Shown here piece by piece: positions 1-64,000 of a stretch of DNA of 64,000 nucleotides. Source of the stretch: Paracoccaceae bacterium (GTDB taxonomy: Bacteria > Pseudomonadota > Alphaproteobacteria > Rhodobacterales > Rhodobacteraceae); contig CACBXB010000002.1 in the NCBI GenBank assembly GCA_902543185.1, positions 62,001 to 126,000 on the forward strand, written 5' to 3'. Each line of letters starts with the position of its first letter. The first letter of the stretch is position 1. Position numbers and translations under genes: made by a program. Under the pieces are notes generated by a model. That model did not search any database, was not told the origin of the DNA, and saw nothing but the letters and a program-made list of their open reading frames with translations.

Positions 1-824
1 AAGGGTAACTGATACAATCGATCTGCACCGTATAGCCAGCTAATTGCTCCTGTCTCTTGGCTTGAAACAAATTGTCCAACAAGCAAATTAATTTGTAAAA
101 CTCCATTTGCGAGAACGCTTGGAATTGCCACCCTAACTAAAGTCTTCATATCTTTTGATAATCTTGGCCTACTTGGCCGAATTACTAAGCCAGCCTTTTT
201 TGCAGCTGTCCATAAAAGTATCAATTGCAAAATACCCGCAAGTGGAACTGAATAGATTAGTATTGTCATTATTGGCCACTCAAAGAAGAATGAAACACAC
301 AATCCCAAAATGATTGTAATGTTAAGTAGAACTGGAGCAGCGGCAGCGGCAGCAAAGTACCCAAGTGCATTCAGCACTCCAGATAAAAGTGCCGCGAGGG
401 AAATTAGCAAAATATAAGGGAACATTACTCGGCCAAAAGCAACAGTTATTTCGAAGCGCTCATCGCCGACAAACCCATTGGCGATAGCCCATATAAGTGC
501 TGGCATAAAAATTATTGCAAAGGTTGTAAGAATTAATAAAACAAAAGCTAAACTGCCCATAGCTTCATTTGCGAAAGCCATAGCATTTTCTTTTCTTTCA
601 TATTTTTTTGAAATTAAAGGGACGAAGGCTGAATTAAAAGCACCTTCGGCGAAAAACCTTCTAAACATATTTGGTAATCTGAATGCTGCAAAAAAAGCGT
701 CTAAAAGTGGACCAGCCCCTATTAAAGAAAATAATAGTATTTCTCGAACCATACCCAAGATGCGACTTGCTAAAGTCCAGAAGCCAACTGTCAAAAAGCC
801 AGATATAAGGCGAATTGGTTTCAA
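1..824 (-). CDS. murJ: Lipid II flippase MurJ (MviN), C-terminal part beyond window edge
   Basis: The reading frame is open from base 824 to the left window edge, giving about 274 residues of the N-terminal half. The family flips the lipid-linked peptidoglycan precursor (lipid II) across the inner membrane. The N-terminal pattern (SRILGMVREI, then FRLPNMFRRFFAEGAFNSAF) is the MurJ signature, and several hydrophobic helices follow. The start is a TTG whose bases overlap the glnD stop (TTGA), so translation is probably coupled to glnD; no ATG gives a complete first helix. The murJ-glnD adjacency is common in alphaproteobacteria. Identity is secure, the exact start less so. Confidence 0.9.
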   Translation of the reverse strand, partial: MKPIRLISGFLTVGFWTLASRILGMVREILLFSLIGAGPLLDAFFAAFRLPNMFRRFFAEGAFNSAFVPLISKKYERKENAMAFANEAMGSLAFVLLILTTFAIIFMPALIWAIANGFVGDERFEITVAFGRVMFPYILLISLAALLSGVLNALGYFAAAAAAPVLLNITIILGLCVSFFFEWPIMTILIYSVPLAGILQLILLWTAAKKAGLVIRPSRPRLSKDMKTLVRVAIPSVLANGVLQINLLVGQFVSSQETGAISWLYGADRLYQLP

Positions 825-3610
825 GATTGTGCTCGTTTCACTCCAATAGTAATTGCCTGTCGCAAATTCTGCTCAAGTTTTTTTTGTTTACTCTCACTAT
901 AAAATTTTAAACCGAACATGTCTTTAACATAAAAACTGTCAACGACCTGTTCGCCGTAGGTCGCTATAATGGCAGATGCTATATATACATTCATGTTGGC
1001 AAGCGTTCTTGTTAAATCAAAAAGTAATCCAGGTCTATCTCTAGTGTCCACCTCTATAATTGTATAGATTTCCGACCCTTCGTTGTTGAAAGTTATAGAA
1101 GTTGGGACTTTAAATGCCCTTTCCCGTTTTTTAAATTTATCTCGTTCCTTAATGGCCTCGCGAGTGATAATTTCACCGCTTAATGTTTTTTCAATCATAG
1201 CTCGCAGTCTTGAAAACCGGGACCGGTCATATGGTGCACCATCTGAGTCTTGAACCCAAAAAGCAGCAGTCGCAAAGCCATCCTTTGATGTGTAAGATCG
1301 GGCATCAACTACATTTGCCCCAACCAATGCAAGGGCACCAGAAAGGCGAGAAAAAATGCCAGGGTGGTCTGAGAGAGCAAAGCAAATTCTCGTAGCATCC
1401 CTGTCTGTATCGGGTGTCAGGTCTATTTTGATTTCATCTGACCCAAGACTTTTTAGTAATTTGGCAAAAGTAAACTGCGCTCCAATCTGGAAGCCTTGCC
1501 AATATGGTGGATAATGCCGCCCAGTTTCCAATTTAACGTCTTTAGGGTCCCAGTTCGATAATTTTTCTCTTAATAATTTTTTGGCTTCCACCATACGATT
1601 TTCTCTGTTAAGAGCTTCGCCACCCTTTTCCAGAGTTAGTCTTGTTTCGGAATATAATTGTCGGATAAGGGTTGCTTTCCAATTATTCCAGGTGTTTGGC
1701 CCTACACTGCGCACGTCGCATACTGTTAAGACGGTTAAAAGATCTAACCTTTTGACGCTCTGGACTGCTTTTGCAAAATCACGAACTGTTCGAGGATCAG
1801 ATATATCTCTTTTCTGCGCCATATCAGACATCAGTAAATGATATCTAACGAGCCACTCAACTGTTTCTGTTTCCTGTTTTTTAAGACCTAACCTGCGTGA
1901 AACTTGCCTGGCAATTGTAGCTCCTAATATTGAGTGATCATCTGAAAGCCCTTTACCAATATCATGAAGTAACAGCGCTACGTAAATTACCTTACGGTTC
2001 ACGCCATCTTTCAAAATTGAACTTGCAATTGGTAATTCCTCAACCAATTCACCCTTTTCAATTTGTGCTAATGTTTTTAGGCATTGAATTGTATGTTCAT
2101 CTACAGTGTAGCTGTGGTACATATTGAACTGCATCATGGCTACGATTGGCCCAAATTCTGGGATAAATTTTGCTAGAAAACCCAATTCATTCATTCGGCG
2201 TAGAGCTCTCTCTGGATTGCCGTGTTTGAGTAGTAATTCTAAAAAAATATTCTGAGCTTCTGGCGATTGCCTAAACTCTTTATCTACAGATGTTAGGTTT
2301 GCAGAAACTAATCTCATAGCATTGGGGTGAATCAATAAACCAGTCCGAAGTGCTTCTGAAAATAATTTTAGTAAATTTATTGGGTTCTCCAAAAATTTTT
2401 CTTCCGACTTTATCGCTAATCTATTGTTAATAACGGCATACTCGTTACCAATTTTTGGCCTTCTTTTAAATATTCGTTCGAGAAGAGGTTCATCTTTTGC
2501 GTGAACTGCTTCCAGAGAAGTTAGAAAAATTCTTGTTAAATCTCCAACACGGGTTGCATGTCGAAAATAATCTTGCATGAATATTTCAACAGCACGTCGG
2601 GCTTGAGAATCTTTATATCCCATTGCCTTTGCTACTTCGACCTGAAGGTCGAAGCTCAATTGTTCAATTGCCCTATCAGATAGGTGATGCATTTGACATC
2701 GTACCGCCCACAAAAACTCCTCAGCTTTGTCAAATTGTTCATGTTCGTCCGCTCTGAATACATTTAATTCAATTAAATCATTTATATTCTGAGTTTTATA
2801 AACGTACTTTGCGATCCAATAAAGTGACTGTAAATCACGTAGTCCACCTTTCCCTTCTTTAACGTTAGGTTCGACCATATATCTTTGGCCGTGTTTCTCG
2901 TGCCTATTTTCTCTTTCTTTTAATTTAGCTGAAATAAATTCCCTAGCAGTTCCCTCGAATAAGTTCTTCCAAAGTTTTTTATTTAATTCATAGGCTAAAT
3001 CGATGTCTCCACAAACAAATCTGTGCTCCAACATAGCTGTTCGAATTGTGTAGTCTTCTCTGCCCATTCGCAAACAATCTCTTATTGATCGAGATGAATG
3101 CCCTACCTTGAGTTTCAAATCCCAGAGAAGGTATAAAACTGTTTCTATTACACTTTCGGCCCAAGGCGTAATTTTATAGGGTGTTAAAAAAAGCAAATCC
3201 ACATCTGAGTAAGGGGCCATTTCACGTCTTCCATAACCCCCCACAGAAATAATAGACAATTTTTCTGCATCAGTTGGATTATATGTTGGAAATTGTACCT
3301 TCGTTGCAAACTCCCAAGTGGCTTTTACCAAGCAGTCAGTTAGAAAAGCATAACTGGTAACAGCTTTTCTGGCATTAAGGGGTTTTTTGGTAAGCTCGAG
3401 TGAGATTTTTTCAAATCCCGAAGACTTTAATTTTTTTAACAGACTTACTAATTCAGTTCTTTTAGGTGTATCTGACCTAAAGAAAACATTAACTGTATTA
3501 GTATCAAAAATTTGCTTTGGTTGACAGATTAAATCCAAGTCGTGGTAGGAAGATCTAGTTTTTTCATTTCTAAACTGATCAAAATCTAAAGAATCGCGGC
3601 GCTGGGTCAA
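821..3610 (-). CDS. glnD: PII uridylyltransferase / uridylyl-removing enzyme GlnD
   Basis: Bifunctional nitrogen sensor that adds UMP to PII proteins when glutamine is low and removes it when glutamine is high. The 929-residue length fits the family. The nucleotidyltransferase motif GGYGR is at residues 124-128 with the metal-binding aspartates D136 and D138 (SDVDLL). The HD hydrolase motif (LLLHDIGKG) is near 545-553, and two ACT domains lie in the last about 190 residues. The most upstream start is a TTG that lies 32 bases inside the preceding lipoprotein gene with only a weak ribosome site; no ATG precedes the nucleotidyltransferase core. It sits between the lipoprotein gene and murJ in one minus-strand unit. 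Confidence 0.95.
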   Translation of the reverse strand: MTQRRDSLDFDQFRNEKTRSSYHDLDLICQPKQIFDTNTVNVFFRSDTPKRTELVSLLKKLKSSGFEKISLELTKKPLNARKAVTSYAFLTDCLVKATWEFATKVQFPTYNPTDAEKLSIISVGGYGRREMAPYSDVDLLFLTPYKITPWAESVIETVLYLLWDLKLKVGHSSRSIRDCLRMGREDYTIRTAMLEHRFVCGDIDLAYELNKKLWKNLFEGTAREFISAKLKERENRHEKHGQRYMVEPNVKEGKGGLRDLQSLYWIAKYVYKTQNINDLIELNVFRADEHEQFDKAEEFLWAVRCQMHHLSDRAIEQLSFDLQVEVAKAMGYKDSQARRAVEIFMQDYFRHATRVGDLTRIFLTSLEAVHAKDEPLLERIFKRRPKIGNEYAVINNRLAIKSEEKFLENPINLLKLFSEALRTGLLIHPNAMRLVSANLTSVDKEFRQSPEAQNIFLELLLKHGNPERALRRMNELGFLAKFIPEFGPIVAMMQFNMYHSYTVDEHTIQCLKTLAQIEKGELVEELPIASSILKDGVNRKVIYVALLLHDIGKGLSDDHSILGATIARQVSRRLGLKKQETETVEWLVRYHLLMSDMAQKRDISDPRTVRDFAKAVQSVKRLDLLTVLTVCDVRSVGPNTWNNWKATLIRQLYSETRLTLEKGGEALNRENRMVEAKKLLREKLSNWDPKDVKLETGRHYPPYWQGFQIGAQFTFAKLLKSLGSDEIKIDLTPDTDRDATRICFALSDHPGIFSRLSGALALVGANVVDARSYTSKDGFATAAFWVQDSDGAPYDRSRFSRLRAMIEKTLSGEIITREAIKERDKFKKRERAFKVPTSITFNNEGSEIYTIIEVDTRDRPGLLFDLTRTLANMNVYIASAIIATYGEQVVDSFYVKDMFGLKFYSESKQKKLEQNLRQAITIGVKRAQS

Positions 3611-4742
3611 TGATGTATACCTGCTTGTTTCTTACTTCTGCTATCGCTAAGCCTCGCTCATTTGTTCGATCTTTCAAAAACCGAAAAATCCCGTCAACGC
3701 CTTCAAATCCTGCAGACTGCGTTAAGCCCTTTGAGGTTAAGGCATGAGGTTTGCCAGTTTGAACGAGTGCCCCTATAGCGGCTATTCCATCAAAGGCCAA
3801 ACCGGCTAACTGATGAGGCTTTTTCCGATACAAAGCTTCATAACGTTTCGAAAAATTTTTCCGTACAACTTCATCTGGCGTCGTGAACCAACCGCCTTGA
3901 AGGCCTTTCAATCGAAGTGTTTGCTGAGGTATATCCCAACGAGAAATTCCAGCGAATTGGACTTTTTCTGTATTAATACCGGACTCTGGTAGCATTTGTC
4001 CTAGTAAAGGTAGAGCTCCTGCTGAGTTAGATGTCAGGAGAAGTAAGTCTGCTTCTTCAACTTCGATAGAGGCGCGTGCTAGGGGGACGGCGTTGACTAT
4101 TCCTTTTTGTGTAAATTCAAAAGGTTGACTGTTGACGACCTGGATATTTGAATTTTGTGCAGATTTTTCAAGTGCCGCTCTTCCAAATTTACCTTCAATA
4201 TTGTTAGGGAATAAAATTACGGCTCGCGATTTTCCTTTTTTGGCGGCGTAAGACAAAAGTCTGTTAGAAGTATTTTGGAATGTTTTACCCAAAATAAATA
4301 CATTTCCACCAGCAATAGAAGTATTATTCGAAAAACTTAAAACGTTTATTTCTTCATCCGCAACAGCCATGCCTGCGGCGTTTGCGGCTTCACCAAATAA
4401 GGGACCAAGGATAATTTTGGCGCCATCATCAACAGCTTTTTGTGCTTGAATGGCCGCTTGGGCAGGATTGCCTGCTGTGTCATAAATTCGTAGATGAATT
4501 TGTACATTTTTCAAATCGCCAACAGCCATAAGTGTTGCATTTTCTAGACTAGTCGACAGCGTCTGCGTTTTCGGATGTGATTTGGGTAATAGCAAAGCGA
4601 CTTGAACAGGTTTTTTAACATCAATACTGGGTCCGATAGAAGTTTCACGTTGCTGAGGCGCACATGACGAAATAAGAATCGCCAGGGTCGCAAAACCTAT
4701 AAGTTTTAATTGCTTGCTTAATGACAATATTCTATCCAACAT
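3579..4742 (-). CDS. LpoA-like penicillin-binding protein activator, periplasmic-binding fold lipoprotein
   Basis: A 387-residue lipoprotein: a short hydrophobic N-terminus ends in the lipobox ISSC (Cys27), so it should be anchored in a membrane facing the periplasm. The rest resembles a type I periplasmic ligand-binding fold as in ABC leucine/amide receptors and LpoA (motifs VALLLPKS and ILGPLFGEAA, and a GLAFDG-type C-terminal lobe). Related alphaproteobacterial proteins are annotated as penicillin-binding protein activators; that role is family inference. It starts with ATG at 4742, is divergent from rsmI over a 56-base spacer, and overlaps the glnD start downstream. Confidence 0.8.
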   Translation of the reverse strand: MLDRILSLSKQLKLIGFATLAILISSCAPQQRETSIGPSIDVKKPVQVALLLPKSHPKTQTLSTSLENATLMAVGDLKNVQIHLRIYDTAGNPAQAAIQAQKAVDDGAKIILGPLFGEAANAAGMAVADEEINVLSFSNNTSIAGGNVFILGKTFQNTSNRLLSYAAKKGKSRAVILFPNNIEGKFGRAALEKSAQNSNIQVVNSQPFEFTQKGIVNAVPLARASIEVEEADLLLLTSNSAGALPLLGQMLPESGINTEKVQFAGISRWDIPQQTLRLKGLQGGWFTTPDEVVRKNFSKRYEALYRKKPHQLAGLAFDGIAAIGALVQTGKPHALTSKGLTQSAGFEGVDGIFRFLKDRTNERGLAIAEVRNKQVYIIDPAPRFFRF

Positions 4743-4753
4743 GGCGTTAAATC

Positions 4754-4767
4754 CTCAAAATTTTGAG
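4754..4767. promoter_or_regulatory. 14-bp perfect palindrome in divergent spacer
   Basis: The sequence CTCAAAATTTTGAG is a perfect inverted repeat 12 bases upstream of the LpoA-like gene and 31 bases upstream of rsmI. Its position in a 56-base divergent spacer suits an operator, but the AT-rich core could arise by chance. No regulator is identified. Confidence 0.3.
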
Positions 4768-4798
4768 TTAATTAAAATTTTCGACTAAAAAGTGTCTA

Positions 4799-5665
4799 AT
4801 GGTCAATTACAAATCAATCAAGTTATCGCCGGGTTTATATTTTGTTTCAACACCTATCGGTTCGGCCCGTGATATAACATTAAGAGCTCTTGATATTCTA
4901 GCCAACGCTGATGTTTTAGCCGCTGAGGACACTCGGACTTTAAAAAAATTACTAGAAATTCATGGTATTCATTTAAAAAATAGAAGTTTAATTTCTTATC
5001 ACGACCATAATGGCAGCAAAGCGCGCCCAAAGTTGCTCGCTTACTTGAAGAATGGTAAATCAGTTGCTTATGCATCCGAGGCAGGAACACCCTTGATAGC
5101 CGACCCTGGTTTTTCACTGTTGAATGAAGTGTTAAGTATGGAAAATGATGTTACAAGCGCTCCCGGGCCTTGTGCGCTGATAGCGGCTTTGACAGTTGCC
5201 GGACTTCCAACAGATAGATTTTATTTTGAGGGTTTTTTACCCAATAATAAAAGCCAGAGGGAATTAAAGTTTCGTGGATTAAAGTCTCATCTTGGGACAC
5301 TTATTTTTTATGAATCTGCGATAAGGTTGAATGATACACTGGTCATAGCGAAAGAAGTTTTTGGTGGGGACAGACAAGGAGTTGTTTGCCGTGAATTAAC
5401 TAAGAAGTTTGAGGATATTCAGCGTGGTAGATTAAAAGAACTTTCAGAAATTTACTTTGACAAAAATATAAAAGGTGAAGTTGTTCTACTTGTCGCTGGC
5501 GCTGGTAATACTGATATTGATTGGAGTGAAATTGAGCAACATGTAAGAGATGCTCTGAAGACTATGTCTGTAAAGGATTCTGCAGAGGCGGTGGCAATAG
5601 CATTTAATGTACCTCGGAGAGATATTTATCAATTAGCGCTTCAAATAAAAAGTGGTGGTGACTAA
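4799..5665 (+). CDS. rsmI: 16S rRNA (cytidine(1402)-2'-O)-methyltransferase
   Basis: Methylates the 2'-hydroxyl of C1402 in the ribosomal decoding centre using SAM. The 288-residue protein has the tetrapyrrole-methylase fold signatures of RsmI: the N-terminal LYFVSTPIG, the AAEDTRTLKKLL segment, the SYHDHN motif, and EAGTPLIADPG followed by SAPGPCALIAAL. It starts with ATG at 4799. In related genomes yraN often lies between rsmI and gshB; here only 73 noncoding bases separate them. Confidence 0.95.
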   Translation: MVNYKSIKLSPGLYFVSTPIGSARDITLRALDILANADVLAAEDTRTLKKLLEIHGIHLKNRSLISYHDHNGSKARPKLLAYLKNGKSVAYASEAGTPLIADPGFSLLNEVLSMENDVTSAPGPCALIAALTVAGLPTDRFYFEGFLPNNKSQRELKFRGLKSHLGTLIFYESAIRLNDTLVIAKEVFGGDRQGVVCRELTKKFEDIQRGRLKELSEIYFDKNIKGEVVLLVAGAGNTDIDWSEIEQHVRDALKTMSVKDSAEAVAIAFNVPRRDIYQLALQIKSGGD

Positions 5666-5738
5666 ATTGTTTACCTTTGAAATTGATGGTGTTAACAAAT
5701 TGGCCTTTCAGATACTCAGGATATATCGAGACTAGCCT

Positions 5739-6677
5739 ATGAAAATTGCATTTCAAATGGATCCTATAGAATATGTTGATATCAATGCAGATAGTACTTT
5801 TCGGCTCGCGGAAGAAGCTCAAAATAGGGGTCATGATTTATACGTTTATACCCCTCACGATTTGACTTTTAACAGAGGTAAAGTTGCAGCAAAAGTCCGC
5901 TCAATAAGTCTTAAAAGAAAGATTGGCGAACATGTAAATTTTGGTGCAGTAGAGCTACTAGATGTTAGTGAATTTGATGTTATCTGGTTAAGGCAAGATC
6001 CACCATTCGATATGGGATACATAACGAATACGCACTTACTCGATTTGGTTGCTAAAGAAACTTTGATTGTAAACAATCCATTCTGGGTAAGGAATTTACC
6101 CGAAAAATTGCTCGTGCTGGAATTCCCCGATTTAATACCAGACACAGTGATTTCGCGTGATTTAGAGGAGATCAAAGAATTCAAACGCGAATTCAAAGAT
6201 ATAATTGTCAAACCACTTTACGGCAATGGTGGAGCTGGTATTTTTCGGCTAAAAGAAGATGACAAAAACTTGACATCTTTGCATGAACTTTTTTCTAACA
6301 TGTCTTCAGAACCTCTAATTGCTCAAGCTTTTTTACCTGATATTAAAAATGGTGATAAACGTATCATATTAGTTGATGGTAACCCTGTTGGTGCAATCAA
6401 TCGGGTACCAAAAGCTGGTGAGATAAGATCAAACATGCACGTTGGTGGAAAAGCTGAACCAGCAAAATTAAGTCAAAGAGATAGGGAAATATGCAGGGCA
6501 ATAGGGCCCACATTAAAAAATAAGGGCCAAGTTTTTGTTGGTATTGATGTAATAGGTGATTACTTGACTGAAATAAATGTGACTTCGCCGACTGGGATAC
6601 AAGAACTAGAGCGGTTCGATAAAGTAAATATAGCAGAAATGATTTGGCACGCAGTAGAAGAAAAGCTGAAGAATTGA
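5739..6677 (+). CDS. gshB: Glutathione synthetase
   Basis: ATP-grasp ligase joining gamma-glutamylcysteine and glycine, the second step of glutathione synthesis in the cytoplasm. The 312-residue length is normal. Visible motifs are the N-terminal QMDPIEYVDI, the RQDPPFDMGY segment of the family, the ATP-grasp glycine loop KPLYGNGGAGIFRL, and the C-terminal EINVTSPTGIQEL that carries metal ligands. It starts with ATG at 5739. It follows rsmI on the same strand; no clear terminator follows it. Confidence 0.96.
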   Translation: MKIAFQMDPIEYVDINADSTFRLAEEAQNRGHDLYVYTPHDLTFNRGKVAAKVRSISLKRKIGEHVNFGAVELLDVSEFDVIWLRQDPPFDMGYITNTHLLDLVAKETLIVNNPFWVRNLPEKLLVLEFPDLIPDTVISRDLEEIKEFKREFKDIIVKPLYGNGGAGIFRLKEDDKNLTSLHELFSNMSSEPLIAQAFLPDIKNGDKRIILVDGNPVGAINRVPKAGEIRSNMHVGGKAEPAKLSQRDREICRAIGPTLKNKGQVFVGIDVIGDYLTEINVTSPTGIQELERFDKVNIAEMIWHAVEEKLKN

Positions 6678-6795
6678 GTTTTCCAAAATAAATTTGCCCG
6701 TAAAAATTTGCCGACGTATTTTTTGAAATGCTAGCTCAAACAATATTTTGTACGTGGTAGATCATTTTGTTTCTCTTGGTTGCAACTTTCAAAAG

Positions 6796-6825
6796 TGATC
6801 CAACAGAAACCTCACTCCGTATCAA
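6796..6825 (+). promoter_or_regulatory. Possible ECF sigmaE-type promoter of rpoH
   Basis: TGATCC at 6796-6801, 18 bases, then TATCAA at 6820-6825. TGATCC with an 18-base spacer is the -35 pattern of RpoE (ChrR-controlled, singlet-oxygen response) promoters in Rhodobacter, a sigma factor known to drive rpoHII there. The -10 match is only partial, so this is a candidate. It lies about 50 bases before the rpoH start. Confidence 0.4.
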
Positions 6826-6875
6826 CTGTATAATTAAATATGATATTTTCGAATTTATGTTTACGGGTGATTAAC

Positions 6876-7751
6876 ATGGCTTTAGACAATAACACTAATC
6901 TGTCACTTACAAGAACGGCGGTTAAAGCTGAATTGCTTGACGCTGAGACTGAACTGCAACTTGCTTACGCCTGGCGGGACTCGAGAGATGAGGCCGCTTT
7001 ACATCGTTTAATCACAGCTTACATGCGGCTAGCAATATCAATGGCTGCAAAGTTTAAGCGCTACGGGGCTCCTATGAACGACTTGGTTCAGGAAGCCGGT
7101 TTAGGTTTAATGAAGGCTGCGGACAAGTTTGATCCTGACAGAGGTGTTAGATTTTCTACCTATGCCGTGTGGTGGATAAAAGCCAGCGTCCAAGATTATG
7201 TTATGCGCAATTGGTCTATGGTCCGAACCGGATCAACAAGTAGTCAAAAATCATTGTTCTTTAATATGCGGCGGGTTCAAGCACAGCTTGAGAGAGAAGC
7301 ACAGCAAACTGGAGAAAATTTAGATAAACATCAACTGAACCAGTTGATAGCTACAGAAGTTGGTGTTCCTTTGAATGACGTGGAAATGATGGATGGTCGC
7401 TTATCGGGTTCTGATTTTTCATTGAATGCGACACAGGCAAGCGATGAAGAAGGTCGCGAATGGATTGAAACACTAGAAGACGAGAACGCCCGGGCTGATC
7501 TTACTGTGGAAGAAGAGCACGATCAAAAACGACTGGCTGATTGGATAGGCGTTGCCATGGACGCTCTAAATGAGAGAGAGCAATTTATTGTGCGTGAGAG
7601 AAAATTAATTGAAAGCCCGCGAACTTTGGAAAGTTTGGGAGCTGAGTTAGGCCTCTCCAAAGAGCGTGTTAGGCAACTTGAAGCCGCTGCGTTTGGAAAA
7701 ATGCGTAAATATCTAGAAAAAAATGCAGGTGAAGTTAGAAATTTCCTCTAA
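6876..7751 (+). CDS. rpoH: RNA polymerase sigma-32 family factor, RpoHII-like
   Basis: Alternative sigma factor for heat-shock or oxidative-stress promoters. The 291-residue protein has sigma region 2 (the AYMRLAISMA helix, NDLVQEAGLGLMKAADKFDP and FSTYAVWWIKA), the RpoH box (QKSLFFNMRR) and region 4 with its helix-turn-helix (LGAELGLSKERVRQLE). An in-frame ATG lies upstream at 6840 but has no ribosome site; ATG 6876 is preceded by GGGTG at a good distance. The spacer motifs resemble the RpoHII type of Rhodobacteraceae more than RpoHI, by memory of those sequences. The upstream ECF-like promoter fits that reading. Confidence 0.9.
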   Translation: MALDNNTNLSLTRTAVKAELLDAETELQLAYAWRDSRDEAALHRLITAYMRLAISMAAKFKRYGAPMNDLVQEAGLGLMKAADKFDPDRGVRFSTYAVWWIKASVQDYVMRNWSMVRTGSTSSQKSLFFNMRRVQAQLEREAQQTGENLDKHQLNQLIATEVGVPLNDVEMMDGRLSGSDFSLNATQASDEEGREWIETLEDENARADLTVEEEHDQKRLADWIGVAMDALNEREQFIVRERKLIESPRTLESLGAELGLSKERVRQLEAAAFGKMRKYLEKNAGEVRNFL

Positions 7752-7842
7752 TTTTAACTTCGCCTTTACTATTTAAATCTACGGGTTGCATGTCAGTGTC
7801 GTAACGCACTAAACTTCTAGTGCTAATAAAACGAGATTGTGG

Positions 7843-9048
7843 ATGCTTAACGGTAAAAAAGTACTTCTCATCATAACAGGTGGAATCGCAGCTTATAAGT
7901 CCTTAGAATTAGTTAGGAAGCTAAAGGAAAAGGGAGCTGACGTTATTCCCGTTATGACCAAAGCTGCTGAAAACTTTGTTACTCCAATGTCAGTTTCAGC
8001 CTTTGCCCAAGAAAAAGTATTTAACAAGTTGTTTGATTTGACTGATGAGGCCGAAATGGGCCACATTGAGTTGTCTCGAAGTTCTGATTTAATTATTGTT
8101 GTACCGGCGAGTGCTGATTTTATTGCCAAAACAGCAACTGGCCAAGCAAATGACCTTGCTAGCACTCTTATTTTAGCTACTGACACCAAAGTTTTGATGG
8201 CTCCCGCTATGAATGTTCGCATGTGGGAAAACCCCTTAACTCAAAAAAATATAAAAATTTTACATAACAATGGTGTTAAATTCGTAGGCCCAGATGAAGG
8301 TGAGATGGCTTGTGGTGAATTTGGTTTTGGACGAATGGCTGAGGCGGATGAAATTCTGAAAGAAATAGAGGCTAACTTTCGTGACAAAAAGTTAAAAGGC
8401 CGTCACTTTCTAGTAACTTCAGGCCCAACTATAGAGCCAATAGATCCTGTACGTTTCATTGGCAACAGATCTTCTGGTTTACAAGGAGGAGCAATAGCAA
8501 ACGAACTTGTCGAAAGTGGAGCTGAGGTAACGTTTATTACGGGCCCCGTTAATTTGGATCCTCCATATGGTTCAAATATAATTAGAGTAGAGACTGCAGA
8601 CGAAATGTATGATGCGGTTCATTTATCTCTTCCTGCTGATGCTGCAGTTTTTGCAGCTGCAGTTGCGGATTGGAAAATTAAGAAAACTGAGCAACAGAAG
8701 TTGAAAAAGCAAACTGGTAATTTACCGGCTTTTGATTTGACGGAAAACAAAGATATTTTAGCTTCAGTTTCAAAATTGAAAAAAAATCGGCCTAAAATTG
8801 TTATGGGTTTTGCAGCTGAAACTGAAAATATACTCGAGAATGCAAAGTCCAAACTTATGAAAAAAGGTTGTGATTTTATTGTTGCAAACGATGTTTCTTT
8901 GGGTACTCAAACTTTGGGTGGCAATGAAAATGCTGCTATTATTGTTTCTGAAAAAGATGTTGAAACATTACCTAAAATGTCAAAACGGGCACTTGCCAAA
9001 ATTTTGGTTGAAAAAATAAGCCAGTCTTTTGAGGAAATGGATGCCTGA
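7843..9048 (+). CDS. coaBC: Bifunctional phosphopantothenoylcysteine decarboxylase / phosphopantothenate-cysteine ligase
   Basis: Two consecutive coenzyme A synthesis steps in one 401-residue flavoprotein. The N-terminal CoaC half (about 1-185) has GGIAAYKS, the catalytic-type HIELSRSSD, the substrate loop APAMNVRMW and the cysteine motif ACGEFGFGRM. The C-terminal CoaB half starts at LVTSGPTIEPIDPVRFI and shows NRSSG and the lysine-rich KKTEQQKLKK region. The chosen ATG at 7843 follows a GAG ribosome site; a TTG two codons earlier is less likely. The stop overlaps the dut start by 8 bases. Confidence 0.95.
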   Translation: MLNGKKVLLIITGGIAAYKSLELVRKLKEKGADVIPVMTKAAENFVTPMSVSAFAQEKVFNKLFDLTDEAEMGHIELSRSSDLIIVVPASADFIAKTATGQANDLASTLILATDTKVLMAPAMNVRMWENPLTQKNIKILHNNGVKFVGPDEGEMACGEFGFGRMAEADEILKEIEANFRDKKLKGRHFLVTSGPTIEPIDPVRFIGNRSSGLQGGAIANELVESGAEVTFITGPVNLDPPYGSNIIRVETADEMYDAVHLSLPADAAVFAAAVADWKIKKTEQQKLKKQTGNLPAFDLTENKDILASVSKLKKNRPKIVMGFAAETENILENAKSKLMKKGCDFIVANDVSLGTQTLGGNENAAIIVSEKDVETLPKMSKRALAKILVEKISQSFEEMDA

Positions 9049-9505
9049 AGTTGCCGTTAGCTGGACAAAGGAAGCCGATCAAGATTTAGGCCTCCCAAAA
9101 TTTGAAACTGACGGAGCAGCTGGCGCAGACTTGCGAGCCAATTTTAATACAGAATTTCGTTCAAGTGGTTTAACTTTAGCTCCATTGCAGCGAGAATTGA
9201 TCCCTACTGGGTTATGTTTTGAAATACCGAGTGGTGTGGAAGGCCAATTGAGACCCCGCTCGGGCTTAGCTTTAAAGTATGGTCTGACTTTATTAAACTC
9301 ACCTGGTACGATTGATAGTGATTATAGAGGTCCAATTGGCTTGATCATAATAAATATGGGCGAGCTTGATTTCAAAGTAACTCACGGTATGAGAATCGCA
9401 CAGATAGTTTTCGCTGCAACTTTGAAAGTTCAGTTCAAAGTTTCAAAAAATTTGAGCCAGACAATTAGAAGCAATAGTGGGTTCGGGTCAACGGGAATGA
9501 AATGA
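9041..9505 (+). CDS. dut: dUTP diphosphatase
   Basis: Hydrolyses dUTP to dUMP, keeping uracil out of DNA and feeding thymidylate synthesis. The 154-residue trimeric-type enzyme shows the conserved motifs: GADLRA, RPRSGLALKYG, NSPGTIDSDYRG with the catalytic aspartate, and the C-terminal GFGSTG arm that closes the active site. The start is ATG 9041, with GAGG at 9031-9034 as ribosome site inside the end of coaBC. It overlaps both coaBC (8 bases) and the next gene (ATGA), indicating a tightly coupled operon. Confidence 0.96.
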   Translation: MPEVAVSWTKEADQDLGLPKFETDGAAGADLRANFNTEFRSSGLTLAPLQRELIPTGLCFEIPSGVEGQLRPRSGLALKYGLTLLNSPGTIDSDYRGPIGLIIINMGELDFKVTHGMRIAQIVFAATLKVQFKVSKNLSQTIRSNSGFGSTGMK

Positions 9506-10539
9506 TATTAGCTATTCTTTCTTTTTTGGTCTTTGCTTGGTTTATTGCTGGATATTTGGGAATGAGCCAAAATTTACGAGGGGCCTCTGTTTTTATTACA
9601 TTAGCTTCTATACTTGGAGCTCTTTTTCTAATTCCTGAAACAAATTCCTTTTCGATCATAATGGGTGGTTGGGCTCCTTGGGCAACGATCTCCTTTATTT
9701 TCTGTGTAACTTTTTTTTTCAGATTATTTGTCAGTAGTCTTAGAAACAAATCGAACGAAGATTACCCAGACGAGGTTCAAGAAGCAGATGAGTTTTCAAA
9801 TCATGAACTAGAGCGTTATTCTAGGCATATTTTATTGAAAGAACTTGGTGGGCTTGGACAACGACGCATTAAAGATTCCAGTGTTTTAATTATTGGAGCA
9901 GGAGGTTTAGGTGCTCCAGTTATTCAATATCTAGCCGCATCGGGGGTTGGAACAATTGGGATTATTGATCATGACAAAGTCAGTTTATCAAATTTGCAAA
10001 GGCAAGTTATTTACCCAACAAAACAAGTAGGAGAGCAAAAGGTTTTCTCAGCAGTGGATGCTATTTATCGGTTGAATAATAATGTAAATGTGCGGCCTTA
10101 TAATAGACGACTAAATTCTGAAATAGCCGAAGAAATTTTTTCTGAGTATGATGTTGTCGTAGATGGAACTGATAATTTTGAGACACGGTATATATCGAAC
10201 TCAGCTGCTGTTATTACCAAAAAACATTTAGTTTCAGGGGCTTTGAGTCAATGGGAGGGCCAAGTTTCAGTATTTGCTCCGCACAAAGGCGGGCCCTGCT
10301 ATGCTTGCGTTTTTCCAAGCCCACCCAAAGATGGCTTGGCAGTAACGTGTTCTGAGGGTGGTGTTTTTTCTCCTCTGCCAGGCGTTATTGGCTCGGTTAT
10401 GGCCGTTGAGACTTTGAAAATTTTAAGCCATTCAGGTAACACATTATTAGGACAAATGTTTATCTATGATGGTTTGAAGGGGGAAAGTCGTAAGATAAAA
10501 ATCAACCTAAATAAAAAATGCCCAATTTGCTCTATTTGA
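9502..10539 (+). CDS. Membrane-anchored ThiF/MoeB-type adenylyltransferase (E1-like)
   Basis: An E1-like enzyme that adenylates the C-terminal glycine of a small sulfur carrier (ThiS or MoaD type). Residues 100-345 carry the catalytic domain: nucleotide loop GAGGLGAP (132-139), DHDKVSLSNLQRQ, and two CxxC pairs (CYAC and the C-terminal CPIC) that form the structural zinc site. The first about 80 residues are three hydrophobic segments (about 3-19, 28-44, 57-78), unusual for the cytosolic E. coli enzymes, suggesting membrane attachment. Which carrier it serves (thiamine or molybdopterin) cannot be told. The start overlaps the dut stop (ATGA). Confidence 0.88.
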   Translation: MILAILSFLVFAWFIAGYLGMSQNLRGASVFITLASILGALFLIPETNSFSIIMGGWAPWATISFIFCVTFFFRLFVSSLRNKSNEDYPDEVQEADEFSNHELERYSRHILLKELGGLGQRRIKDSSVLIIGAGGLGAPVIQYLAASGVGTIGIIDHDKVSLSNLQRQVIYPTKQVGEQKVFSAVDAIYRLNNNVNVRPYNRRLNSEIAEEIFSEYDVVVDGTDNFETRYISNSAAVITKKHLVSGALSQWEGQVSVFAPHKGGPCYACVFPSPPKDGLAVTCSEGGVFSPLPGVIGSVMAVETLKILSHSGNTLLGQMFIYDGLKGESRKIKINLNKKCPICSI

Positions 10540-10549
10540 AGATATTAAG

Positions 10550-12565
10550 ATGGTAAATAAAAACCCACTACTGACCAGTTGGAATACTCCTTACAAAATT
10601 GCACCGTTTGATGAAATTTTGGATGACCATTTTTCTGAAGCTGTGGAAAGAGCAATGGAATATGAGCTTCAGGAAATCCGAGAAATTTCCGAAAACTCTG
10701 ATCCACCAACCTTCGAAAATACTATTCATGCACTATTAAAGTCGGGTAATTTACTCGAAAGGGTTCTTTCTGTTTTTTATACTTTGGTGAGTGCAGACTC
10801 TAATACCCAACGCGAAAAGCTGATGACAGAATTTTCTCCAAAGTTGTCATCACATTCATCAAAAATTACATCAAATGAAAAACTTTTTAATCGCATTCAG
10901 GAACTATTTGAGCAAATTGATAGTTTAAACTTATTACCTGAAGAACAGAGGCTTCTAGAAAAAATACATCAAGATTATGTAAGGGCAGGCGCTGCTCTTA
11001 ATAATCAAAGTAAAGAAAGACTGAAAGATATTAAAAAACAGCTTTCAATTTTAGGTACCAAATTTTCCCAAAATTTACTAGCTGATGAACGTTCCTGGCA
11101 TCTTGAGCTTGGCTTAGAGGACCAAAATGTACTACCTAATTTTCTGGTTGAAGCTGCAAGAAAAGCAGCAGATGAAAAAGGGATAACAAATCCGATTATC
11201 ACACTGTCTCGATCTATTATTACACCATTTTTAAAATTTTCTCCTAATCGCAAACTGAGAAAACAAGCGCAACAAGCATGGGTATCTCGAGGAATGCAAA
11301 AAGAAGAAACTGATAATAGGCCAATTGCGCGTGAAATATTGGCTTTACGGAGACAGATGGCCGATCTGCTTGGTTATAAGAATTTTGCTGAATTTAAGCT
11401 AGAGACAGAAATGGCAAAAAAGCCAGAAAACGTAGAGAAGCTATTGCTGAAGGTTTGGGGCCACTCGAAAAAACAGGCTTTAGCAGATCAAAAAATTCTA
11501 ACCTCCTACATGGCCAAGGATGATATAAAGGATAATTTTAGTTCTTGGGACTGGCAGTATTATTCAGAGAAAAGAAGACAAAATGAGCATGAATTAAACG
11601 AATTAGAGATAAAACCGTATTTTAGTTTGGACCAGATGATCAAAGCTGCATTTTATTGTGCAAATAAATTATTTGATCTTTCATTCGTACCAATAGATCT
11701 GCCTCTTTATCATAATGACTGTAAAGCTTGGGAGGTTTTCAGAAAAAATAAGACTATTGGGTTATTTATAGGAGATTACTTTGCTAGACCATCTAAGCGA
11801 TCTGGTGCTTGGTGTAGTGCGTTTCAATCTCAAGCTAAATTTCCAACCGTACAAAAGCCAATAGTTTTGAACGTTTGTAATTTTGCAAAAAGCTCACCTA
11901 CGCTCTTATCTTTTGATGACGCTCAAACATTATTTCACGAATTTGGTCACGCGCTTCATCAACTATTATCTAACGTTACCTACGAACCTATGTCAGGAAC
12001 CTCTGTTTCGCGCGATTTTGTTGAATTGCCCAGTCAGTTATTTGAACATTGGCTGACCGTCCCAGACGTTTTGAAAAAGTTTGCACGTCATTATGAAACC
12101 AAAATACCGATTTCAGACGAGTTGATAGAAAGAATTAAAGGTGCCTCAAATTACGATATGGGTTACCAAACCGTTGAATATACCTCCAGTGCTCTGGTGG
12201 ATCTTTATTTTCATCTTTCCGATACCGATCACGATATCATGAAACTTCAAACTGAAATTTTAAGCAAAATAGAAATGCCTGAGGCAATTGAGATGAGACA
12301 TGCAACTCCACACTTCGCTCATGTATTTTCGGGTGGTTATTATGCTGCTGCTTACTACAGTTACATGTGGTCGGAAGTTATGGATGAGGATGTTTTTTTG
12401 GCTTTCGAGGAAGCAGGTAATCCATTTGATGAAAAGTTGGCTAATTCATTAGAAAAAAATATTCTCTCCATAGGAAATAGTATAGATTCTGAATTAGCCT
12501 ACGTTAAGTTTCGAGGCAAACTACCAAAGGTAGATGCTCTTTTGAAAGGTCGTGGACTTGTTTGA
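10550..12565 (+). CDS. M3 family metallopeptidase (Dcp / oligopeptidase A type)
   Basis: Cytoplasmic zinc peptidase for short peptides. The 671-residue protein has the zinc motif HEFGHALH at about residues 463-470, followed by MSGTSVSRDFVELPSQLFEHW, which binds the third zinc ligand and is typical of peptidyl-dipeptidase Dcp. The C-terminal HVFSGGYYAAAYYSYMWS segment is also family-typical. No signal peptide is visible, in line with a cytoplasmic enzyme. It starts 10 bases after the ThiF/MoeB gene and may be cotranscribed. Dcp and oligopeptidase A (PrlC) are close relatives, so the symbol is left open. Confidence 0.92.
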   Translation: MVNKNPLLTSWNTPYKIAPFDEILDDHFSEAVERAMEYELQEIREISENSDPPTFENTIHALLKSGNLLERVLSVFYTLVSADSNTQREKLMTEFSPKLSSHSSKITSNEKLFNRIQELFEQIDSLNLLPEEQRLLEKIHQDYVRAGAALNNQSKERLKDIKKQLSILGTKFSQNLLADERSWHLELGLEDQNVLPNFLVEAARKAADEKGITNPIITLSRSIITPFLKFSPNRKLRKQAQQAWVSRGMQKEETDNRPIAREILALRRQMADLLGYKNFAEFKLETEMAKKPENVEKLLLKVWGHSKKQALADQKILTSYMAKDDIKDNFSSWDWQYYSEKRRQNEHELNELEIKPYFSLDQMIKAAFYCANKLFDLSFVPIDLPLYHNDCKAWEVFRKNKTIGLFIGDYFARPSKRSGAWCSAFQSQAKFPTVQKPIVLNVCNFAKSSPTLLSFDDAQTLFHEFGHALHQLLSNVTYEPMSGTSVSRDFVELPSQLFEHWLTVPDVLKKFARHYETKIPISDELIERIKGASNYDMGYQTVEYTSSALVDLYFHLSDTDHDIMKLQTEILSKIEMPEAIEMRHATPHFAHVFSGGYYAAAYYSYMWSEVMDEDVFLAFEEAGNPFDEKLANSLEKNILSIGNSIDSELAYVKFRGKLPKVDALLKGRGLV

Positions 12566-12607
12566 TCAACAAATTTCTGCAAATTTAAGTTTTTTTAACC
12601 AAGATGG

Positions 12608-12636
12608 TTGACTCTACCATATTCCATACATAAATA
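12608..12636 (+). promoter_or_regulatory. sigma70-type promoter of groESL
   Basis: TTGACT at 12608-12613, a 17-base spacer, then TAAATA at 12631-12636. The predicted transcription start falls at or just inside the CIRCE operator, the normal arrangement for HrcA repression. Confidence 0.75.
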
Positions 12637-12643
12637 CCGCTTG

Positions 12644-12670
12644 TTAGCACTCATATACCATGAGTGATAA
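12644..12670. promoter_or_regulatory. CIRCE operator (HrcA binding site)
   Basis: TTAGCACTC at 12644-12652, nine bases, then GAGTGATAA at 12662-12670. This matches the CIRCE inverted repeat (TTAGCACTC-N9-GAGTGCTAA) with one base changed in the right arm. It lies 44 bases before groES, so HrcA repression of groESL is expected; hrcA itself is not in the window. Confidence 0.92.
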
Positions 12671-12714
12671 TTGCCCGGTTAGGGCACAATGTAACTTAGT
12701 GAAGGAGCCTTAAT

Positions 12715-13002
12715 ATGGCATTAAAACCACTTCATGACCGTGTTCTTGTTCGCCGCGTAGAAAGCGACGAAAAAACGTCAGGCGGACTGATTATTCCTGA
12801 AAGTGCCAAAGAAAAGCCTGCAGAAGGTGTTATCGTAGCTGCTGGAGAAGGCGCTCGTAAGGACAGCGGTGAACTAATTGCTATGTCAGTTAGCGAAGGT
12901 GATAAAATTCTATTCGGCAAATGGTCTGGAACAGAAGTGACTATTGATGGAGAAGAACTTCTTATCATGAAAGAAAGCGATATTTTAGGCACTTTGTCCT
13001 AA
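12715..13002 (+). CDS. groES: Co-chaperonin GroES
   Basis: Ten-kilodalton lid of the chaperonin. The 95-residue protein has the N-terminal [11 protein letters not shown] strand, the mobile loop ([19 protein letters not shown]) that contacts GroEL, and the roof motif. A strong GGAG ribosome site precedes the ATG. It is the first gene of the CIRCE-controlled groESL operon, 42 bases ahead of groEL. Confidence 0.98.
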
Positions 13003-13029
13003 TCGCTAAATATTAATTTTAACAAATAG

Positions 13030-14700
<1,671 letters not shown>

Positions 14701-14720
14701 CTCTAAAATAAGTATTTTTA

Positions 14721-14752
14721 AAAACCCTGGGATTAATCCTGGGGTTTTTTTT
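14721..14752. terminator. Rho-independent terminator of groESL, possibly bidirectional
   Basis: An A/CCC-rich left arm pairs with a GGGGTTT right arm around a TTAA loop, giving about 11 base pairs with two G-T pairs, followed by a run of eight T. A-rich sequence on the left flank means it could also stop transcripts of the convergent purK gene. Confidence 0.85.
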
Positions 14753-14766
14753 GGAAAATTGCAAAT

Positions 14767-15837
14767 TTAACTTTTAATTCGGTTAAAGTGGCCCATTTTA
14801 CGGCCTGGTTTAACATCTACTTTTCCATACAGGTGTAGAGCAAGAGAACCATCCGCAACTAATTGGTTCGTTTTATAAATTTCGTCCCCGATAAGATTTT
14901 CCATTATTATATCGTTGTGCCTTTCAGAATTACCAAGTTTCCAACCCGTTATAGCCCTAATATGCTGCTCGAACTGATCTACTGTGCAGCCATTTTGTGT
15001 CCAATGCCCAGAGTTATGAACTCTAGGAGCAAACTCATTTATAACTAAAGAGTTTTTTTCTAAAAAGAATTCAATACCAATTACTCCAACGTAGTTTAAT
15101 GTCTCTAAAATTTTTGTTGCAATTAAAACAGCTTCCGTCTTTTGCTGCACTGTAAGGTTTGCTGGTACAGTTGTAGTTCTTAAAATTCCCTCTTTATGCA
15201 CATTTTCTCCTGGATCAAAGCATGATATTTGCCCATCCATTGATCGTGCTCCAATTACAGAAAATTCACGAGAAAAATTTACGAAACCCTCTAGTATTAA
15301 ATCTTTTGTGCTTGAGGCTTTCCATATATCTTCGGCCTGTGAAGCGGAATCCAATTTTAGTTGTCCTTTCCCATCATATCCATAACGTCTTGTTTTTAAT
15401 ATGCTGGGAGTTCCAATTTGATCTATTGCTTGAATTAAATCTTCTTGAGAGTTTACTTCATAAAAGCTTGCGGTTTTAAAGCCTAACTTATTTATAAACT
15501 CTTTTTCTAAAAGTCTGTCTTGTGATATTCTCAGAGCTTCTCTGCTTGGAAAAATTTCACATTGTTTCTCAATAATATCCAATGCACCAGTAGGAATATT
15601 TTCAAACTCATATGTGACCACATCAACGCTTGAAGCAAATTTATCAAGTTCGTCATAATCATCATATTCCGCCTGTGTAAATCTAGATGACACATTTGAT
15701 GCGGGAGGGTTGGAACTTGGTTCAAAAATATGGGTTTTAAAACCCAGTCGGCTGGCTGCTATACTAAGCATCTGCCCCAGCTGTCCACCGCCCAGTATGC
15801 CTATTGTGGACCCGCTTAATAGTACTGCTTTATTCAT
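14767..15837 (-). CDS. purK: 5-(carboxyamino)imidazole ribonucleotide synthase
   Basis: ATP-grasp enzyme that carboxylates AIR with bicarbonate to N5-CAIR in purine synthesis. The protein (356 residues from this start) opens with the dinucleotide loop [12 protein letters not shown], carries the ATP-grasp motif [13 protein letters not shown] and the metal-binding [15 protein letters not shown] segment. ATG 15837 overlaps the purE stop by 8 bases; an in-frame ATG at 15849 would add four residues and cannot be excluded. It forms an operon with purE, whose product uses N5-CAIR. Confidence 0.95.
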
Positions 15838-16318
15838 CTTTAGGCTCATTAGGTATTGAAGCCGATAAAGCTATCCGCCAATCACTGAGGGTTTTGTTTA
15901 GTTTTGCATCAGACAGTGCTATTATTTGAACCGCCAACAAGCCGCCATTTTTGGCACCTTGCGCTCCTATAGCCATTGTTGCAACTGGATAACCTCTAGG
16001 CATTTGCAAAATAGAATAGAGGCTATCCATGCCATTTAAAGTTGTAGTTGTAACAGGCACACCGACAACGGGTAGATTAGTTTTTGACGCTATCATTCCT
16101 GGAAGATGAGCTGCTCCTCCAGCACCGGCGATAATTACTTTAAGACCTCTTTTTTCAGCTGACTTTCCGTATTCCCATAAACGATCTGGAGTTCTGTGAG
16201 CTGAAACAATTTTTGTTTCATAAGTTACCCCAAGCTCTGATAAAATATCAGCTGCCTCCTTCATGGTTGACCAATCTGATTGGCTTCCCATGATTAACCC
16301 TACCTGGATTTTGCTCAT
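15830..16318 (-). CDS. purE: N5-carboxyaminoimidazole ribonucleotide mutase
   Basis: Converts N5-CAIR to CAIR, the step after PurK. The 162-residue length is that of class I PurE. Conserved motifs are MGSQSDW near the N-terminus, SAHRTPDR and [11 protein letters not shown] around the active site, and the GVPV strand. Its stop overlaps the purK start. A small DUF465 gene lies 46 bases upstream on the same strand, an arrangement I recall from other Rhodobacterales. Confidence 0.97.
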
Positions 16319-16364
16319 TTTTTACCTCATGTTCACAACTATCCTATTATAATAGGAATATATC

Positions 16365-16589
16365 TTAGGCAATAATATCGGGTGTGAGTCGATCTTCTAG
16401 TCGCTTAATTTTGTCTTTTAATTGTAATTTCTTCTTTTTAAGTCTTTGGATCACAAGTCTATCGGTAGTCGCAGAATTAGAAAGTACGGTAATTGCCTGA
16501 TCTAAATCGCTATGTTCTTGGCGAAAGAATTCCAACTCCACCCTCAAGACTTCTTCTGTTTTCATTGATATTTTGTCTGAAGTGTTCAT
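16365..16589 (-). CDS. DUF465 (YdcH-like) small coiled-coil protein
   Basis: A 74-residue charged, almost entirely helical protein. The core (LRVELEFFRQEHSDLDQAI followed by a lysine-rich QRLKKKKLQLKDKIKRLEDRL) matches the YdcH/DUF465 pattern. Function is unknown in the family. The start at 16589 is assumed; an internal ATG eight residues on (MKTEEVLRV) is also possible. It lies upstream of purE and may be cotranscribed with purEK. Confidence 0.8.
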   Translation of the reverse strand: MNTSDKISMKTEEVLRVELEFFRQEHSDLDQAITVLSNSATTDRLVIQRLKKKKLQLKDKIKRLEDRLTPDIIA

Positions 16590-16731
16590 ATAATGACCTG
16601 ACTGAATGACTTAATTTAATAGGATAATTAATTTTACTTGTTAACCCCTTGAAAATTATATTTTTAGGCGCAAACTCTAATAGAGCTGCCGAACAGGAGC
16701 TTAAAAGTGTCGCTTAGAATAAGGGCTTAAA

Positions 16732-17148
16732 ATGGCAAAATTATCATTTGGTGCATATCCCCATATGCTTGGTTTTGAACAATTGGAACAGTTATTAGAA
16801 AGAACGGCAAAGTCTAGTAATGAAAGTTATCCGCCTTTCAACATAGAACAGACATCTGATCGATCATTTCGTATCAGTCTAGCCACCGCTGGTTTTTCAG
16901 AAGCAGACCTATCTATTACTTTGGAAAATCGCCAACTGTTTGTACAAGGTAAGAAAAATCAAGAAACTGGTACAAGAACCTTCCTTCATCGTGGAATTGC
17001 AACAAGACAATTCCAGAGATCTTTTGTTCTAGCAGAAGGGATAGAAGTAGGTGAGGCATTTATGGAAAATGGTTTACTCCATATTGACTTGATTCAAAAT
17101 ATTCCAACGAATGTCATTCAAAAGATTGAAATAAAAAAAAATAGTTAA
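16732..17148 (+). CDS. Small heat-shock protein, Hsp20 / alpha-crystallin family (IbpA-like)
   Basis: An ATP-independent holdase that binds unfolding proteins. The 138-residue protein starts with the IbpA-like PHMLGFEQLEQLLER, then an alpha-crystallin domain (about 37-125) with a FRISLATAGFSEADLSI strand pair and a GLLHIDLIQNIP segment corresponding to the A-x-x-x-x-G-V-L beta strand. The stretch before it (16590-16731) contains no clear heat-shock promoter or thermometer I could defend. It is transcribed alone between the pur operon and trxB. Confidence 0.92.
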   Translation: MAKLSFGAYPHMLGFEQLEQLLERTAKSSNESYPPFNIEQTSDRSFRISLATAGFSEADLSITLENRQLFVQGKKNQETGTRTFLHRGIATRQFQRSFVLAEGIEVGEAFMENGLLHIDLIQNIPTNVIQKIEIKKNS

Positions 17149-17223
17149 ATGCTAATTGGCAAAGCTAATAAGCTCCATACTTTGATGCTAATTTTTCTTT
17201 AATAAAACTACTGATAGGCAATT

Positions 17224-18165
17224 TTAGTTACTTTCGGCTATAAACTTTTCGGCATCTAGAGCAGCCATGCAGCCCATTCCTGCACTTGTTACAGCTTGGC
17301 GATAAATATGATCGGTTAAATCTCCAGCTGCAAAAACCCCTGGAACCGAAGTTCTGGTACTTCCAGGTTCAACTTTAACATAACCGCCGTGATGAGTTTC
17401 TAAAACATTTTTTACCAGCTCTGTAGCAGGTGCATGTCCAATAGCAATAAAAACGCCTTTGCAAGGTATTTCCGAGAGCTTTCCTGTCTTTGTGTTATTT
17501 ATACGAATTGCTTCCACACCGAGGGGGGCTTCTGTTCCTATAACTTCAACAAGTTCATGAAACCAAATTGGTTCAATTTTAGGGTTTTTGAATAATCTGT
17601 CCTGAAGAATTTTCTCCGCCCTGAGCTCATCGCGCCGGTGGACTAACGTGACTTTTGAAGCGAAGTTTGTTAGAAAAAGGGCTTCTTCTACAGCTGTATT
17701 ACCACCGCCAATTACTGCTATTTCTTGCCCTCTGTAGAAAAAGCCATCACAAGTTGCACAGGCAGATACGCCAAAACCTTTATATTTTTCCTCTGATTGT
17801 AACCCTAACCATTTGGCTCTTGCACCAGTTGCGAGAATAATAGCATCGGCCGTGTATTTATTACCGCTATCACATGTTGCAACAAATGGTCTTCTATCGA
17901 CCTCTAACTTTGTTACTATGTCTCCTATTATTTCACAGCCCATCGCTTTAGCATGGGATTCCATCCTTACCATAAGATCAGGCCCCTGAACTTCTGTATC
18001 CCCTGGCCAATTTTCAACTTCAGTTGTTGTTGTCAACTGGCCTCCAGGCTCAATGCCTTGAATAAGTATCGGTGAGAGCATCGCGCGACTAGCATAAACA
18101 CCAGCGGTATAACCGGCAGGGCCACTTCCGATAATAAGCACTTTGGTATGATGGTCTTGCGACAT
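17224..18165 (-). CDS. trxB: Thioredoxin-disulfide reductase
   Basis: NADPH-dependent flavoenzyme that reduces thioredoxin. From the chosen start the protein has 313 residues, standard for the low-molecular-weight type. It has the FAD loop GSGPAGYTAG, the redox-active CATCDG near residue 134, the NADPH loop GGGNTAVEEA, and the C-terminal FAAGD FAD motif. ATG 18165 follows the ribosome site AGGA; a longer frame from 18213 would add 16 residues without family support. It is divergent from the lrp gene. Confidence 0.97.
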   Translation of the reverse strand: MSQDHHTKVLIIGSGPAGYTAGVYASRAMLSPILIQGIEPGGQLTTTTEVENWPGDTEVQGPDLMVRMESHAKAMGCEIIGDIVTKLEVDRRPFVATCDSGNKYTADAIILATGARAKWLGLQSEEKYKGFGVSACATCDGFFYRGQEIAVIGGGNTAVEEALFLTNFASKVTLVHRRDELRAEKILQDRLFKNPKIEPIWFHELVEVIGTEAPLGVEAIRINNTKTGKLSEIPCKGVFIAIGHAPATELVKNVLETHHGGYVKVEPGSTRTSVPGVFAAGDLTDHIYRQAVTSAGMGCMAALDAEKFIAESN

Positions 18166-18256
18166 TTCTTCCTCATATTTGCTTTTTTTATACCTGCTGA
18201 TCTGGTGATTCAAAACCCCAAATTTACTTGATATTCAATTATCCGCTGTAAAATAT

Positions 18257-18276
18257 TATTTCAACAAGTTGGAATA
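18257..18276. promoter_or_regulatory. Candidate operator dyad in the trxB-lrp spacer
   Basis: Arms TATTTCAAC and GTTGGAATA around AA pair at 8 of 9 positions. It sits directly upstream of the lrp promoter. Lrp/AsnC regulators commonly control themselves through such AT-rich dyads, so autoregulation is a reasonable inference. Confidence 0.4.
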
Positions 18277-18279
18277 TTA

Positions 18280-18307
18280 TTGCGATTATGGGTAATTAAT
18301 TTATAAT
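18280..18307 (+). promoter_or_regulatory. sigma70-type promoter of the lrp gene
   Basis: TTGCGA at 18280-18285, a 16-base spacer, and a perfect TATAAT at 18302-18307, 23 bases before the start codon. Confidence 0.5.
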
Positions 18308-18330
18308 ATTTAAAAAAATGGAGCAGCGGT

Positions 18331-18831
18331 ATGCCTTTAACACGACTAGATTCAATAGATCGGCTAATTTTAGCAGAACTACAAACCGATGGCAAAATGA
18401 CAAACGTTGAATTAGCAAAGCGTGTTGGAATTTCTGCCCCGCCCTGTCTTCGTAGAGTTAGGGCTCTTGAGGAGCAAGGTTTTATAAAGGGTTATCACGC
18501 AGATGTTGATAGTCGCGCACTTGGTTTTGAAGTGCAGGTATTTGCTATGGTTGGTCTGCAATCACAAGCAGAAGTTGATTTGAGGCAATTTGAAGAGTTA
18601 TGCCAGGGTTGGCCTCTTGTGAGAGAATGTCACATGCTAAACGGGGAAGTCGACTTTATGCTGAAATGTGTTGCTCCTGATCTGAGCAGTTTTCAAAGTT
18701 TTTTAACAGGACAGCTACTGACTACACCTAACGTTGGTTCTGTTAAAACCTCACTTGTTATTAGAGCTGAAAAAGACGACCCGGGTGTTCCTTTTGATGT
18801 TTTAGAAGATAGACTAAGCCAGCGCCCTTAA
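18331..18831 (+). CDS. Lrp/AsnC family transcriptional regulator
   Basis: A leucine-responsive-type DNA-binding protein. The first 60 residues hold the winged helix (LDSIDRLILAEL, then VELAKRVGISAPPCLRRVRALE), with the recognition helix reading SAPPCLRRV. Residues about 70-150 form the RAM effector domain (FAMVGLQSQAEVDLRQFE, a GEVDFMLKCVAPDL core). GGAG lies 8 bases before the ATG. An AT-rich dyad and a promoter are seen upstream. The target genes and effector amino acid are unknown. Its stop overlaps the convergent pgeF stop by four bases. Confidence 0.92.
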   Translation: MPLTRLDSIDRLILAELQTDGKMTNVELAKRVGISAPPCLRRVRALEEQGFIKGYHADVDSRALGFEVQVFAMVGLQSQAEVDLRQFEELCQGWPLVRECHMLNGEVDFMLKCVAPDLSSFQSFLTGQLLTTPNVGSVKTSLVIRAEKDDPGVPFDVLEDRLSQRP

Positions 18832-19586
18832 AGCATAATGGTGGATATCAGTCTTCCGTAGTCTGACTCATTTTTGTGACAACTTCTTCTGTATGAAAAG
18901 AATTTTTTTGGATCGCTGTAGGTACAATGGCCAGTCCACTCAGTTGATAAAATATCTTCTTCTTTTAGGAGATTTAGGCTGAAATTGGGTAAGTCAAAAT
19001 GATACTTTTTGGTGAGAGTGCTATAACTAAAATAGCTTTTATTATTTTGATTTGAGCTAGTAAATTTTTCAACAAAATCCACACTCACTTCATAGGCAGT
19101 TTGACTAATACAGGGGCCAATTACCGCAGAAATTTGTCTTCTTTCTGCGCCCAAGTATTCCATTTTATTTATGGTAGAAGTCAAAACCCCATTCAACGCT
19201 CCACGCCAACCAGCATGGGCAATTCCGATAACACTGTTTTTTTCATCTGCAAAAATTACTGGTTGGCAATCAGCAGTTAAAACTGAAAGTAAGAGGCCTG
19301 GTGTATTTGTTACTAAAGCGTCCGCCTTTGGTAAGGTTTCAAACGCTCTATTACATATTATTGCTTCAACGGAATGAATTTGATTAACGCTTACTATATT
19401 ATCTAAGCATGTTCCCATATGTTGAGCGACAAGATTACGGTTACTCAGTACAGTTTTTTCATCATCACTGGAACCTAATCCACAATTCAACCCCTTGAAT
19501 ATTCCTTTAGAGCCTCCACCTTTTCGGGTAAAAAACCCATGACTAAAGTTTTTAAGTCTTGAGGATTGAATTTTTGCAAGAGTCAT
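18828..19586 (-). CDS. pgeF: Peptidoglycan editing factor PgeF (laccase-domain, DUF152)
   Basis: A multicopper-oxidase-like fold enzyme that removes mis-incorporated L-serine peptidoglycan precursors; related proteins have purine nucleoside activity. The 252-residue protein shows the N-terminal HGFFTRKGG, SVNQIHSV, the metal-site LTADCQPVIF, the signature HAGWRGAL, and GPCISQTAYEV. It overlaps midA by four bases and ends convergent with the lrp gene. Third gene of the lgt-midA-pgeF operon. Confidence 0.9.
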   Translation of the reverse strand: MTLAKIQSSRLKNFSHGFFTRKGGGSKGIFKGLNCGLGSSDDEKTVLSNRNLVAQHMGTCLDNIVSVNQIHSVEAIICNRAFETLPKADALVTNTPGLLLSVLTADCQPVIFADEKNSVIGIAHAGWRGALNGVLTSTINKMEYLGAERRQISAVIGPCISQTAYEVSVDFVEKFTSSNQNNKSYFSYSTLTKKYHFDLPNFSLNLLKEEDILSTEWTGHCTYSDPKKFFSYRRSCHKNESDYGRLISTIML

Positions 19587-20647
19587 TGTTCAAAACCTGG
19601 TGGGCAAGAGGCCTGTTTTGGAAATAAAGATAGTGCTTTAAATAAAGCACCCATCTCTTTTGGATGGGTCAAGCGCCTATGTGCAGAAATATGACTTTCC
19701 AAATCCTTCCCAATTAAATTTTTTGCTAAATTTTGTGCGCGTTCAGTTATCCCTAGTCTTTCGAGCAGGGCTCCTTGAGTAGTCAACTTACTAAAAGTGC
19801 ATCCAGAATTGGTGGCAAGAATTTCAAAATCCACGTGTGCGGTGATATCAGCCTCTCCTGGCGAAACAAAAATGTCACAATACTCATGATTTTTCACTGC
19901 CTGTAAAGTATCACCCAGAGAGCGCCAGTCACCATAATCTATGAAAATAGCTAAACCGCCAAAATTATTTATATGTTTGCCAATATTTTTAGAAATCTGA
20001 GCCGCAGCTATATTCAATTCCACGATATCTCCATCACGAGTATCAGCGAGCCTGTCTTTTAAGATCTCATTTCGGGTTGGTTTTTCTTCCAAACCAAATT
20101 CCAGGTTGTCTTTGGAAATCTGAACAACTCTTTTAAAAAAATTGTCGCCTTTTCGAATAAATTGATCAATTGGCAATGCGTCAAAAAACTCATTAGCTAC
20201 CAGAAATAAATGCTTATTTTCAAAACTCGGCAATTTTTCATGCCACGATATCTTGTATTCTGATAGAGTTTTTTTTTGCAAACTCCTTAAATTTGGTGAT
20301 GCCTCTATTAAATGAATTTCGATTGCATCGAGGAACTCAGGATGATTTTTTAATGTCCTCAGTATATCGGCCATCATTGTTCCTTTTCCTGGACCTAGTT
20401 CGGCAAGTATAATTTTAGAAGGAGAGCCCTGATCTATCCAGGTTTGTAATATTGATATGGCTAGCAGCTCACCAAACATTTGTGAAATTTCAGGGGCAGT
20501 TGTGAAATCGCCTTTGATACCAAAAACAGGTTCTTTAGTGTAGTAACCGTAACTTGTATGCAAAAGACATTGTTCAATATAGTTTGATAAGGGCATAGGA
20601 CCGTCAGTCTTAATTTTATCTACTAATATAGATTTCAAGTTTTTCAC
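19583..20647 (-). CDS. SAM-dependent methyltransferase, MidA/NDUFAF7 family
   Basis: The bacterial counterpart of mitochondrial NDUFAF7, which methylates an arginine of complex I subunit NDUFS2. The 354-residue protein has YIEQCLLHTSYGYYT near the start, FTTAPEISQMFGELL, the SAM-binding ELGPGKGTMMADIL, and NEFFDALPIDQF, all typical. That the bacterial protein acts on complex I is inference from the eukaryotic family. It overlaps both lgt and pgeF by four bases, so the three genes are translated together. Confidence 0.88.
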   Translation of the reverse strand: MKNLKSILVDKIKTDGPMPLSNYIEQCLLHTSYGYYTKEPVFGIKGDFTTAPEISQMFGELLAISILQTWIDQGSPSKIILAELGPGKGTMMADILRTLKNHPEFLDAIEIHLIEASPNLRSLQKKTLSEYKISWHEKLPSFENKHLFLVANEFFDALPIDQFIRKGDNFFKRVVQISKDNLEFGLEEKPTRNEILKDRLADTRDGDIVELNIAAAQISKNIGKHINNFGGLAIFIDYGDWRSLGDTLQAVKNHEYCDIFVSPGEADITAHVDFEILATNSGCTFSKLTTQGALLERLGITERAQNLAKNLIGKDLESHISAHRRLTHPKEMGALFKALSLFPKQASCPPGFEQ

Positions 20648-21531
20648 TTTGGATCACTTCGTTTAGATGTAAAAAACAAAATAATACCTATAGCTATCAT
20701 TGGTAGCGACAATGCTTGCCCCATAGTTATACCTGTTTCACCAAGTTGGATAAAGAAACCCATTGGATTTTTCACACTCTGAAATTGCTGGTCTGGCTGC
20801 CTGAATAATTCAACGAAGCAGCGTGATAATCCATATCCAATAAAAAATATACCAGCCAGAAAACCAGGCCTCATAAAAGCATTTTTTCTGAAAGCGAGAT
20901 ACATCATTAAAAGGAATAAAATTAATCCTTCAAGTATTGCTTCATAAATCTGAGAGGGATGTCTTATACAAGGAGCAATAATTTCTTCACACACAGATCT
21001 GGAATGCGGGCTAGTGACTATAACGCCCCATGGCACATCTGTAACTCTTCCCCAAAGCTCATCATTAACAAAATTTGTCACACGGCCGAGCCCGAGGCCA
21101 ATTGGTGTACCCAAAGCTAGTAAATCAGCACCTGATCGAAGTGGAACAGAGTTTTTACGAAAAAATACAAAACTTGTAGTCGCCACGCCAATTAAGCCAC
21201 CATGAAAAGACATACCCCCCTGCCAGACATAAAACACCTCAAGCAAATTTTTCAGATAGTATTCAGGATTATAGAAAATGACAAAACCCAGACGACCCCC
21301 AATTATTATTCCCAACACACAATAAGACATCAAATCTTCGAGTTTTGTTGGATTAAGTGGAGGAGTATTTTTTTGCCATAATTCATTTTTTTTAAGAGCA
21401 GAGGCAGCTAGGCGCCAACATGCGACTATCCCTAAAATATAAGCCATGGCATACCAATAAAGGGTAAATGTAAAACCGCCCAACGAAATGGTGAAAATAT
21501 CTGGCCTTATGCCTTCTGGAAATGGGATCAT
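20644..21531 (-). CDS. lgt: Prolipoprotein diacylglyceryl transferase
   Basis: Inner-membrane enzyme that attaches diacylglycerol to the lipobox cysteine of lipoproteins, the first maturation step. The 295-residue protein has about seven membrane segments and the Lgt signature GRxxNFxNxELxG as GRVTNFVNDELWG near residue 150, plus GGMSFHGGLIG before it and RHPSQIYEA after it. First gene of the lgt-midA-pgeF unit and divergent from ubiK over a 105-base spacer that contains the 10-bp palindrome AAGTATACTT at 21612-21621. Confidence 0.97.
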   Translation of the reverse strand: MIPFPEGIRPDIFTISLGGFTFTLYWYAMAYILGIVACWRLAASALKKNELWQKNTPPLNPTKLEDLMSYCVLGIIIGGRLGFVIFYNPEYYLKNLLEVFYVWQGGMSFHGGLIGVATTSFVFFRKNSVPLRSGADLLALGTPIGLGLGRVTNFVNDELWGRVTDVPWGVIVTSPHSRSVCEEIIAPCIRHPSQIYEAILEGLILFLLMMYLAFRKNAFMRPGFLAGIFFIGYGLSRCFVELFRQPDQQFQSVKNPMGFFIQLGETGITMGQALSLPMIAIGIILFFTSKRSDPK

Positions 21532-21636
21532 CGTTTTCTCCTAACTCTTCGTGCCGCGAGATGATATTAAAAGTCAACCTTGAGATAAGCCGCAATTTGC
21601 CCCATATACTTAAGTATACTTCAATTGGAGATATTT

Positions 21637-21885
21637 ATGCAGTCACGAAATAAAATTTTGGATGATGTTTCTCAACTTATGACGAATGCTATGGGAGTGG
21701 CCCAAGGAGCACGCGAAGAAGCGGAAACAGCAGTAAAGTCTATTATAGATAGGTGGTTAGCAGATCACGATTTTGTAACACGTGAAGAATTTGATGCCGT
21801 AAAAGCAATGGCCCTAAAAGCGCGAGAAGAAAACGAAAATTTGAAAATGCGCTTGGACGCTATAGAAAAAAAGCGCAAAAAATAG
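21637..21885 (+). CDS. ubiK: Accessory factor UbiK family protein (BMFP domain)
   Basis: An 82-residue coiled-coil protein. UbiK in enterobacteria helps assemble the ubiquinone biosynthesis complex and may tie it to the membrane. The pattern LDDVSQLMTNAMGVAQGAREEAE, then DHDFVTREEFDAVKAMALKARE and a Lys-rich end fits the family. ATG 21637 is preceded by GGAG at six bases; a TTG four codons upstream is unlikely because it overlaps that site. A strong terminator follows. Confidence 0.85.
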   Translation: MQSRNKILDDVSQLMTNAMGVAQGAREEAETAVKSIIDRWLADHDFVTREEFDAVKAMALKAREENENLKMRLDAIEKKRKK

Positions 21886-21915
21886 CTCTCTTGTTTTTTG
21901 GTTTGAGCACCTTTT

Positions 21916-21968
21916 AAAATTCGGAAGACATTAAAAGATATCTCTTCCGAATTTTTTTTATTTTTTTT
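21916..21968 (+). terminator. Rho-independent terminator after ubiK
   Basis: AAAATTCGGAAGA (21916-21928) pairs perfectly with TCTTCCGAATTTT (21943-21955) around a 14-base loop and runs into a long T tract. A 13-bp stem with T tract is a confident terminator. Confidence 0.88.
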
Positions 21969-22002
21969 TAAAATTCCTCTTTACAGAATGAGAAAAGCAC
22001 AT

Positions 22003-22062
22003 CACCATATGTAGTGTAGGGTGGTGTAAAAACCACAGCAATTTGAGCAGGCACCAATTGCT
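22003..22062 (+). promoter_or_regulatory. Structured leader upstream of ybjN with competing hairpins
   Basis: Three pairings are visible. CACCA (22003-22007) can pair with TGGTG (22022-22026). GTGGT (22021-22025) can instead pair with ACCAC (22032-22036) across a 6-base loop. AGCAATT (22037-22043) pairs with AATTGCT (22056-22062). The first two share bases and exclude each other. The region lies 48-107 bases before the ybjN start. This could be an attenuator or a protein- or ligand-responsive leader; no known riboswitch class is recognised. Confidence 0.35.
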
Positions 22063-22109
22063 TGGGGAATTAGCCAGGTCGCAAGCAAAACAACAAAATG
22101 AGGTGACGC

Positions 22110-22610
22110 ATGGCACAGGCTGAAATGTTTTTAGAAGACGAAATTCACCCCATTGATATTGTGGAACATCTTGCAGAACATCATGAATGGGAATTTGATA
22201 GAATAGAAGAAAATCAGATTGCTATGGCGGTTCAAGGGCAATGGAGAACATATTCAATCACACTAGCATGGTCTGGTTTTGATGAAACTTTACGTCTCAT
22301 TTGCTCATTTGAAATGGAGCCACCCAGAGATAAATTGAAAGATCTCTATGAAACATTAAACGTTGCAAATGATAGGTGTTGGACTGGAGCATTTACGTTT
22401 TGGGAAGAACAGAAGCTGATGGTGTATCGGTACGGTCTCGTCCTTTCCGGTGGCCAAATCGCAACCCCTGAACAAATTGATACCTTGATTTCATCTGCTG
22501 TTCTTACAGCTGAAAAGTATTACCCTGCTTTTCAATTAGTAATATATGATAATCAATCCCCAGATAGAGCGATGCAAGTAGCCATTGCGGAGGCGTATGG
22601 TCACGCTTAA
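22110..22610 (+). CDS. YbjN domain-containing protein
   Basis: A 166-residue soluble protein of the YbjN family, which has a chaperone-like fold resembling type III secretion chaperones and a poorly defined role in stress and motility. Family features seen are the N-terminal IDIVEHLAEHHEWEFDR, the RTYSITLAWSGFDETLRLIC strand region, and NDRCWTGAFTFWEEQKLMVYRYGL. GAGGTGA precedes the ATG. It sits 33 bases before proC on the same strand. The leader before it is unusually structured. Confidence 0.85.
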   Translation: MAQAEMFLEDEIHPIDIVEHLAEHHEWEFDRIEENQIAMAVQGQWRTYSITLAWSGFDETLRLICSFEMEPPRDKLKDLYETLNVANDRCWTGAFTFWEEQKLMVYRYGLVLSGGQIATPEQIDTLISSAVLTAEKYYPAFQLVIYDNQSPDRAMQVAIAEAYGHA

Positions 22611-22643
22611 GGTTAGATTATCAGAAGTAATAGCGAGCTATAG

Positions 22644-23459
22644 ATGAATTTAGATGACATTAAGGCGCGAGGCCTTATCCTCATCGGGTGTGGTAAAATG
22701 GGTTCAGCAATGCTTGCAGGATGGTTGGATTCTGGGATACCTGCGTCCAGTATTTGGATATCAGACCCACAACCTAGTGCTTGGCTGGCTACAACGGGCG
22801 TGAATTTAAATAATAGTTTACCAGATAATCCTGCCGTTTGTTTAATTGCCGTAAAGCCACAAATTATCTTCGAGGCTATTTCAAAATTAAATGGCTATAA
22901 AAAGAGCGAAACATTATTTATCTCAATCGCTGCTGGAATAACGCTCAAACAATTAGAGCAGGCAATTTCTTCTGATAGTGTAATCATAAGAGCTATGCCA
23001 AACACTCCCTCAGCAGTTGGTAAAGGAATTACAGCGCTTATTGGTAATTCTGCAGCCAAAAATGAGCATATTTTAATTTCTAAAATATTATTGGAGAAAA
23101 TAAGTGAGGTAGTTCAGCTGGAACATGAAGATCAGATGGATATAGTAACTGGGCTTTCAGGTTCGGGACCTGCATATGTTTTTTATTTAATTGAGTCTCT
23201 CACAAACGCTGGAATTGAACTAGGTCTTTCTAAAGAGAAAGCATTACATTTAGCAAAAGCTACTGTAGCTGGTTCTGGAGCTTTGGCGATGAGTTCTACA
23301 GAAAACCCAAGTGTATTAAGAGAAAATGTGACCAGTCCAAATGGCACCACACAAGCTGGCTTAGAAATTCTAATGGACAAAAAATATGGCTTGGGGCCTT
23401 TAATTAAAAGTACTGTTGAAGCTGCTGCAAAAAGATCAAAAGAGCTAGGTAATGGATGA
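22644..23459 (+). CDS. proC: Pyrroline-5-carboxylate reductase
   Basis: Makes proline from pyrroline-5-carboxylate with NAD(P)H. The 271-residue protein begins with a Rossmann loop (LIGCGKMGSAM), has AVKPQ, the RAMPNTPSAVGKG motif, and the C-terminal signature GLSGSGPAYVF plus ENVTSPNGTTQAGLE. Its stop overlaps the csaA-like start by eight bases, so the two are coupled. Confidence 0.97.
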   Translation: MNLDDIKARGLILIGCGKMGSAMLAGWLDSGIPASSIWISDPQPSAWLATTGVNLNNSLPDNPAVCLIAVKPQIIFEAISKLNGYKKSETLFISIAAGITLKQLEQAISSDSVIIRAMPNTPSAVGKGITALIGNSAAKNEHILISKILLEKISEVVQLEHEDQMDIVTGLSGSGPAYVFYLIESLTNAGIELGLSKEKALHLAKATVAGSGALAMSSTENPSVLRENVTSPNGTTQAGLEILMDKKYGLGPLIKSTVEAAAKRSKELGNG

Positions 23460-23790
23460 AATTAATTTTGAACATTTTCTTGCCGTCGATATTCGCGTTG
23501 GCACTATTCTTCGGGCAGAAGAATTTCCCGAAGCACGGAAGCCAGCGGTAAAACTTTGGGTTGATTTTGGCCCAGAAATTGGAGAGAAAAAATCGTCGGC
23601 ACAGATCACAGACCATTATAATTACGATATTTTAGTGGGCAAGCAGGTGATGGGTGTTGTTAATTTTCCACGAAGACAAATAGGTTCTTTTATGTCCGAA
23701 GTTTTAATACTAGGTTTTATGGACACTAATGGATCAGTTATCTTAGCAGTCCCAGACAAACTTACACCTAATGGATCTGCTTTATGTTAG
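23452..23790 (+). CDS. CsaA-like tRNA-binding domain protein
   Basis: A 112-residue single OB-fold protein of the CsaA/tRNA-binding (methionyl-tRNA synthetase C-terminal) type. The pattern FLAVDIRVGTILRAEEFPEARKPAVKLWVDFG and SEVLILGFMDTNGSVILAVPDK is typical. CsaA has secretion-chaperone activity in Bacillus; whether that applies here is unknown. It starts inside the proC end and is convergent with tdk eight bases away. Confidence 0.88.
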   Translation: MDEINFEHFLAVDIRVGTILRAEEFPEARKPAVKLWVDFGPEIGEKKSSAQITDHYNYDILVGKQVMGVVNFPRRQIGSFMSEVLILGFMDTNGSVILAVPDKLTPNGSALC

Positions 23791-23798
23791 ATTTTATT

Positions 23799-24377
23799 TC
23801 ATTCGCCAATAGCTTCACGCCAGTGACGACGACATAATGAAATGTAGGTTTCATTGCCTCCTATTTGGATCTGAGCTCCATCTTTAATCACTGCACCGTT
23901 TTCATCCTGCCGTATCACCATAGTGGCTTTTTTACCGCAATGGCAAATTGTTCTAATTTCGCGCATCTCGTCTGCTAAAGCCAATAGCGCGGCGGATCCG
24001 GGAAATAACTTGCCTCGAAAGTCTACCCTCAATCCATAGCACATTACTGGAACTTTTAAGTCATCAACCACACGGGCTAGTTGCCAAACTTGCTCCTCAG
24101 ATAAAAATTGGGCTTCGTCTATGAAGACACAAGAGCAAGGTCCTTTTCCCAGTCTTAAATCAATTTTTTGAAACATATTTTCTTTGGAATCAAAAGTATC
24201 GGCATCGGATGCAATACCTATTCGTGACCCTATTTTTCCATCACCGGCTCTTTTGTCAAAGCCCGCTGTAATAAGATAGGTCTTCATTCCTCTCTCATGG
24301 TAATTATGAGAGGCTTGAAGTAAAAGTGTAGATTTGCCAGCATTCATTGTGGAGTATTGAAAATATAACTTTGCCAT
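23799..24377 (-). CDS. tdk: Thymidine kinase (type II)
   Basis: Salvages thymidine to dTMP. The 192-residue protein has the Walker A loop MNAGKSTLLLQ at about residues 11-21, the Walker B-like VFIDEAQFL, the substrate lasso region ending GNETYISLCRRHW, and zinc cysteines in ICHCGKKA and SLCRRHW. A 17-bp dyad lies 28 bases upstream of the start. It is convergent with the csaA-like gene. Confidence 0.96.
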   Translation of the reverse strand: MAKLYFQYSTMNAGKSTLLLQASHNYHERGMKTYLITAGFDKRAGDGKIGSRIGIASDADTFDSKENMFQKIDLRLGKGPCSCVFIDEAQFLSEEQVWQLARVVDDLKVPVMCYGLRVDFRGKLFPGSAALLALADEMREIRTICHCGKKATMVIRQDENGAVIKDGAQIQIGGNETYISLCRRHWREAIGE

Positions 24378-24404
24378 AAAATCAGCAATGCCGCTAATAT
24401 CTTA

Positions 24405-24421
24405 TTTTGACAAGATCAAAA
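24405..24421. promoter_or_regulatory. Inverted repeat upstream of tdk
   Basis: TTTTGA, five bases, TCAAAA: a perfect six-base dyad 28 bases before the tdk start on the minus strand. It could be an operator, but AT-rich repeats of this size occur by chance. Confidence 0.22.
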
Positions 24422-24529
24422 CTTAGAGTTTGGTCAAAAAATTATGATCAATAAAATTTGCTTTTAATTTTAAATTTTTGAAATTATTTTTCAGTAGAAG
24501 TGATTTTATTTTGAGTTAAGGCTCTTGAA

Positions 24530-25060
24530 TTAATTTCCTTCAAATTCGCATAAAATATGAGTAGATACTCCCATTTGTTCCAGTTTTTTGCTTCCGCCCA
24601 AGTCTGGTAAGTTTACAATGAAAGAGCACCCCAAAATTTCTCCACCTAGTTTTTCTACTAAAGCTATGCCAGCTTCCGCTGTACCTCCAGTTGCAAGCAG
24701 ATCATCTACTATAAGGACTTTATCTCCGGCGGATAATGCATCTTCGTGTATCTCTAAGGTAGCTTTTCCGTATTCTAATTCATAATCTTGAGCTATTGTT
24801 TTACTTGGAAGTTTTCCTTTTTTCCGGATCGGGATAAAACCACACTCCAATTCTTTAGCAATTGCCCCACCAATTATAAATCCCCTTGCCTCTAGACCTA
24901 TAACTTTATCAACGTTTGCCTTTTTGTAGGGTTCTGTGAGCCTATTTATACATTCCTGAAAGCCTTTAGCATCATCAAATAGAGTAGTCACATCTCTAAA
25001 CATGATACCCTCAATTGGAAAATCGGGAATTGTTCTTATAAGATCTTTGATTAATGACAT
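24530..25060 (-). CDS. apt: Adenine phosphoribosyltransferase
   Basis: Makes AMP from adenine and PRPP. The protein (176 residues from the chosen start) carries the Apt N-terminus ([21 protein letters not shown]), the [14 protein letters not shown] loop, and the PRPP-binding motif [14 protein letters not shown] near residue 125. ATG 25060 fits family N-termini; an earlier ATG at 25102 would add 14 residues. It lies 152 bases upstream of tdk, both nucleotide salvage genes on the minus strand, with no shared signal seen. Confidence 0.95.
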
Positions 25061-25281
25061 TTCCAAAGCTTTCTGCTCATTAAGATGATTTAAATACCAC
25101 ATTTGCCGGCGCTTTGTATTTTATTGGAATTCTAAACAGTGGTAAACTAGTCAGATACACTTAGTTAAGAAAAATTACTTCCATCTACTTATACCATTTT
25201 GAGTTTTGTGAAGCATACGGCTTTTAAATTTGTTCAATCTCGATTAGTGACACACTCAGATATTAATTGGAAACCCTGTCG

Positions 25282-26910
25282 ATGAAACAAACACTTCTAA
25301 ATGCTTTTGCCACTTTGAACAAATCCGATTTGAATTTTATGAATGATGAAGGTTTAAGTATTTCTCGAGTTAGAACGGAGCTCTTGTCCGGGCTAACTGT
25401 TGCTTTAGCTCTGATTCCAGAAGCTGTAGCGTTTGCTTTTGTCGCTGGTGTGCATCCTTTGGTTGGATTATACGCGGCCTTTCTTGTAGGCTTGGTGACC
25501 TCAGTTTTGGGAGGGCGGCCAGGTATGATTTCTGGCGCTACCGGTGCACTGGCGGTGGTTATGGTTGCGCTAGTTGCAGAACATGGCGTGGAATATTTAT
25601 TTGCCACTGTAGTTTTAATGGGAATTTTGCAAATTATTGCTGGAGTTATGCAATGGGGAAAGTTTATCCGTTTGGTTCCTCATCCAGTAATGCTAGGTTT
25701 TGTTAATGGACTAGCTATCGTCATATTTTTGGCCCAATTAACTCAATTTAAAGTACCTGGAACGACTGAAGTTTCTGGTCATGGTTCGTCAGGAGGCGAA
25801 TGGCTTAGTGGGGGCTCCTTATATATGATGCTAGCTTTAGTGGTTCTGACAATGTTTATTATCTATATTATGCCGCGCATTACGCGAATTATCCCATCGC
25901 CTCTTGCTGGTATAGGCGTTGTGGCAGGCCTGGTGATTTTCTTTGGTTTAGATGTGCCTAGAGTTGGTGACATGGCTTCAATTCAAGGAACTTTGCCGCC
26001 GTTTCATCTTCCATCTGTTCCATTAAACTGGGAAACTCTGGAAATTATATTTCCATATGCTGTTATTTTAGCGGCCATTGGCTTAATTGAAAGTCTTTTG
26101 ACACTAAATTTGGTAGGAGAAATGACAGGGAAAAGAGGAGGTGCAAGTCAGGAATGTATAGCCCAGGGACTTGCTAATACCGCAACTGGTTTTTTTGGTG
26201 GAATGGGCGGATGTGCTATGATCGGTCAGTCTATGATCAATGTTAAGTCGGGTGGTAGAACGCGGATAGCTGGGATTGCTGCGGCACTTTTCCTTCTGAT
26301 TTTTATACTAGTTGGAGCTCCTATAATTGAGATGATACCATTAGCGGCACTTGTTGGCGTTATGTTTATGGTCGTAATAGGAACCTTTGCCTGGAATTCT
26401 TTTAAAATTCTAAGAAGAGTTCCGTTTACAGACGCGTTTGTGACAATTCTGGTTACTATTGTTACGGTCATTTCAGATCTCGCGGTAGCGGTCGTTGTCG
26501 GTGTCATTGTTTCAGCTTTAGCTTACGCTTGGAACAACGCCAGGAGAATTCACGCCCATACTGAAATTTCGGAGACTGGCGCCAAAATTTATCGTATTCA
26601 AGGCCCTTTATTTTTTGGCTCTTCTGACGGGTTTTTAGAGTTATTTGACGTTCTAAATGATCCTAATGAAGTTATTATTGAGTTTTCAGATAGCCGAGTA
26701 GTAGATCAATCAGCGCTGCAGGCAATAGAGGCTGTAGCTGGTAAATATGAACTTGCTAATAAGCGTATTCAACTTAGACATCTTAGCCGTGACTGCCATA
26801 GCTTGCTGACAAAAGCTGGGCATCTAGTCATAGATAGTGATGACGATCCAGATTATGCTCTTGCTGTGAACTATTCAGTCAAAACTGGTATTTTAGATGG
26901 AGGACATTAA
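25282..26910 (+). CDS. SulP family anion transporter with STAS domain
   Basis: Inner-membrane transporter of the SLC26/SulP family; members carry sulfate, bicarbonate, dicarboxylates or other anions. The 542-residue protein starts the transmembrane part with ELLSGLTVALALIPEAVAFAFVAG, a family signature, and continues through about 12 hydrophobic segments (GGMGGCAMIGQSMIN in the core domain). Residues about 430-542 form a cytosolic STAS domain (VIIEFSDSRVVDQSALQAIEAV). Substrate cannot be assigned. The start is taken as ATG 25282 rather than TTG 25267. It abuts argF, which is convergent. Confidence 0.92.
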   Translation: MKQTLLNAFATLNKSDLNFMNDEGLSISRVRTELLSGLTVALALIPEAVAFAFVAGVHPLVGLYAAFLVGLVTSVLGGRPGMISGATGALAVVMVALVAEHGVEYLFATVVLMGILQIIAGVMQWGKFIRLVPHPVMLGFVNGLAIVIFLAQLTQFKVPGTTEVSGHGSSGGEWLSGGSLYMMLALVVLTMFIIYIMPRITRIIPSPLAGIGVVAGLVIFFGLDVPRVGDMASIQGTLPPFHLPSVPLNWETLEIIFPYAVILAAIGLIESLLTLNLVGEMTGKRGGASQECIAQGLANTATGFFGGMGGCAMIGQSMINVKSGGRTRIAGIAAALFLLIFILVGAPIIEMIPLAALVGVMFMVVIGTFAWNSFKILRRVPFTDAFVTILVTIVTVISDLAVAVVVGVIVSALAYAWNNARRIHAHTEISETGAKIYRIQGPLFFGSSDGFLELFDVLNDPNEVIIEFSDSRVVDQSALQAIEAVAGKYELANKRIQLRHLSRDCHSLLTKAGHLVIDSDDDPDYALAVNYSVKTGILDGGH

Positions 26911-27837
26911 CTATTTTGATAGGCACCAGCGCATTATGGCTTTCTGCACATGCAGACGATTTTCCGCTTCGTCAAATATAACCGAGTTTTTCCCGTCCAT
27001 AACACTTGAAGTTGCTTCTTCATTTCTGTGAGCCGGCAAACAATGCATAAATAGAACATCTTTACTTGCTCTAGACATTAGTTCCTCGTTTACTTGAAAT
27101 GGTTCTAGTAGATTATGTCTTTCTCGTTTTATCTCTGGATTATCATGCATGCTTACCCAGGTATCAGTAGCTATTAGGTCTGCGTCTTTGATTGCGGACA
27201 TTGGGTCCCTATCTATTTCAAAATTAATTCCTAGATTATTGGTATTTTCAGTTAAATTTTTTGATGGATCTAATTCTTTTGGTCCCGAAAAAACGAGTGA
27301 GAAATTAAATTTTTCAGCAGCCTGTAAAAAGCTATTAAAAACGTTATTGCCATCACCGAACCAAACAACCTTTTTACCTTTTATCGATCCACGCTTTTCC
27401 TCAAATGTCATAATATCAGCCATTATTTGGCAAGGATGGCTTTCGTTAGTCAATCCATTGATAACCGGTACTGTTGAATATTTAGCCATCTCATATAACG
27501 TCTGGCTTTCAAATGTTCTTAACATAATTAAATCCACATAACGACTTAATACGCGGGCCGTATCGGATATAGTCTCGCCTTGCCCAAGTTGCATTTCAGT
27601 CCCTGAAAGTAGTATCGGTTGCCCTCCTAGTTGTCGAACACCGACGTCAAAGCTTGTTCTTGTTCTGGTGGAGGGTTTTTCAAAGACTAGAGCAACAATA
27701 TGCTTACTTAATGGTTGGCCTTCGTCACGTGCTCCTTTTGGCAGACCAATCCTGGCGTTCTTCATCATTTTGGCTTGTTCGAGTATGCCTGTAAGGTCTT
27801 GGATAGGCGTGTCGCTTATATTTAAAAAATTCTTCAT
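26911..27837 (-). CDS. argF: Ornithine carbamoyltransferase
   Basis: Forms citrulline from ornithine and carbamoyl phosphate in arginine synthesis. The protein (308 residues from ATG 27837) carries the carbamoyl-phosphate loop [14 protein letters not shown], the [11 protein letters not shown] segment, and the ornithine-site [10 protein letters not shown] near the C-terminus. A TTG start three codons earlier is possible. It lies 26 bases downstream of argD on the same strand, so the two form an operon. Confidence 0.96.
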
Positions 27838-27863
27838 GTTTAACAATTATCTTCGAAAATCTT

Positions 27864-29036
27864 TTATTGAGAAAGAGCTGTCATTACGCCATCTAATTTA
27901 TTCAGCGCTTCGTTTATATCTTTATCAGAAATGGTTAACGGGGGCAAAAGGCGTACAACGTTATCTCCTGCTGGTACCGTTAGTAACTTATTTGAATAAG
28001 CTGCATTTACGACATCTGTATTTTTGACCTTACACTTGAGCCCTAACATGAGACCCTTGCCACGAACTTCCTCAAAAATAGAGGTATTTTTCCTCAAAAG
28101 CTCCAGTAATCCATCATGAAAAAGTTTTGCTTTTCGATTAACATCATATAAAAAATTTGGGTCAGAAATAATATCCATAACCTTTAACCCTATCGAACAA
28201 CCCAAGGGGTTACCCCCATAAGTTGATCCATGAGTCCCAGCGGTCATCCCGCTTGCTGCATTTTCTTTTGCAAGAACAGCTCCTAATGGAAATCCACCAC
28301 CAATACCTTTTGCTACCATCATTATGTCTGGTTCAATTTCTGCCCATTCATGAGCGAATAATTTACCTGTTCGTCCAACGCCACACTGAACTTCATCAAG
28401 AATCAACAAAATGTCTTTTTCGTCACAAATTTCTCGAATTCCCTTTAAACATTGTTCGGGTAGCAATCTAATACCACCTTCTCCCTGAATAGGTTCGATT
28501 AAGATAGCGGCCGTTTTATCTGAAATTGAGCTTTTGATTGCCTCATGATCGCTCCAATTTATGTTTATGAAGCCAGGCAATAAAGGTCCAAATCCCTTGG
28601 TCATCTTTTCAGAGGCCGTTGCTGCTATGCCAGCGGAAGAGCGACCATGAAAAGAACCTTCAAATGTAATTATTTCAGACTTACCGGGATAACCCTTTTC
28701 AAACCAATATTTTCGAGACATTTTAACGGCTAATTCGCAAGACTCAGTTCCAGAGTTTGTAAAAAAAACAGTGTCGGCAAAAGAGTTTGCAACTAATACA
28801 TCTGCTAGGGCACGTTGCTGAGGAATTTTATAAAGGTTTGATACGTGCCAAAGCTTTTCTGCCTGTGACTTTATAATCTTCACAAGATCAGGATGAGCAT
28901 GGCCTAAAGAATTTACTGCAATCCCAGAGGCTAGGTCTAAAAAGTGACTTCCGTCTGCTTCCGTTAACCAAGCACCTTGGCCTTTCACAAATTCTAAGTC
29001 CGCTCGAGCATATGTTGGTAATATAGTGCTGATCAT
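27864..29036 (-). CDS. argD: Acetylornithine aminotransferase (class III PLP)
   Basis: Transaminates N-acetylglutamate semialdehyde in arginine synthesis; relatives also act in lysine synthesis. The 390-residue protein shows FLDLASGIAVNSLGHAHP, FFTNSGTESCE, SFHGRS, LILDEVQCGVGRTGK, and the PLP lysine in AKGIGGGFPLGA near residue 240. First gene of argD-argF. Upstream on its strand, a TTGAAA with a TTTATA-type box 17 bases on could be its promoter. Confidence 0.95.
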   Translation of the reverse strand: MISTILPTYARADLEFVKGQGAWLTEADGSHFLDLASGIAVNSLGHAHPDLVKIIKSQAEKLWHVSNLYKIPQQRALADVLVANSFADTVFFTNSGTESCELAVKMSRKYWFEKGYPGKSEIITFEGSFHGRSSAGIAATASEKMTKGFGPLLPGFININWSDHEAIKSSISDKTAAILIEPIQGEGGIRLLPEQCLKGIREICDEKDILLILDEVQCGVGRTGKLFAHEWAEIEPDIMMVAKGIGGGFPLGAVLAKENAASGMTAGTHGSTYGGNPLGCSIGLKVMDIISDPNFLYDVNRKAKLFHDGLLELLRKNTSIFEEVRGKGLMLGLKCKVKNTDVVNAAYSNKLLTVPAGDNVVRLLPPLTISDKDINEALNKLDGVMTALSQ

Positions 29037-29150
29037 AATCCACTATTAAATTATTTGTTACTAAAAGCTGGTGTATAACCTATATAAAGGTCAGGACAAA
29101 CTATTTTTCAAACCATAGCACCTTCGAGGCTATTACAGAGGTTCTTTTTT

Positions 29151-29756
29151 TCAGTCGTCGGGGCGTGAAATAGAAAATATTTCCCGAACCACACTGTAAT
29201 CTCGATAACCCAACCGAGTAAGTGGGTTGAATTTACTTACATCAAATTTACCCTCAATAATATAATCATCGTGCATATGAATACCGATAACTTCGCCAAA
29301 AACTGCAAAATTTGCAGCTCCTGGCAACTGTATAATTTCAACTAATTTACATTCTAATGCCGCTGGTGCGCCAAGAACTCTTGGGCACTCTATTAAATTG
29401 CAATCTATTTTTTTTAACTCTGCGTGTTCAAATTCATCTATATCTGCTGGCAAAGATTTTGATGTTGCATTCATTTGATGCCGCATCTCGTAAGATACAA
29501 TATTTACGCAAAATTCTTTTGTTTCCTTGATATTCGCTACGGAATCTTTGGTACCCTCTCTATCAAATTTATCTCCGGTAGAAGCAAACATGACTTGTGG
29601 TGGAACATAAGCTACCGCATTAAAAAATGAATATGGGGCTATGTTATCAATCGATTTTTTATCCCTCGTTGAGATCCAGCCAATTGGACGGGGTGTTACA
29701 ATTGCGTTGAACGGATTATTTTTAAGTCCGTGACCTTCGTCGGGTTTATAAAACAT
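29151..29756 (-). CDS. Flavin reductase family protein (FMN-binding, DIM6/NTAB type)
   Basis: A 201-residue flavin-binding split-barrel protein. The motif NPFNAIVTPRPIGWISTRD, then NIAPYSFFNAVAYVPPQVMFAS and the EFCVNIVSYEMRHQMNATS segment, mark the family that reduces FMN or FAD for partner monooxygenases. No partner monooxygenase is adjacent, so the pathway is unknown. ATG 29756 has the ribosome site GGAAG; a longer TTG start at 29828 lacks family support. It is divergent from the GNAT gene. Confidence 0.88.
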   Translation of the reverse strand: MFYKPDEGHGLKNNPFNAIVTPRPIGWISTRDKKSIDNIAPYSFFNAVAYVPPQVMFASTGDKFDREGTKDSVANIKETKEFCVNIVSYEMRHQMNATSKSLPADIDEFEHAELKKIDCNLIECPRVLGAPAALECKLVEIIQLPGAANFAVFGEVIGIHMHDDYIIEGKFDVSKFNPLTRLGYRDYSVVREIFSISRPDD

Positions 29757-29862
29757 TTTAAAACTTCCTTTGAACATGAGATAGAGCCATGTTAACTCGC
29801 CTTCCAGATAATTTTGAGATTTGTTCAATTCTTTGGGGTAGTATCGCTTATGGGAGTTTCAT

Positions 29863-30348
29863 GTGTATGCGATAAATACTGAAAAAAAAGCTGATTATTG
29901 GGAAGTTGAGGCATTGTTTGATCTGTGTTTTGCGCCTGGTAGAGAAGCTTTGTCTTCCTACCGCTTAAGAGAAAATAGCAACCCTATTTCTGAGCTATGT
30001 ATGGTTGCAAGAGATAAAGAGCAAATTCTTGCCGGTGCTATTCGCTATTGGCCAGTTAAAATAATTGAATGTGAGGCCTTATTATTGGGTCCCATAGCTG
30101 TTCATCCAACGAGGCAGGGGGAAGGACTAGGTAGTTTACTGATAAAGGATAGCTTGGATCTGGCTAAGGAATTGGGTTATTCCAGAATATTATTGATAGG
30201 TGATTTTTCTTATTATGGCCCTTTAGGCTTTAAAAAACTGACACATATTAAAATGCCAAAGCCAACAAACCCAGATCGTATCTTAGGAACTGAGCTGATT
30301 TCTGGGGCCTGGAATATTCCAAGTGGACCTGTAAAAAGTTTAAAATAA
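29863..30348 (+). CDS. GNAT family N-acetyltransferase
   Basis: A 161-residue acetyl-CoA-dependent transferase of YhbS-like type. Strand beta4 and the CoA pyrophosphate loop read LGPIAVHPTRQGEGLGSLLIKDSL (RQGEGLG is the R/Q-x-x-G-x-G/A motif), followed by ILLIGDFSYYGPLGF, typical of YhbS. The start is GTG 29863 with GGGAG six bases upstream; other starts in range are out of frame. Substrate unknown. It is followed 73 bases later by truA. Confidence 0.88.
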   Translation: MYAINTEKKADYWEVEALFDLCFAPGREALSSYRLRENSNPISELCMVARDKEQILAGAIRYWPVKIIECEALLLGPIAVHPTRQGEGLGSLLIKDSLDLAKELGYSRILLIGDFSYYGPLGFKKLTHIKMPKPTNPDRILGTELISGAWNIPSGPVKSLK

Positions 30349-30420
30349 TTATCTGTTTTCACTACGTGATTTGAAATTTTGCCTACTTTTCTTTGTGTTT
30401 GATTTGAGTTATCCGCAGAT

Positions 30421-31188
30421 ATGCCTAGATATGCTTTAAAAATTGAATATGATGGAGCACCTTTCGTTGGGTGGCAACGTCAGCAAAGTCAGGTTTCTGT
30501 GCAAGGTTCAATTGAAAAAGCCCTTTCAAATTTAGAAAATAAAGAACATACAATAGCTGGTGCTGGACGCACTGATGCTGGAGTGCATGCAAAGTGCCAA
30601 GTTGCACATTGCGATCTTGATAAAGAGTGGGAACCATTTAGGCTTTCGGAAGCATTAAACTTTTATTTGAGACCGCTACCCGTAGCAGTAATTGACTGTG
30701 CTTTAGTCGATAAAGATTGGCATGCGCGCTTTTCTGCTTTGGAACGAAAATATTTATTTCGGCTACTTGTCCGGCGGGCTCCGTCCACTCACGAGGCTGG
30801 TTTAGTATGGCAAATTGGGCACTCTCTTGATTTGTCTAAGATGGTAGAAGCATCTAAATACTTACTTGGCAAACATGATTTTACAACATTTCGTTCGTCT
30901 ATGTGCCAGGCTAAAAGTCCTATAAAGACCCTAGATGAAATTAAAATTGATCGTATTGAGGGTTGGTCTGGAGACGAGTTCAGGTTTCAATTGAGAGCGA
31001 GAAGTTTTCTTCACAACCAGGTTCGGAGTTTTGTTGGAACTTTAGAGCGCGTAGGGGCAGGTAGCTGGAAGCCAGTCGACGTTAAAAAAGCTTTAGAGGC
31101 TAAGGATCGATCGGCTTGTGGTCCGGTTTCACCTCCGCATGGATTATACCTGACTGATGTTGTGTACGAAACAAATCCTTTTACATAA
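30421..31188 (+). CDS. truA: tRNA pseudouridine(38-40) synthase TruA
   Basis: Isomerises uridines in the tRNA anticodon arm. The 255-residue protein contains the catalytic motif GRTDAGVHA with Asp52, the [13 protein letters not shown]-terminus, and the [13 protein letters not shown] helix. It stands between the GNAT gene and the convergent hrpB. Confidence 0.97.
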
Positions 31189-31227
31189 TCAGTCGCGGTC
31201 CGTATATTATTTTATAACCAAATAGTT

Positions 31228-33660
31228 TCATGTTTTTGTCTTCAAAGTTGCTTTTGACTCTGATGGATGTTCTGGCCAGCAATGCTTCGGATATCGTCCT
31301 CTCATATCTTTTCTGACATCTTTGTAAGAGCTACCCCAAAAAGATACTATGTCTGCAGTGGTTTGTATCTTTCTTCCTGCAGGCGATAGGAATGTTACCC
31401 TTATGGGAATGCCTCCACTTTTGGGATGAACTTTCTGACCATACATTTCTTGTATGCGTATTGATATTTCGGGTAACTCATTTTCGTAAGTGATCTTAAT
31501 TTTACGCCCAAGTGGGGTAATAAAATAAGTAGGTACCAATTTTTCTAGTAATTGTGTTTCTTCCCAATTTAAAATTGACTGGAGTGCCTTTAAAGCATCG
31601 AATTTTTTCCATTCGTTTGCAGATTTAATACCATTCAAAAATGGCGCTAACCATTTTTTCCTTGTGGTCATTAATTTTTCATCTGACATATTGGGAAATT
31701 TATCCCCAGCCATTTTAACTCTAGCCAAAAAGGTTTTGGAGTTTTCTGAATGAAAAAACCCAAGTTGCTTCACACCTTCCAGCATAGCATCAATGATCAT
31801 ATTACTTGGAACATCCTGCCATACTTTTTCTTCCAGGGTTAATTGACCAAGCTTCTCTTGCTGGTGGGCAGTTACCTTTTGCTGTCTCTTAGACCATTCA
31901 CAAGTTTGTATTGAGAAAATTTGATTACCAAATAATTCTTTAATTTCTGATAAAGTAATAGGCACGAATTGGCGGAGCTTAGCCTCTTGGAGGTTTCCGT
32001 CCAGGTTGCACGCTACTAAAAAGGGTGTAGACCTTAGCGGATCACTTTCTGCCATTATAGCGCCTTTACCGTTTGATAAAATATATCGGGGCATTTTCCC
32101 TTTTCTGCGCTTTCCAATTCGGTCAGGATATGCGAGGGCCGCAAGCTGCGCGACTGTATAGTTAGACTGATTTGTTAAATGTTTTGAAAGGCGGCTTATT
32201 TCTTTCATTATTCCTTTTATAATCGGAACGCTAAGTGAGTAAGAGCTGTCCGACTTTTGTTTTTGGTAATTTTTGATGGCAGCAATTCGAATATTAATGT
32301 CGGAACTATTCATATTGTTAAGGGGGTCAGCATTGGAAAGAACTGATGCAAGTAAAGTGGCATCTTTCCCTCCAGCAAGAATTATTCTGGCTAATCTTGG
32401 GTGGAGTGGTATTTTTGATAGTAAGCGGCCGTCTTTGGTAATTTCTAATTGTTCATTTACTGCCCCAAGCATCTGGAGCACTTTATTAGCTTCTGAAAGT
32501 GCCTTATCATTTGGCCTCGTCGGCAATGCTAGCTGATTAATATTGCTACCCCAAAGCGCAAGCTCCAAAGCAAATGGGGTTAAATCTGAATTTTCAATTT
32601 CTGATGGAGAGAACTCTGGAAAACTACCATCCTGGGCCTTTGACCACAATTTGTAACAAATCCCAGGATATAACCTTCCCGCTCGACCCATCCGTTGATT
32701 GGCTTCTGCTTTGGATATTTTTTGGGTAACCAAACGGGCCATACCAGAGTTTGGGTCATAAATGGACCTTTTCGAAAGACCGCTGTCTATAACTGTCTCT
32801 ATTCCTTCAATGGTTAAAGAAGTTTCTGCGACATTTGTTGCAAGAACAATTTTTCGTCCTGCTAATATAGGCTGTATTGCTTTTTGCTGATCCTTAAATC
32901 CCAATCTTCCATAAAGAGGAAATACGTGACAATTATCTGGTACTTTATTTATTAAAGAGGATGCTAATTTAATTATTTCGCCCTCTCCTGGTAAAAAGAC
33001 AAGTATACTGCCTTTGTTTTCACTAATCGCTTCTAGTATGACATCAATGATCAGTTTACCGATGATTTGATCCTGAACTACAGGTTTTTCTTGCCATATA
33101 GGCGTTACAGGAAAACTTTTACCCTCGCATGAGACTATAGGAGCGTCTTGCATCAGTTTGGAAACAGCAGTTATCTCTAGTGTTGCTGACATAACTAAGA
33201 TTTTCAAATCATTCCTTAGAACACTGGCTATCTCTAAACAAAAAGCGAGCCCTAAATCCGCGTTTAAACTCCTTTCATGAAATTCATCAAAAATTATAGT
33301 GGATACTCCTGCTAGCTGTTGGTCTTCTTGGATCATCCTTATTAATATACCTTCTGTTACGACCTCAACTTTTGTTTTTTCACCACATTTAACTTCACCT
33401 CTAATTCGATATCCTACTGTTCTTCCTAACTCCTCACCTAGCGTCTGCGCCATTCTTGCGGCAACTTGCTTTACTGCGAGACGCCTTGGCTCCAGCACTA
33501 TTATTTTCCCTTTTGAGAAGGCTGGGTTCTTATTTAAACTGATAGGAATAACTGTTGATTTTCCTGCACCTGGCGGTGCTGTTAGGACCACTCTTTTTGT
33601 TTTAGCCAACTTAGCTGTAAGTTCGTCTATAACTTCGAATATGGGTAAATTTTTATCCAA
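31228..33660 (-). CDS. hrpB: ATP-dependent helicase HrpB
   Basis: A DEAH-box RNA helicase of 810 residues with a poorly defined role in RNA metabolism. Motifs in order: Walker A APPGAGKST at 28-36, DEFHERS (motif II; DEFH replaces DEAH in this family), SATLE (motif III), the TNVAETSLTIEGI segment, and QRMGRAGR (motif VI). A HrpB-specific C-terminal domain follows (FLVACNLDGN to SFWGSSYKDVRKDMRGRYPKHCWPE). Six bases downstream of the DUF3108 gene, so probably cotranscribed. Confidence 0.95.
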   Translation of the reverse strand: MDKNLPIFEVIDELTAKLAKTKRVVLTAPPGAGKSTVIPISLNKNPAFSKGKIIVLEPRRLAVKQVAARMAQTLGEELGRTVGYRIRGEVKCGEKTKVEVVTEGILIRMIQEDQQLAGVSTIIFDEFHERSLNADLGLAFCLEIASVLRNDLKILVMSATLEITAVSKLMQDAPIVSCEGKSFPVTPIWQEKPVVQDQIIGKLIIDVILEAISENKGSILVFLPGEGEIIKLASSLINKVPDNCHVFPLYGRLGFKDQQKAIQPILAGRKIVLATNVAETSLTIEGIETVIDSGLSKRSIYDPNSGMARLVTQKISKAEANQRMGRAGRLYPGICYKLWSKAQDGSFPEFSPSEIENSDLTPFALELALWGSNINQLALPTRPNDKALSEANKVLQMLGAVNEQLEITKDGRLLSKIPLHPRLARIILAGGKDATLLASVLSNADPLNNMNSSDINIRIAAIKNYQKQKSDSSYSLSVPIIKGIMKEISRLSKHLTNQSNYTVAQLAALAYPDRIGKRRKGKMPRYILSNGKGAIMAESDPLRSTPFLVACNLDGNLQEAKLRQFVPITLSEIKELFGNQIFSIQTCEWSKRQQKVTAHQQEKLGQLTLEEKVWQDVPSNMIIDAMLEGVKQLGFFHSENSKTFLARVKMAGDKFPNMSDEKLMTTRKKWLAPFLNGIKSANEWKKFDALKALQSILNWEETQLLEKLVPTYFITPLGRKIKITYENELPEISIRIQEMYGQKVHPKSGGIPIRVTFLSPAGRKIQTTADIVSFWGSSYKDVRKDMRGRYPKHCWPEHPSESKATLKTKT

Positions 33661-33666
33661 GATAAT

Positions 33667-34386
33667 TTAACGTCTAGTAAATTTAGTCCGCCCGCTTAAA
33701 GTTTTTATCTCCAAACTCTCTACGGTATATATTTCATCTCGCCTAATGTAGTTTATAGTGAAAGGAAAAACTTTACCTTCCTTCATCTCTACATCTGTGT
33801 AGCCATCTTGACGAATATAGTTTCCACGACACTCCGCAGAATTTTTTTCAATGTTAATCTTTGATAAAACTATTTCTATTCGCCTAGCTCCGTCAAAGAG
33901 ATGAAATTTTTGCTTACAGAGTGTTTTTTCAATTCTATCGCTCATAATTAAATGAATAGCCGTCATTGGATCTATAGTGCCTTTTTGAGACTTTGGCTTT
34001 GCCCAGTGAGGTTTTGGAGCTTTTGCAGAAGTTAATTTTGGTACCATTTTTTGATAAATTATAGATTTCTGCTCTTTTCTACGACCTGTATCTGATTTTT
34101 CGCTGTAAGAGGTGGGGTAATATTTTGAATTGGAAACCTTTCCTTGTGCCTGAGCTTCAAACTTATATTTAGTAATAACTCTGGCAAAACCTTTAGACCT
34201 TAAAACACCAGAAATGTCATAGTCATCAGATGTTTGTTTGATAGAGTAAACGAGCTCACCAACTTTTACACCCCAAAGAGAAACGTCAAAGCTATATCGC
34301 TCCGTTTTTGCATAAAGTGTATTTGTAGAAAACAGCAACACATATATGCAAGATACAACGAAAAGTTTTTGTTTGTTTTTGATCAT
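33667..34386 (-). CDS. DUF3108 domain-containing secreted protein
   Basis: A 239-residue protein with a signal peptide (charged start, hydrophobic VVSCIYVLLFSTNTLYA, likely cut after residue about 26), so periplasmic or outer-membrane facing. The beta-rich remainder (YSFDVSLWGVKVGELVYSI, then a DPMTAIHLIM segment) fits DUF3108. Function is unknown. It precedes hrpB by six bases on the same strand and is divergent from meaB. Confidence 0.82.
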   Translation of the reverse strand: MIKNKQKLFVVSCIYVLLFSTNTLYAKTERYSFDVSLWGVKVGELVYSIKQTSDDYDISGVLRSKGFARVITKYKFEAQAQGKVSNSKYYPTSYSEKSDTGRRKEQKSIIYQKMVPKLTSAKAPKPHWAKPKSQKGTIDPMTAIHLIMSDRIEKTLCKQKFHLFDGARRIEIVLSKINIEKNSAECRGNYIRQDGYTDVEMKEGKVFPFTINYIRRDEIYTVESLEIKTLSGRTKFTRR

Positions 34387-34489
34387 TTAATTGTAATTTA
34401 CTTAAGCAAAATAATTTCAGGCTAAACAAGGCAAGAAAAGCAGGATAAGGTCAACCAACAATTTTAGGTTTAAGCGAAAGCTGGTCAAA

Positions 34490-35488
34490 ATGACTGACTT
34501 TAACAAAATGGCTGAAAGTTTAATAGCAGGGGACAGGCGAGCCTTGTCCAGGGCTATAACATTAGTAGAAAGTTCACGCGAAGATCATAGAAAATCAGCT
34601 ATTTCTCTGATTAGCTTGCTTGAAAAAAAGTCTGAAAAACAAGCAATCCGGATTGGTCTTTCGGGCACACCTGGTGTTGGTAAATCGACTTTCATTGAAG
34701 TTTTTGGCTCCTATCTTACTGATTTTGGGTTAAGTGTTGCGGTTCTTGCTGTGGATCCCAGCTCCGTCAGATCAGGCGGCTCTATACTTGGAGATAAAAC
34801 TAGAATGACACTCTTGGCTCGAAATCCTGCTGCTTTTATACGGCCGTCTCCGAGTCAAACTCATTTAGGTGGGGTAGCTCGCCGGACTCGTGAAACCGTG
34901 AAGATATGTGAGGCGGCAGGGTTTGATGTTATTTTAATTGAAACTGTAGGTGTTGGACAATCTGAAACTATTGTTTCTGAAATTTGTGATATTTTTACTC
35001 TGTTGCTTGCTCCGGCTGGTGGAGACGAATTACAGGGTGTAAAAAGAGGGATAATGGAGCTTGCCGACATTATTTTAGTAAACAAAGCTGACGGTCAATT
35101 AAAGGATCAAGCAACAAGAACTTGCGCTGACTACTCTGGAGCTCTCCGATTACTGAGAAAACGCCCTCAGGACCCACAAGGTTTTCCGAAGGCAATGACT
35201 GTTTCAGCTATAGAGAAAGATGGAATTAGTGAGACATGGAAAGTAATTTCTAATCTCGTCGAGTGGCGTCAGGAAAAAGGTCATTTTCAGTCTAATCGTA
35301 CGGAACAGTCAAAGTTTTGGCTTCTTGAAGATGTTAGATACCAGTTATTGTCTGTTTTGGATAAAAATCCTATCAAAGAGGATCTCTTAGAAATTGCTGA
35401 AGAAGTTGCTTCGGGAAAGAAAAATTTAGCATTGGCGGCAAACCAAATATTACAAGAAATTTCCATTAAAAAGGGTGAGTTGGGCTAA
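34490..35488 (+). CDS. meaB: Methylmalonyl-CoA mutase-associated GTPase MeaB (ArgK family)
   Basis: A G3E GTPase chaperone that loads and protects adenosylcobalamin in acyl-CoA mutases. The 332-residue protein has the P-loop GTPGVGKS (59-66), AVDPSS followed by SGGSILGDKTRM, ETVGVGQSE (switch region) and the NKADG base motif. It implies a B12-dependent mutase elsewhere in the genome, in either propionate use or an ethylmalonyl-CoA route; neither mutase is in this window. Transcribed alone ahead of rpmB. Confidence 0.95.
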   Translation: MTDFNKMAESLIAGDRRALSRAITLVESSREDHRKSAISLISLLEKKSEKQAIRIGLSGTPGVGKSTFIEVFGSYLTDFGLSVAVLAVDPSSVRSGGSILGDKTRMTLLARNPAAFIRPSPSQTHLGGVARRTRETVKICEAAGFDVILIETVGVGQSETIVSEICDIFTLLLAPAGGDELQGVKRGIMELADIILVNKADGQLKDQATRTCADYSGALRLLRKRPQDPQGFPKAMTVSAIEKDGISETWKVISNLVEWRQEKGHFQSNRTEQSKFWLLEDVRYQLLSVLDKNPIKEDLLEIAEEVASGKKNLALAANQILQEISIKKGELG

Positions 35489-35565
35489 ACTAACTTTATG
35501 TTTTCAACTTAATTTTTCAGAAAAATAATCACCTAAATAATATATTTTTTTTCGCCTGAAGGTGC

Positions 35566-35594
35566 TTGACGAGCACACAGAATGTGCCTAGAAG
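35566..35594 (+). promoter_or_regulatory. Probable promoter of rpmB
   Basis: TTGACG at 35566-35571, a 17-base spacer, then TAGAAG at 35589-35594, about 90 bases before rpmB. The -35 is strong and the -10 weak. The GTGC/GCAC pair around the -35 forms a small dyad. Confidence 0.4.
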
Positions 35595-35682
35595 CTCTGA
35601 GTTAGTTTAAGTATACAATCTTATTTAGTAAATAGATGATTGGGCAAATGTCGCTCAAAAAAGTTAAAGTTAGGAAGCTATA

Positions 35683-35967
35683 ATGTCGCGCCGTTGTGAA
35701 TTAACAGGTAAAGGGCCAATGACCGGTAATAATGTAAGTCATGCCAATAATAAGACACGCCGAAGATTTCTACCCAACCTTAACGAAGTTACACTACAAT
35801 CAGAAACTTTGGGACGTGGTGTAAAATTACGAATATCGGCCGCAGCGCTAAGGACTGTAGACCACAGAGGTGGTCTTGATGCTTTCCTTGCGAAAGCAAA
35901 GGACCACGAGCTGTCTGCGAATGCTCTTAAAGTCAAAAAAGAAATATCCAAAGCCCAAGAAGCGTGA
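35683..35967 (+). CDS. rpmB: Large ribosomal subunit protein bL28
   Basis: A 94-residue, strongly basic ribosomal protein. The N-terminus [22 protein letters not shown] followed by [10 protein letters not shown] is the bL28 signature, and the helical C-terminus fits alphaproteobacterial length. The ribosome site AGGAAG precedes the ATG. No terminator is evident in the 65 bases before the copper chaperone gene. Confidence 0.97.
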
Positions 35968-36032
35968 ATAATACAAGTTACGCGTGATTTTTGTATCTGC
36001 AGACCTGTCTAATCACTAGAGTGGTTTAACCA

Positions 36033-36503
36033 GTGAAAATTAAATTATTTATCATCGCCATCTCATCATTCTTGATTTTGTCTTCAAGTCTGAGCGCTGG
36101 AAAAATTATGATATCTGATGCCTACGCACGGTCATCGGGTCCTCTTGCCAAGGCAGGTGCAGCCTACATGAGAATAATGAACCACTCTGATGAGAGCGAT
36201 CACCTTATAGGTATTCAATCTGATATTGCTAAAAAAACAGAGCTTCATTCGCACTTAGAGGACGACAACGGGGTTATGAAAATGGTCCGTATAGATGAAG
36301 GAATTAAAATAGGACCGATGAAAGATCATAGTCTTGCTCCCGCTGGTGAGCACATCATGTTTATGGGTCTTAAAGAGCCCTTCGAAACTGGGAAAATAAT
36401 ACCGTTAACACTTCTTTTTGAGAAAGCGGGTGAGGTTGGCATTGAGATTATTGTAGATCAGGATAGGAAAGAAAAAAAACATTCCCATTCGCACACCCAC
36501 TAA
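36033..36503 (+). CDS. Copper chaperone PCu(A)C
   Basis: A periplasmic protein that delivers Cu(I) for assembly of the CuA or CuB site of cytochrome oxidase. The 156-residue product has a signal peptide (cut near residue 22), the ISDAYARSSGP start of the domain, and the copper ligands in the H-x(n)-M...H-x-M pattern: LHSHLEDDNGVMKM and GEHIMFM. It also ends in a histidine-rich tail (HSHSHTH), suggesting extra metal binding. The start is GTG 36033 and is assumed because no ATG gives a full signal peptide. No oxidase genes are adjacent. Confidence 0.9.
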   Translation: MKIKLFIIAISSFLILSSSLSAGKIMISDAYARSSGPLAKAGAAYMRIMNHSDESDHLIGIQSDIAKKTELHSHLEDDNGVMKMVRIDEGIKIGPMKDHSLAPAGEHIMFMGLKEPFETGKIIPLTLLFEKAGEVGIEIIVDQDRKEKKHSHSHTH

Positions 36504-36517
36504 TTGGGATTAAAAAC

Positions 36518-36994
36518 GTGATAAAGTCTATTCTTTTTATTTGTCTTGGAAATATTTGTAGGTCACCGACAGCCGAATGTATATTCACAGAAAAGGCGAA
36601 AATTTCTAAACTTGATATTTTTTGCGATAGTGCTGGTACGGCGTCTTGGCATGTAGGATCTTGTCCATATGAACCCATGCAAGTAGCAGCAAAAGATCGA
36701 GGATTTGATATGTCCAAACTAAGGGCTCGCCAAATTACAATAGCTGATTTTGAAGATTTTGATTTGATTTTGGTCATGGATAAGAAAAATCAATCGGATT
36801 TACAAAATTTATGTCCAGAACAATCAGACAGAGTGCACCTTTTGACTGACTATTCTTTGGAAGATTTGGAGTATGATTATGTTCCTGACCCATATTACAC
36901 GCGCAACTTTAACCAAGCTCTAGATATAATCGAAACATCACTGAATGGCTTAGTAGAAACTTTAATAAACCATAATAATATTTTAAAACAATAA
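36518..36994 (+). CDS. Low molecular weight protein-tyrosine phosphatase
   Basis: A 158-residue phosphatase with the P-loop CLGNICRS (Cys9, Arg15) and the general-acid motif DPYY (Asp124), so it should be active. Bacterial members act on tyrosine kinases for polysaccharide export or are unassigned; no such genes are near. The arsenate reductase relatives differ in having further cysteines. Its GTG start at 36518 lies 14 bases after the copper chaperone stop, with the weak site TTGGGA. Confidence 0.9.
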   Translation: MIKSILFICLGNICRSPTAECIFTEKAKISKLDIFCDSAGTASWHVGSCPYEPMQVAAKDRGFDMSKLRARQITIADFEDFDLILVMDKKNQSDLQNLCPEQSDRVHLLTDYSLEDLEYDYVPDPYYTRNFNQALDIIETSLNGLVETLINHNNILKQ

Positions 36995-37080
36995 TTTAAC
37001 AGGTTTTAAGGTATTTTTTCTTGCTCTTTTAATTGAGTGACTTACTTCCTTTATAATAACAATTGAAAAGGTTCGCGGCT

Positions 37081-37482
37081 ATGCAAATTTTAACACTCTA
37101 TCTTACTACAGCGGTCGTGTTTTTAGCCTTGGATATTGTAATGCTTAAACGCGTTCTCTATCCGCTTTTTTCATCTAATCTTGGCGATTGGCTTTTGGAA
37201 GATCCCAGAATGGGTCCTGCAGCAATATTTTACCTTTTCTATGTGGGCGGGGTTCTTTTTTTCGCATCTTGGCCTGCGTTTATCTCAGGCAATCCATCTC
37301 AAGCATTAATGGCTGGTGCTTTACTTGGTGTGCTCGCTTACGGGACATATGAGTTTACTAACTTTGCCACTCTTCGGGCGTGGTCGCCCACAATGGTTAT
37401 GATTGATGTAACTTGGGGAGCAGTTTTGACGGGTGTTTCCGCTTGGGCGGGAGTAGTCATTACGCGCGCAGTTTTTGGCTGA
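37081..37482 (+). CDS. DUF2177 family membrane protein
   Basis: A 133-residue integral membrane protein with four hydrophobic segments. The DUF2177 pattern is seen: LDIVMLKRVLYPLF, then FYLFYVGGVLFFA, GALLGVLAYGTYEFTNFATLRAW, and MIDVTWGAVLTG. Function is unknown. ATG 37081 follows AAGG at about ten bases; a TTG at 37063 would add six residues. Confidence 0.85.
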   Translation: MQILTLYLTTAVVFLALDIVMLKRVLYPLFSSNLGDWLLEDPRMGPAAIFYLFYVGGVLFFASWPAFISGNPSQALMAGALLGVLAYGTYEFTNFATLRAWSPTMVMIDVTWGAVLTGVSAWAGVVITRAVFG

Positions 37483-37573
37483 TAGTATAAAATTCTGTCC
37501 AGCCTAGGGATCTATTGGCATTCATCGGTTTAGAAAGTATAGACTTTTATAGTTTATATTGGGGAGGCCTTTT

Positions 37574-38362
37574 ATGCCAGGCAGTGCGAACCTGAATATT
37601 ATGTTAAAGACTGCTCGCAAAGCAGGACGCTCATTATCAAAAGATTTTAGGGAAGTTGAAAACCTACAAGTATCTCGTAAAGGTGCTGGTGATTTTGTCA
37701 GCCGCGCGGACATTGCTGCTGAAAATATAATTCGTGATGAACTTATGGAAGCCCGACCAACTTATGGGTGGGTTGGTGAAGAAAGTGACGAAGAGGAAGG
37801 AAAGGATCCAACTCGCCGTTGGATTGTTGATCCGCTTGATGGTACTACTAATTTTTTACATGGTCTGCCTCACTGGGCGGTATCAATAGCCTTAGAACAC
37901 AAGGGTGAAATTATTTCTGGAGTTATTTATGATCCTTGCAAAGATGAAATGTTCTTTGCAGAAAAAGGATTAGGTGCATGGATGAATGAAACTAGAATTC
38001 GAGTATCAGCTCGTCACAGTATAGCAGATAGCTTGTATGCAACGGGCATTCCATTCTCGGGAAGAATAGAAGATTTGCCAGAAACAATAAATGACCTCAA
38101 AAAATTAATGCCCAAATGTTCTGGAGTTCGCCGATATGGCGCTGCTGCACTAGATCTGGCATATGTTGCTGCTGGCCGATATGAAGGTTATTGGGAGCGT
38201 CATCTGAATAATTGGGATATTGCCGGTGGCGTTATTATCGCAAGAGAAGCTGGAGCCATGGTTGAGTCAATTTCTATAAATGGAGATCCGTTAATTGATG
38301 GAAATATAATTGCCGCAACCGAAGTACAGTTTAATAAATTCGCAAAAATTATACGCGAATAA
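37574..38362 (+). CDS. Inositol monophosphatase family protein (SuhB-like)
   Basis: A Mg-dependent phosphatase of 262 residues. The metal-binding motifs are complete: GEES, DPLDGTTNFLHG, and the C-terminal WDIAGG. E. coli SuhB also has a role in ribosomal RNA transcription; whether this one does is unknown. ATG 37574 has the very strong site GGGGAGG; a TTG at 37559 is unlikely because it would cover that site. The stop abuts the convergent rhomboid gene. Confidence 0.94.
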   Translation: MPGSANLNIMLKTARKAGRSLSKDFREVENLQVSRKGAGDFVSRADIAAENIIRDELMEARPTYGWVGEESDEEEGKDPTRRWIVDPLDGTTNFLHGLPHWAVSIALEHKGEIISGVIYDPCKDEMFFAEKGLGAWMNETRIRVSARHSIADSLYATGIPFSGRIEDLPETINDLKKLMPKCSGVRRYGAAALDLAYVAAGRYEGYWERHLNNWDIAGGVIIAREAGAMVESISINGDPLIDGNIIAATEVQFNKFAKIIRE

Positions 38363-39103
38363 TCATTTTCTTACTTTTGGAATATTTGATCGTGTGAATG
38401 AATATGTCGCTTCCTTGTGATCCGGGGCACCATGATTTTTTGACCAAAACTTTTTTCCACCTAGTTTCCTCCAGGTCTTAAGGGTGGCAACAACACCAAA
38501 AACAAATCCGCCTATATGAGCCCAATAAGCTATGCTGCTAACTGAAGCTGGCACTGCCAACCCATTGTAGAGTTGCAATACAAACCAAATACCTAAAACA
38601 ACCCATGCTGGGGTTGGGATAATTTTAAAAATAATGACGAAGATAAATAAAATATCAATTCTAGCTTTTGGAAATAGAAGCAAATAGCCGCCCATGACTG
38701 CTGCCACTGCGCCAGAAGCTCCTATGACTGGAACACTAGAGAAGGGATCTGCTGCAAATTGGGTAAAATTTGCAAATACTCCTGCAAACAAATAAAAAAT
38801 TAGGAACCAAAAATGCCCCATTTTATCTTCTAGATTATCGCCATAAATGTGCAGGAACAGCATATTTCCTAACAAGTGCATAAAACTACCATGAAAAAAT
38901 ATAGACGTTAATAAACCTAAATAAGCGCTTCCCTCTTTTATACTTGCTGGCACAAGCGCCCAGTTTTGAAATAAAGGGTTTATTTTACTGGGGTCTCCCA
39001 AGATGGGCCAATAGCTTACAAATATAAAAGTGTTTATTAAAATTAACCCATAAGTTATGTAGGGGTACTTTAGAGAGGGATTATGATCTCGTATCGGAAA
39101 CAT
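38363..39103 (-). CDS. Rhomboid family intramembrane serine protease
   Basis: A 246-residue membrane protein with about six transmembrane segments. The catalytic serine lies in GASGAVAAVMGGY, the catalytic histidine in YWAHIGGFVFG, and the HLLGNMLFLHIYGDN segment supplies the HxxxN oxyanion motif. All residues needed for activity are present. The start ATG 39103 fits bacterial relatives that begin with a short cytosolic PIRDHNP stretch. Substrates unknown. Confidence 0.94.
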   Translation of the reverse strand: MFPIRDHNPSLKYPYITYGLILINTFIFVSYWPILGDPSKINPLFQNWALVPASIKEGSAYLGLLTSIFFHGSFMHLLGNMLFLHIYGDNLEDKMGHFWFLIFYLFAGVFANFTQFAADPFSSVPVIGASGAVAAVMGGYLLLFPKARIDILFIFVIIFKIIPTPAWVVLGIWFVLQLYNGLAVPASVSSIAYWAHIGGFVFGVVATLKTWRKLGGKKFWSKNHGAPDHKEATYSFTRSNIPKVRK

Positions 39104-39233
39104 ATTTCTGGGTGTATTCTTTCAATAATAGCAGTCAAGTTAAATCTAAGTAAGTTATTTCAAAATTTTAGTATAATTTACCTATTCTTTATACTAGACA
39201 CTCCGAACAATATAAGTAATGTCAGCCCACCTG

Positions 39234-39317
39234 GCCCGTGTGATGGAATGGTAGACATAACAGACTTAAAATCTGTGGCCTTCGGGCGTGGCGGTTCGAG
39301 TCCGCCCACGGGTACCA
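39234..39317 (+). tRNA. tRNA-Leu (anticodon UAA)
   Basis: An 84-base cloverleaf with encoded CCA. Acceptor arm GCCCGTG pairs with CACGGGT (first pair G-U), the anticodon arm ACAGA/TCTGT closes loop CTTAAAA with anticodon TAA, a long variable arm follows (type II, as expected of leucine), and the T arm is GGCGG-TTCGAGT-CCGCC. It reads codon UUA. It lies between the rhomboid gene and the IlvD-like gene. Confidence 0.97.
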
Positions 39318-39421
39318 GGTGAATTAATTAGTAACAGATATTCAATTTATCGAAAGAGAAACTAAAGCCTATTATTGGCAGCAGATATTTAAGATAAGCT
39401 TTAAGTCCCAGTGGAGAAAAA

Positions 39422-41269
39422 ATGAAGAATTCAAATACAGTTTTGATCGACAAAAATCCTGGTCGAAATTCTCAAACCTACGGTATTGCAAGAGAATTAG
39501 GTACTGATTTGGGGCTCATTCACGAACCATCTGTCGGCGTGGTCGGGAATAAGGGTGACTCTCAATGTTATATTGGCGTTTCACAAAAGGTTGAGATTAT
39601 TCATAATGCTTTGAAAAATAAGGTGGGTAGTAAACCCGGACAACTACCAATGAGACTAATCCAACCAGAGTTTACTGTTGCTACTTCTGATGGGATTAGG
39701 AATGGCACAAAAGAGATGCGATATTCCTTAATTGGTAGAGAGGTTACAAACGATAGTTTATCAGAGCATCTCAGCGCTACTGGGCTTGAGGGCGTAATTG
39801 CAGTTGTTGCATGCGACAAGCCTCCTGTAGGTACTCTAGCTGCTATTTTAGAACATAATAGACCTGCAATTTTAATGTCTGATGGTTCGATCAGACCTGG
39901 TATTGATTCAGAAACTGGGGAAAGTATTGACTTAATTACAGCCTATCAAATGGCTGGCAGTGATGACGAACACTTAAAGAGTAGAATTGCAAAAGAAGCC
40001 TGTCCTGGTTACGGAAGTTGTGGCGGTATGTTTACTTATAACACGATGCAAACTTTTATTGGTGTTGTTGGAATGCAACCTTTGCATATGATCTCACCTG
40101 CATCTGAAGATGAAAGGCGCCTTGAAGATTTTCCCACTGAATTGGTGAACTATTTAGCTAACCTGATTGATAAAAACATAACACCCAGAGATATTGTCAC
40201 CAGAGAGTCTTTAAGAAACGCAATTATTGTGGCTATGGCTGTTGGTGGCTCAACTAACGTCTTGTTGCATGCTCCTGAATTAGCAAGAGCCGCTGGATAT
40301 AAAGACTTTGCGAATGACATAATGACCCCCGAAGAATTCAATAATTTATCGAGAAATGTTATTCCCGTTGTTATAGATGCACGGCCTTTTGGACAATATT
40401 CGATGGTAGATATTGATGCCAAAGGCGGTATGCAAGTGATCGTTAAAGAACTTATGGACGCCGGACTATTAAACGGTGAGACTTTGACTTGCACAGGAGA
40501 GACACTTTTTGAGCAAGTTGAGCGATTGAATCCCCCGGTACCAGATGAAGATGTCATTTATAGTGTTCAAAAACCATATAAAGAGACAGGCGGATTGCGT
40601 GTTCTAGGTGGGAATTTGTCACCTGAGTTCAGCGCTGTTTTAAAGTTAGCTGGCGTTGAAGGTGGTCTGGAAGATAATATTTTTAAGGGGACAGCTAAGG
40701 TTTTTGATGGAGAACAGGAACTATTAAAAGCATTAGATTCTCAGGCTGACATGTTCGAAAACTTTGATATGATCGTGGTTCGATACGAAGGGCCATTTGG
40801 CGCGCCAGGCATGCCTGAAATGCTAGACTCGACCTCTCGAATTACCGCGCTTTGTCGTGAGAAAAATATTGTAGTTGGACTTATGACCGATGGAAGGTTT
40901 TCTGGTGGGTCGGTCGGTTTGGTTATCGGTCACGTGGGCCCCGAAGCAGCTGCAGGCGGTGCCATTGCTTTAATCGAAACTGGTGATGAAATAGTTGTAG
41001 ATTTAAATAAAAATGAGTTGAATTGTACTCAACTTCTGAAGGAGCAAACGAGACTTGAACGTGAGACAATTTGGAAAGATCTTGTTGCAGAAAATGATGG
41101 CTTGCACCCATCGGTTGGAGATGCTGATACCCGTTTACTTAATCGGATGCGTAATTCGGCAGTTTCTGCGGTTTATGGAGCGGGTATGCATCCCAATAGG
41201 TCACTATGGGTTCGAGATCCTCGGAAACCTCAGAAATCAAATTTTGAACCGTCTAATAAATTCAGATAA
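39422..41269 (+). CDS. Divergent IlvD/Edd family dehydratase
   Basis: A 615-residue iron-sulfur dehydratase related to dihydroxy-acid dehydratase. The likely cluster cysteines are C49 (DSQCYIG), C131 (ACDKPPVG) and C200 (GSCGGMF), and the catalytic-serine loop TDGRFSGGS followed by GHVGPEAAAGGAIALIETGD is intact, so it should be active. It departs from standard IlvD, which reads CDKNMPG or CDKIVPG and starts with an RSDxxKxG/APHR block; here the N-terminus is different. The substrate may be a dihydroxy acid or a sugar acid. No other branched-chain or sugar-acid genes are near. Confidence 0.82.
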   Translation: MKNSNTVLIDKNPGRNSQTYGIARELGTDLGLIHEPSVGVVGNKGDSQCYIGVSQKVEIIHNALKNKVGSKPGQLPMRLIQPEFTVATSDGIRNGTKEMRYSLIGREVTNDSLSEHLSATGLEGVIAVVACDKPPVGTLAAILEHNRPAILMSDGSIRPGIDSETGESIDLITAYQMAGSDDEHLKSRIAKEACPGYGSCGGMFTYNTMQTFIGVVGMQPLHMISPASEDERRLEDFPTELVNYLANLIDKNITPRDIVTRESLRNAIIVAMAVGGSTNVLLHAPELARAAGYKDFANDIMTPEEFNNLSRNVIPVVIDARPFGQYSMVDIDAKGGMQVIVKELMDAGLLNGETLTCTGETLFEQVERLNPPVPDEDVIYSVQKPYKETGGLRVLGGNLSPEFSAVLKLAGVEGGLEDNIFKGTAKVFDGEQELLKALDSQADMFENFDMIVVRYEGPFGAPGMPEMLDSTSRITALCREKNIVVGLMTDGRFSGGSVGLVIGHVGPEAAAGGAIALIETGDEIVVDLNKNELNCTQLLKEQTRLERETIWKDLVAENDGLHPSVGDADTRLLNRMRNSAVSAVYGAGMHPNRSLWVRDPRKPQKSNFEPSNKFR

Positions 41270-41280
41270 ATTTTTCAATT

Positions 41281-41799
41281 CTATAAAAGTCGGTCGCTAA
41301 ACTCTTCCACAGACTTCCAATTTGTAAACTCAAAGGTTCCTGAAGTATCTGTTGGCCCCTTTGTTATAAACATTATGAGCCTAATCATTTGTTTGTCCGT
41401 GAATTTGTAAGAGGGGTAGTCAATTTTCCCTGCAAATACTCCGAGCAAGTTTGGTTGCCAGTTTGTTAATTGGAGAAATTTTTTCAGATAGGGATTTGTA
41501 TCAGGGGTGTTTTTACCTTCTTTTCGGGCAACTACATTGACTGAAAAAAATGCTGTGAACTTTTCTTTTAATATTTGAATATTTTCTTCAATGAATTTGA
41601 AAAGTTTAGGACTGTGCTTGCCGTATCTTATACTAGCGCCGATAATAATTTTATCATAAAAGCTGAGCTCTATTTGATCTATGTCGTCGATTGAGAACAA
41701 ATCTATATCAATTTTGGCTTTAAGCTTTTGAACCAAAAATTCGCAAATTCGTTTTGTTTGCCCATCGGTTGTTGAATAAATTATGACAGCTTTTTGCAT
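41281..41799 (-). CDS. hemG: HemG-type protoporphyrinogen IX oxidase (flavodoxin fold)
   Basis: Oxidises protoporphyrinogen IX to protoporphyrin IX in haem synthesis, passing electrons to quinone. The 172-residue protein has the flavodoxin FMN loop (IIYSTTDGQTKRI), the GASIRYGKH motif, SVNVVARKEGKNTPDTN (the extra long loop that separates HemG from flavodoxins), and MIRLIMFITKG. Similarity to E. coli HemG is clear by eye. HemG is mainly known from gammaproteobacteria, while alphaproteobacteria normally use HemJ, so transfer is plausible. ATG 41799 is preferred over TTG 41811. Divergent from the photolyase-like gene. Confidence 0.88.
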   Translation of the reverse strand: MQKAVIIYSTTDGQTKRICEFLVQKLKAKIDIDLFSIDDIDQIELSFYDKIIIGASIRYGKHSPKLFKFIEENIQILKEKFTAFFSVNVVARKEGKNTPDTNPYLKKFLQLTNWQPNLLGVFAGKIDYPSYKFTDKQMIRLIMFITKGPTDTSGTFEFTNWKSVEEFSDRLL

Positions 41800-41984
41800 T
41801 TCTAGCACCAATTTTATATTTTGCTGACTTTACTGAATTTTTGTTAGAGTTTAAATCACTTAGTTTTGGTTCACTATTTATCTGTATCATTTGAAAAATT
41901 TAAAACCATACAATTTTTGGTGCCTGAGATTTTCTGAATTTTTTATTTAACTAATCAAAAAAGCTACAGATTCCTAACAAAAAA

Positions 41985-42036
41985 AAGTGAGATTTTTAAA
42001 TATAATTAGAAAATTAGATAGTTGGTTCTCTCACTT
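41985..42036. promoter_or_regulatory. Long-loop inverted repeat between hemG and the photolyase-like gene
   Basis: AAGTGAGA (41985-41992) and TCTCACTT (42029-42036) form a perfect eight-base dyad 36 bases apart in the 299-base divergent spacer 41800-42098. The separation, about four helical turns, would suit two half-sites bound by one regulator. Apart from this and the hairpin at 42069-42088, nothing else stands out in the spacer. Confidence 0.3.
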
Positions 42037-42068
42037 AAAATAGCCTTGATATACGTTTAAACGGTACC

Positions 42069-42088
42069 ATTTCTTTTATTAAAGAAAT
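42069..42088 (+). promoter_or_regulatory. Hairpin directly upstream of the photolyase ribosome site
   Basis: ATTTCTTT and AAAGAAAT form a perfect eight-base stem with a TATT loop, one base before the GGAG site (42090-42093) and ten before the start codon. A weak AT hairpin here could tune translation (for example with temperature), but function is unproven. Confidence 0.3.
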
Positions 42089-42098
42089 TGGAGTTAGA

Positions 42099-43595
42099 AT
42101 GGTAAATAACACGTTTTTACTGCTTGGAGATCAGCTTTTTGATCCCAAAATATTAAAGCATAAGGGCTGTAAGCGGGTGTTTATGGCTGAAGATTACGGT
42201 CTATGTACTTACGAGAAGCACCACAAACTCAAAATCTATTTATATTTATGTGCCATGCGCGAATATAAGGAGGAGTTAGAACGTAACGGCATTCAAGTAG
42301 ACTATTTCTCTCTAGAGGCTCGTTCAGATGATAAAACTTATATAGAGTTTTTGGTCGAATTTTTACACGAAAAAAAAATTGATAGAGTAGATATTTTTGA
42401 AATTGAGAATAAATCTTTTGAAAAAAACTTGTTAGCAGCTTTAGAAATAGCTGAAATAAAATACGAGCTTTTTGAAACTCCAATGTTTCTATTTTCTCGC
42501 AAAGAATTCGGTTTGCTCTATGGCAAAAATAAGTCCTTTAGGTTGGGTAATTTTTATAAAGTAGGTCGCAAGAAATTCAATATTTTAGTCGATGGCGTAG
42601 GAAATCCTATAGGTGATCGTTGGTCATTTGATGAAGAAAATAGGAAAAAAATTCCGGCTAAAACGCACATCCCTGAATTACCCAAATTTAATTTATCAGA
42701 GCACCATGAGGCGGTTTCAACTATCGTCGAAAAACATTTTTTGGAGCATCCAGGAAATACTAAAAATGTTTGGTTTCCCGTAACACGTTCCGGAGCTTTA
42801 GAACTTTTGGACAATTTTTTGAGTCAGAGATTAGAAAATTTTGGCGCTTATGAAGATGCTATGCTAAAGGATCAAAATTTTTTATTTCATAGTTGTATAT
42901 CTGCAATGCTAAATATCGGACTAATTACTCCAGACATAGTAATTGAAAAAGTAATAGACTTATTCAGAAAAAACAAAGCTCCTTTGAATTCTGTTGAGGG
43001 GTTTATAAGGCAAATATTGGGCTGGCGTGAATTTGTACGTGGTATTTATCAGCTCAGAGGTACAGAACAGAAAAAATCGAATTTCTGGGGTCATCAAAGG
43101 AAACTGAGCCAAAGTTGGTATGATGGTTCAACTGGTTTATTGCCCCTTGATGATTGTATTAAATCTGCTCTTAAAGACGGATATAGCCATCACATACCAA
43201 GGCTTATGGTCATTTGTAATTTGATGAATATGTGTGAAGTTGATCCAAAATTTATTTATAAATGGTTTATGGAGATGTATATTGATGCGTCTGATTGGGT
43301 TATGATACCTAACGTTTTTGGAATGGCGACGTACTCTGATGGTGGTTTAATGTCGACAAAACCATATACTTGTAGCTCCAATTATATTTTAAAAATGAGC
43401 AACTATGAGAAGGGTGCTTGGTGTGACGTAATTGACGGTCTGTATTGGAGATTTATTCAAAAAAATATTGAATTTTACTCTTCAAATCCACGCTTATCTT
43501 TTCAAACCAGATTACTCAGCAGAATGAGTGAGGATAGAAAAGCTTTAATTTTTAAAAAGGCCGACGAATTTTTAGAAGTTCACACCAGATTGTAA
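42099..43595 (+). CDS. Photolyase/cryptochrome of the FeS-BCP (PhrB/CryB) group, cluster loop shortened
   Basis: A 498-residue FAD protein of the prokaryotic (6-4) photolyase / CryB group. The N-terminus (LLLGDQLFDP), GWREFVRGIYQLRG, DGYSHHIPRLMV and DWVMIPNVFGMATYSDGG with TKPYTCSSNYILKMSNY are characteristic. In PhrB and CryB this is followed by a CxxC and an ACPF cysteine that bind a 4Fe-4S cluster. Here the text reads EKGAWCDVIDGLYWRF: the CxxC is absent and about a dozen residues are missing, leaving one cysteine. So the cluster is probably lost. Whether it repairs DNA or senses light cannot be told. Confidence 0.85.
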   Translation: MVNNTFLLLGDQLFDPKILKHKGCKRVFMAEDYGLCTYEKHHKLKIYLYLCAMREYKEELERNGIQVDYFSLEARSDDKTYIEFLVEFLHEKKIDRVDIFEIENKSFEKNLLAALEIAEIKYELFETPMFLFSRKEFGLLYGKNKSFRLGNFYKVGRKKFNILVDGVGNPIGDRWSFDEENRKKIPAKTHIPELPKFNLSEHHEAVSTIVEKHFLEHPGNTKNVWFPVTRSGALELLDNFLSQRLENFGAYEDAMLKDQNFLFHSCISAMLNIGLITPDIVIEKVIDLFRKNKAPLNSVEGFIRQILGWREFVRGIYQLRGTEQKKSNFWGHQRKLSQSWYDGSTGLLPLDDCIKSALKDGYSHHIPRLMVICNLMNMCEVDPKFIYKWFMEMYIDASDWVMIPNVFGMATYSDGGLMSTKPYTCSSNYILKMSNYEKGAWCDVIDGLYWRFIQKNIEFYSSNPRLSFQTRLLSRMSEDRKALIFKKADEFLEVHTRL

Positions 43596-43661
43596 ATTTA
43601 AACTAAGTCGCATATTTAAAAATTTCTGGACAAACTTGTTTTTCAATTGGCGTTTGCCTAG

Positions 43662-44564
43662 TTATTGTGAACTGAGTTTTTCTAACTTGACGCGTTCGAT
43701 AGCCAACCTCAGGTTTTGATTCTCACTTTCAAGAATATTTTGAGCAGTCACTATAGATTTTGCTCCTGATGCTAACAAGATCGCAAGTTTTACTGCGCCT
43801 TTAGCTTCCGTTAGGGCGTCTTTTGCTTTTTTTGTATTGCAGCCAGTAATGTTCATCACAATTTTTTCTGATCTCTTAAACAACTTAGCATTATTAGCAA
43901 TAAGGTTGACCATTTGACCATCCATTACATGGCCTAGCAATATGCCCATGTAAGTAGACATTGTGTTTAGAGCTATTTTCTGGGCTGTGCCTGCGCCTAG
44001 TCGCGTTGAGCCGGCTACTACTTCAGGAGGAGTTGGTAGTAGGACTGGTATATCGGAGCCTACAAGGAGTTCTGTATCTGGGTTATTTGCTATACCAATT
44101 GTAGTAGCTCCCACCTTTTTGGCTATTTCCATAATGACTGAAGGGTAGGTAGTATTTCCACTCGCAGCCAAACAAATTACGCAGTCTCCGGGTTCAATAA
44201 TTTTGGCATCAGATATCGCAGCTAATTTATTATCTTCCATATTACCTTTTGGTTGCGCCATATCTTGAAGCCCGCCTGCCCTTAATATCTTTATTTGTGA
44301 AATTGGAATGCCGAATGTTGGTGTAAGTTCTAATCCATCTGCCATACCCTGGAGACCAGAGCTGCCAGCTGCGGCATACACTAATTTATTCCCCATTAAG
44401 ACTGCGTCTGCCATTGCTTTTGCTCCGGCTTCAAGTGACGCCATCGACCCACTTAGGCATTTAGCAGCTTCGATTTGACCTTCGTAAAGGATAGTAAGTA
44501 TTTCTACATCGCTTTTTTTGTCGAGGCCTATAGCTTCAGGATGTAACTTCTCAGTAGTTTGCAT
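43662..44564 (-). CDS. murQ: N-acetylmuramic acid 6-phosphate etherase
   Basis: Cleaves the lactyl ether of MurNAc-6-P to GlcNAc-6-P and D-lactate. The 300-residue SIS-domain protein shows the N-terminal TEKLHPEA, YAAAGSSGLQGM, a GDCVICLAASGNTTYP SIS segment and the etherase-specific STRLGAGTAQKIALNTMST. It takes the product of AnmK (gene at 45816-46937) and feeds NagA (44653-45807), so the three genes make a complete route from anhydro-MurNAc to glucosamine-6-P. Confidence 0.95.
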   Translation of the reverse strand: MQTTEKLHPEAIGLDKKSDVEILTILYEGQIEAAKCLSGSMASLEAGAKAMADAVLMGNKLVYAAAGSSGLQGMADGLELTPTFGIPISQIKILRAGGLQDMAQPKGNMEDNKLAAISDAKIIEPGDCVICLAASGNTTYPSVIMEIAKKVGATTIGIANNPDTELLVGSDIPVLLPTPPEVVAGSTRLGAGTAQKIALNTMSTYMGILLGHVMDGQMVNLIANNAKLFKRSEKIVMNITGCNTKKAKDALTEAKGAVKLAILLASGAKSIVTAQNILESENQNLRLAIERVKLEKLSSQ

Positions 44565-44628
44565 AGTATATTTTGCTTAATTATAGCTAATCGTTATTTT
44601 ATGTTAAAAGGCTAATGTATAACCCGTC

Positions 44629-44642
44629 AAACCTTAAGGTTT
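44629..44642. promoter_or_regulatory. 14-bp perfect palindrome between murQ and nagA
   Basis: AAACCTTAAGGTTT is self-complementary over its full length and lies 10 bases before nagA and 64 bases before the divergent murQ start. It covers the only AAGG that could serve nagA as ribosome site. A shared operator for the two recycling genes is a reasonable inference; no regulator gene is adjacent. Confidence 0.45.
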
Positions 44643-44652
44643 AGATATAACT

Positions 44653-45807
44653 ATGACTAAAAAAAAATCTTTTGTTGGTGCAACAATTTTTGACGGTTAC
44701 AAGAGGCACTTAAATTCTGCTTTAATAATAAAGAATAAGAAAGTTGTTGAAATAATTGCTGAGGAAAAAATTGATCCTGAAACTGAAAAAATCGTTTTAG
44801 CTGGAGGGCTCATCACACCTGGTTTCGTTGACTTGCAGGTAAATGGCGGTGGTGGCGTTTTATTTAATGATAATCCATCACTGGAAAACTTGAAGATAAT
44901 TTGTGAAGCGCATGCAAAACTTGGAAGCACTTCAATTATGCCAACACTTATTTCTGATAGTCCTGAGGTAAATAAGCAAGCAATTTCAGCAATTACTGAT
45001 GCTTTAGATCAGCGATTCAACGGATTAGTTGGGCTACATCTCGAGGGTCCACATTTGGCTCTTTCACGTAAGGGTGCTCATAAAGAAGACTTTATAAGGC
45101 CGATGAAAGAGCTCGATTGCCTTGAACTCGAAAGCTTAGCAAATAAAGTCCCTAATTTAATGCTTACAATAGCTCCAGAAGCCGTATCGCCTGAACAAAT
45201 AACTAGGTTATCAAACGCGGGCGCCATTATTTCCCTTGGACATACAGATTGCACTTTTAGTCAGGCAGCCAACGCCGTTGATGCGGGAGCAACATGTGCA
45301 ACCCACCTTTTTAATGCAATGAGCCCTTTTGGAGGTCGTGAGCCTGGGCTTGTCGGCGCAGTTTTAAATAGTGGAAAGCTTTTTGCTGGCATTATAGCAG
45401 ATGGTTTTCATATCAATAAAATAAGCATAAATTTAGCTTTACGAGCCAAGAAAGGGCCAGGAGCTCTATTTCTAGTTAGTGACGCAATGTCTACCGTAGG
45501 TTCAGACCAAAAACACTTTTTTTTAAATGATCGCTTAATCACTCGGAACCAGGGAAAATTAATATTAGAGGACGGGACTTTAGCTGGTGCCGACATTCAT
45601 CTCTCAGATGCCGTGAGATACATGGTAAATGAAGTAGGAATTTTGCAAGATGATGCAATTAGAATGGCAAGCCTTATTCCTGCCAAAGTTTTGGGCGTTG
45701 CAAGTGAAATTGGCTGCCTAGTACCAGACGCTCGAGCAGATTTTTTGTGGATGAAAAATGATTTGGAGATTGAAAAAGTTTGGCTTGCTGGAAAAGAACA
45801 ATGTTGA
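44653..45807 (+). CDS. nagA: N-acetylglucosamine-6-phosphate deacetylase
   Basis: Removes acetate from GlcNAc-6-P. The 384-residue amidohydrolase has GFVDLQVNGGGG, the metal and substrate motifs HLEGPH, SLGHTDC and THLFNAM, and the catalytic aspartate in VSDAMSTVG. It lies between divergent murQ and convergent anmK, completing the recycling of cell-wall amino sugars. NagB was not seen in the window. Confidence 0.95.
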   Translation: MTKKKSFVGATIFDGYKRHLNSALIIKNKKVVEIIAEEKIDPETEKIVLAGGLITPGFVDLQVNGGGGVLFNDNPSLENLKIICEAHAKLGSTSIMPTLISDSPEVNKQAISAITDALDQRFNGLVGLHLEGPHLALSRKGAHKEDFIRPMKELDCLELESLANKVPNLMLTIAPEAVSPEQITRLSNAGAIISLGHTDCTFSQAANAVDAGATCATHLFNAMSPFGGREPGLVGAVLNSGKLFAGIIADGFHINKISINLALRAKKGPGALFLVSDAMSTVGSDQKHFFLNDRLITRNQGKLILEDGTLAGADIHLSDAVRYMVNEVGILQDDAIRMASLIPAKVLGVASEIGCLVPDARADFLWMKNDLEIEKVWLAGKEQC

Positions 45808-45815
45808 ATAAAACT

Positions 45816-46937
45816 TTATGATGGATATGCGATTACACCACCCGTCATAGGTTTCAAAACACCCGTTGTTTTGGGATATGAAATTGGAAGATTTGCCAGA
45901 GTTCTTGCCGCAAGAAAGGCAAAACATTCTGCTTCTATGGCATCCCCGCGCCAATTATATTTATCGGCGGATTCAACTTTGATGTTGGCCCTAGACGAGA
46001 TTTCTTGCATCATTGTAACGTTTTTTCGTCCACCACCTGAAACGATCAACTGGGTCGGGCGTATGGGTAAAAGGTCAAGGCTTTTTCCAACTGATGCTCC
46101 CACTAATGCAGTCAAAGTTGCGGCACCGTCTTCAAGTGACATGCCTTCGGCAATTTTATAAGAAAAATCAAAACGATCTAAAGACTTTGGGAAAGAAACT
46201 TCAAAATAGGGGTCTTTCAATATTTCAGCTAGTTTGCTTTCGTCTGCTTTTCCCCCGGCTGCTATTTCGCCATCTATATCCATTTGGCCAATATTGAAGG
46301 ACTTTATCCAATCATTTAATGGCGCGTTGGCCGGACCGGTGTCGAAAGCCATAAGCCCGTATTTATTAGAGTAGCAACTTAAATTTCCCAAACCGCCTAA
46401 ATTTAGTATTGCTGTAGTTGAAGTCGCTGCAATTTTTTTTAATAGCGCAGCATGATAAATTGGACAAAGTGGGGCACCTTGTCCGCCTTCCCTCATATCG
46501 TTGGTTCGAAAGTCATAAACGACGGGTATACCAAGCTCATTGGCCATTCTTTGGCCGTCACCTAATTGCCGTGTTTTACCTTTTGATAACTTATTCGGAG
46601 CTTTGTGGAGAACAGTTTGTCCATGAAAACCAACAGCTTCAATTTCATTTTTATCTATTCCTGAAAGCTTAATGCACTTCTGAACAGCTACTGTTTGAGA
46701 TTTTGTTAGCGCGGCTTCTGTTTTAGAAAAGATTTCTGGCTCAGGCCCATTAAAATTCCAAATTTGAGCTTCATTAATAGCTTTAATGAGTAGAGCTTTT
46801 ACTTCTTCATCGTAGAGCATCAAATTATAGTACCCAAATTCTTCTATCAATTTCCCATCAGTACGCAAAAACGCAACATCGATGTTTCCATCTAAAACTG
46901 TCCCAGTCATAAGGCCAATATGCCAGCGCATTTTCAT
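45816..46937 (-). CDS. anmK: Anhydro-N-acetylmuramic acid kinase
   Basis: Phosphorylates and opens 1,6-anhydro-MurNAc, released by lytic transglycosylases, to MurNAc-6-P. The protein (373 residues from this start) opens with GLMTGTVLDGNIDVA, the ATP-binding start of the family, and has AVGFHGQTVLH, NLGGLGNLS, AFDTGPANAPLND and VSGGGRKN. ATG 46937 brings the family motif near the N-terminus; an in-frame ATG at 46988 adds 17 residues and is possible. Convergent with nagA. Confidence 0.93.
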   Translation of the reverse strand: MKMRWHIGLMTGTVLDGNIDVAFLRTDGKLIEEFGYYNLMLYDEEVKALLIKAINEAQIWNFNGPEPEIFSKTEAALTKSQTVAVQKCIKLSGIDKNEIEAVGFHGQTVLHKAPNKLSKGKTRQLGDGQRMANELGIPVVYDFRTNDMREGGQGAPLCPIYHAALLKKIAATSTTAILNLGGLGNLSCYSNKYGLMAFDTGPANAPLNDWIKSFNIGQMDIDGEIAAGGKADESKLAEILKDPYFEVSFPKSLDRFDFSYKIAEGMSLEDGAATLTALVGASVGKSLDLLPIRPTQLIVSGGGRKNVTMMQEISSRANIKVESADKYNWRGDAIEAECFAFLAARTLANLPISYPKTTGVLKPMTGGVIAYPS

Positions 46938-47126
46938 ATCGGTTCTTAGTTTCCTTAGCCATAAATAATACAGGCAATTGTTATTCATTCACTTTCTAAA
47001 GTAGTTGATGAGCCCGCTGTCTTTGTAAAGGGGCTAAAGATGGCCACTTATTTTTAGAAGAGTATTTTTTTTATTTTAAAAACTGAAAAGATTTTTTTAA
47101 AATTAATAGGGCCTACAATCTGATGC

Positions 47127-49772
47127 TTACTTGTTTATAGCCGTCCGTATTTTTTTACTTAGAAGAGCATAACCAACATCATTCATATGAAGTGGGTCGT
47201 CACTGTAAAAAGTATTTTTATCCCCTCCATAAGCCTCGAGCATGGAGGAGTGTATATCTATAAAATTCCAATTTTCTTTATTTTTAACATGCTCTTCTAA
47301 GCAAAAATTGACCTTTTCAATCTCTTGTCTCAGGTGGCGTCTGAATGGACAAGGTTTGATCGAAATAACAAAAACCTCAAATTTTGGCAGAAGTTCTTTT
47401 ACCGTTGTAAGAAAATTTTTATAGTCCCTCACAACTTCAGGAACAGATAGACCGCCACCTAGATCATTATCCCCTGCATAAATAATAATTTTTCCATTGG
47501 TTATGCTGGTGGTTAAAAGCTTTTCTGCAAATGCCTGGCAAGCAGCAAGAGTTGCACCGCCAAACGCTAAATTAGATAGATATGAGACGCCTAAATCAGT
47601 CTTTGCATCTTTCCAAAGCCTTAGAGTCGAACTCCCATACAAAATGAAATCTTGTTCTTTTGTTTTACTAATATGGTTTTGGATTTCAACTTCACGGATG
47701 TCAGTCCCAAATTCTTCCTCTACAGGGCTAAGCAAACCAACGTTTGTTGACAATGTTTGACGTTTTGCCAGAGGCATGACATTTAATTCTACAGCAAGTT
47801 CTATTGCTTCCTCAACATATGATCTGAATGTTTTTCTATATTTTGTAAGGAAGTTTTCTATCTCAGCATCGCTTGAAGTGTCCTCTACCATATCAGACAA
47901 TCTGAAACCTGGTTTTATTACAGCCGCGTAATTCGCTCTAGAAACAGGAGAGTCAAAATTTGCAAGAGCTATTGGGACGATTACGGGAGAGGGCTTCAAA
48001 CGTGCAGCAAGTTTAAAAGCTCCAATTTTCAAAGGCCCTGGAGATGTCTCTGTTAAATTATCTGGAGTTTCTGATGTTCCTTCTGGAGCAATAACGAGTG
48101 GACGCCCTTCGTCAAATGCTTTTTGAGCTTCTATAAACAAACTCTCCTTTCTGGTTTCCTTTTCAACTTGAGTTTCCTCTAGTCTGTCTGACTCTGGTGT
48201 GTGGACTACAATATTATCAAGCCGTGAGTAGTAACCGTTACGCCAAAATTCGGTATTTCTACTTGCACGAACAATTCTTTGTCCTCCATCGCCGTATTCT
48301 GGATACAGAATTTTGGTACTTACAAAATGGCTATCAATCGAAAAAGCGTGACCATTTGCCAGAACGTTTTCCGGACATGACGCCAAGTGATTATATATGA
48401 AAATGGTCTGGGGCTCTTTAGGCAGATTTTCCATACCTTTTATGACGTAAGGTACTTGATCAAATGCCCTGGTGAAATCCAATTGAATAGGCTCTTTTAA
48501 ACTTAATGCATTTGTACCCTTTTTTGCACTCGTAACGCGGGTATAAATTTTGTTCAATTGCTCAAAAAAACGATGCTCCCGTTCAACTGGCTTAAGCGCA
48601 TCTAGCGCCAGTGACCCTACTGTTTTTTCAGCCTCGTTTCCCTTAAGAGCTGCCTCATAAATGCAGTCGAAACCAAACTTTCTTGTAAACCTGTTGTCAA
48701 TCATGTGGACTGCAGAATGTAATGAGGATTGTACGGGAATTTTTGACCCATTAAAGGTAATCAAGGTCTTTAGAAAATTAGATCCTGGATTGTCCGAAAA
48801 ATTAAAGTGGCTATTAGCTGATTGTTGATAACGACCAATTTGCCAAATTTGCCTTTGAAATAGAAAAGAAGCGAGTAGGGGTTCATTTTCCATCATCAGT
48901 TGCAAGTTTTTGTGAGAAAACTTAAGGATTGCCGTGTCGCGGTTCGATTTTAGGGAGTAGGGGGCTATTAACTTAGAATTTCCGTTTGCCCAAGAAAGGG
49001 TAACACCTGGTGTTACAATTGTTCGGGTCTTTTGAATTATTTTATTATTTAGTTTAAATGAAAAGTTAGTCTCTAAACTACCTGTGAATAAAACTATTAG
49101 ATCTTCACATGGTTCCCCTTCATTAATGATGACTTCGTTGGCTGGGAATAATATTAATTCACTAAACTTTAAAAGGTCGGGTAATCTGTCGTGGTCAAGT
49201 TGAGCAAAAAAAGCACTGTTAATTAGCCTTTTCACAATATCTCTGTCGCTATTAAATGAAACACCATTAAATTTTTTTTGTATCTGCTTTGGTTTCTTTG
49301 GTTTGAAATGGCGTGTAGCCCATAAAAGCTCAGTTGATCGGCTAAGAATAAAGCTCATCAGAAAAGAGCCCCCAATTTGGTCGATCATTAAAAGATCATA
49401 TAGAACAGAGAGCGGAAAAACTAAAACCTTGCTTTCGTCTTTGGCTGTAAGATTTGACATGTACCTGCCCGGTGAATTTAATCCTGATATACCGAGTGGC
49501 ACAATACGTTCAGTAACAGTCGCAAAAGTAATATTTTGGTCTTCAGCTTCTCTTGTAAATTCAACTTTTCCGTCAACCAAAAAGTATAGATTTTCCGCTA
49601 TTTGGTTTTGATGAAAAATAGTATCTCTAGCTTTATAAACTTCAAAGCGACAATGTTTATCAATCAAGTTTTTAGCTTTTTCCGAAAGCTGCAGTTGCAA
49701 ATCAAAATAACGTGTACTTTCATCGAAAAACGAAGAAATATCTTCGTTCATATTTTGTAAAATTTTCAACAT
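47127..49772 (-). CDS. Fusion: two cNMP-type sensor domains, PlsC-like acyltransferase, SGNH hydrolase
   Basis: An 881-residue multidomain protein I do not recognise as a named enzyme. Residues about 25-150 and 185-315 each look like a Crp-type cyclic-nucleotide-binding domain (for example LYFLVDGKVEF and LIVLFTGSLETNF), but neither shows the canonical phosphate-binding Arg motif, so the ligand is uncertain. Residues about 440-650 resemble a lysophospholipid acyltransferase: NHLASCPEN at 461-469 and PEGTSE at 564-569; the usual block I Asp (H-x4-D) is replaced by Pro with Glu468 next. Residues 705-881 are an SGNH hydrolase with Ser715 (YGSST), Asn769 (AGDND) and Asp859/His862 (DDPLH) all present. 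No membrane segment is evident. A phosphodiesterase gene follows upstream on the same strand. Confidence 0.82.
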   Translation of the reverse strand: MLKILQNMNEDISSFFDESTRYFDLQLQLSEKAKNLIDKHCRFEVYKARDTIFHQNQIAENLYFLVDGKVEFTREAEDQNITFATVTERIVPLGISGLNSPGRYMSNLTAKDESKVLVFPLSVLYDLLMIDQIGGSFLMSFILSRSTELLWATRHFKPKKPKQIQKKFNGVSFNSDRDIVKRLINSAFFAQLDHDRLPDLLKFSELILFPANEVIINEGEPCEDLIVLFTGSLETNFSFKLNNKIIQKTRTIVTPGVTLSWANGNSKLIAPYSLKSNRDTAILKFSHKNLQLMMENEPLLASFLFQRQIWQIGRYQQSANSHFNFSDNPGSNFLKTLITFNGSKIPVQSSLHSAVHMIDNRFTRKFGFDCIYEAALKGNEAEKTVGSLALDALKPVEREHRFFEQLNKIYTRVTSAKKGTNALSLKEPIQLDFTRAFDQVPYVIKGMENLPKEPQTIFIYNHLASCPENVLANGHAFSIDSHFVSTKILYPEYGDGGQRIVRASRNTEFWRNGYYSRLDNIVVHTPESDRLEETQVEKETRKESLFIEAQKAFDEGRPLVIAPEGTSETPDNLTETSPGPLKIGAFKLAARLKPSPVIVPIALANFDSPVSRANYAAVIKPGFRLSDMVEDTSSDAEIENFLTKYRKTFRSYVEEAIELAVELNVMPLAKRQTLSTNVGLLSPVEEEFGTDIREVEIQNHISKTKEQDFILYGSSTLRLWKDAKTDLGVSYLSNLAFGGATLAACQAFAEKLLTTSITNGKIIIYAGDNDLGGGLSVPEVVRDYKNFLTTVKELLPKFEVFVISIKPCPFRRHLRQEIEKVNFCLEEHVKNKENWNFIDIHSSMLEAYGGDKNTFYSDDPLHMNDVGYALLSKKIRTAINK

Positions 49773-49935
49773 CCCGTTGCCAACCTTTGGATTAGGTACT
49801 CTAGTCTTGCTGACATCGAATTGAGTTGAAAATTTTTGGAGCTGTTTATGGAAAAAAAGTTATTTAGAGGAATTTTCTGTCTAAATTTTATTCAATGAGC
49901 CAAAATTTTAGCCGTTTTCTCAAATCAAACTATTT

Positions 49936-50712
49936 TCAGTTTGAAGTTATTAATGGCGTCCAAAAACCATTACTCGAACTGTCTAAATATGCAAAACCAG
50001 TCGGAAACAATTTAAATCCTTTTGGCGCATTTACTCTTCTGTTGAACGAAAATCTTGTGCAGATCGAAGGTGCTGTCACGACTGAATGAATACCTAATGA
50101 TCCCTGATAAATTCCATGCACATGCCCGCAGAGAATTCTGATTGGTTGGCTAGCTGCATCAAGACACTCTGAAAGTTCATCTGAGTTCTTAAGCCCTATC
50201 TCATCCATGAAAGGAATACCCGTATTTATTGGAGGGTGGTGGATCGCGAGAATAATATTTTTTTCAGTAGGTTGATTTAAATTCTCAAATAGTAAGTTTA
50301 AACTTTCTGACCGTAGCATGCCATGGTTTTGACCTTCAACTAATGTATCTAAGCCAATAATTAAAGTATCACTTGTCTCGTACACCCAATCAAAAAATCC
50401 TGAGCTTTGAATATCTATGTCTTTCGCAAAATAATGCATCATTGGTTGACGAAGGTCGTGATTTCCTGGGATAGCTAATAAGGGTAAATGTAGCCTTTTT
50501 AAGATAACATACGCATCGGAGTAACTTGCTGTACTCCCATCATCACTAATATCACCAGTAATAATTACGCCATCAAGATTACCAAAATCTTCCTTTTTAC
50601 CTAAAATTTTATCAACTGTGTTTTTAAGAATATATTTTGCGTTGAATGCTCGTGTTAAGGTTGTTTCATCTTCGACGAGATGGAAGTCTGATAAGTGTAA
50701 AAATCCTGACAT
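49936..50712 (-). CDS. Class III cyclic nucleotide phosphodiesterase-like metallophosphoesterase (CpdA-like)
   Basis: A 258-residue calcineurin-like phosphoesterase. All dimetal motifs are present in order: LSDFHL (D9, H11), ITGDISDDG, PGNHD, AIHHPP and GHVHG. The layout is that of CpdA (cAMP phosphodiesterase) and its relatives. It is 163 bases upstream of the sensor-acyltransferase-hydrolase fusion on the same strand, so it could control the signal sensed there; that link is inference. The CAAACT/AGTTTG repeat over its stop codon is too weak to call a terminator. Confidence 0.87.
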   Translation of the reverse strand: MSGFLHLSDFHLVEDETTLTRAFNAKYILKNTVDKILGKKEDFGNLDGVIITGDISDDGSTASYSDAYVILKRLHLPLLAIPGNHDLRQPMMHYFAKDIDIQSSGFFDWVYETSDTLIIGLDTLVEGQNHGMLRSESLNLLFENLNQPTEKNIILAIHHPPINTGIPFMDEIGLKNSDELSECLDAASQPIRILCGHVHGIYQGSLGIHSVVTAPSICTRFSFNRRVNAPKGFKLFPTGFAYLDSSSNGFWTPLITSN

Positions 50713-50793
50713 TAATAACTTATTAGCATCAATTTTCTGAGCCGAGCAATAAGGTAAATTGACTAAAATCGGGATAATTCAATAAATCGTGCT

Positions 50794-51111
50794 TTAAAAT
50801 GAAAAAGCAGGAATAATAAAATTTGGTATTTCAGAAAGGTTATTAGAATTCATTAAATCTGTATTTTTTTTAGTTGCGCCAGTACCCGTTTTAACAAGAG
50901 CACTTGAGCAATTAGCATTAAAGCCTCCTCTGATATCATGTTCTACGCTATCACCAATACATAGAACTTTCTTTGATTCTATTTCTGGGATTTTAGTAAG
51001 AGCAAACTTGTAAATTGATGGATGGGGTTTTCCAAACCACGTGACAGGTCCTCCCATTTTCTCATATTCCTTCGCAATTAAGCCTGCGCCAAAAGAGCCG
51101 GGGTTCCATTT
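50794..51111 (-). pseudogene. Remnant of a HAD-superfamily (subclass IIA) hydrolase
   Basis: Only the C-terminal third of a HAD-IIA hydrolase remains. The frame reads WNPGSFGAGLIAKEYEKMGGP, then WFGKPHPSIYKFAL and KVLCIGDSVEHDIRGG (HAD motif IV, with the acidic GDS...D), typical of the TIGR01459-type proteins of Rhodobacterales. It is closed upstream by a TAA at 51112-51114, and the nucleophile (DxD) motif is missing; the sequence to about 51240 contains only scrambled frames. A short ORF from ATG 51057 is open but cannot be a full enzyme. Confidence 0.75.
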
Positions 51112-51396
51112 TTACTATTTTCTCAGGGATACCGTAAAACACCTGTAGAAAAGATCCCACACACCTTTCAATTTTCGTCCTTCAAGGAATTACCTGAATT
51201 AATTGAAAAAGTCTTAGTATCAGCTCGCTAGTTAATAAACATCTATAATCAGACTTGTTAATATCAATTTCAAGTTGAGTTTGATTTTTGGGGTCTTTGC
51301 ATCAATTGTTATTAGGGTTTAAACATTATGGTGTTTTAATTGCGGTTTAAAAAGTCGCTAACGGATTTTGGCAAAATTAAAAGGGGGTAACTCTAA

Positions 51397-52611
51397 ATGA
51401 GTATATTGCATGGTATGCGGGTTTTTGAAAGCTCAGCTTTTGTTGCTTTACCTCTTGCAGGCATGCAATTAGCCCAAATGGGTGCAGAAGTTATCCGGTT
51501 TGATAATTTAGGGGGAGGCCTTGATCACTTCAGAAGACCGCTCGCTCCTAATGGCGAAAGCTTATTTTGGCATGGGCTAAATAAGGGAAAAAAATCTTTT
51601 GCCGTAGATTTAAAATCTGAAAAAGGGCGTGAACTGGTTAGTGATTTAATAACTTCAGAGGGTGATGATGCAGGTTTGTTCATAACCAATCTGAGAGTTG
51701 CAGGTTGGACAGATTATGAAAGCCTTAAAAGGAAGCGAGCCGATTTAATAATGGTTACTTTGAAAGGCGATCGCCATGGTCGGCCAGAAGTTGACTATAC
51801 TGTTAACCCATCGCTTGGAATACCCCACATTACTGGAGCTGAAGGCAGCACAGAACCTGTTGCAAATGCTCTTCCCGCCTGGGATTGCGTAGCAGGTAAT
51901 ATGGTCGTTTCTTCACTACTTGCAGCTGAACGAGATCGTATGCGAACTGGAAGGGGTCAGGATGTGGAGTTCGCTTTAAAAGATGCTGCAGCTGCAGTAA
52001 TTGGTCATCTTGGAATGATAGGAGAGGCGACTATTTACGACCAACAAAGAGGAAAATCGGGCAATGCTGTATATGGAGCCTATGGCCAGGATTTCGAGTG
52101 TGCTTGCGGTGGTCGAGTTGTTGTAATTGGTCTTACCTTACGGCAATGGCGTGGCCTATTAAAAGCCACAGATAAAGCACAGGAAATCAAAAACCTTGAA
52201 CAAAAATTAAACCTTTCTTTAGACGACGAAGGGCATCGTTGGGAGCATAGGCATGAAATAAATGATGTTTTTCGGTCTTGGTTTACAAAGCGAAAAATTT
52301 CTGATTTTGAGAATAATTTTAATGATTTTGGTCTCACCTGGTCGCGATTTAGAACAACAAAAGAGGCAATTACTGAGGATAAAGATACATTCACTGGTAA
52401 TCCAATGTTTGAAACATTAAATTTTGAGGGAATTGGCGAATACATGGTCCCTAGATCACCATTAGAATTTTCTAATTATGATACCTTGCCTGCTCTTAGA
52501 CCCCCAAAGCTTGGTCAGCACACTGAAGAAATACTGGGTGATATAATGAAGTTGGGATCAGGTGAGATTGGAGCACTTTTTGATAGTGGAACCGTTGGTT
52601 GTCCCAAATAA
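51397..52611 (+). CDS. mct: Mesaconyl-CoA C1-C4 CoA transferase-like (2-methylfumaryl-CoA isomerase)
   Basis: A class III (CaiB/BaiF) CoA transferase of 404 residues. It strongly resembles, from memory, the Chloroflexus enzyme that moves CoA within mesaconate in the 3-hydroxypropionate bi-cycle: SAFVALPLAGM, QLAQMGAEVIRFD, SLFWHGLNKGKKS, EVDYTVNPSLGI and IGHLGMIGE. The catalytic aspartate should be D163 in the PAWD motif. GGGGG precedes the ATG. None of the partner genes (mesaconyl-CoA hydratase or lyase) is adjacent. Assignment to this exact reaction is inference; the family is secure. Confidence 0.82.
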   Translation: MSILHGMRVFESSAFVALPLAGMQLAQMGAEVIRFDNLGGGLDHFRRPLAPNGESLFWHGLNKGKKSFAVDLKSEKGRELVSDLITSEGDDAGLFITNLRVAGWTDYESLKRKRADLIMVTLKGDRHGRPEVDYTVNPSLGIPHITGAEGSTEPVANALPAWDCVAGNMVVSSLLAAERDRMRTGRGQDVEFALKDAAAAVIGHLGMIGEATIYDQQRGKSGNAVYGAYGQDFECACGGRVVVIGLTLRQWRGLLKATDKAQEIKNLEQKLNLSLDDEGHRWEHRHEINDVFRSWFTKRKISDFENNFNDFGLTWSRFRTTKEAITEDKDTFTGNPMFETLNFEGIGEYMVPRSPLEFSNYDTLPALRPPKLGQHTEEILGDIMKLGSGEIGALFDSGTVGCPK

Positions 52612-52641
52612 AGTTGATGTAGAAAGTTGAAAATTAATTAA

Positions 52642-52758
52642 ATGACCAAAAAGAACAAAAAAAAGCCAAAATCAGACGCCAGAGTAGCCGGAGAAGTGGC
52701 AACCTATGTTTTGCTTGGATTAGGTATCTTCGTCTTTATTATAGTAGCCTCGTCTTAA
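52642..52758 (+). CDS. 38-residue single-span membrane micro-protein
   Basis: A short gene 30 bases after mct. It encodes a lysine-rich N-terminus (MTKKNKKKPKSDAR) followed by one hydrophobic helix (TYVLLGLGIFVFIIVASS), a clear small membrane-protein pattern. Its stop overlaps the end of the convergent sugar transporter gene by four bases. No clear ribosome site precedes the ATG (only an A-rich stretch), so expression is uncertain. Function unknown. Confidence 0.5.
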   Translation: MTKKNKKKPKSDARVAGEVATYVLLGLGIFVFIIVASS

Positions 52759-54107
52759 GATTGTCCGCTCATCAGCCTTTTATGCTGAGGTAGATAAATG
52801 CTGAAAAGCAAAATTCCAGCTAATCCCAGTATTGCAGCTGGAATTAATGTTATGGAAGTTTGTAAAGTATTAAGCGCAGCATCAGTCTGCTGGGTAATTC
52901 CTTCAGTCGTTTCTTTCCATCCATATAGGCTTAGGATAAATCCTAAAATTAGTGGAGAAACAGCATTCGCTACTTTCTGCCCAAAAAGCCAAACTGCAGA
53001 AAAGGCGCCTTCGATAGATTCACCAGATTTTTCACGAGTTACATCCATCAGATCTGGATAAAGTGCCCAGGGAATTTGTTGGTAAGAACCATTGGTCATT
53101 CCAGCTAAAATAAAAAGACCTGCAATTAGTGTAACGTTATAGTTAGGCAAACTGAAAAATATAAAAACCAATAAAGCAATGTAGCAGACAATGCCAATTA
53201 GTTGCGCCGCAACTTTACCATATAAATTTGACAGTTTAACCCATAAGGCCTGACTTATAATTGAGCCTATTACAAATGCTGCGAACATCAGTGAAAGAGT
53301 TCCAAGACCTTTCGCAACACCAGAAAGTAATGAATCCCCATCATCCATTATCAAATACATAGCCGCAAAAGGCAGCCCAGCAGTGATCAAGGCTATTGCT
53401 AGGGTCATAATACCATATAAAATTACCAAAGTGACAAATGCGCGATTAGCTAAAACTAGTTTTAAAATATATGAGAAATTTTGTTGTGATGGAGCCAAAG
53501 TGCGTGGCGTTTTCCGTGTCAAAAACACTGAAAACCATATAGATAAAATTATCAGTGGCGCCACGCAGATTGCCGCAAAAGTATAGCCGGATTTTGTATC
53601 TCCCGCTAAGATTGGTATTAGCGCGCCTCCAACCAAAATACCTAACGAGGCAAATGCCATGCGCCACGCGGTCATTGAAGATCTTTCCTTTTTATCCAAT
53701 GTCATTTCGCCCGCCATCGCACCGTAAGGTATTGAAACCATTGTAAAACCTACTGTTGATATCAAGAAAAAAACAGTAACCCAGATAAGACTTGCACTCG
53801 TGGTGAAATTTTCTGGAACAGCAAAAAGTCCAATCATTGCAAGTGCTAAAACGACTGCTCCTACGACCATCCAAGGGGCTCTTCTTCCAAAACGAGAAAC
53901 TGTCTTGTCACTACAATAGCCGATTATTGGGTCCGTAATTATATCAAAAATTAAAACAGCTGTCGTCACGGCACCTGCCAGAGCGATTGGAATGCCAAGC
54001 AAACTATTCATAAAGGCCAAAATTAACAGTTGTTTTACGATAACGAAAACAACGACTCCCATATCCGCCAAACCCCATCCGGCTTTTTGACCTAGTGAAA
54101 GTGACAT
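52755..54107 (-). CDS. MFS transporter, GPH (glycoside-pentoside-hexuronide:cation symporter) family
   Basis: A 450-residue integral membrane protein with about 12 segments. The N-terminus GQKAGWGLADMG, the FDIITDPIIGYCSDKTVSRFGRRAPWM loop (D-P-x-x-G plus R-x-G-R-R) and VSIPYGAM are those of the GPH family (MelB and relatives). Members import sugars, and some related alphaproteobacterial ones import other osmolytes; the substrate is not evident. GGAG lies 8 bases before the ATG. No sugar catabolism genes are next to it. Confidence 0.88.
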   Translation of the reverse strand: MSLSLGQKAGWGLADMGVVVFVIVKQLLILAFMNSLLGIPIALAGAVTTAVLIFDIITDPIIGYCSDKTVSRFGRRAPWMVVGAVVLALAMIGLFAVPENFTTSASLIWVTVFFLISTVGFTMVSIPYGAMAGEMTLDKKERSSMTAWRMAFASLGILVGGALIPILAGDTKSGYTFAAICVAPLIILSIWFSVFLTRKTPRTLAPSQQNFSYILKLVLANRAFVTLVILYGIMTLAIALITAGLPFAAMYLIMDDGDSLLSGVAKGLGTLSLMFAAFVIGSIISQALWVKLSNLYGKVAAQLIGIVCYIALLVFIFFSLPNYNVTLIAGLFILAGMTNGSYQQIPWALYPDLMDVTREKSGESIEGAFSAVWLFGQKVANAVSPLILGFILSLYGWKETTEGITQQTDAALNTLQTSITLIPAAILGLAGILLFSIYLPQHKRLMSGQS

Positions 54108-54215
54108 AAAAAATCTCCGCTCATGTTTCCTGTTCTTTTAGACTTGTTTAAGCTGCTTGTAGAGAAAAATATTAAATTGAAACACGGATAGAGTTTTGTT
54201 CTTCTAGACTTGAAG

Positions 54216-55484
54216 TTACTCAAGCCAAGCAGGAATAATGTCTCGTTCTATAATTTCTTCGTAGCTAGGTCGTTTGCGAATTATGGAAAATTCATTTTTG
54301 TTGACCATCACTTCTGGAATTAAAGGTCTAGTATTATATTCACTAGACATCACCGCTCCGTAGGCCCCAGCGGATCTAAATGCTACCAAGTCGTTTTTAC
54401 TAAGTTCAGGCATTGTTCGCTTTTTTGCAAAGGTGTCCCCAGTTTCACATACCGGTCCAACCACATCGTAAACAGTTTCAGCCTGAGGTGAACTTGGCTG
54501 TTTGACGGGTATTATATCGTGATATGCATCATACATTGCTGGGCGAATTAAGTCGTTCATAGCCGCGTCGAGTATCAAAAAATTACGATTATCACCATTT
54601 TTTACACCCAGAACAGATGAAACTAAGATGCCCGCATTACCAACAATTAATCGGCCTGGTTCAATTTCTATTTCACAATGCAGGTGGCCTAGAACTTTTC
54701 TGACCATTTTTCCGTATTCTTCTGGAAGAGGGGGAGCGGATTTATTTTTCTCATAGGGAATCCCAAGTCCTCCACCAAGATCTAGTCTTTTAATTTTGTG
54801 CCCATCTTGTCTTAAAACCTGAGTTAAATCAGCAAGCTTTTGGTAAGCTTTTTTGAATGGTTCGAGGTCAGTCAATTGACTTCCAATGTGTAGGTCTATT
54901 CCCACAACACTGATGCCTGGCATTTGGGAGGCTTTAGAATAAACATCTCTCGCCCTAGATATAGGAATTCCGAATTTATTTTCAGCTTTACCGGTCGCAA
55001 TTTTCTCATGGGTTTGAGCATCTACATCTGGGTTTATTCTGATAGCTATAGGGGCTATTTTACTCATGGATGCTGCAATTGAAGATATTTGTTCAAGCTC
55101 TGAGTCGCTTTCCACGTTAAACTGTCGAATACCATTTTGAAGAGCGAACGTTATTTCTTCTAAAGTTTTTCCGACACCTGAAAACACGACTTTTTCAGGA
55201 GGTATCCCCGCAGATAATGCCCGCCTGTACTCGCCTCCAGATACCACGTCCATTCCAGCTCCCAGGTTTCCGAGGGTTTTAAGTATCGCCTGATTAGAAG
55301 CGGCTTTCATTGCGTAACAAATACAGTAATCCATACCATCAAGAGCATCATCAAAAAGCTGAAAATGTCTTACCAAAGTGGCCGTGGAATAAACATAAAA
55401 AGGCGTTCCAACAGATGCTGCTATTTCAGCCACAGAAACTTCTTCAGCGTAAAGTTGGCCGTCTCTATAATTGAAATGGTCCAT
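54216..55484 (-). CDS. lysA: Diaminopimelate decarboxylase
   Basis: PLP enzyme making L-lysine from meso-diaminopimelate. The 422-residue protein has the PLP lysine in CYAMKAASN (K60), DLHIGSQLTD, LGGGLGIPYE, and GPVCETGDTFAKKR. In related genomes lysA follows argH and the small lipoprotein gene; here an aminotransferase gene lies between (55521-56693). Confidence 0.96.
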   Translation of the reverse strand: MDHFNYRDGQLYAEEVSVAEIAASVGTPFYVYSTATLVRHFQLFDDALDGMDYCICYAMKAASNQAILKTLGNLGAGMDVVSGGEYRRALSAGIPPEKVVFSGVGKTLEEITFALQNGIRQFNVESDSELEQISSIAASMSKIAPIAIRINPDVDAQTHEKIATGKAENKFGIPISRARDVYSKASQMPGISVVGIDLHIGSQLTDLEPFKKAYQKLADLTQVLRQDGHKIKRLDLGGGLGIPYEKNKSAPPLPEEYGKMVRKVLGHLHCEIEIEPGRLIVGNAGILVSSVLGVKNGDNRNFLILDAAMNDLIRPAMYDAYHDIIPVKQPSSPQAETVYDVVGPVCETGDTFAKKRTMPELSKNDLVAFRSAGAYGAVMSSEYNTRPLIPEVMVNKNEFSIIRKRPSYEEIIERDIIPAWLE

Positions 55485-55520
55485 TTGTTTATCTGTCCTT
55501 CTAAATAACGATAGTACGTC

Positions 55521-56693
55521 TTAGGTAAGAATTTTGTCTATTCGCTCAATAGCACGTAATATGTTCTCTTTGCTATTTGCATATGAAAACCTTAAATATC
55601 CTTCTCCAAATATGCCAAAACTTGTTCCGGCAATAGTGGCTACCCCTGCTTGATCTAGAAATAAATCTTGAGCTTGCGACGAGGAGAGCCCTGTGCCTGA
55701 TATATTGGGAAAAGCATAAAAGGCACCAGCTGAATCTATACAGGAAACTCCTTTAAGCTCGTTAAGGGCAGAAACAATAACCTTCCTTCTCATATCAAAC
55801 TCAGAAACCATTTTTAGAACTGGCTCCTTTGGCCCCGTTAGCGCCGCCAAGCCTGCATATTGCGCAGCAGCGTTTACACAAGAGTGATCATTTATACATA
55901 AACGGGTCACTTGATCGATCATTTGATCAGGCCAAACAGCATAACCCATACGCCAGCCTGTCATGGCATACGTTTTTGACCAACCATCCAAAACAATTAA
56001 TCTATCACGAATTTCTGGATACTGTAAAAGGCTGACATGTCTCCGCCCATTATACAACATCTGGCTATAAATCTCATCTGACAATATAGCTACATTTGGA
56101 TAATATTTTAGTCCTGCAACCAATTTATCAACTTCTGATTTGGGAGTGACCCCACCAGTTGGATTAGCTGGGCTATTAATAATTATAAGCCTTGTTTTTT
56201 TGGTGATCTGAGAAAGAACAGCCTCTGCATCGAATGCAAAACCTTTTTCCTCTTTCAAAGCAATTGGAACAGGGGTAGCACCAGTGTAATTTATGACTGA
56301 CTCATAAATAGGAAAGCCTGGATTAGGGTACATTATTTCTGCCCCTTTTTCTCCAAATAAAAGTACTGCGAAAAACATTGTTGGCTTTCCGCCTGGAACG
56401 ACGATGATATTATTGGGATTAACCGAAGTTTGATGCCGCCTTTCTAAATCGTTTGCAACAGCCTCCCTCAATTCAGGAATTCCGTTTGCTGGAGTGTATC
56501 CATGATGTCCGTCCTCAAGCGCTTTTATCCCTGCTTTAACTATGTGGTCCGGTGTTCTAAAGTCAGGTTGCCCAATCCCAAGGTTAATTATGTCTTTCCC
56601 GTTTGCAGCTAATTCATTTGCTTTAGCGAGCACTGTGAAAGCCGACTCCGTTCCCAGTCTGGAAATACTGTCGGCGAATTTTAGTTGCGTCAT
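55521..56693 (-). CDS. Class I PLP aminotransferase (aspartate aminotransferase type)
   Basis: A 390-residue fold-type I aminotransferase. The NLGIGQPDFRTP start, GYTPANGIPELREAVA, NPGFPIYE, SPANPTGG and the PLP lysine K240 in SKTYAMTGWRMG are seen. The substrate could be aspartate, aromatic amino acids or LL-diaminopimelate; its place 37 bases upstream of lysA on the same strand hints at lysine synthesis but does not prove it. ATG 56693 is preferred over a TTG at 56705. Confidence 0.9.
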   Translation of the reverse strand: MTQLKFADSISRLGTESAFTVLAKANELAANGKDIINLGIGQPDFRTPDHIVKAGIKALEDGHHGYTPANGIPELREAVANDLERRHQTSVNPNNIIVVPGGKPTMFFAVLLFGEKGAEIMYPNPGFPIYESVINYTGATPVPIALKEEKGFAFDAEAVLSQITKKTRLIIINSPANPTGGVTPKSEVDKLVAGLKYYPNVAILSDEIYSQMLYNGRRHVSLLQYPEIRDRLIVLDGWSKTYAMTGWRMGYAVWPDQMIDQVTRLCINDHSCVNAAAQYAGLAALTGPKEPVLKMVSEFDMRRKVIVSALNELKGVSCIDSAGAFYAFPNISGTGLSSSQAQDLFLDQAGVATIAGTSFGIFGEGYLRFSYANSKENILRAIERIDKILT

Positions 56694-56720
56694 TAAATTT
56701 TCCAAAAGTTAATTATGATT

Positions 56721-56819
56721 TTATTTTGTTTCTTCATGGGTAGGCGCTTTGGGTGGGCCGTCCACGCCGCAGCCAACTACCGCAAAACCCAGTAGTAGAA
56801 CTAAAGCAAAGTTTTTCAT
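56721..56819 (-). CDS. Small LptM-like (YifL) lipoprotein
   Basis: A 32-residue precursor with a short positive start, hydrophobic core and lipobox VVGC (Cys17), then [15 protein letters not shown] small lipoprotein between argH and lysA is typical of proteobacteria; enterobacterial LptM (YifL) helps mature the LPS transporter LptD, and this may be its counterpart, by position and shape only. The start overlaps the argH stop by four bases (ATGA), so translation is coupled. Confidence 0.75.
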
Positions 56820-58207
56820 CCTAATACCTTTTTCCATCTATCTATTTGAAATTGAACCTCTTTAGGTGATGTTCCTCCGTATGAAGATCGCGACTTAACA
56901 GAATTTTCAACAGACAAAACCTTAAACACATCTTCACTAATATCGGAATTGATACTTTGCATGTCTTTAAGTTCTAGCTCAGACAAATCGCGTCCTGCTC
57001 GTTCAGCAAGGCTTACTATTTCACCTGTCACGTGATGTGCTTCTCGAAAGGGTAAGTTTAAAACTCTAACTAGCCAATCTGCTAAATCAGTGGCCGTAGA
57101 AAAGCCAGATTTTGCTGCTAACTCCAAATTTCCTTTATTGGCGGTCAAATCTTGGATCATGCCTTCCATTGCACATAAAGCTAAACTTAAACTATCTGCT
57201 GCATCAAAAACCTGCTCCTTGTCCTCCTGCATATCTTTAGAATAAGCCAGAGGGAGGCCCTTCATAACTGTCATTAAGCCTATATTAGCTCCTAATATTC
57301 GCCCTATTTTTGCACGCACCAATTCAGCAGCATCGGGGTTTTTTTTCTGGGGCATAATAGAAGATCCCGTTGAAAATCGATCTGATAGATCAATAAACTT
57401 AAATTGTGCTGAAGACCAAATAACAAGTTCTTCTGCCAATCTGCTTAAATGCATGGCGCATATAGAAGAAGAAGTTAAAAACTCCAAAGCGAAGTCTCTA
57501 TCACTTACCGCGTCCAGAGAATTTGCTGTCGGTCTTTCAAATTTAAGAGCTCTAGCAGTGTGGTCTCGGTCAATTGGAAAAGAAGTACCTGCTAATGCCG
57601 CGGAACCTAATGGGCACTCATTCATTCTATTTCTTGCATCCTTAAACCTAGAGCGATCTCTTGCGAACATCTCAACATATGCCATCATATGATGACCCCA
57701 AGTAATTGGTTGAGCTGTTTGCAAATGAGTAAATCCGGGCATAATCCAAGACACCCCACTTTGGGCCTGGTCAAGCAGGGCTCTCATTAAATCGGCTATG
57801 TTCTTGTCAATCAAATCTATCTGGCCTCTGACCCAAAGACGAAAATCTGTTGCGATTTGGTCGTTACGTGATCGTGCAGTATGCAACCGGCCAGCTGGGT
57901 TGCCGATTTTATCCTTTAACCTTGACTCGATATTCATATGAATATCTTCGAGTGCTTTTGAGAATTCAAATTCACCCGAATTGAGCTCATTAAGGATCTT
58001 TTCAAGCCCTTCTTTGATAGCCGAAACGTCAGAAATATTTAATATGCCAGTTGCGCCCAGCATATCTACATGTGCTATAGAACTTTCAATATCTTGAGGC
58101 CCTAAACGCTTGTCAAATTCAATTGAGGCGTTAATTGCTTCCATTATAGCATCAGGTCCCGTAGAGAACCGACCGCCCCACATTTTGTTAGAGGATTTTT
58201 TTGACAT
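56816..58207 (-). CDS. argH: Argininosuccinate lyase
   Basis: Splits argininosuccinate to arginine and fumarate. The 463-residue protein has [12 protein letters not shown] near the start, [29 protein letters not shown], and the fumarase-family signature [15 protein letters not shown] 58207 has an AAAAGG site upstream; a later ATG at 58183 (MWGGRF) is possible. Its start codon overlaps that of the divergent tlpA gene within CATG, so each promoter must lie inside the other gene. Confidence 0.96.
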
Positions 58208-58805
58208 GAAACTACCTTTTAGAGGAGTTAAAAATTTTTTGACGCTGGTTGTTCTTTATACGGCCTTTAGCTTCTGTGCAAATACTGTGCTTTCTGAAGA
58301 TAATAATTTTTCTATTCTTGAGGAATTTAAGGTTGGCGAAATGAAAAAACTCATTTTGCATGAAAGCCCTAAGGCGGTCAGTGAAGAGGTTTTTTATAAT
58401 TCAAACAACGATCCTATTTCTTTAAAGTCTTTTTCTGGGCGTCTTACATTAGTGAACTTTTGGGCAACTTGGTGCGCACCTTGTCTAGAAGAAATGCCAA
58501 GTTTATCAGACCTTCAAAAAATAAAAGGTAGTGAGAAATTTAACGTGGTAACTATCGCTACGATGAGAAACTCACCAAAATCTGTGGAAAATTTTTTTAA
58601 TAAAAACTCAATCGATAACCTGACAAAATATCAAGATCCCAAGGGAAAATTGGCTCGCTCTCTTAAAATAGCAGGGCTTCCATTAACTATTTTGTTAAAT
58701 AAAGATAATCAGGAAGTGGCGAGATTTATTGGCGATGCTGATTGGTCAAGCCCGTATGCTTTAAAGTTGATTGAAAAGGCTACTGAAATAGATCTTAAGA
58801 ATTAA
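58206..58805 (+). CDS. TlpA-like thioredoxin-fold thiol-disulfide protein
   Basis: A 199-residue periplasmic or membrane-anchored redox protein: residues about 10-30 form a signal or anchor segment ([14 protein letters not shown]), and the thioredoxin core carries the active site [10 protein letters not shown] (C90, C93) with the cis-proline segment AGLPLTILL. TlpA-type proteins reduce cytochrome c maturation or CuA assembly partners; the PCu(A)C chaperone gene lies elsewhere in the window (36033). ATG 58206 is preferred to a start at 58110, which would run through argH. Divergent from argH with overlapping starts. Confidence 0.9.
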
Positions 58806-58830
58806 AAATATTAACTTCTTTGAAGATATT

Positions 58831-59460
58831 TTAAATCAAATTGGTTACTAAATAGGTCACTTTGCCTGCAAGCTTGTTTAATTCTAATCTTATTGCGTCA
58901 ATTAGTTCAATATATGAAACGATGTAGCTTTCAGACTCTGGCAAGACTGATACTAATTGATTACCATTTGTGTATGCTAGTAACGCAAATAAAACTATCA
59001 ATAAGCCAAAAATGAAACCTGAACGTTTTGTTGTTTTTTTGTCTTCTAAGGCCTCAGCTAGTGCATCTTTTGATTGATGCTTTAGAATGGCATCTTTTGT
59101 TAGAGTTGCGGGCTCACTACGTCTAACATTTTTCGAACTTCTTTTGTTTTTGGATGGTATATTTTTTTTGTTGCGCTCTTGATCTCTAGCTTCAATTTCT
59201 CTTTTAGCCTCTTCCCTTAATATTTTAATAACAGAGGGATCAATTTTTTTCTGATCAGATGGCGCACTCGCTACTTCTTCAGTATCTTCTTTTGTGATTT
59301 CAGTTTTAGGTTCAATTAACTGATCATCGTTAGATATCTTAGTTCGAGTTTGAAACCATGAGTGCCCACAGCTAGCGCATTTTACTTCCCTACCGCCTAT
59401 TGGAACAGCATGGCGAGGGATCTCATAATTTGCTTTGCATTTTGGACAAACTAAACGCAT
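58831..59460 (-). CDS. Zinc-ribbon (MJ0042 type) single-span membrane protein
   Basis: A 209-residue protein. The first 40 residues form a zinc ribbon with two CxxC pairs (CPKC and CASC), followed by a long charged, low-complexity linker, then one membrane helix (about 148-165, GFIFGLLIVLFALLAYT) and a short tail. Such genes lie before ftsEX in Rhodobacterales; the protein has no known role. It is divergent from ftsE over a 157-base spacer. Confidence 0.85.
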   Translation of the reverse strand: MRLVCPKCKANYEIPRHAVPIGGREVKCASCGHSWFQTRTKISNDDQLIEPKTEITKEDTEEVASAPSDQKKIDPSVIKILREEAKREIEARDQERNKKNIPSKNKRSSKNVRRSEPATLTKDAILKHQSKDALAEALEDKKTTKRSGFIFGLLIVLFALLAYTNGNQLVSVLPESESYIVSYIELIDAIRLELNKLAGKVTYLVTNLI

Positions 59461-59617
59461 TAGTTCCTCTGTGAATAAATGACTCCATCAGACTTTATGA
59501 CAGAAAAAAAAATATATATAGCCGTAAAAGTACATGCTTCTTATTGTTGAACAACCGTTTATTAGACTATGGTTATAGTATGGATTTAGAATTAAAAAAA
59601 AAAGGGAAGTTTTAGTT

Positions 59618-60292
59618 GTGATTGAAATGAAAAGCGTCGCTTACTCTTATGGTGAGGAGCTTTTATCAGAGCTGGATATTTCTATTTCTCAAGGTTCTTT
59701 TTATTTTCTTACGGGGCCTTCAGGATCAGGTAAAACAACTTTCCTTAAAATGTGCTATGGTTCTCTAATTCCAACATCGGGCAAGCTTAGTGTTTTTGGT
59801 AAAGACTCATCTGTTTGGTCACGTGATGAAATTGCGTATCTCAGGAGAAAAATAGGTGTTGTACACCAGGATTGTCAGTTTCTTGATCATTTGAATGTTG
59901 CCGATAATATTGCTTTGCCGATCAGAGTCTCAGCGCGGAATTCCTTATCGGATAGTGTAAATTTAAAAGAGCTTTTGAATTGGGTTGGTCTATCTCATCG
60001 CTCTAAAGCGCTACCTCCTGAACTTTCAGGAGGTGAAAGGCAAAGAGCAGCTTTAGCGCGTGCAATTATTATGTCGCCAGATGTTATATTAGCTGATGAG
60101 CCAACAGGTAATATTGATTGGGAGATGTCGCAGAGATTAATTCGTTTATTAATCGAATTAAACCATATGGGAAAAACAGTTGTTATTGCCACTCATGACT
60201 TGAATTTGATTAGATTTACAAAAGCCAGCGTGCAGGCGCGTGTTTTAAGAATAAGCAATAAAACAGTTCAGCTCGCCGGAAGTGATCTTTGA
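59618..60292 (+). CDS. ftsE: Cell division ATP-binding protein FtsE
   Basis: ATPase partner of FtsX, which together activate cell-wall hydrolases at the septum. The 224-residue ABC protein has Walker A GPSGSGKTT (33-41), Q-loop VVHQDCQFL, signature LSGGERQR, Walker B VILADEPTGN and the switch histidine THD. The start is GTG 59618 with GGGAAG upstream. Its stop overlaps the ftsX start by one base. Confidence 0.94.
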   Translation: MIEMKSVAYSYGEELLSELDISISQGSFYFLTGPSGSGKTTFLKMCYGSLIPTSGKLSVFGKDSSVWSRDEIAYLRRKIGVVHQDCQFLDHLNVADNIALPIRVSARNSLSDSVNLKELLNWVGLSHRSKALPPELSGGERQRAALARAIIMSPDVILADEPTGNIDWEMSQRLIRLLIELNHMGKTVVIATHDLNLIRFTKASVQARVLRISNKTVQLAGSDL

Positions 60293-61185
60293 TGGCTAGT
60301 ATAAAAAATATTCTTTTACCTGATAGATACGTAAATCAGGTTGTCCCTACAAATGGATTTACCACGCTTTTGACGTTTTTTACTTCTGCGGCAATGGCCT
60401 TTTTGATCGTTTTTTCATTAGCTATGTCGTTTGCAGCTGATAGATTAGCTCAAAGCTGGTCAGATTCCTTGGCAAATTCAGCAACATTGCGCGTATCTGC
60501 CCCATTAGCAGATTTAGAGAGCCAAACTGAGGCTGCTTTGAATGTTTTATCTAATACAAAGGGAATAGCATCTTATCGTTTGTTGAAAGCAGAAGAACAG
60601 CAGGCATTACTTGAGCCGTGGTTTGGACCAAAAGTGCCGATAAGCAATTTACCTATGCCACGCCTCATAAGTATCGAAGAAGATGAAAATGGATATGATA
60701 GAGTAGGTCTTAGGTTAAGGCTTGCCGCTGAAGTTCCTTCTGCCGTATTGGACGATCATACCAGGTGGCGCGAGCCCCTTGTAAAAGCGGCTTATCGTAT
60801 TTGGTTTTTGGGTTGGTTATCAATTGGACTGGTATTTTTTATTGTAATTTCAATGATGAGTGTCGTAACCCGTGCTGCGTTGTCGTCAAATAAAAAAGTG
60901 ATTGAAGTTTTAAGATTAGTGGGAGCTACAGATCAATATATTGCTTCGGCTTTTGTGCGTAAATTTGCTTTCCGAGCTTTTTTTGGTTCAATGTTGGGTG
61001 CATTTGGAGCGTCAATGACACTATTTCTTTTGCCTTCTGAGGCCGATCAAACTGTAATTTTGGCGGGACTACGGCTGGAAGGTTTTGAATGGTCTTGGTT
61101 GATTTTTGTGCCTTTATCCTTTTTTGTTTTTACATTTTTAACTGCACGAATAGCCTCTCTCAGTATTCTGAGATCCCTGACTTAA
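60292..61185 (+). CDS. ftsX: Cell division protein FtsX
   Basis: Membrane partner of FtsE. The 297-residue protein has four hydrophobic segments: one near the N-terminus, a periplasmic domain of about 120 residues, then three C-terminal spans, the FtsX layout. The NKKVIEVLRLVGATDQYIASAFVRKF cytosolic loop is a family mark. The start is ATG 60292, sharing a base with the ftsE stop. It ends in an overlap (TAATG) with the acyltransferase gene. Confidence 0.92.
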   Translation: MASIKNILLPDRYVNQVVPTNGFTTLLTFFTSAAMAFLIVFSLAMSFAADRLAQSWSDSLANSATLRVSAPLADLESQTEAALNVLSNTKGIASYRLLKAEEQQALLEPWFGPKVPISNLPMPRLISIEEDENGYDRVGLRLRLAAEVPSAVLDDHTRWREPLVKAAYRIWFLGWLSIGLVFFIVISMMSVVTRAALSSNKKVIEVLRLVGATDQYIASAFVRKFAFRAFFGSMLGAFGASMTLFLLPSEADQTVILAGLRLEGFEWSWLIFVPLSFFVFTFLTARIASLSILRSLT

Positions 61186-61907
61186 TGCTCTACGCGATTC
61201 AATATATACGTTCTTTTCTGTTTCTTATTCAGATGTATTTAATGATGGTGGTTTTTGGCTTGGTGTTTTGTCCATTTGTAATGCTCAATAGAAAGCATTC
61301 GTATTTGGCTGTTCATGTTTGGTGTAGATGGGTCCGTTGGACAGCTGCTTGGATGGTTGGATTAAAATCTGAGGTTAGGGGTGTTATTCCAGATAATGAG
61401 CTAATTATCGCGGCGAAACATCAAAGTTTCTTCGATATAATCTTGATTGTTAGTGAAACGCCAAGGCCAAAATTTATAATGAAGTCATCGTTGCGGTGGG
61501 CTCCGGTGTTGGGCTGGTATGCAAAAAAAATAGGATGTGTTCCCGTTGAGCGTGGGAAAAGATCTGAAGCCATACAAAGAATGATGTCTGCTGTTGCCTC
61601 GGGTGCAACCCCTCCTGGTCAGCTCATTATTTATCCACAGGGAACGAGAGTGACGCCAGGCGATTCTAAACCATATAAAATCGGTGTAGCTGCACTCTAT
61701 CAACAGACCGGTCAAGACTGTTTGCCAGTAGCGTGCAATGTAGGGGTTTTCTGGCCTAAATATGGCATCATACGTAAACCCGGAGTGGCAGTCGTTGAAT
61801 GTTTGCCTGTAATACCAGCAGGATTAGAGAACTCAGAACTTATGTCTGAACTTGAAAATTCTATAGAAAAAAGAACAAATCAGTTAATCGCCGAAGTAAA
61901 AATATAA
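61185..61907 (+). CDS. plsC: 1-acyl-sn-glycerol-3-phosphate acyltransferase
   Basis: Makes phosphatidic acid from lysophosphatidic acid. The 240-residue protein has two hydrophobic N-terminal segments, the catalytic block KHQSFFD (H-x4-D), a KKIGCVPVERG block II, and YPQGTRVTPG (block III). Unlike the acyltransferase domain in the fusion at 47127-49772, its block I aspartate is intact. The start ATG 61185 overlaps the ftsX stop. It is the third gene of ftsE-ftsX-plsC. Confidence 0.93.
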   Translation: MLYAIQYIRSFLFLIQMYLMMVVFGLVFCPFVMLNRKHSYLAVHVWCRWVRWTAAWMVGLKSEVRGVIPDNELIIAAKHQSFFDIILIVSETPRPKFIMKSSLRWAPVLGWYAKKIGCVPVERGKRSEAIQRMMSAVASGATPPGQLIIYPQGTRVTPGDSKPYKIGVAALYQQTGQDCLPVACNVGVFWPKYGIIRKPGVAVVECLPVIPAGLENSELMSELENSIEKRTNQLIAEVKI

Positions 61908-62074
61908 ATAAAAACCAAATTTAAAGGCACCACCATCACTTTAGGTTTCTGTAAAATACTTTTTTTCGAAATCTGGACGTAAGTGGTCCGGTAAATGTCG
62001 GAAATGCAAAGTTACGTTTTTACTCAAGGTTTATACGATTTAAGGATGTTTATCATTGGATAAAGGAAACCTGG
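61908..62074 (+). other. Leader between plsC and fhs with a small hairpin
   Basis: A 167-base spacer. CTGGAC pairs with GTCCGG (one G-T pair) around a seven-base loop at about 61973-61991, about 85 bases before fhs. No class of riboswitch I know matches, and no promoter is convincing. The AAAGGA site serves fhs. Confidence 0.25.
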
Positions 62075-63751
62075 ATGAGCTATAAAAGTGATATTGAAAT
62101 TGCTCGAAGCGCAGAAAAAAAACCAATTCAAGAAGTTGGTGCTCACCTTGGAATTCCTACAGAACATTTGTTACCTTACGGTCATGATAAAGCCAAAGTA
62201 AGCCAAGAATTTATAAATGGTGTTCAAGATAAGGAAAATGGAAAATTAATTCTTGTAACGGCCATTAATCCCACACCTGCTGGTGAAGGCAAAACAACAA
62301 CAACAGTTGGTCTTGGCGATGGACTTAACAAAATCGGCAAAAATGCCATGATTTGTATTAGAGAAGCTTCGTTAGGTCCAAATTTTGGTATGAAAGGCGG
62401 TGCCGCTGGAGGCGGACATGCACAAGTTATCCCAATGGAAGATATGAATTTACATTTTACGGGCGACTTTCACGCAATAACTTCTGCTCATTCATTACTT
62501 TCAGCTATGATTGATAACCATATTTACTGGGGTAATGACCTTGGTATTGATACTCGGAGAGTTGTATGGCGCAGAGTGGTAGACATGAATGACAGAGCAC
62601 TCCGTCAGATTACAGCATCTCTCGGAGGAATTTCAAATGGCTTCCCTCGCGAGGCAGGCTTTGACATCACAGTTGCCTCGGAAGTTATGGCAATTCTTTG
62701 TTTAGCTAAGGATCTGAATGATTTGCAGACAAAACTGGGCAATATGATAGTTGCCTACAGGCGTGATCGTTCTCCTGTTTTTTGCCGTGATATAAAAGCA
62801 GACGGAGCGATGACAGTATTGCTTAAAGATGCCATCAAACCTAATTTGGTGCAGACTTTAGAAAATAATCCAGCTTTTGTGCATGGAGGGCCTTTTGCCA
62901 ATATTGCGCATGGATGCAATTCCTTAATAGCAACTCAAACAGCGCTTAAGTTATCTGACTATGTTGTAACTGAGGCAGGATTTGGAGCCGACTTAGGCGC
63001 TGAGAAGTTTTTGAATATTAAATGTCGTAAGGCGGGTTTATCGCCAGCGGTTATCGTACTCGTTGCTACTATTCGTGCTATGAAAATGAACGGCGGGGTC
63101 GCAAAAAAAGATTTAGGGCAAGAAAATGTCAGTGCTGTAAAGTTTGGCTGTGCAAATTTAGGTTGTCATATAGAGAATTTGAAAAGTTTTGGCGTGCCGG
63201 TAATCGTAGCAATCAATCATTTTGTAAAAGATACTCAGAACGAAATTGACGCAGTGATGCAGTTTGTCAAAAGTCAGGGTTCGGAGGCTATTGTTTCAAA
63301 ACATTGGGAATTTGGATCAGATGGTTCAGTAGACTTAGCCAAGCGCGTCTCAGAAATAGCAGATTCAGAAGTTTCTGATTTTGCTCCAATTTATCCTGAT
63401 GAAATGCCACTTGCTGAAAAGATACAGACGATTTGTAAAAGAATTTATAGAGCTGATGAAGCTCTTATGGATAAAAAAATTAACGATCAATTACAGCAAT
63501 GGGAAGAACAGGGATACGGCGATTTGCCAATTTGCATGGCAAAAACACAATATAGTTTTTCAACAGACCCTAACTTGCGTGGAGCCCCGACGGGACACAC
63601 TGTGCCTGTTCGGGAAGTGAGAATAAGTGCAGGTGCCGGTTTTATAGTCGTTGTATGTGGAGAAATTATGACGATGCCGGGTCTGCCTAGGGTTCCTGCT
63701 GCAGAATCTATATATCTCAACAAATTTGGAGAAATAGAAGGGTTGTTCTAG
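62075..63751 (+). CDS. fhs: Formate-tetrahydrofolate ligase
   Basis: Activates formate to 10-formyl-THF for one-carbon metabolism, using ATP. The 558-residue protein has the P-loop [16 protein letters not shown] near residue 66, [14 protein letters not shown], the FTGDFHAI and DNHIYWGN segments, and the C-terminal [10 protein letters not shown] and [10 protein letters not shown] motifs. All fit the family. It is followed 50 bases later by the chorismate mutase gene. Methylated-substrate or DMSP-derived one-carbon units are typical sources in marine relatives, a general inference. Confidence 0.97.
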
Positions 63752-63801
63752 ACTTAAATTTAATGTTTTAAATTATTAAGCTTTAAGTTCAGGAGACTGT
63801 A

Positions 63802-64000
63802 ATGACAGAACTTACAAAACCAGGCGATTGTAATAATATGGATGAATTACGTCATCAAATTGATAAGTTGGATGTCCAAGTAGTTGAGCTTTTGGCAAAT
63901 CGCTCAGAATTTATAGATAGAGCAACAGAGTTGAAAAAATCAAATGGGATGCCTGCTAGAATTCCTGAACGAATTGAAAGTGTTGTTTTCAATGCGCGAA
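63802..64000 (+). CDS. Chorismate mutase (AroQ type), truncated by the window edge
   Basis: The start of a gene with AGGAGA five bases before its ATG. The 66 visible residues contain the AroQ helix pattern: MDELRHQIDKLDVQVVELL, then ANRSEFIDRATELKKS, with the catalytic Arg and Lys positions seen in chorismate mutases. It turns chorismate to prephenate for phenylalanine and tyrosine. The end lies beyond base 64000, so a fused prephenate domain cannot be ruled out. Confidence 0.88.
   Translation, partial: MTELTKPGDCNNMDELRHQIDKLDVQVVELLANRSEFIDRATELKKSNGMPARIPERIESVVFNAR

Follow-up and report, generated by a model that had tools for sequence, protein, structure and literature searches.

One chain with two sensors, an acyltransferase and an SGNH hydrolase

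A single open frame of 881 codons, which an earlier note had described, has been read on the minus strand of the window (the whole stretch of 64,000 nucleotides analysed here), and frame 1 of the plus strand shows many stops over the same positions, 47127-49772 (Table 1). The GC content of the gene is 0.376 vs. 0.391 for the window. Pfam places cNMP_binding over two stretches of the protein (55.7 bits, cut-off 27.5), Acyltransferase (PF01553) at residues 530-603 (26.8 bits, cut-off 23) and Lipase_GDSL_2 at residues 726-870 (44.4 bits, cut-off 32.9), and PF01553 also matches 15 of the 15 members of alignment A3 with E-values up to 0.01. Together with structure prediction, the domain search has confirmed the proposed architecture of two cNMP-type sensors, a PlsC-like acyltransferase and an SGNH hydrolase. 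No NCBIfam model reaches its cut-off with the protein, the whole chain bears no Pfam name, and no description of the architecture has been found in the open-access journal papers searched; this agrees with the earlier reader's failure to recognise the arrangement. The fusion is an undescribed but widely conserved combination of known domains.

TABLE 1. Features of the fusion gene and its site in the window. Z-scores refer to the full-length model against solved structures unless stated otherwise; 53 denotes the window plus 52 full-length loci.
Feature	Position	Strand	Evidence
Fusion gene, sensor-sensor-acyltransferase-SGNH, 881 aa + stop	47127..49772	-	ORF, Pfam, relatives
Sensor domain 1 (cNMP/CRP-type, residues 9-154)	49311..49748	-	Pfam; FNR, Z 15.3, 133 aligned; G94-x-S96-x4-P101-x-R103-[YFH]
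Sensor domain 2 (cNMP/CRP-type, residues 178-320)	48813..49241	-	Pfam; 3gyd, Z 15.8, 161 aligned (range given as 164-700); profile matches
Helical linker (residues 325-420)	48513..48800	-	Linker + acyltransferase model; 1k30 and 1iuq rows
PlsC/GPAT-type acyltransferase domain (residues 421-665)	47778..48512	-	PF01553 in 15/15 of A3; T. maritima PlsC 5kym, Z 15.4 (residues 390-664, rmsd 4.3, 221 aligned) and, for the linker + acyltransferase model, Z 14.4 (rmsd 4.5, 222 aligned)
His462, putative catalytic histidine of the acyltransferase	48387..48389	-	53/53; wide set 24/26, Ser in two
Asp480, proposed acidic partner of His462	48333..48335	-	53/53; wide set 24/26
P563-E564-G565 of the PEGT block	48078..48086	-	26/26 in wide set
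SGNH hydrolase domain (residues 685-881)	47130..47720	-	Pfam; PAF-acetylhydrolase 1es9, Z 20.2 (residues 684-881, rmsd 2.8, 191 aligned); sialate O-acetylesterase, Z 20.1
Ser715, SGNH nucleophile, block I	47628..47630	-	53/53; Thr in 1/22 fused wide-set members (L138)
Asp859-x2-His862, SGNH block V	47187..47198	-	53/53
Segment of gain or loss, 2988 bp (57 bp in G001)	46938..49925	-	Window vs. G001; G008 and G010 alike

The doubt whether sensor and acyltransferase folds exist at all has been settled by structure prediction, which has recovered both. The full-length model (mean pLDDT 69.2, pTM 0.43) and a model of the linker and acyltransferase folded alone (residues 325-668; pLDDT 72.9, pTM 0.72) are of middling confidence (pLDDT 69 and 73), but every domain finds a clear counterpart among solved structures. 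For the second model, the 14 top rows (Z 14.4 to 6.4) comprise 13 acyltransferases, among them PlsC, plastid GPAT, GPAT1, PatA and LpxM, and one complex I row before Z drops to 4.8; glycerolipid acyltransferases make up five of the six best rows.

Residues of the sensors and of the two catalytic domains

Profile and fold both assign the sensors to the cNMP_binding family. In sensor 1, G94, S96, P101 and R103 are invariant in all 25 wide-family rows holding the domain. The place of CRP Arg82, however, set by a hand alignment that leaves a shift of one residue possible, is occupied in sensor 1 (residue 104) by Tyr (45/53) or Phe (8/53) and in sensor 2 (residue 270) by Ser (39/53), Phe (8/53) or Ala (6/53). 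Across the wide family, sensor 1 has Tyr, Phe or His there, and sensor 2 a residue other than Arg. By this alignment the arginine that usually binds the cAMP phosphate is absent from both sensors, as had been claimed, yet Arg103 of sensor 1 lies one place away in 53/53 sequences. The sensors accordingly lack the arginine that marks cyclic-nucleotide receptors proper.

The acyltransferase shares its fold with PlsC (5kym), plastid GPAT (1k30, 1iuq) and GPAT1 (8e4y), and the plastid GPAT alignments start at about residue 361, reaching into the helical linker. The classical motif I of PlsC-type acyltransferases is HX4D and motif III of the LPAAT PlsC is EGTRS. The fusion differs from PlsC and GPAT in both, with HX5E as motif I (H462-x5-E468; both residues in 53/53) and PEGTSE as motif III (E564-G565-T566 in 53/53, S567-E568 in 40/40). 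Profile and fold place the domain in the PF01553 superfamily, while its motifs are not those of LPAAT PlsC proper, under which we have therefore not filed it; given EGTSE instead of EGTRS, a phosphate-bearing acceptor is not assured. The acid six residues past the histidine (E468) is missing in nine of 26 wide rows, and in seven of these nine the histidine is still present. In the two members of family f117 with the full chain (G153 and G258), His462 and Asp480 are both lost, the acyltransferase is 18 residues shorter and the SGNH set is kept; this joint loss in the same two rows points to Asp480 as the probable partner of the histidine. The window genome encodes two other PF01553 proteins, so that the fusion is not its sole PlsC-type enzyme, and in one of them an Asp lies six residues past the His (NHPFGILD, by eye), which shows that the motif I offset is not unique to the fusion. 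Profile comparison of the acyltransferase alignment with these two proteins has aligned the PEG region alone, at a probability of 1-2%. No stand-alone close relative of the acyltransferase has been found among the loci tested, the single match outside the family (L107) being weak.

Members of the SGNH/GDSL group carry Ser, Gly, Asn and Asp-x2-His over four blocks. The fusion has all of them (S715, G739, N769, D859, H862) together with the fold, and G713, S714, S715, G739, N769, D859 and H862 are identical in the 53 full-length sequences, which bears out the complete Ser/Asn/Asp-His set reported before; a distant fused member (L138) has Thr at the nucleophile position. The nearest SGNH folds, the catalytic subunit of PAF-acetylhydrolase Ib and bacterial sialate O-acetylesterase, have the same Ser, Gly, Asn and Asp-His set. 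The fusion differs from them in its block I, GSST instead of GDS, and in being joined to sensors and an acyltransferase.

Distribution, split forms and selection

The same three-domain order, which the earlier note had proposed to seek in other genomes, is present in several marine lineages. A scan of genome contigs has yielded 55 loci, five of them in marine Rhodobacteraceae at 85-99% identity and the other 50 under the titles Alphaproteobacteria or Pelagibacteraceae at 42-47%; the order is found at full length in 52, and the remaining three (L046, L048, L061) run off the ends of their contigs. Single cells of Pelagibacteraceae account for eight loci with this order. The genus of the window, a streamlined marine group of Rhodobacteraceae, carries the fusion in 6/16 genomes, and it is absent from 21 genomes of other genera of the family. 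Within the order of G197, an alphaproteobacterial group that we take to be HIMB59, matches come from 56 of 162 genomes, every one of them in the same genus out of seven, and are partial in a few; among genomes at least 90% complete the gene occurs in 3/20. All 48 genomes of f215, the proteobacterial family of G583, give matches that extend from sensor 2 through SGNH, in frames 867-933 residues long; five native members have been read whole, sensor 1 included. A draw across the class gave matches in 15/385 genomes (full architecture in G000, G197, G153 and G258, an SGNH-less form in G220, single domains in ten) and a draw across the phylum in 27/398 (full in G000, G583 and G598, SGNH-less in G470 and G473, single domains in 22); the draws overlap, with G000 and some other genomes in both.

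An origin in phages has been rejected: phages gave no match to the fusion, the 30 and 24 stretches of viral contigs that fit the patterns include no relative, and the three PHROGs matched all lie over the SGNH part. Among the best 20 of 51 plasmid records, 19 cover the SGNH part only and one, from Persicobacter (Bacteroidota, plasmid CP012852; L110), covers more than 80% of the query. There, a 655-residue sensor-sensor-acyltransferase gene ends one base before a separate SGNH gene of 209 residues, so that the two parts are linked even without fusion. The sensor-sensor-acyltransferase form also occurs in G470 and G473, and in G220 sensor 1 and sensor 2-acyltransferase are two neighbouring frames; no SGNH frame turned up in the sequence retrieved around these genes. 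Of the four wide-set rows that have no fused SGNH, three (L113, L114 and L117) show none in the retrieved sequence. In a tree of sensor 2 and acyltransferase, 22 fused and four SGNH-less rows form the two sides of one branch (support 100/97), a pattern compatible with one fusion event or one loss. The tree of the SGNH domain has not recovered the fused rows as one group, requiring two changes across weak forks. One f215 genome (G998) holds, besides its native copy, a second one that shares 53% identity with the main alphaproteobacterial type and is placed among the alphaproteobacterial copies (fork 88/96), from which we infer a probable transfer of the intact unit between lineages.

Among 12 sequence pairs tried, dS was estimable in all five regions (both sensors, linker, acyltransferase and SGNH) for nine, and in none of these pairs does the dN of any region exceed 0.3 of its dS; the whole chain is kept together under purifying selection. 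This bears on an unlikely alternative, in which the protein would be a sensor-gated esterase whose catalysis comes from SGNH alone, the acyltransferase fold serving for lipid binding or coupling and being degenerate in some lineages. The two f117 members and the varying acid at His+6 speak for it, as does the dN of the acyltransferase, the highest of the five regions in three close pairs (WIN-L010 0.016, L031-L043 0.048, L041-L043 0.047). In other pairs, however, it is next to lowest (WIN-L011 0.029, WIN-L012 0.058) or lowest (L013-L037 0.005), of the 26 wide rows 24 retain H462, 24 D480 and all 26 PEG, and the four wide-set members without a fused SGNH domain retain the acyltransferase residues, which argues against a domain left without catalytic duty.

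Neighbouring genes and the empty site

The window and G001 are alike as far as position 49926, and their agreement resumes at 46937 and continues downwards. In G001, G008 and G010 the fusion is absent and a phosphodiesterase gene directly adjoins anmK; in G001, ilvD, a flavodoxin-like gene, DPRP (photolyase-like), murQ and nagA also stand in the window's order. The fusion gene is gained or lost as a unit at this site, and as its neighbours stand without it, they say little on its role.

This weighs on a quite improbable reading, by which acyl groups would be added to and removed from a cell-wall or surface glycan in the manner of OatA or OafB. OatA appears among the structural matches of the SGNH domain (Z about 15.8) and the muropeptide recycling genes murQ, nagA and anmK lie nearby. 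But anmK and nagA, in G001 and G008 with murQ, stand together in relatives without the fusion, and none of the three is among its neighbours in other lineages, so that we have rejected these genes as a clue. Neither an export signal nor a membrane segment has been seen by eye in the protein, and its acyltransferase matches the PlsC fold, not membrane acyltransferase-3, which is a different kind of enzyme.

The phosphodiesterase gene, CpdA/SpdA-like and below NCBIfam cut-offs, lies upstream of the fusion in 5/5 Rhodobacteraceae loci. Its occurrence at the same place in the three fusion-less relatives weakens it as a clue to cAMP. A close copy (54% or more) is nonetheless found in 6/6 fusion-bearing genomes of the genus vs. 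3/10 fusion-less ones, and some link between the two genes may exist.

A DPRP cluster is found in the fetched flanks, short in many cases, of 38/55 loci. At the eight Pelagibacteraceae loci, the fusion is preceded by DCC1-like and DPRP genes, with a photolyase-type gene behind it in the opposite orientation; DPRP is a weak lead towards light or repair, since G001 has it in the window's order without the fusion. An MsrA-like gene, named by eye, also lies near the Pelagibacteraceae loci. In the main alphaproteobacterial and sister types, wherever the locus includes an upstream gene (41/41), that gene belongs to a single cluster and has the orientation of the fusion, at a distance of 32-48 bp; the one member tested is a Zn_peptidase_2.

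The signal

A true receptor for cAMP or another cyclic nucleotide that gates lipid enzymes, comparable to the cAMP-dependent acetyltransferases, appears rather improbable. Such gating would agree with the best Foldseek matches, the regulatory subunits of PKA and PKG, with the phosphodiesterase and with class III cyclases at seven places in the window genome. Against it stand the residues at the CRP Arg82 place, the fusion-less relatives that keep the phosphodiesterase, and the distribution of the cyclases. In 42 gene-bearing genomes, drawn from those of the 55 loci, class III cyclases occur in 26, namely 5/5 Rhodobacteraceae and 21/26 of the main alphaproteobacterial type, but in 0/4 of the sister type (L044, L050, L058, L059) and 0/7 Pelagibacteraceae, these genomes being incomplete. 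At the rate of the main type, and with completeness assumed to be alike, 0/7 would be very unlikely if the Pelagibacteraceae had such cyclases (0.19 to the seventh power). In these two lineages (0/11) the sensors probably answer to something else. The earlier suggestion of a signal other than cAMP is therefore likely for them, while the window genome itself has its seven class III places. Neither GGDEF nor class I cyclases have been detected in 26 genomes (G000 included), and we have discarded c-di-GMP as ligand. Taken together, these results make c-di-GMP an unlikely signal, and in the cyclase-less lineages cAMP as well.

Cyclic-nucleotide-gated lipases are known anti-phage effectors, and PycTIR (8jsk) is among the matches of the sensor profile (E 1e-6). 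An effector of the Pycsar or CBASS kind, switched on by a cyclic nucleotide and destroying membrane lipid, is nevertheless highly improbable for the fusion: none of the seven cyclase places is on the window's contig, where a cognate cyclase would be looked for, 0 PADLOC families match, the gene is matched in 48/48 genomes of f215, and phages and viral contigs hold no relatives.

Comparison with known systems and proposed function

Neuropathy target esterase (PNPLA6/PNPLA7) is a like fusion, with several cNMP-type domains before a lipid-deacylating domain in one chain, is membrane anchored and is described from Drosophila to humans (PMC9025805). Its hydrolase is a patatin instead of SGNH, and searches of our protein against Pfam and NCBIfam gave no patatin match at E-values up to 1. 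PNPLA6/PNPLA7 are not known to contain an acyltransferase. Peroxiredoxin 6 provides a precedent for removal and restoration of a lipid acyl chain by a single protein (PMC13041650, PMC11047492). Its fold is unrelated to the domains of the fusion. It is a thiol peroxidase without a sensor domain. In the cAMP-gated protein acetyltransferases of mycobacteria, a cNMP domain controls an acyltransferase within one chain; these enzymes are of the GNAT fold, act on protein substrates and, unlike the fusion, are without an SGNH domain. By analogy, the fusion would work most like neuropathy target esterase and peroxiredoxin 6, though with catalytic domains of other kinds.

Our preferred reading, which we hold tentatively, is that of a bifunctional, allosterically controlled lipid enzyme, soluble or peripheral, that performs ligand-gated acyl editing. 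The tandem sensors would bind a small ligand, perhaps an acyl or lipid-related metabolite, and binding would be relayed via the linker to switch acyl traffic. The SGNH domain would take an acyl group off a glycerolipid or thioester, and the acyltransferase would add one; His462 would be the base there, probably paired with the acidic Asp480. The net result would be deacylation and reacylation of membrane lipid, a Lands cycle in one chain by which damaged or unsuitable chains could be swapped. A more specific version is doubtful: a one-chain Lands cycle in abundant ocean bacteria, in which a soluble enzyme would strip and restore the acyl chains of membrane lipids, its ligand, neither cAMP nor c-di-GMP, sitting in a CRP-type pocket whose invariant arginine is displaced, and the unit spreading intact between marine lineages. 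Members that have lost His462 and Asp480, have Thr at the SGNH nucleophile or are without a fused SGNH domain indicate that the two activities need not both be used.

If both enzymes work, the CRP-type sensors would have a new class of ligand, and the fusion would offer a testable handle on membrane upkeep in marine alphaproteobacteria. For the roles of the single parts, a comparative set is at hand in the split operon, the forms without SGNH and the members that have naturally lost residues of either active site. Regulation is thought to be sparse in the smallest free-living genomes, some of which would then possess post-translational, ligand-gated acyl editing; the gene is retained in small genomes, as in the 56/162 of one order.

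Variants of the fusion protein

In two members of the sensor-sensor-acyltransferase-SGNH fusion, both from family f117, the acyltransferase has lost the putative catalytic His462, its proposed acidic partner Asp480 and 18 residues, and the SGNH domain is intact. In another member (L138) block I of the SGNH domain reads GSTT, and therefore, judged from the sequence, the serine nucleophile appears to be replaced by threonine. On a Persicobacter plasmid the protein is split, with one base between the sensor-sensor-acyltransferase gene and the SGNH gene; the collection's table holds no annotated feature for this stretch (L110 8902-11500). Genome G998 carries two copies of the fusion. One is native; the other belongs to the alphaproteobacterial type and lies close to what by eye appear to be two-component and ATPase genes.

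Genomic surroundings

A gap of 32-48 bp separates the fusion from the Zn_peptidase_2 cluster gene in L034 and 40 like loci, and the two may form an operon. In two further lineages, many loci have a gene of the DPRP cluster no more than six genes away from the fusion; such a gene is also present in G001, where the fusion is absent. For anmK, the listed start is probably 17 codons too early, because sequence identity to G001 and G008, relatives without the fusion, begins at the ATG at 46937. The CoA-transferase III gene matches TIGR04253 with an E-value of 3e-138 and 461 bits, below the cut-off of 725; enzymes of the 2-methylfumaryl-CoA isomerase type take part in the 3-hydroxypropionate cycle. 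The PF01553 protein carries an ordinary HX4D motif (HQSFFD) and is probably the housekeeping PlsC.

Coordinates of the fusion variants and of genes in the window
Feature	Location	Strand	Remark
anmK, frame as listed	window 45816-46988	(-)	
Zn_peptidase_2 cluster gene	L034 7251-7955	same as fusion	upstream of fusion; 40 like loci
Fusion copies, G998	L135 8967-11594; L136 7200-9824		
Sensor-sensor-acyltransferase and separate SGNH genes	L110 8902-11500		Persicobacter plasmid
f117 fusion members	L115 1053-3713; L116 7179-9791		
Fusion with altered SGNH block I	L138 6810-9425		
DPRP photolyase-related gene	window 42099-43595	(+)	
CoA-transferase III gene	window 51397-52611	(+)	closest family 2-methylfumaryl-CoA isomerase, TIGR04253
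PF01553 match	window 61386-61736	(+)	inside 272-residue frame
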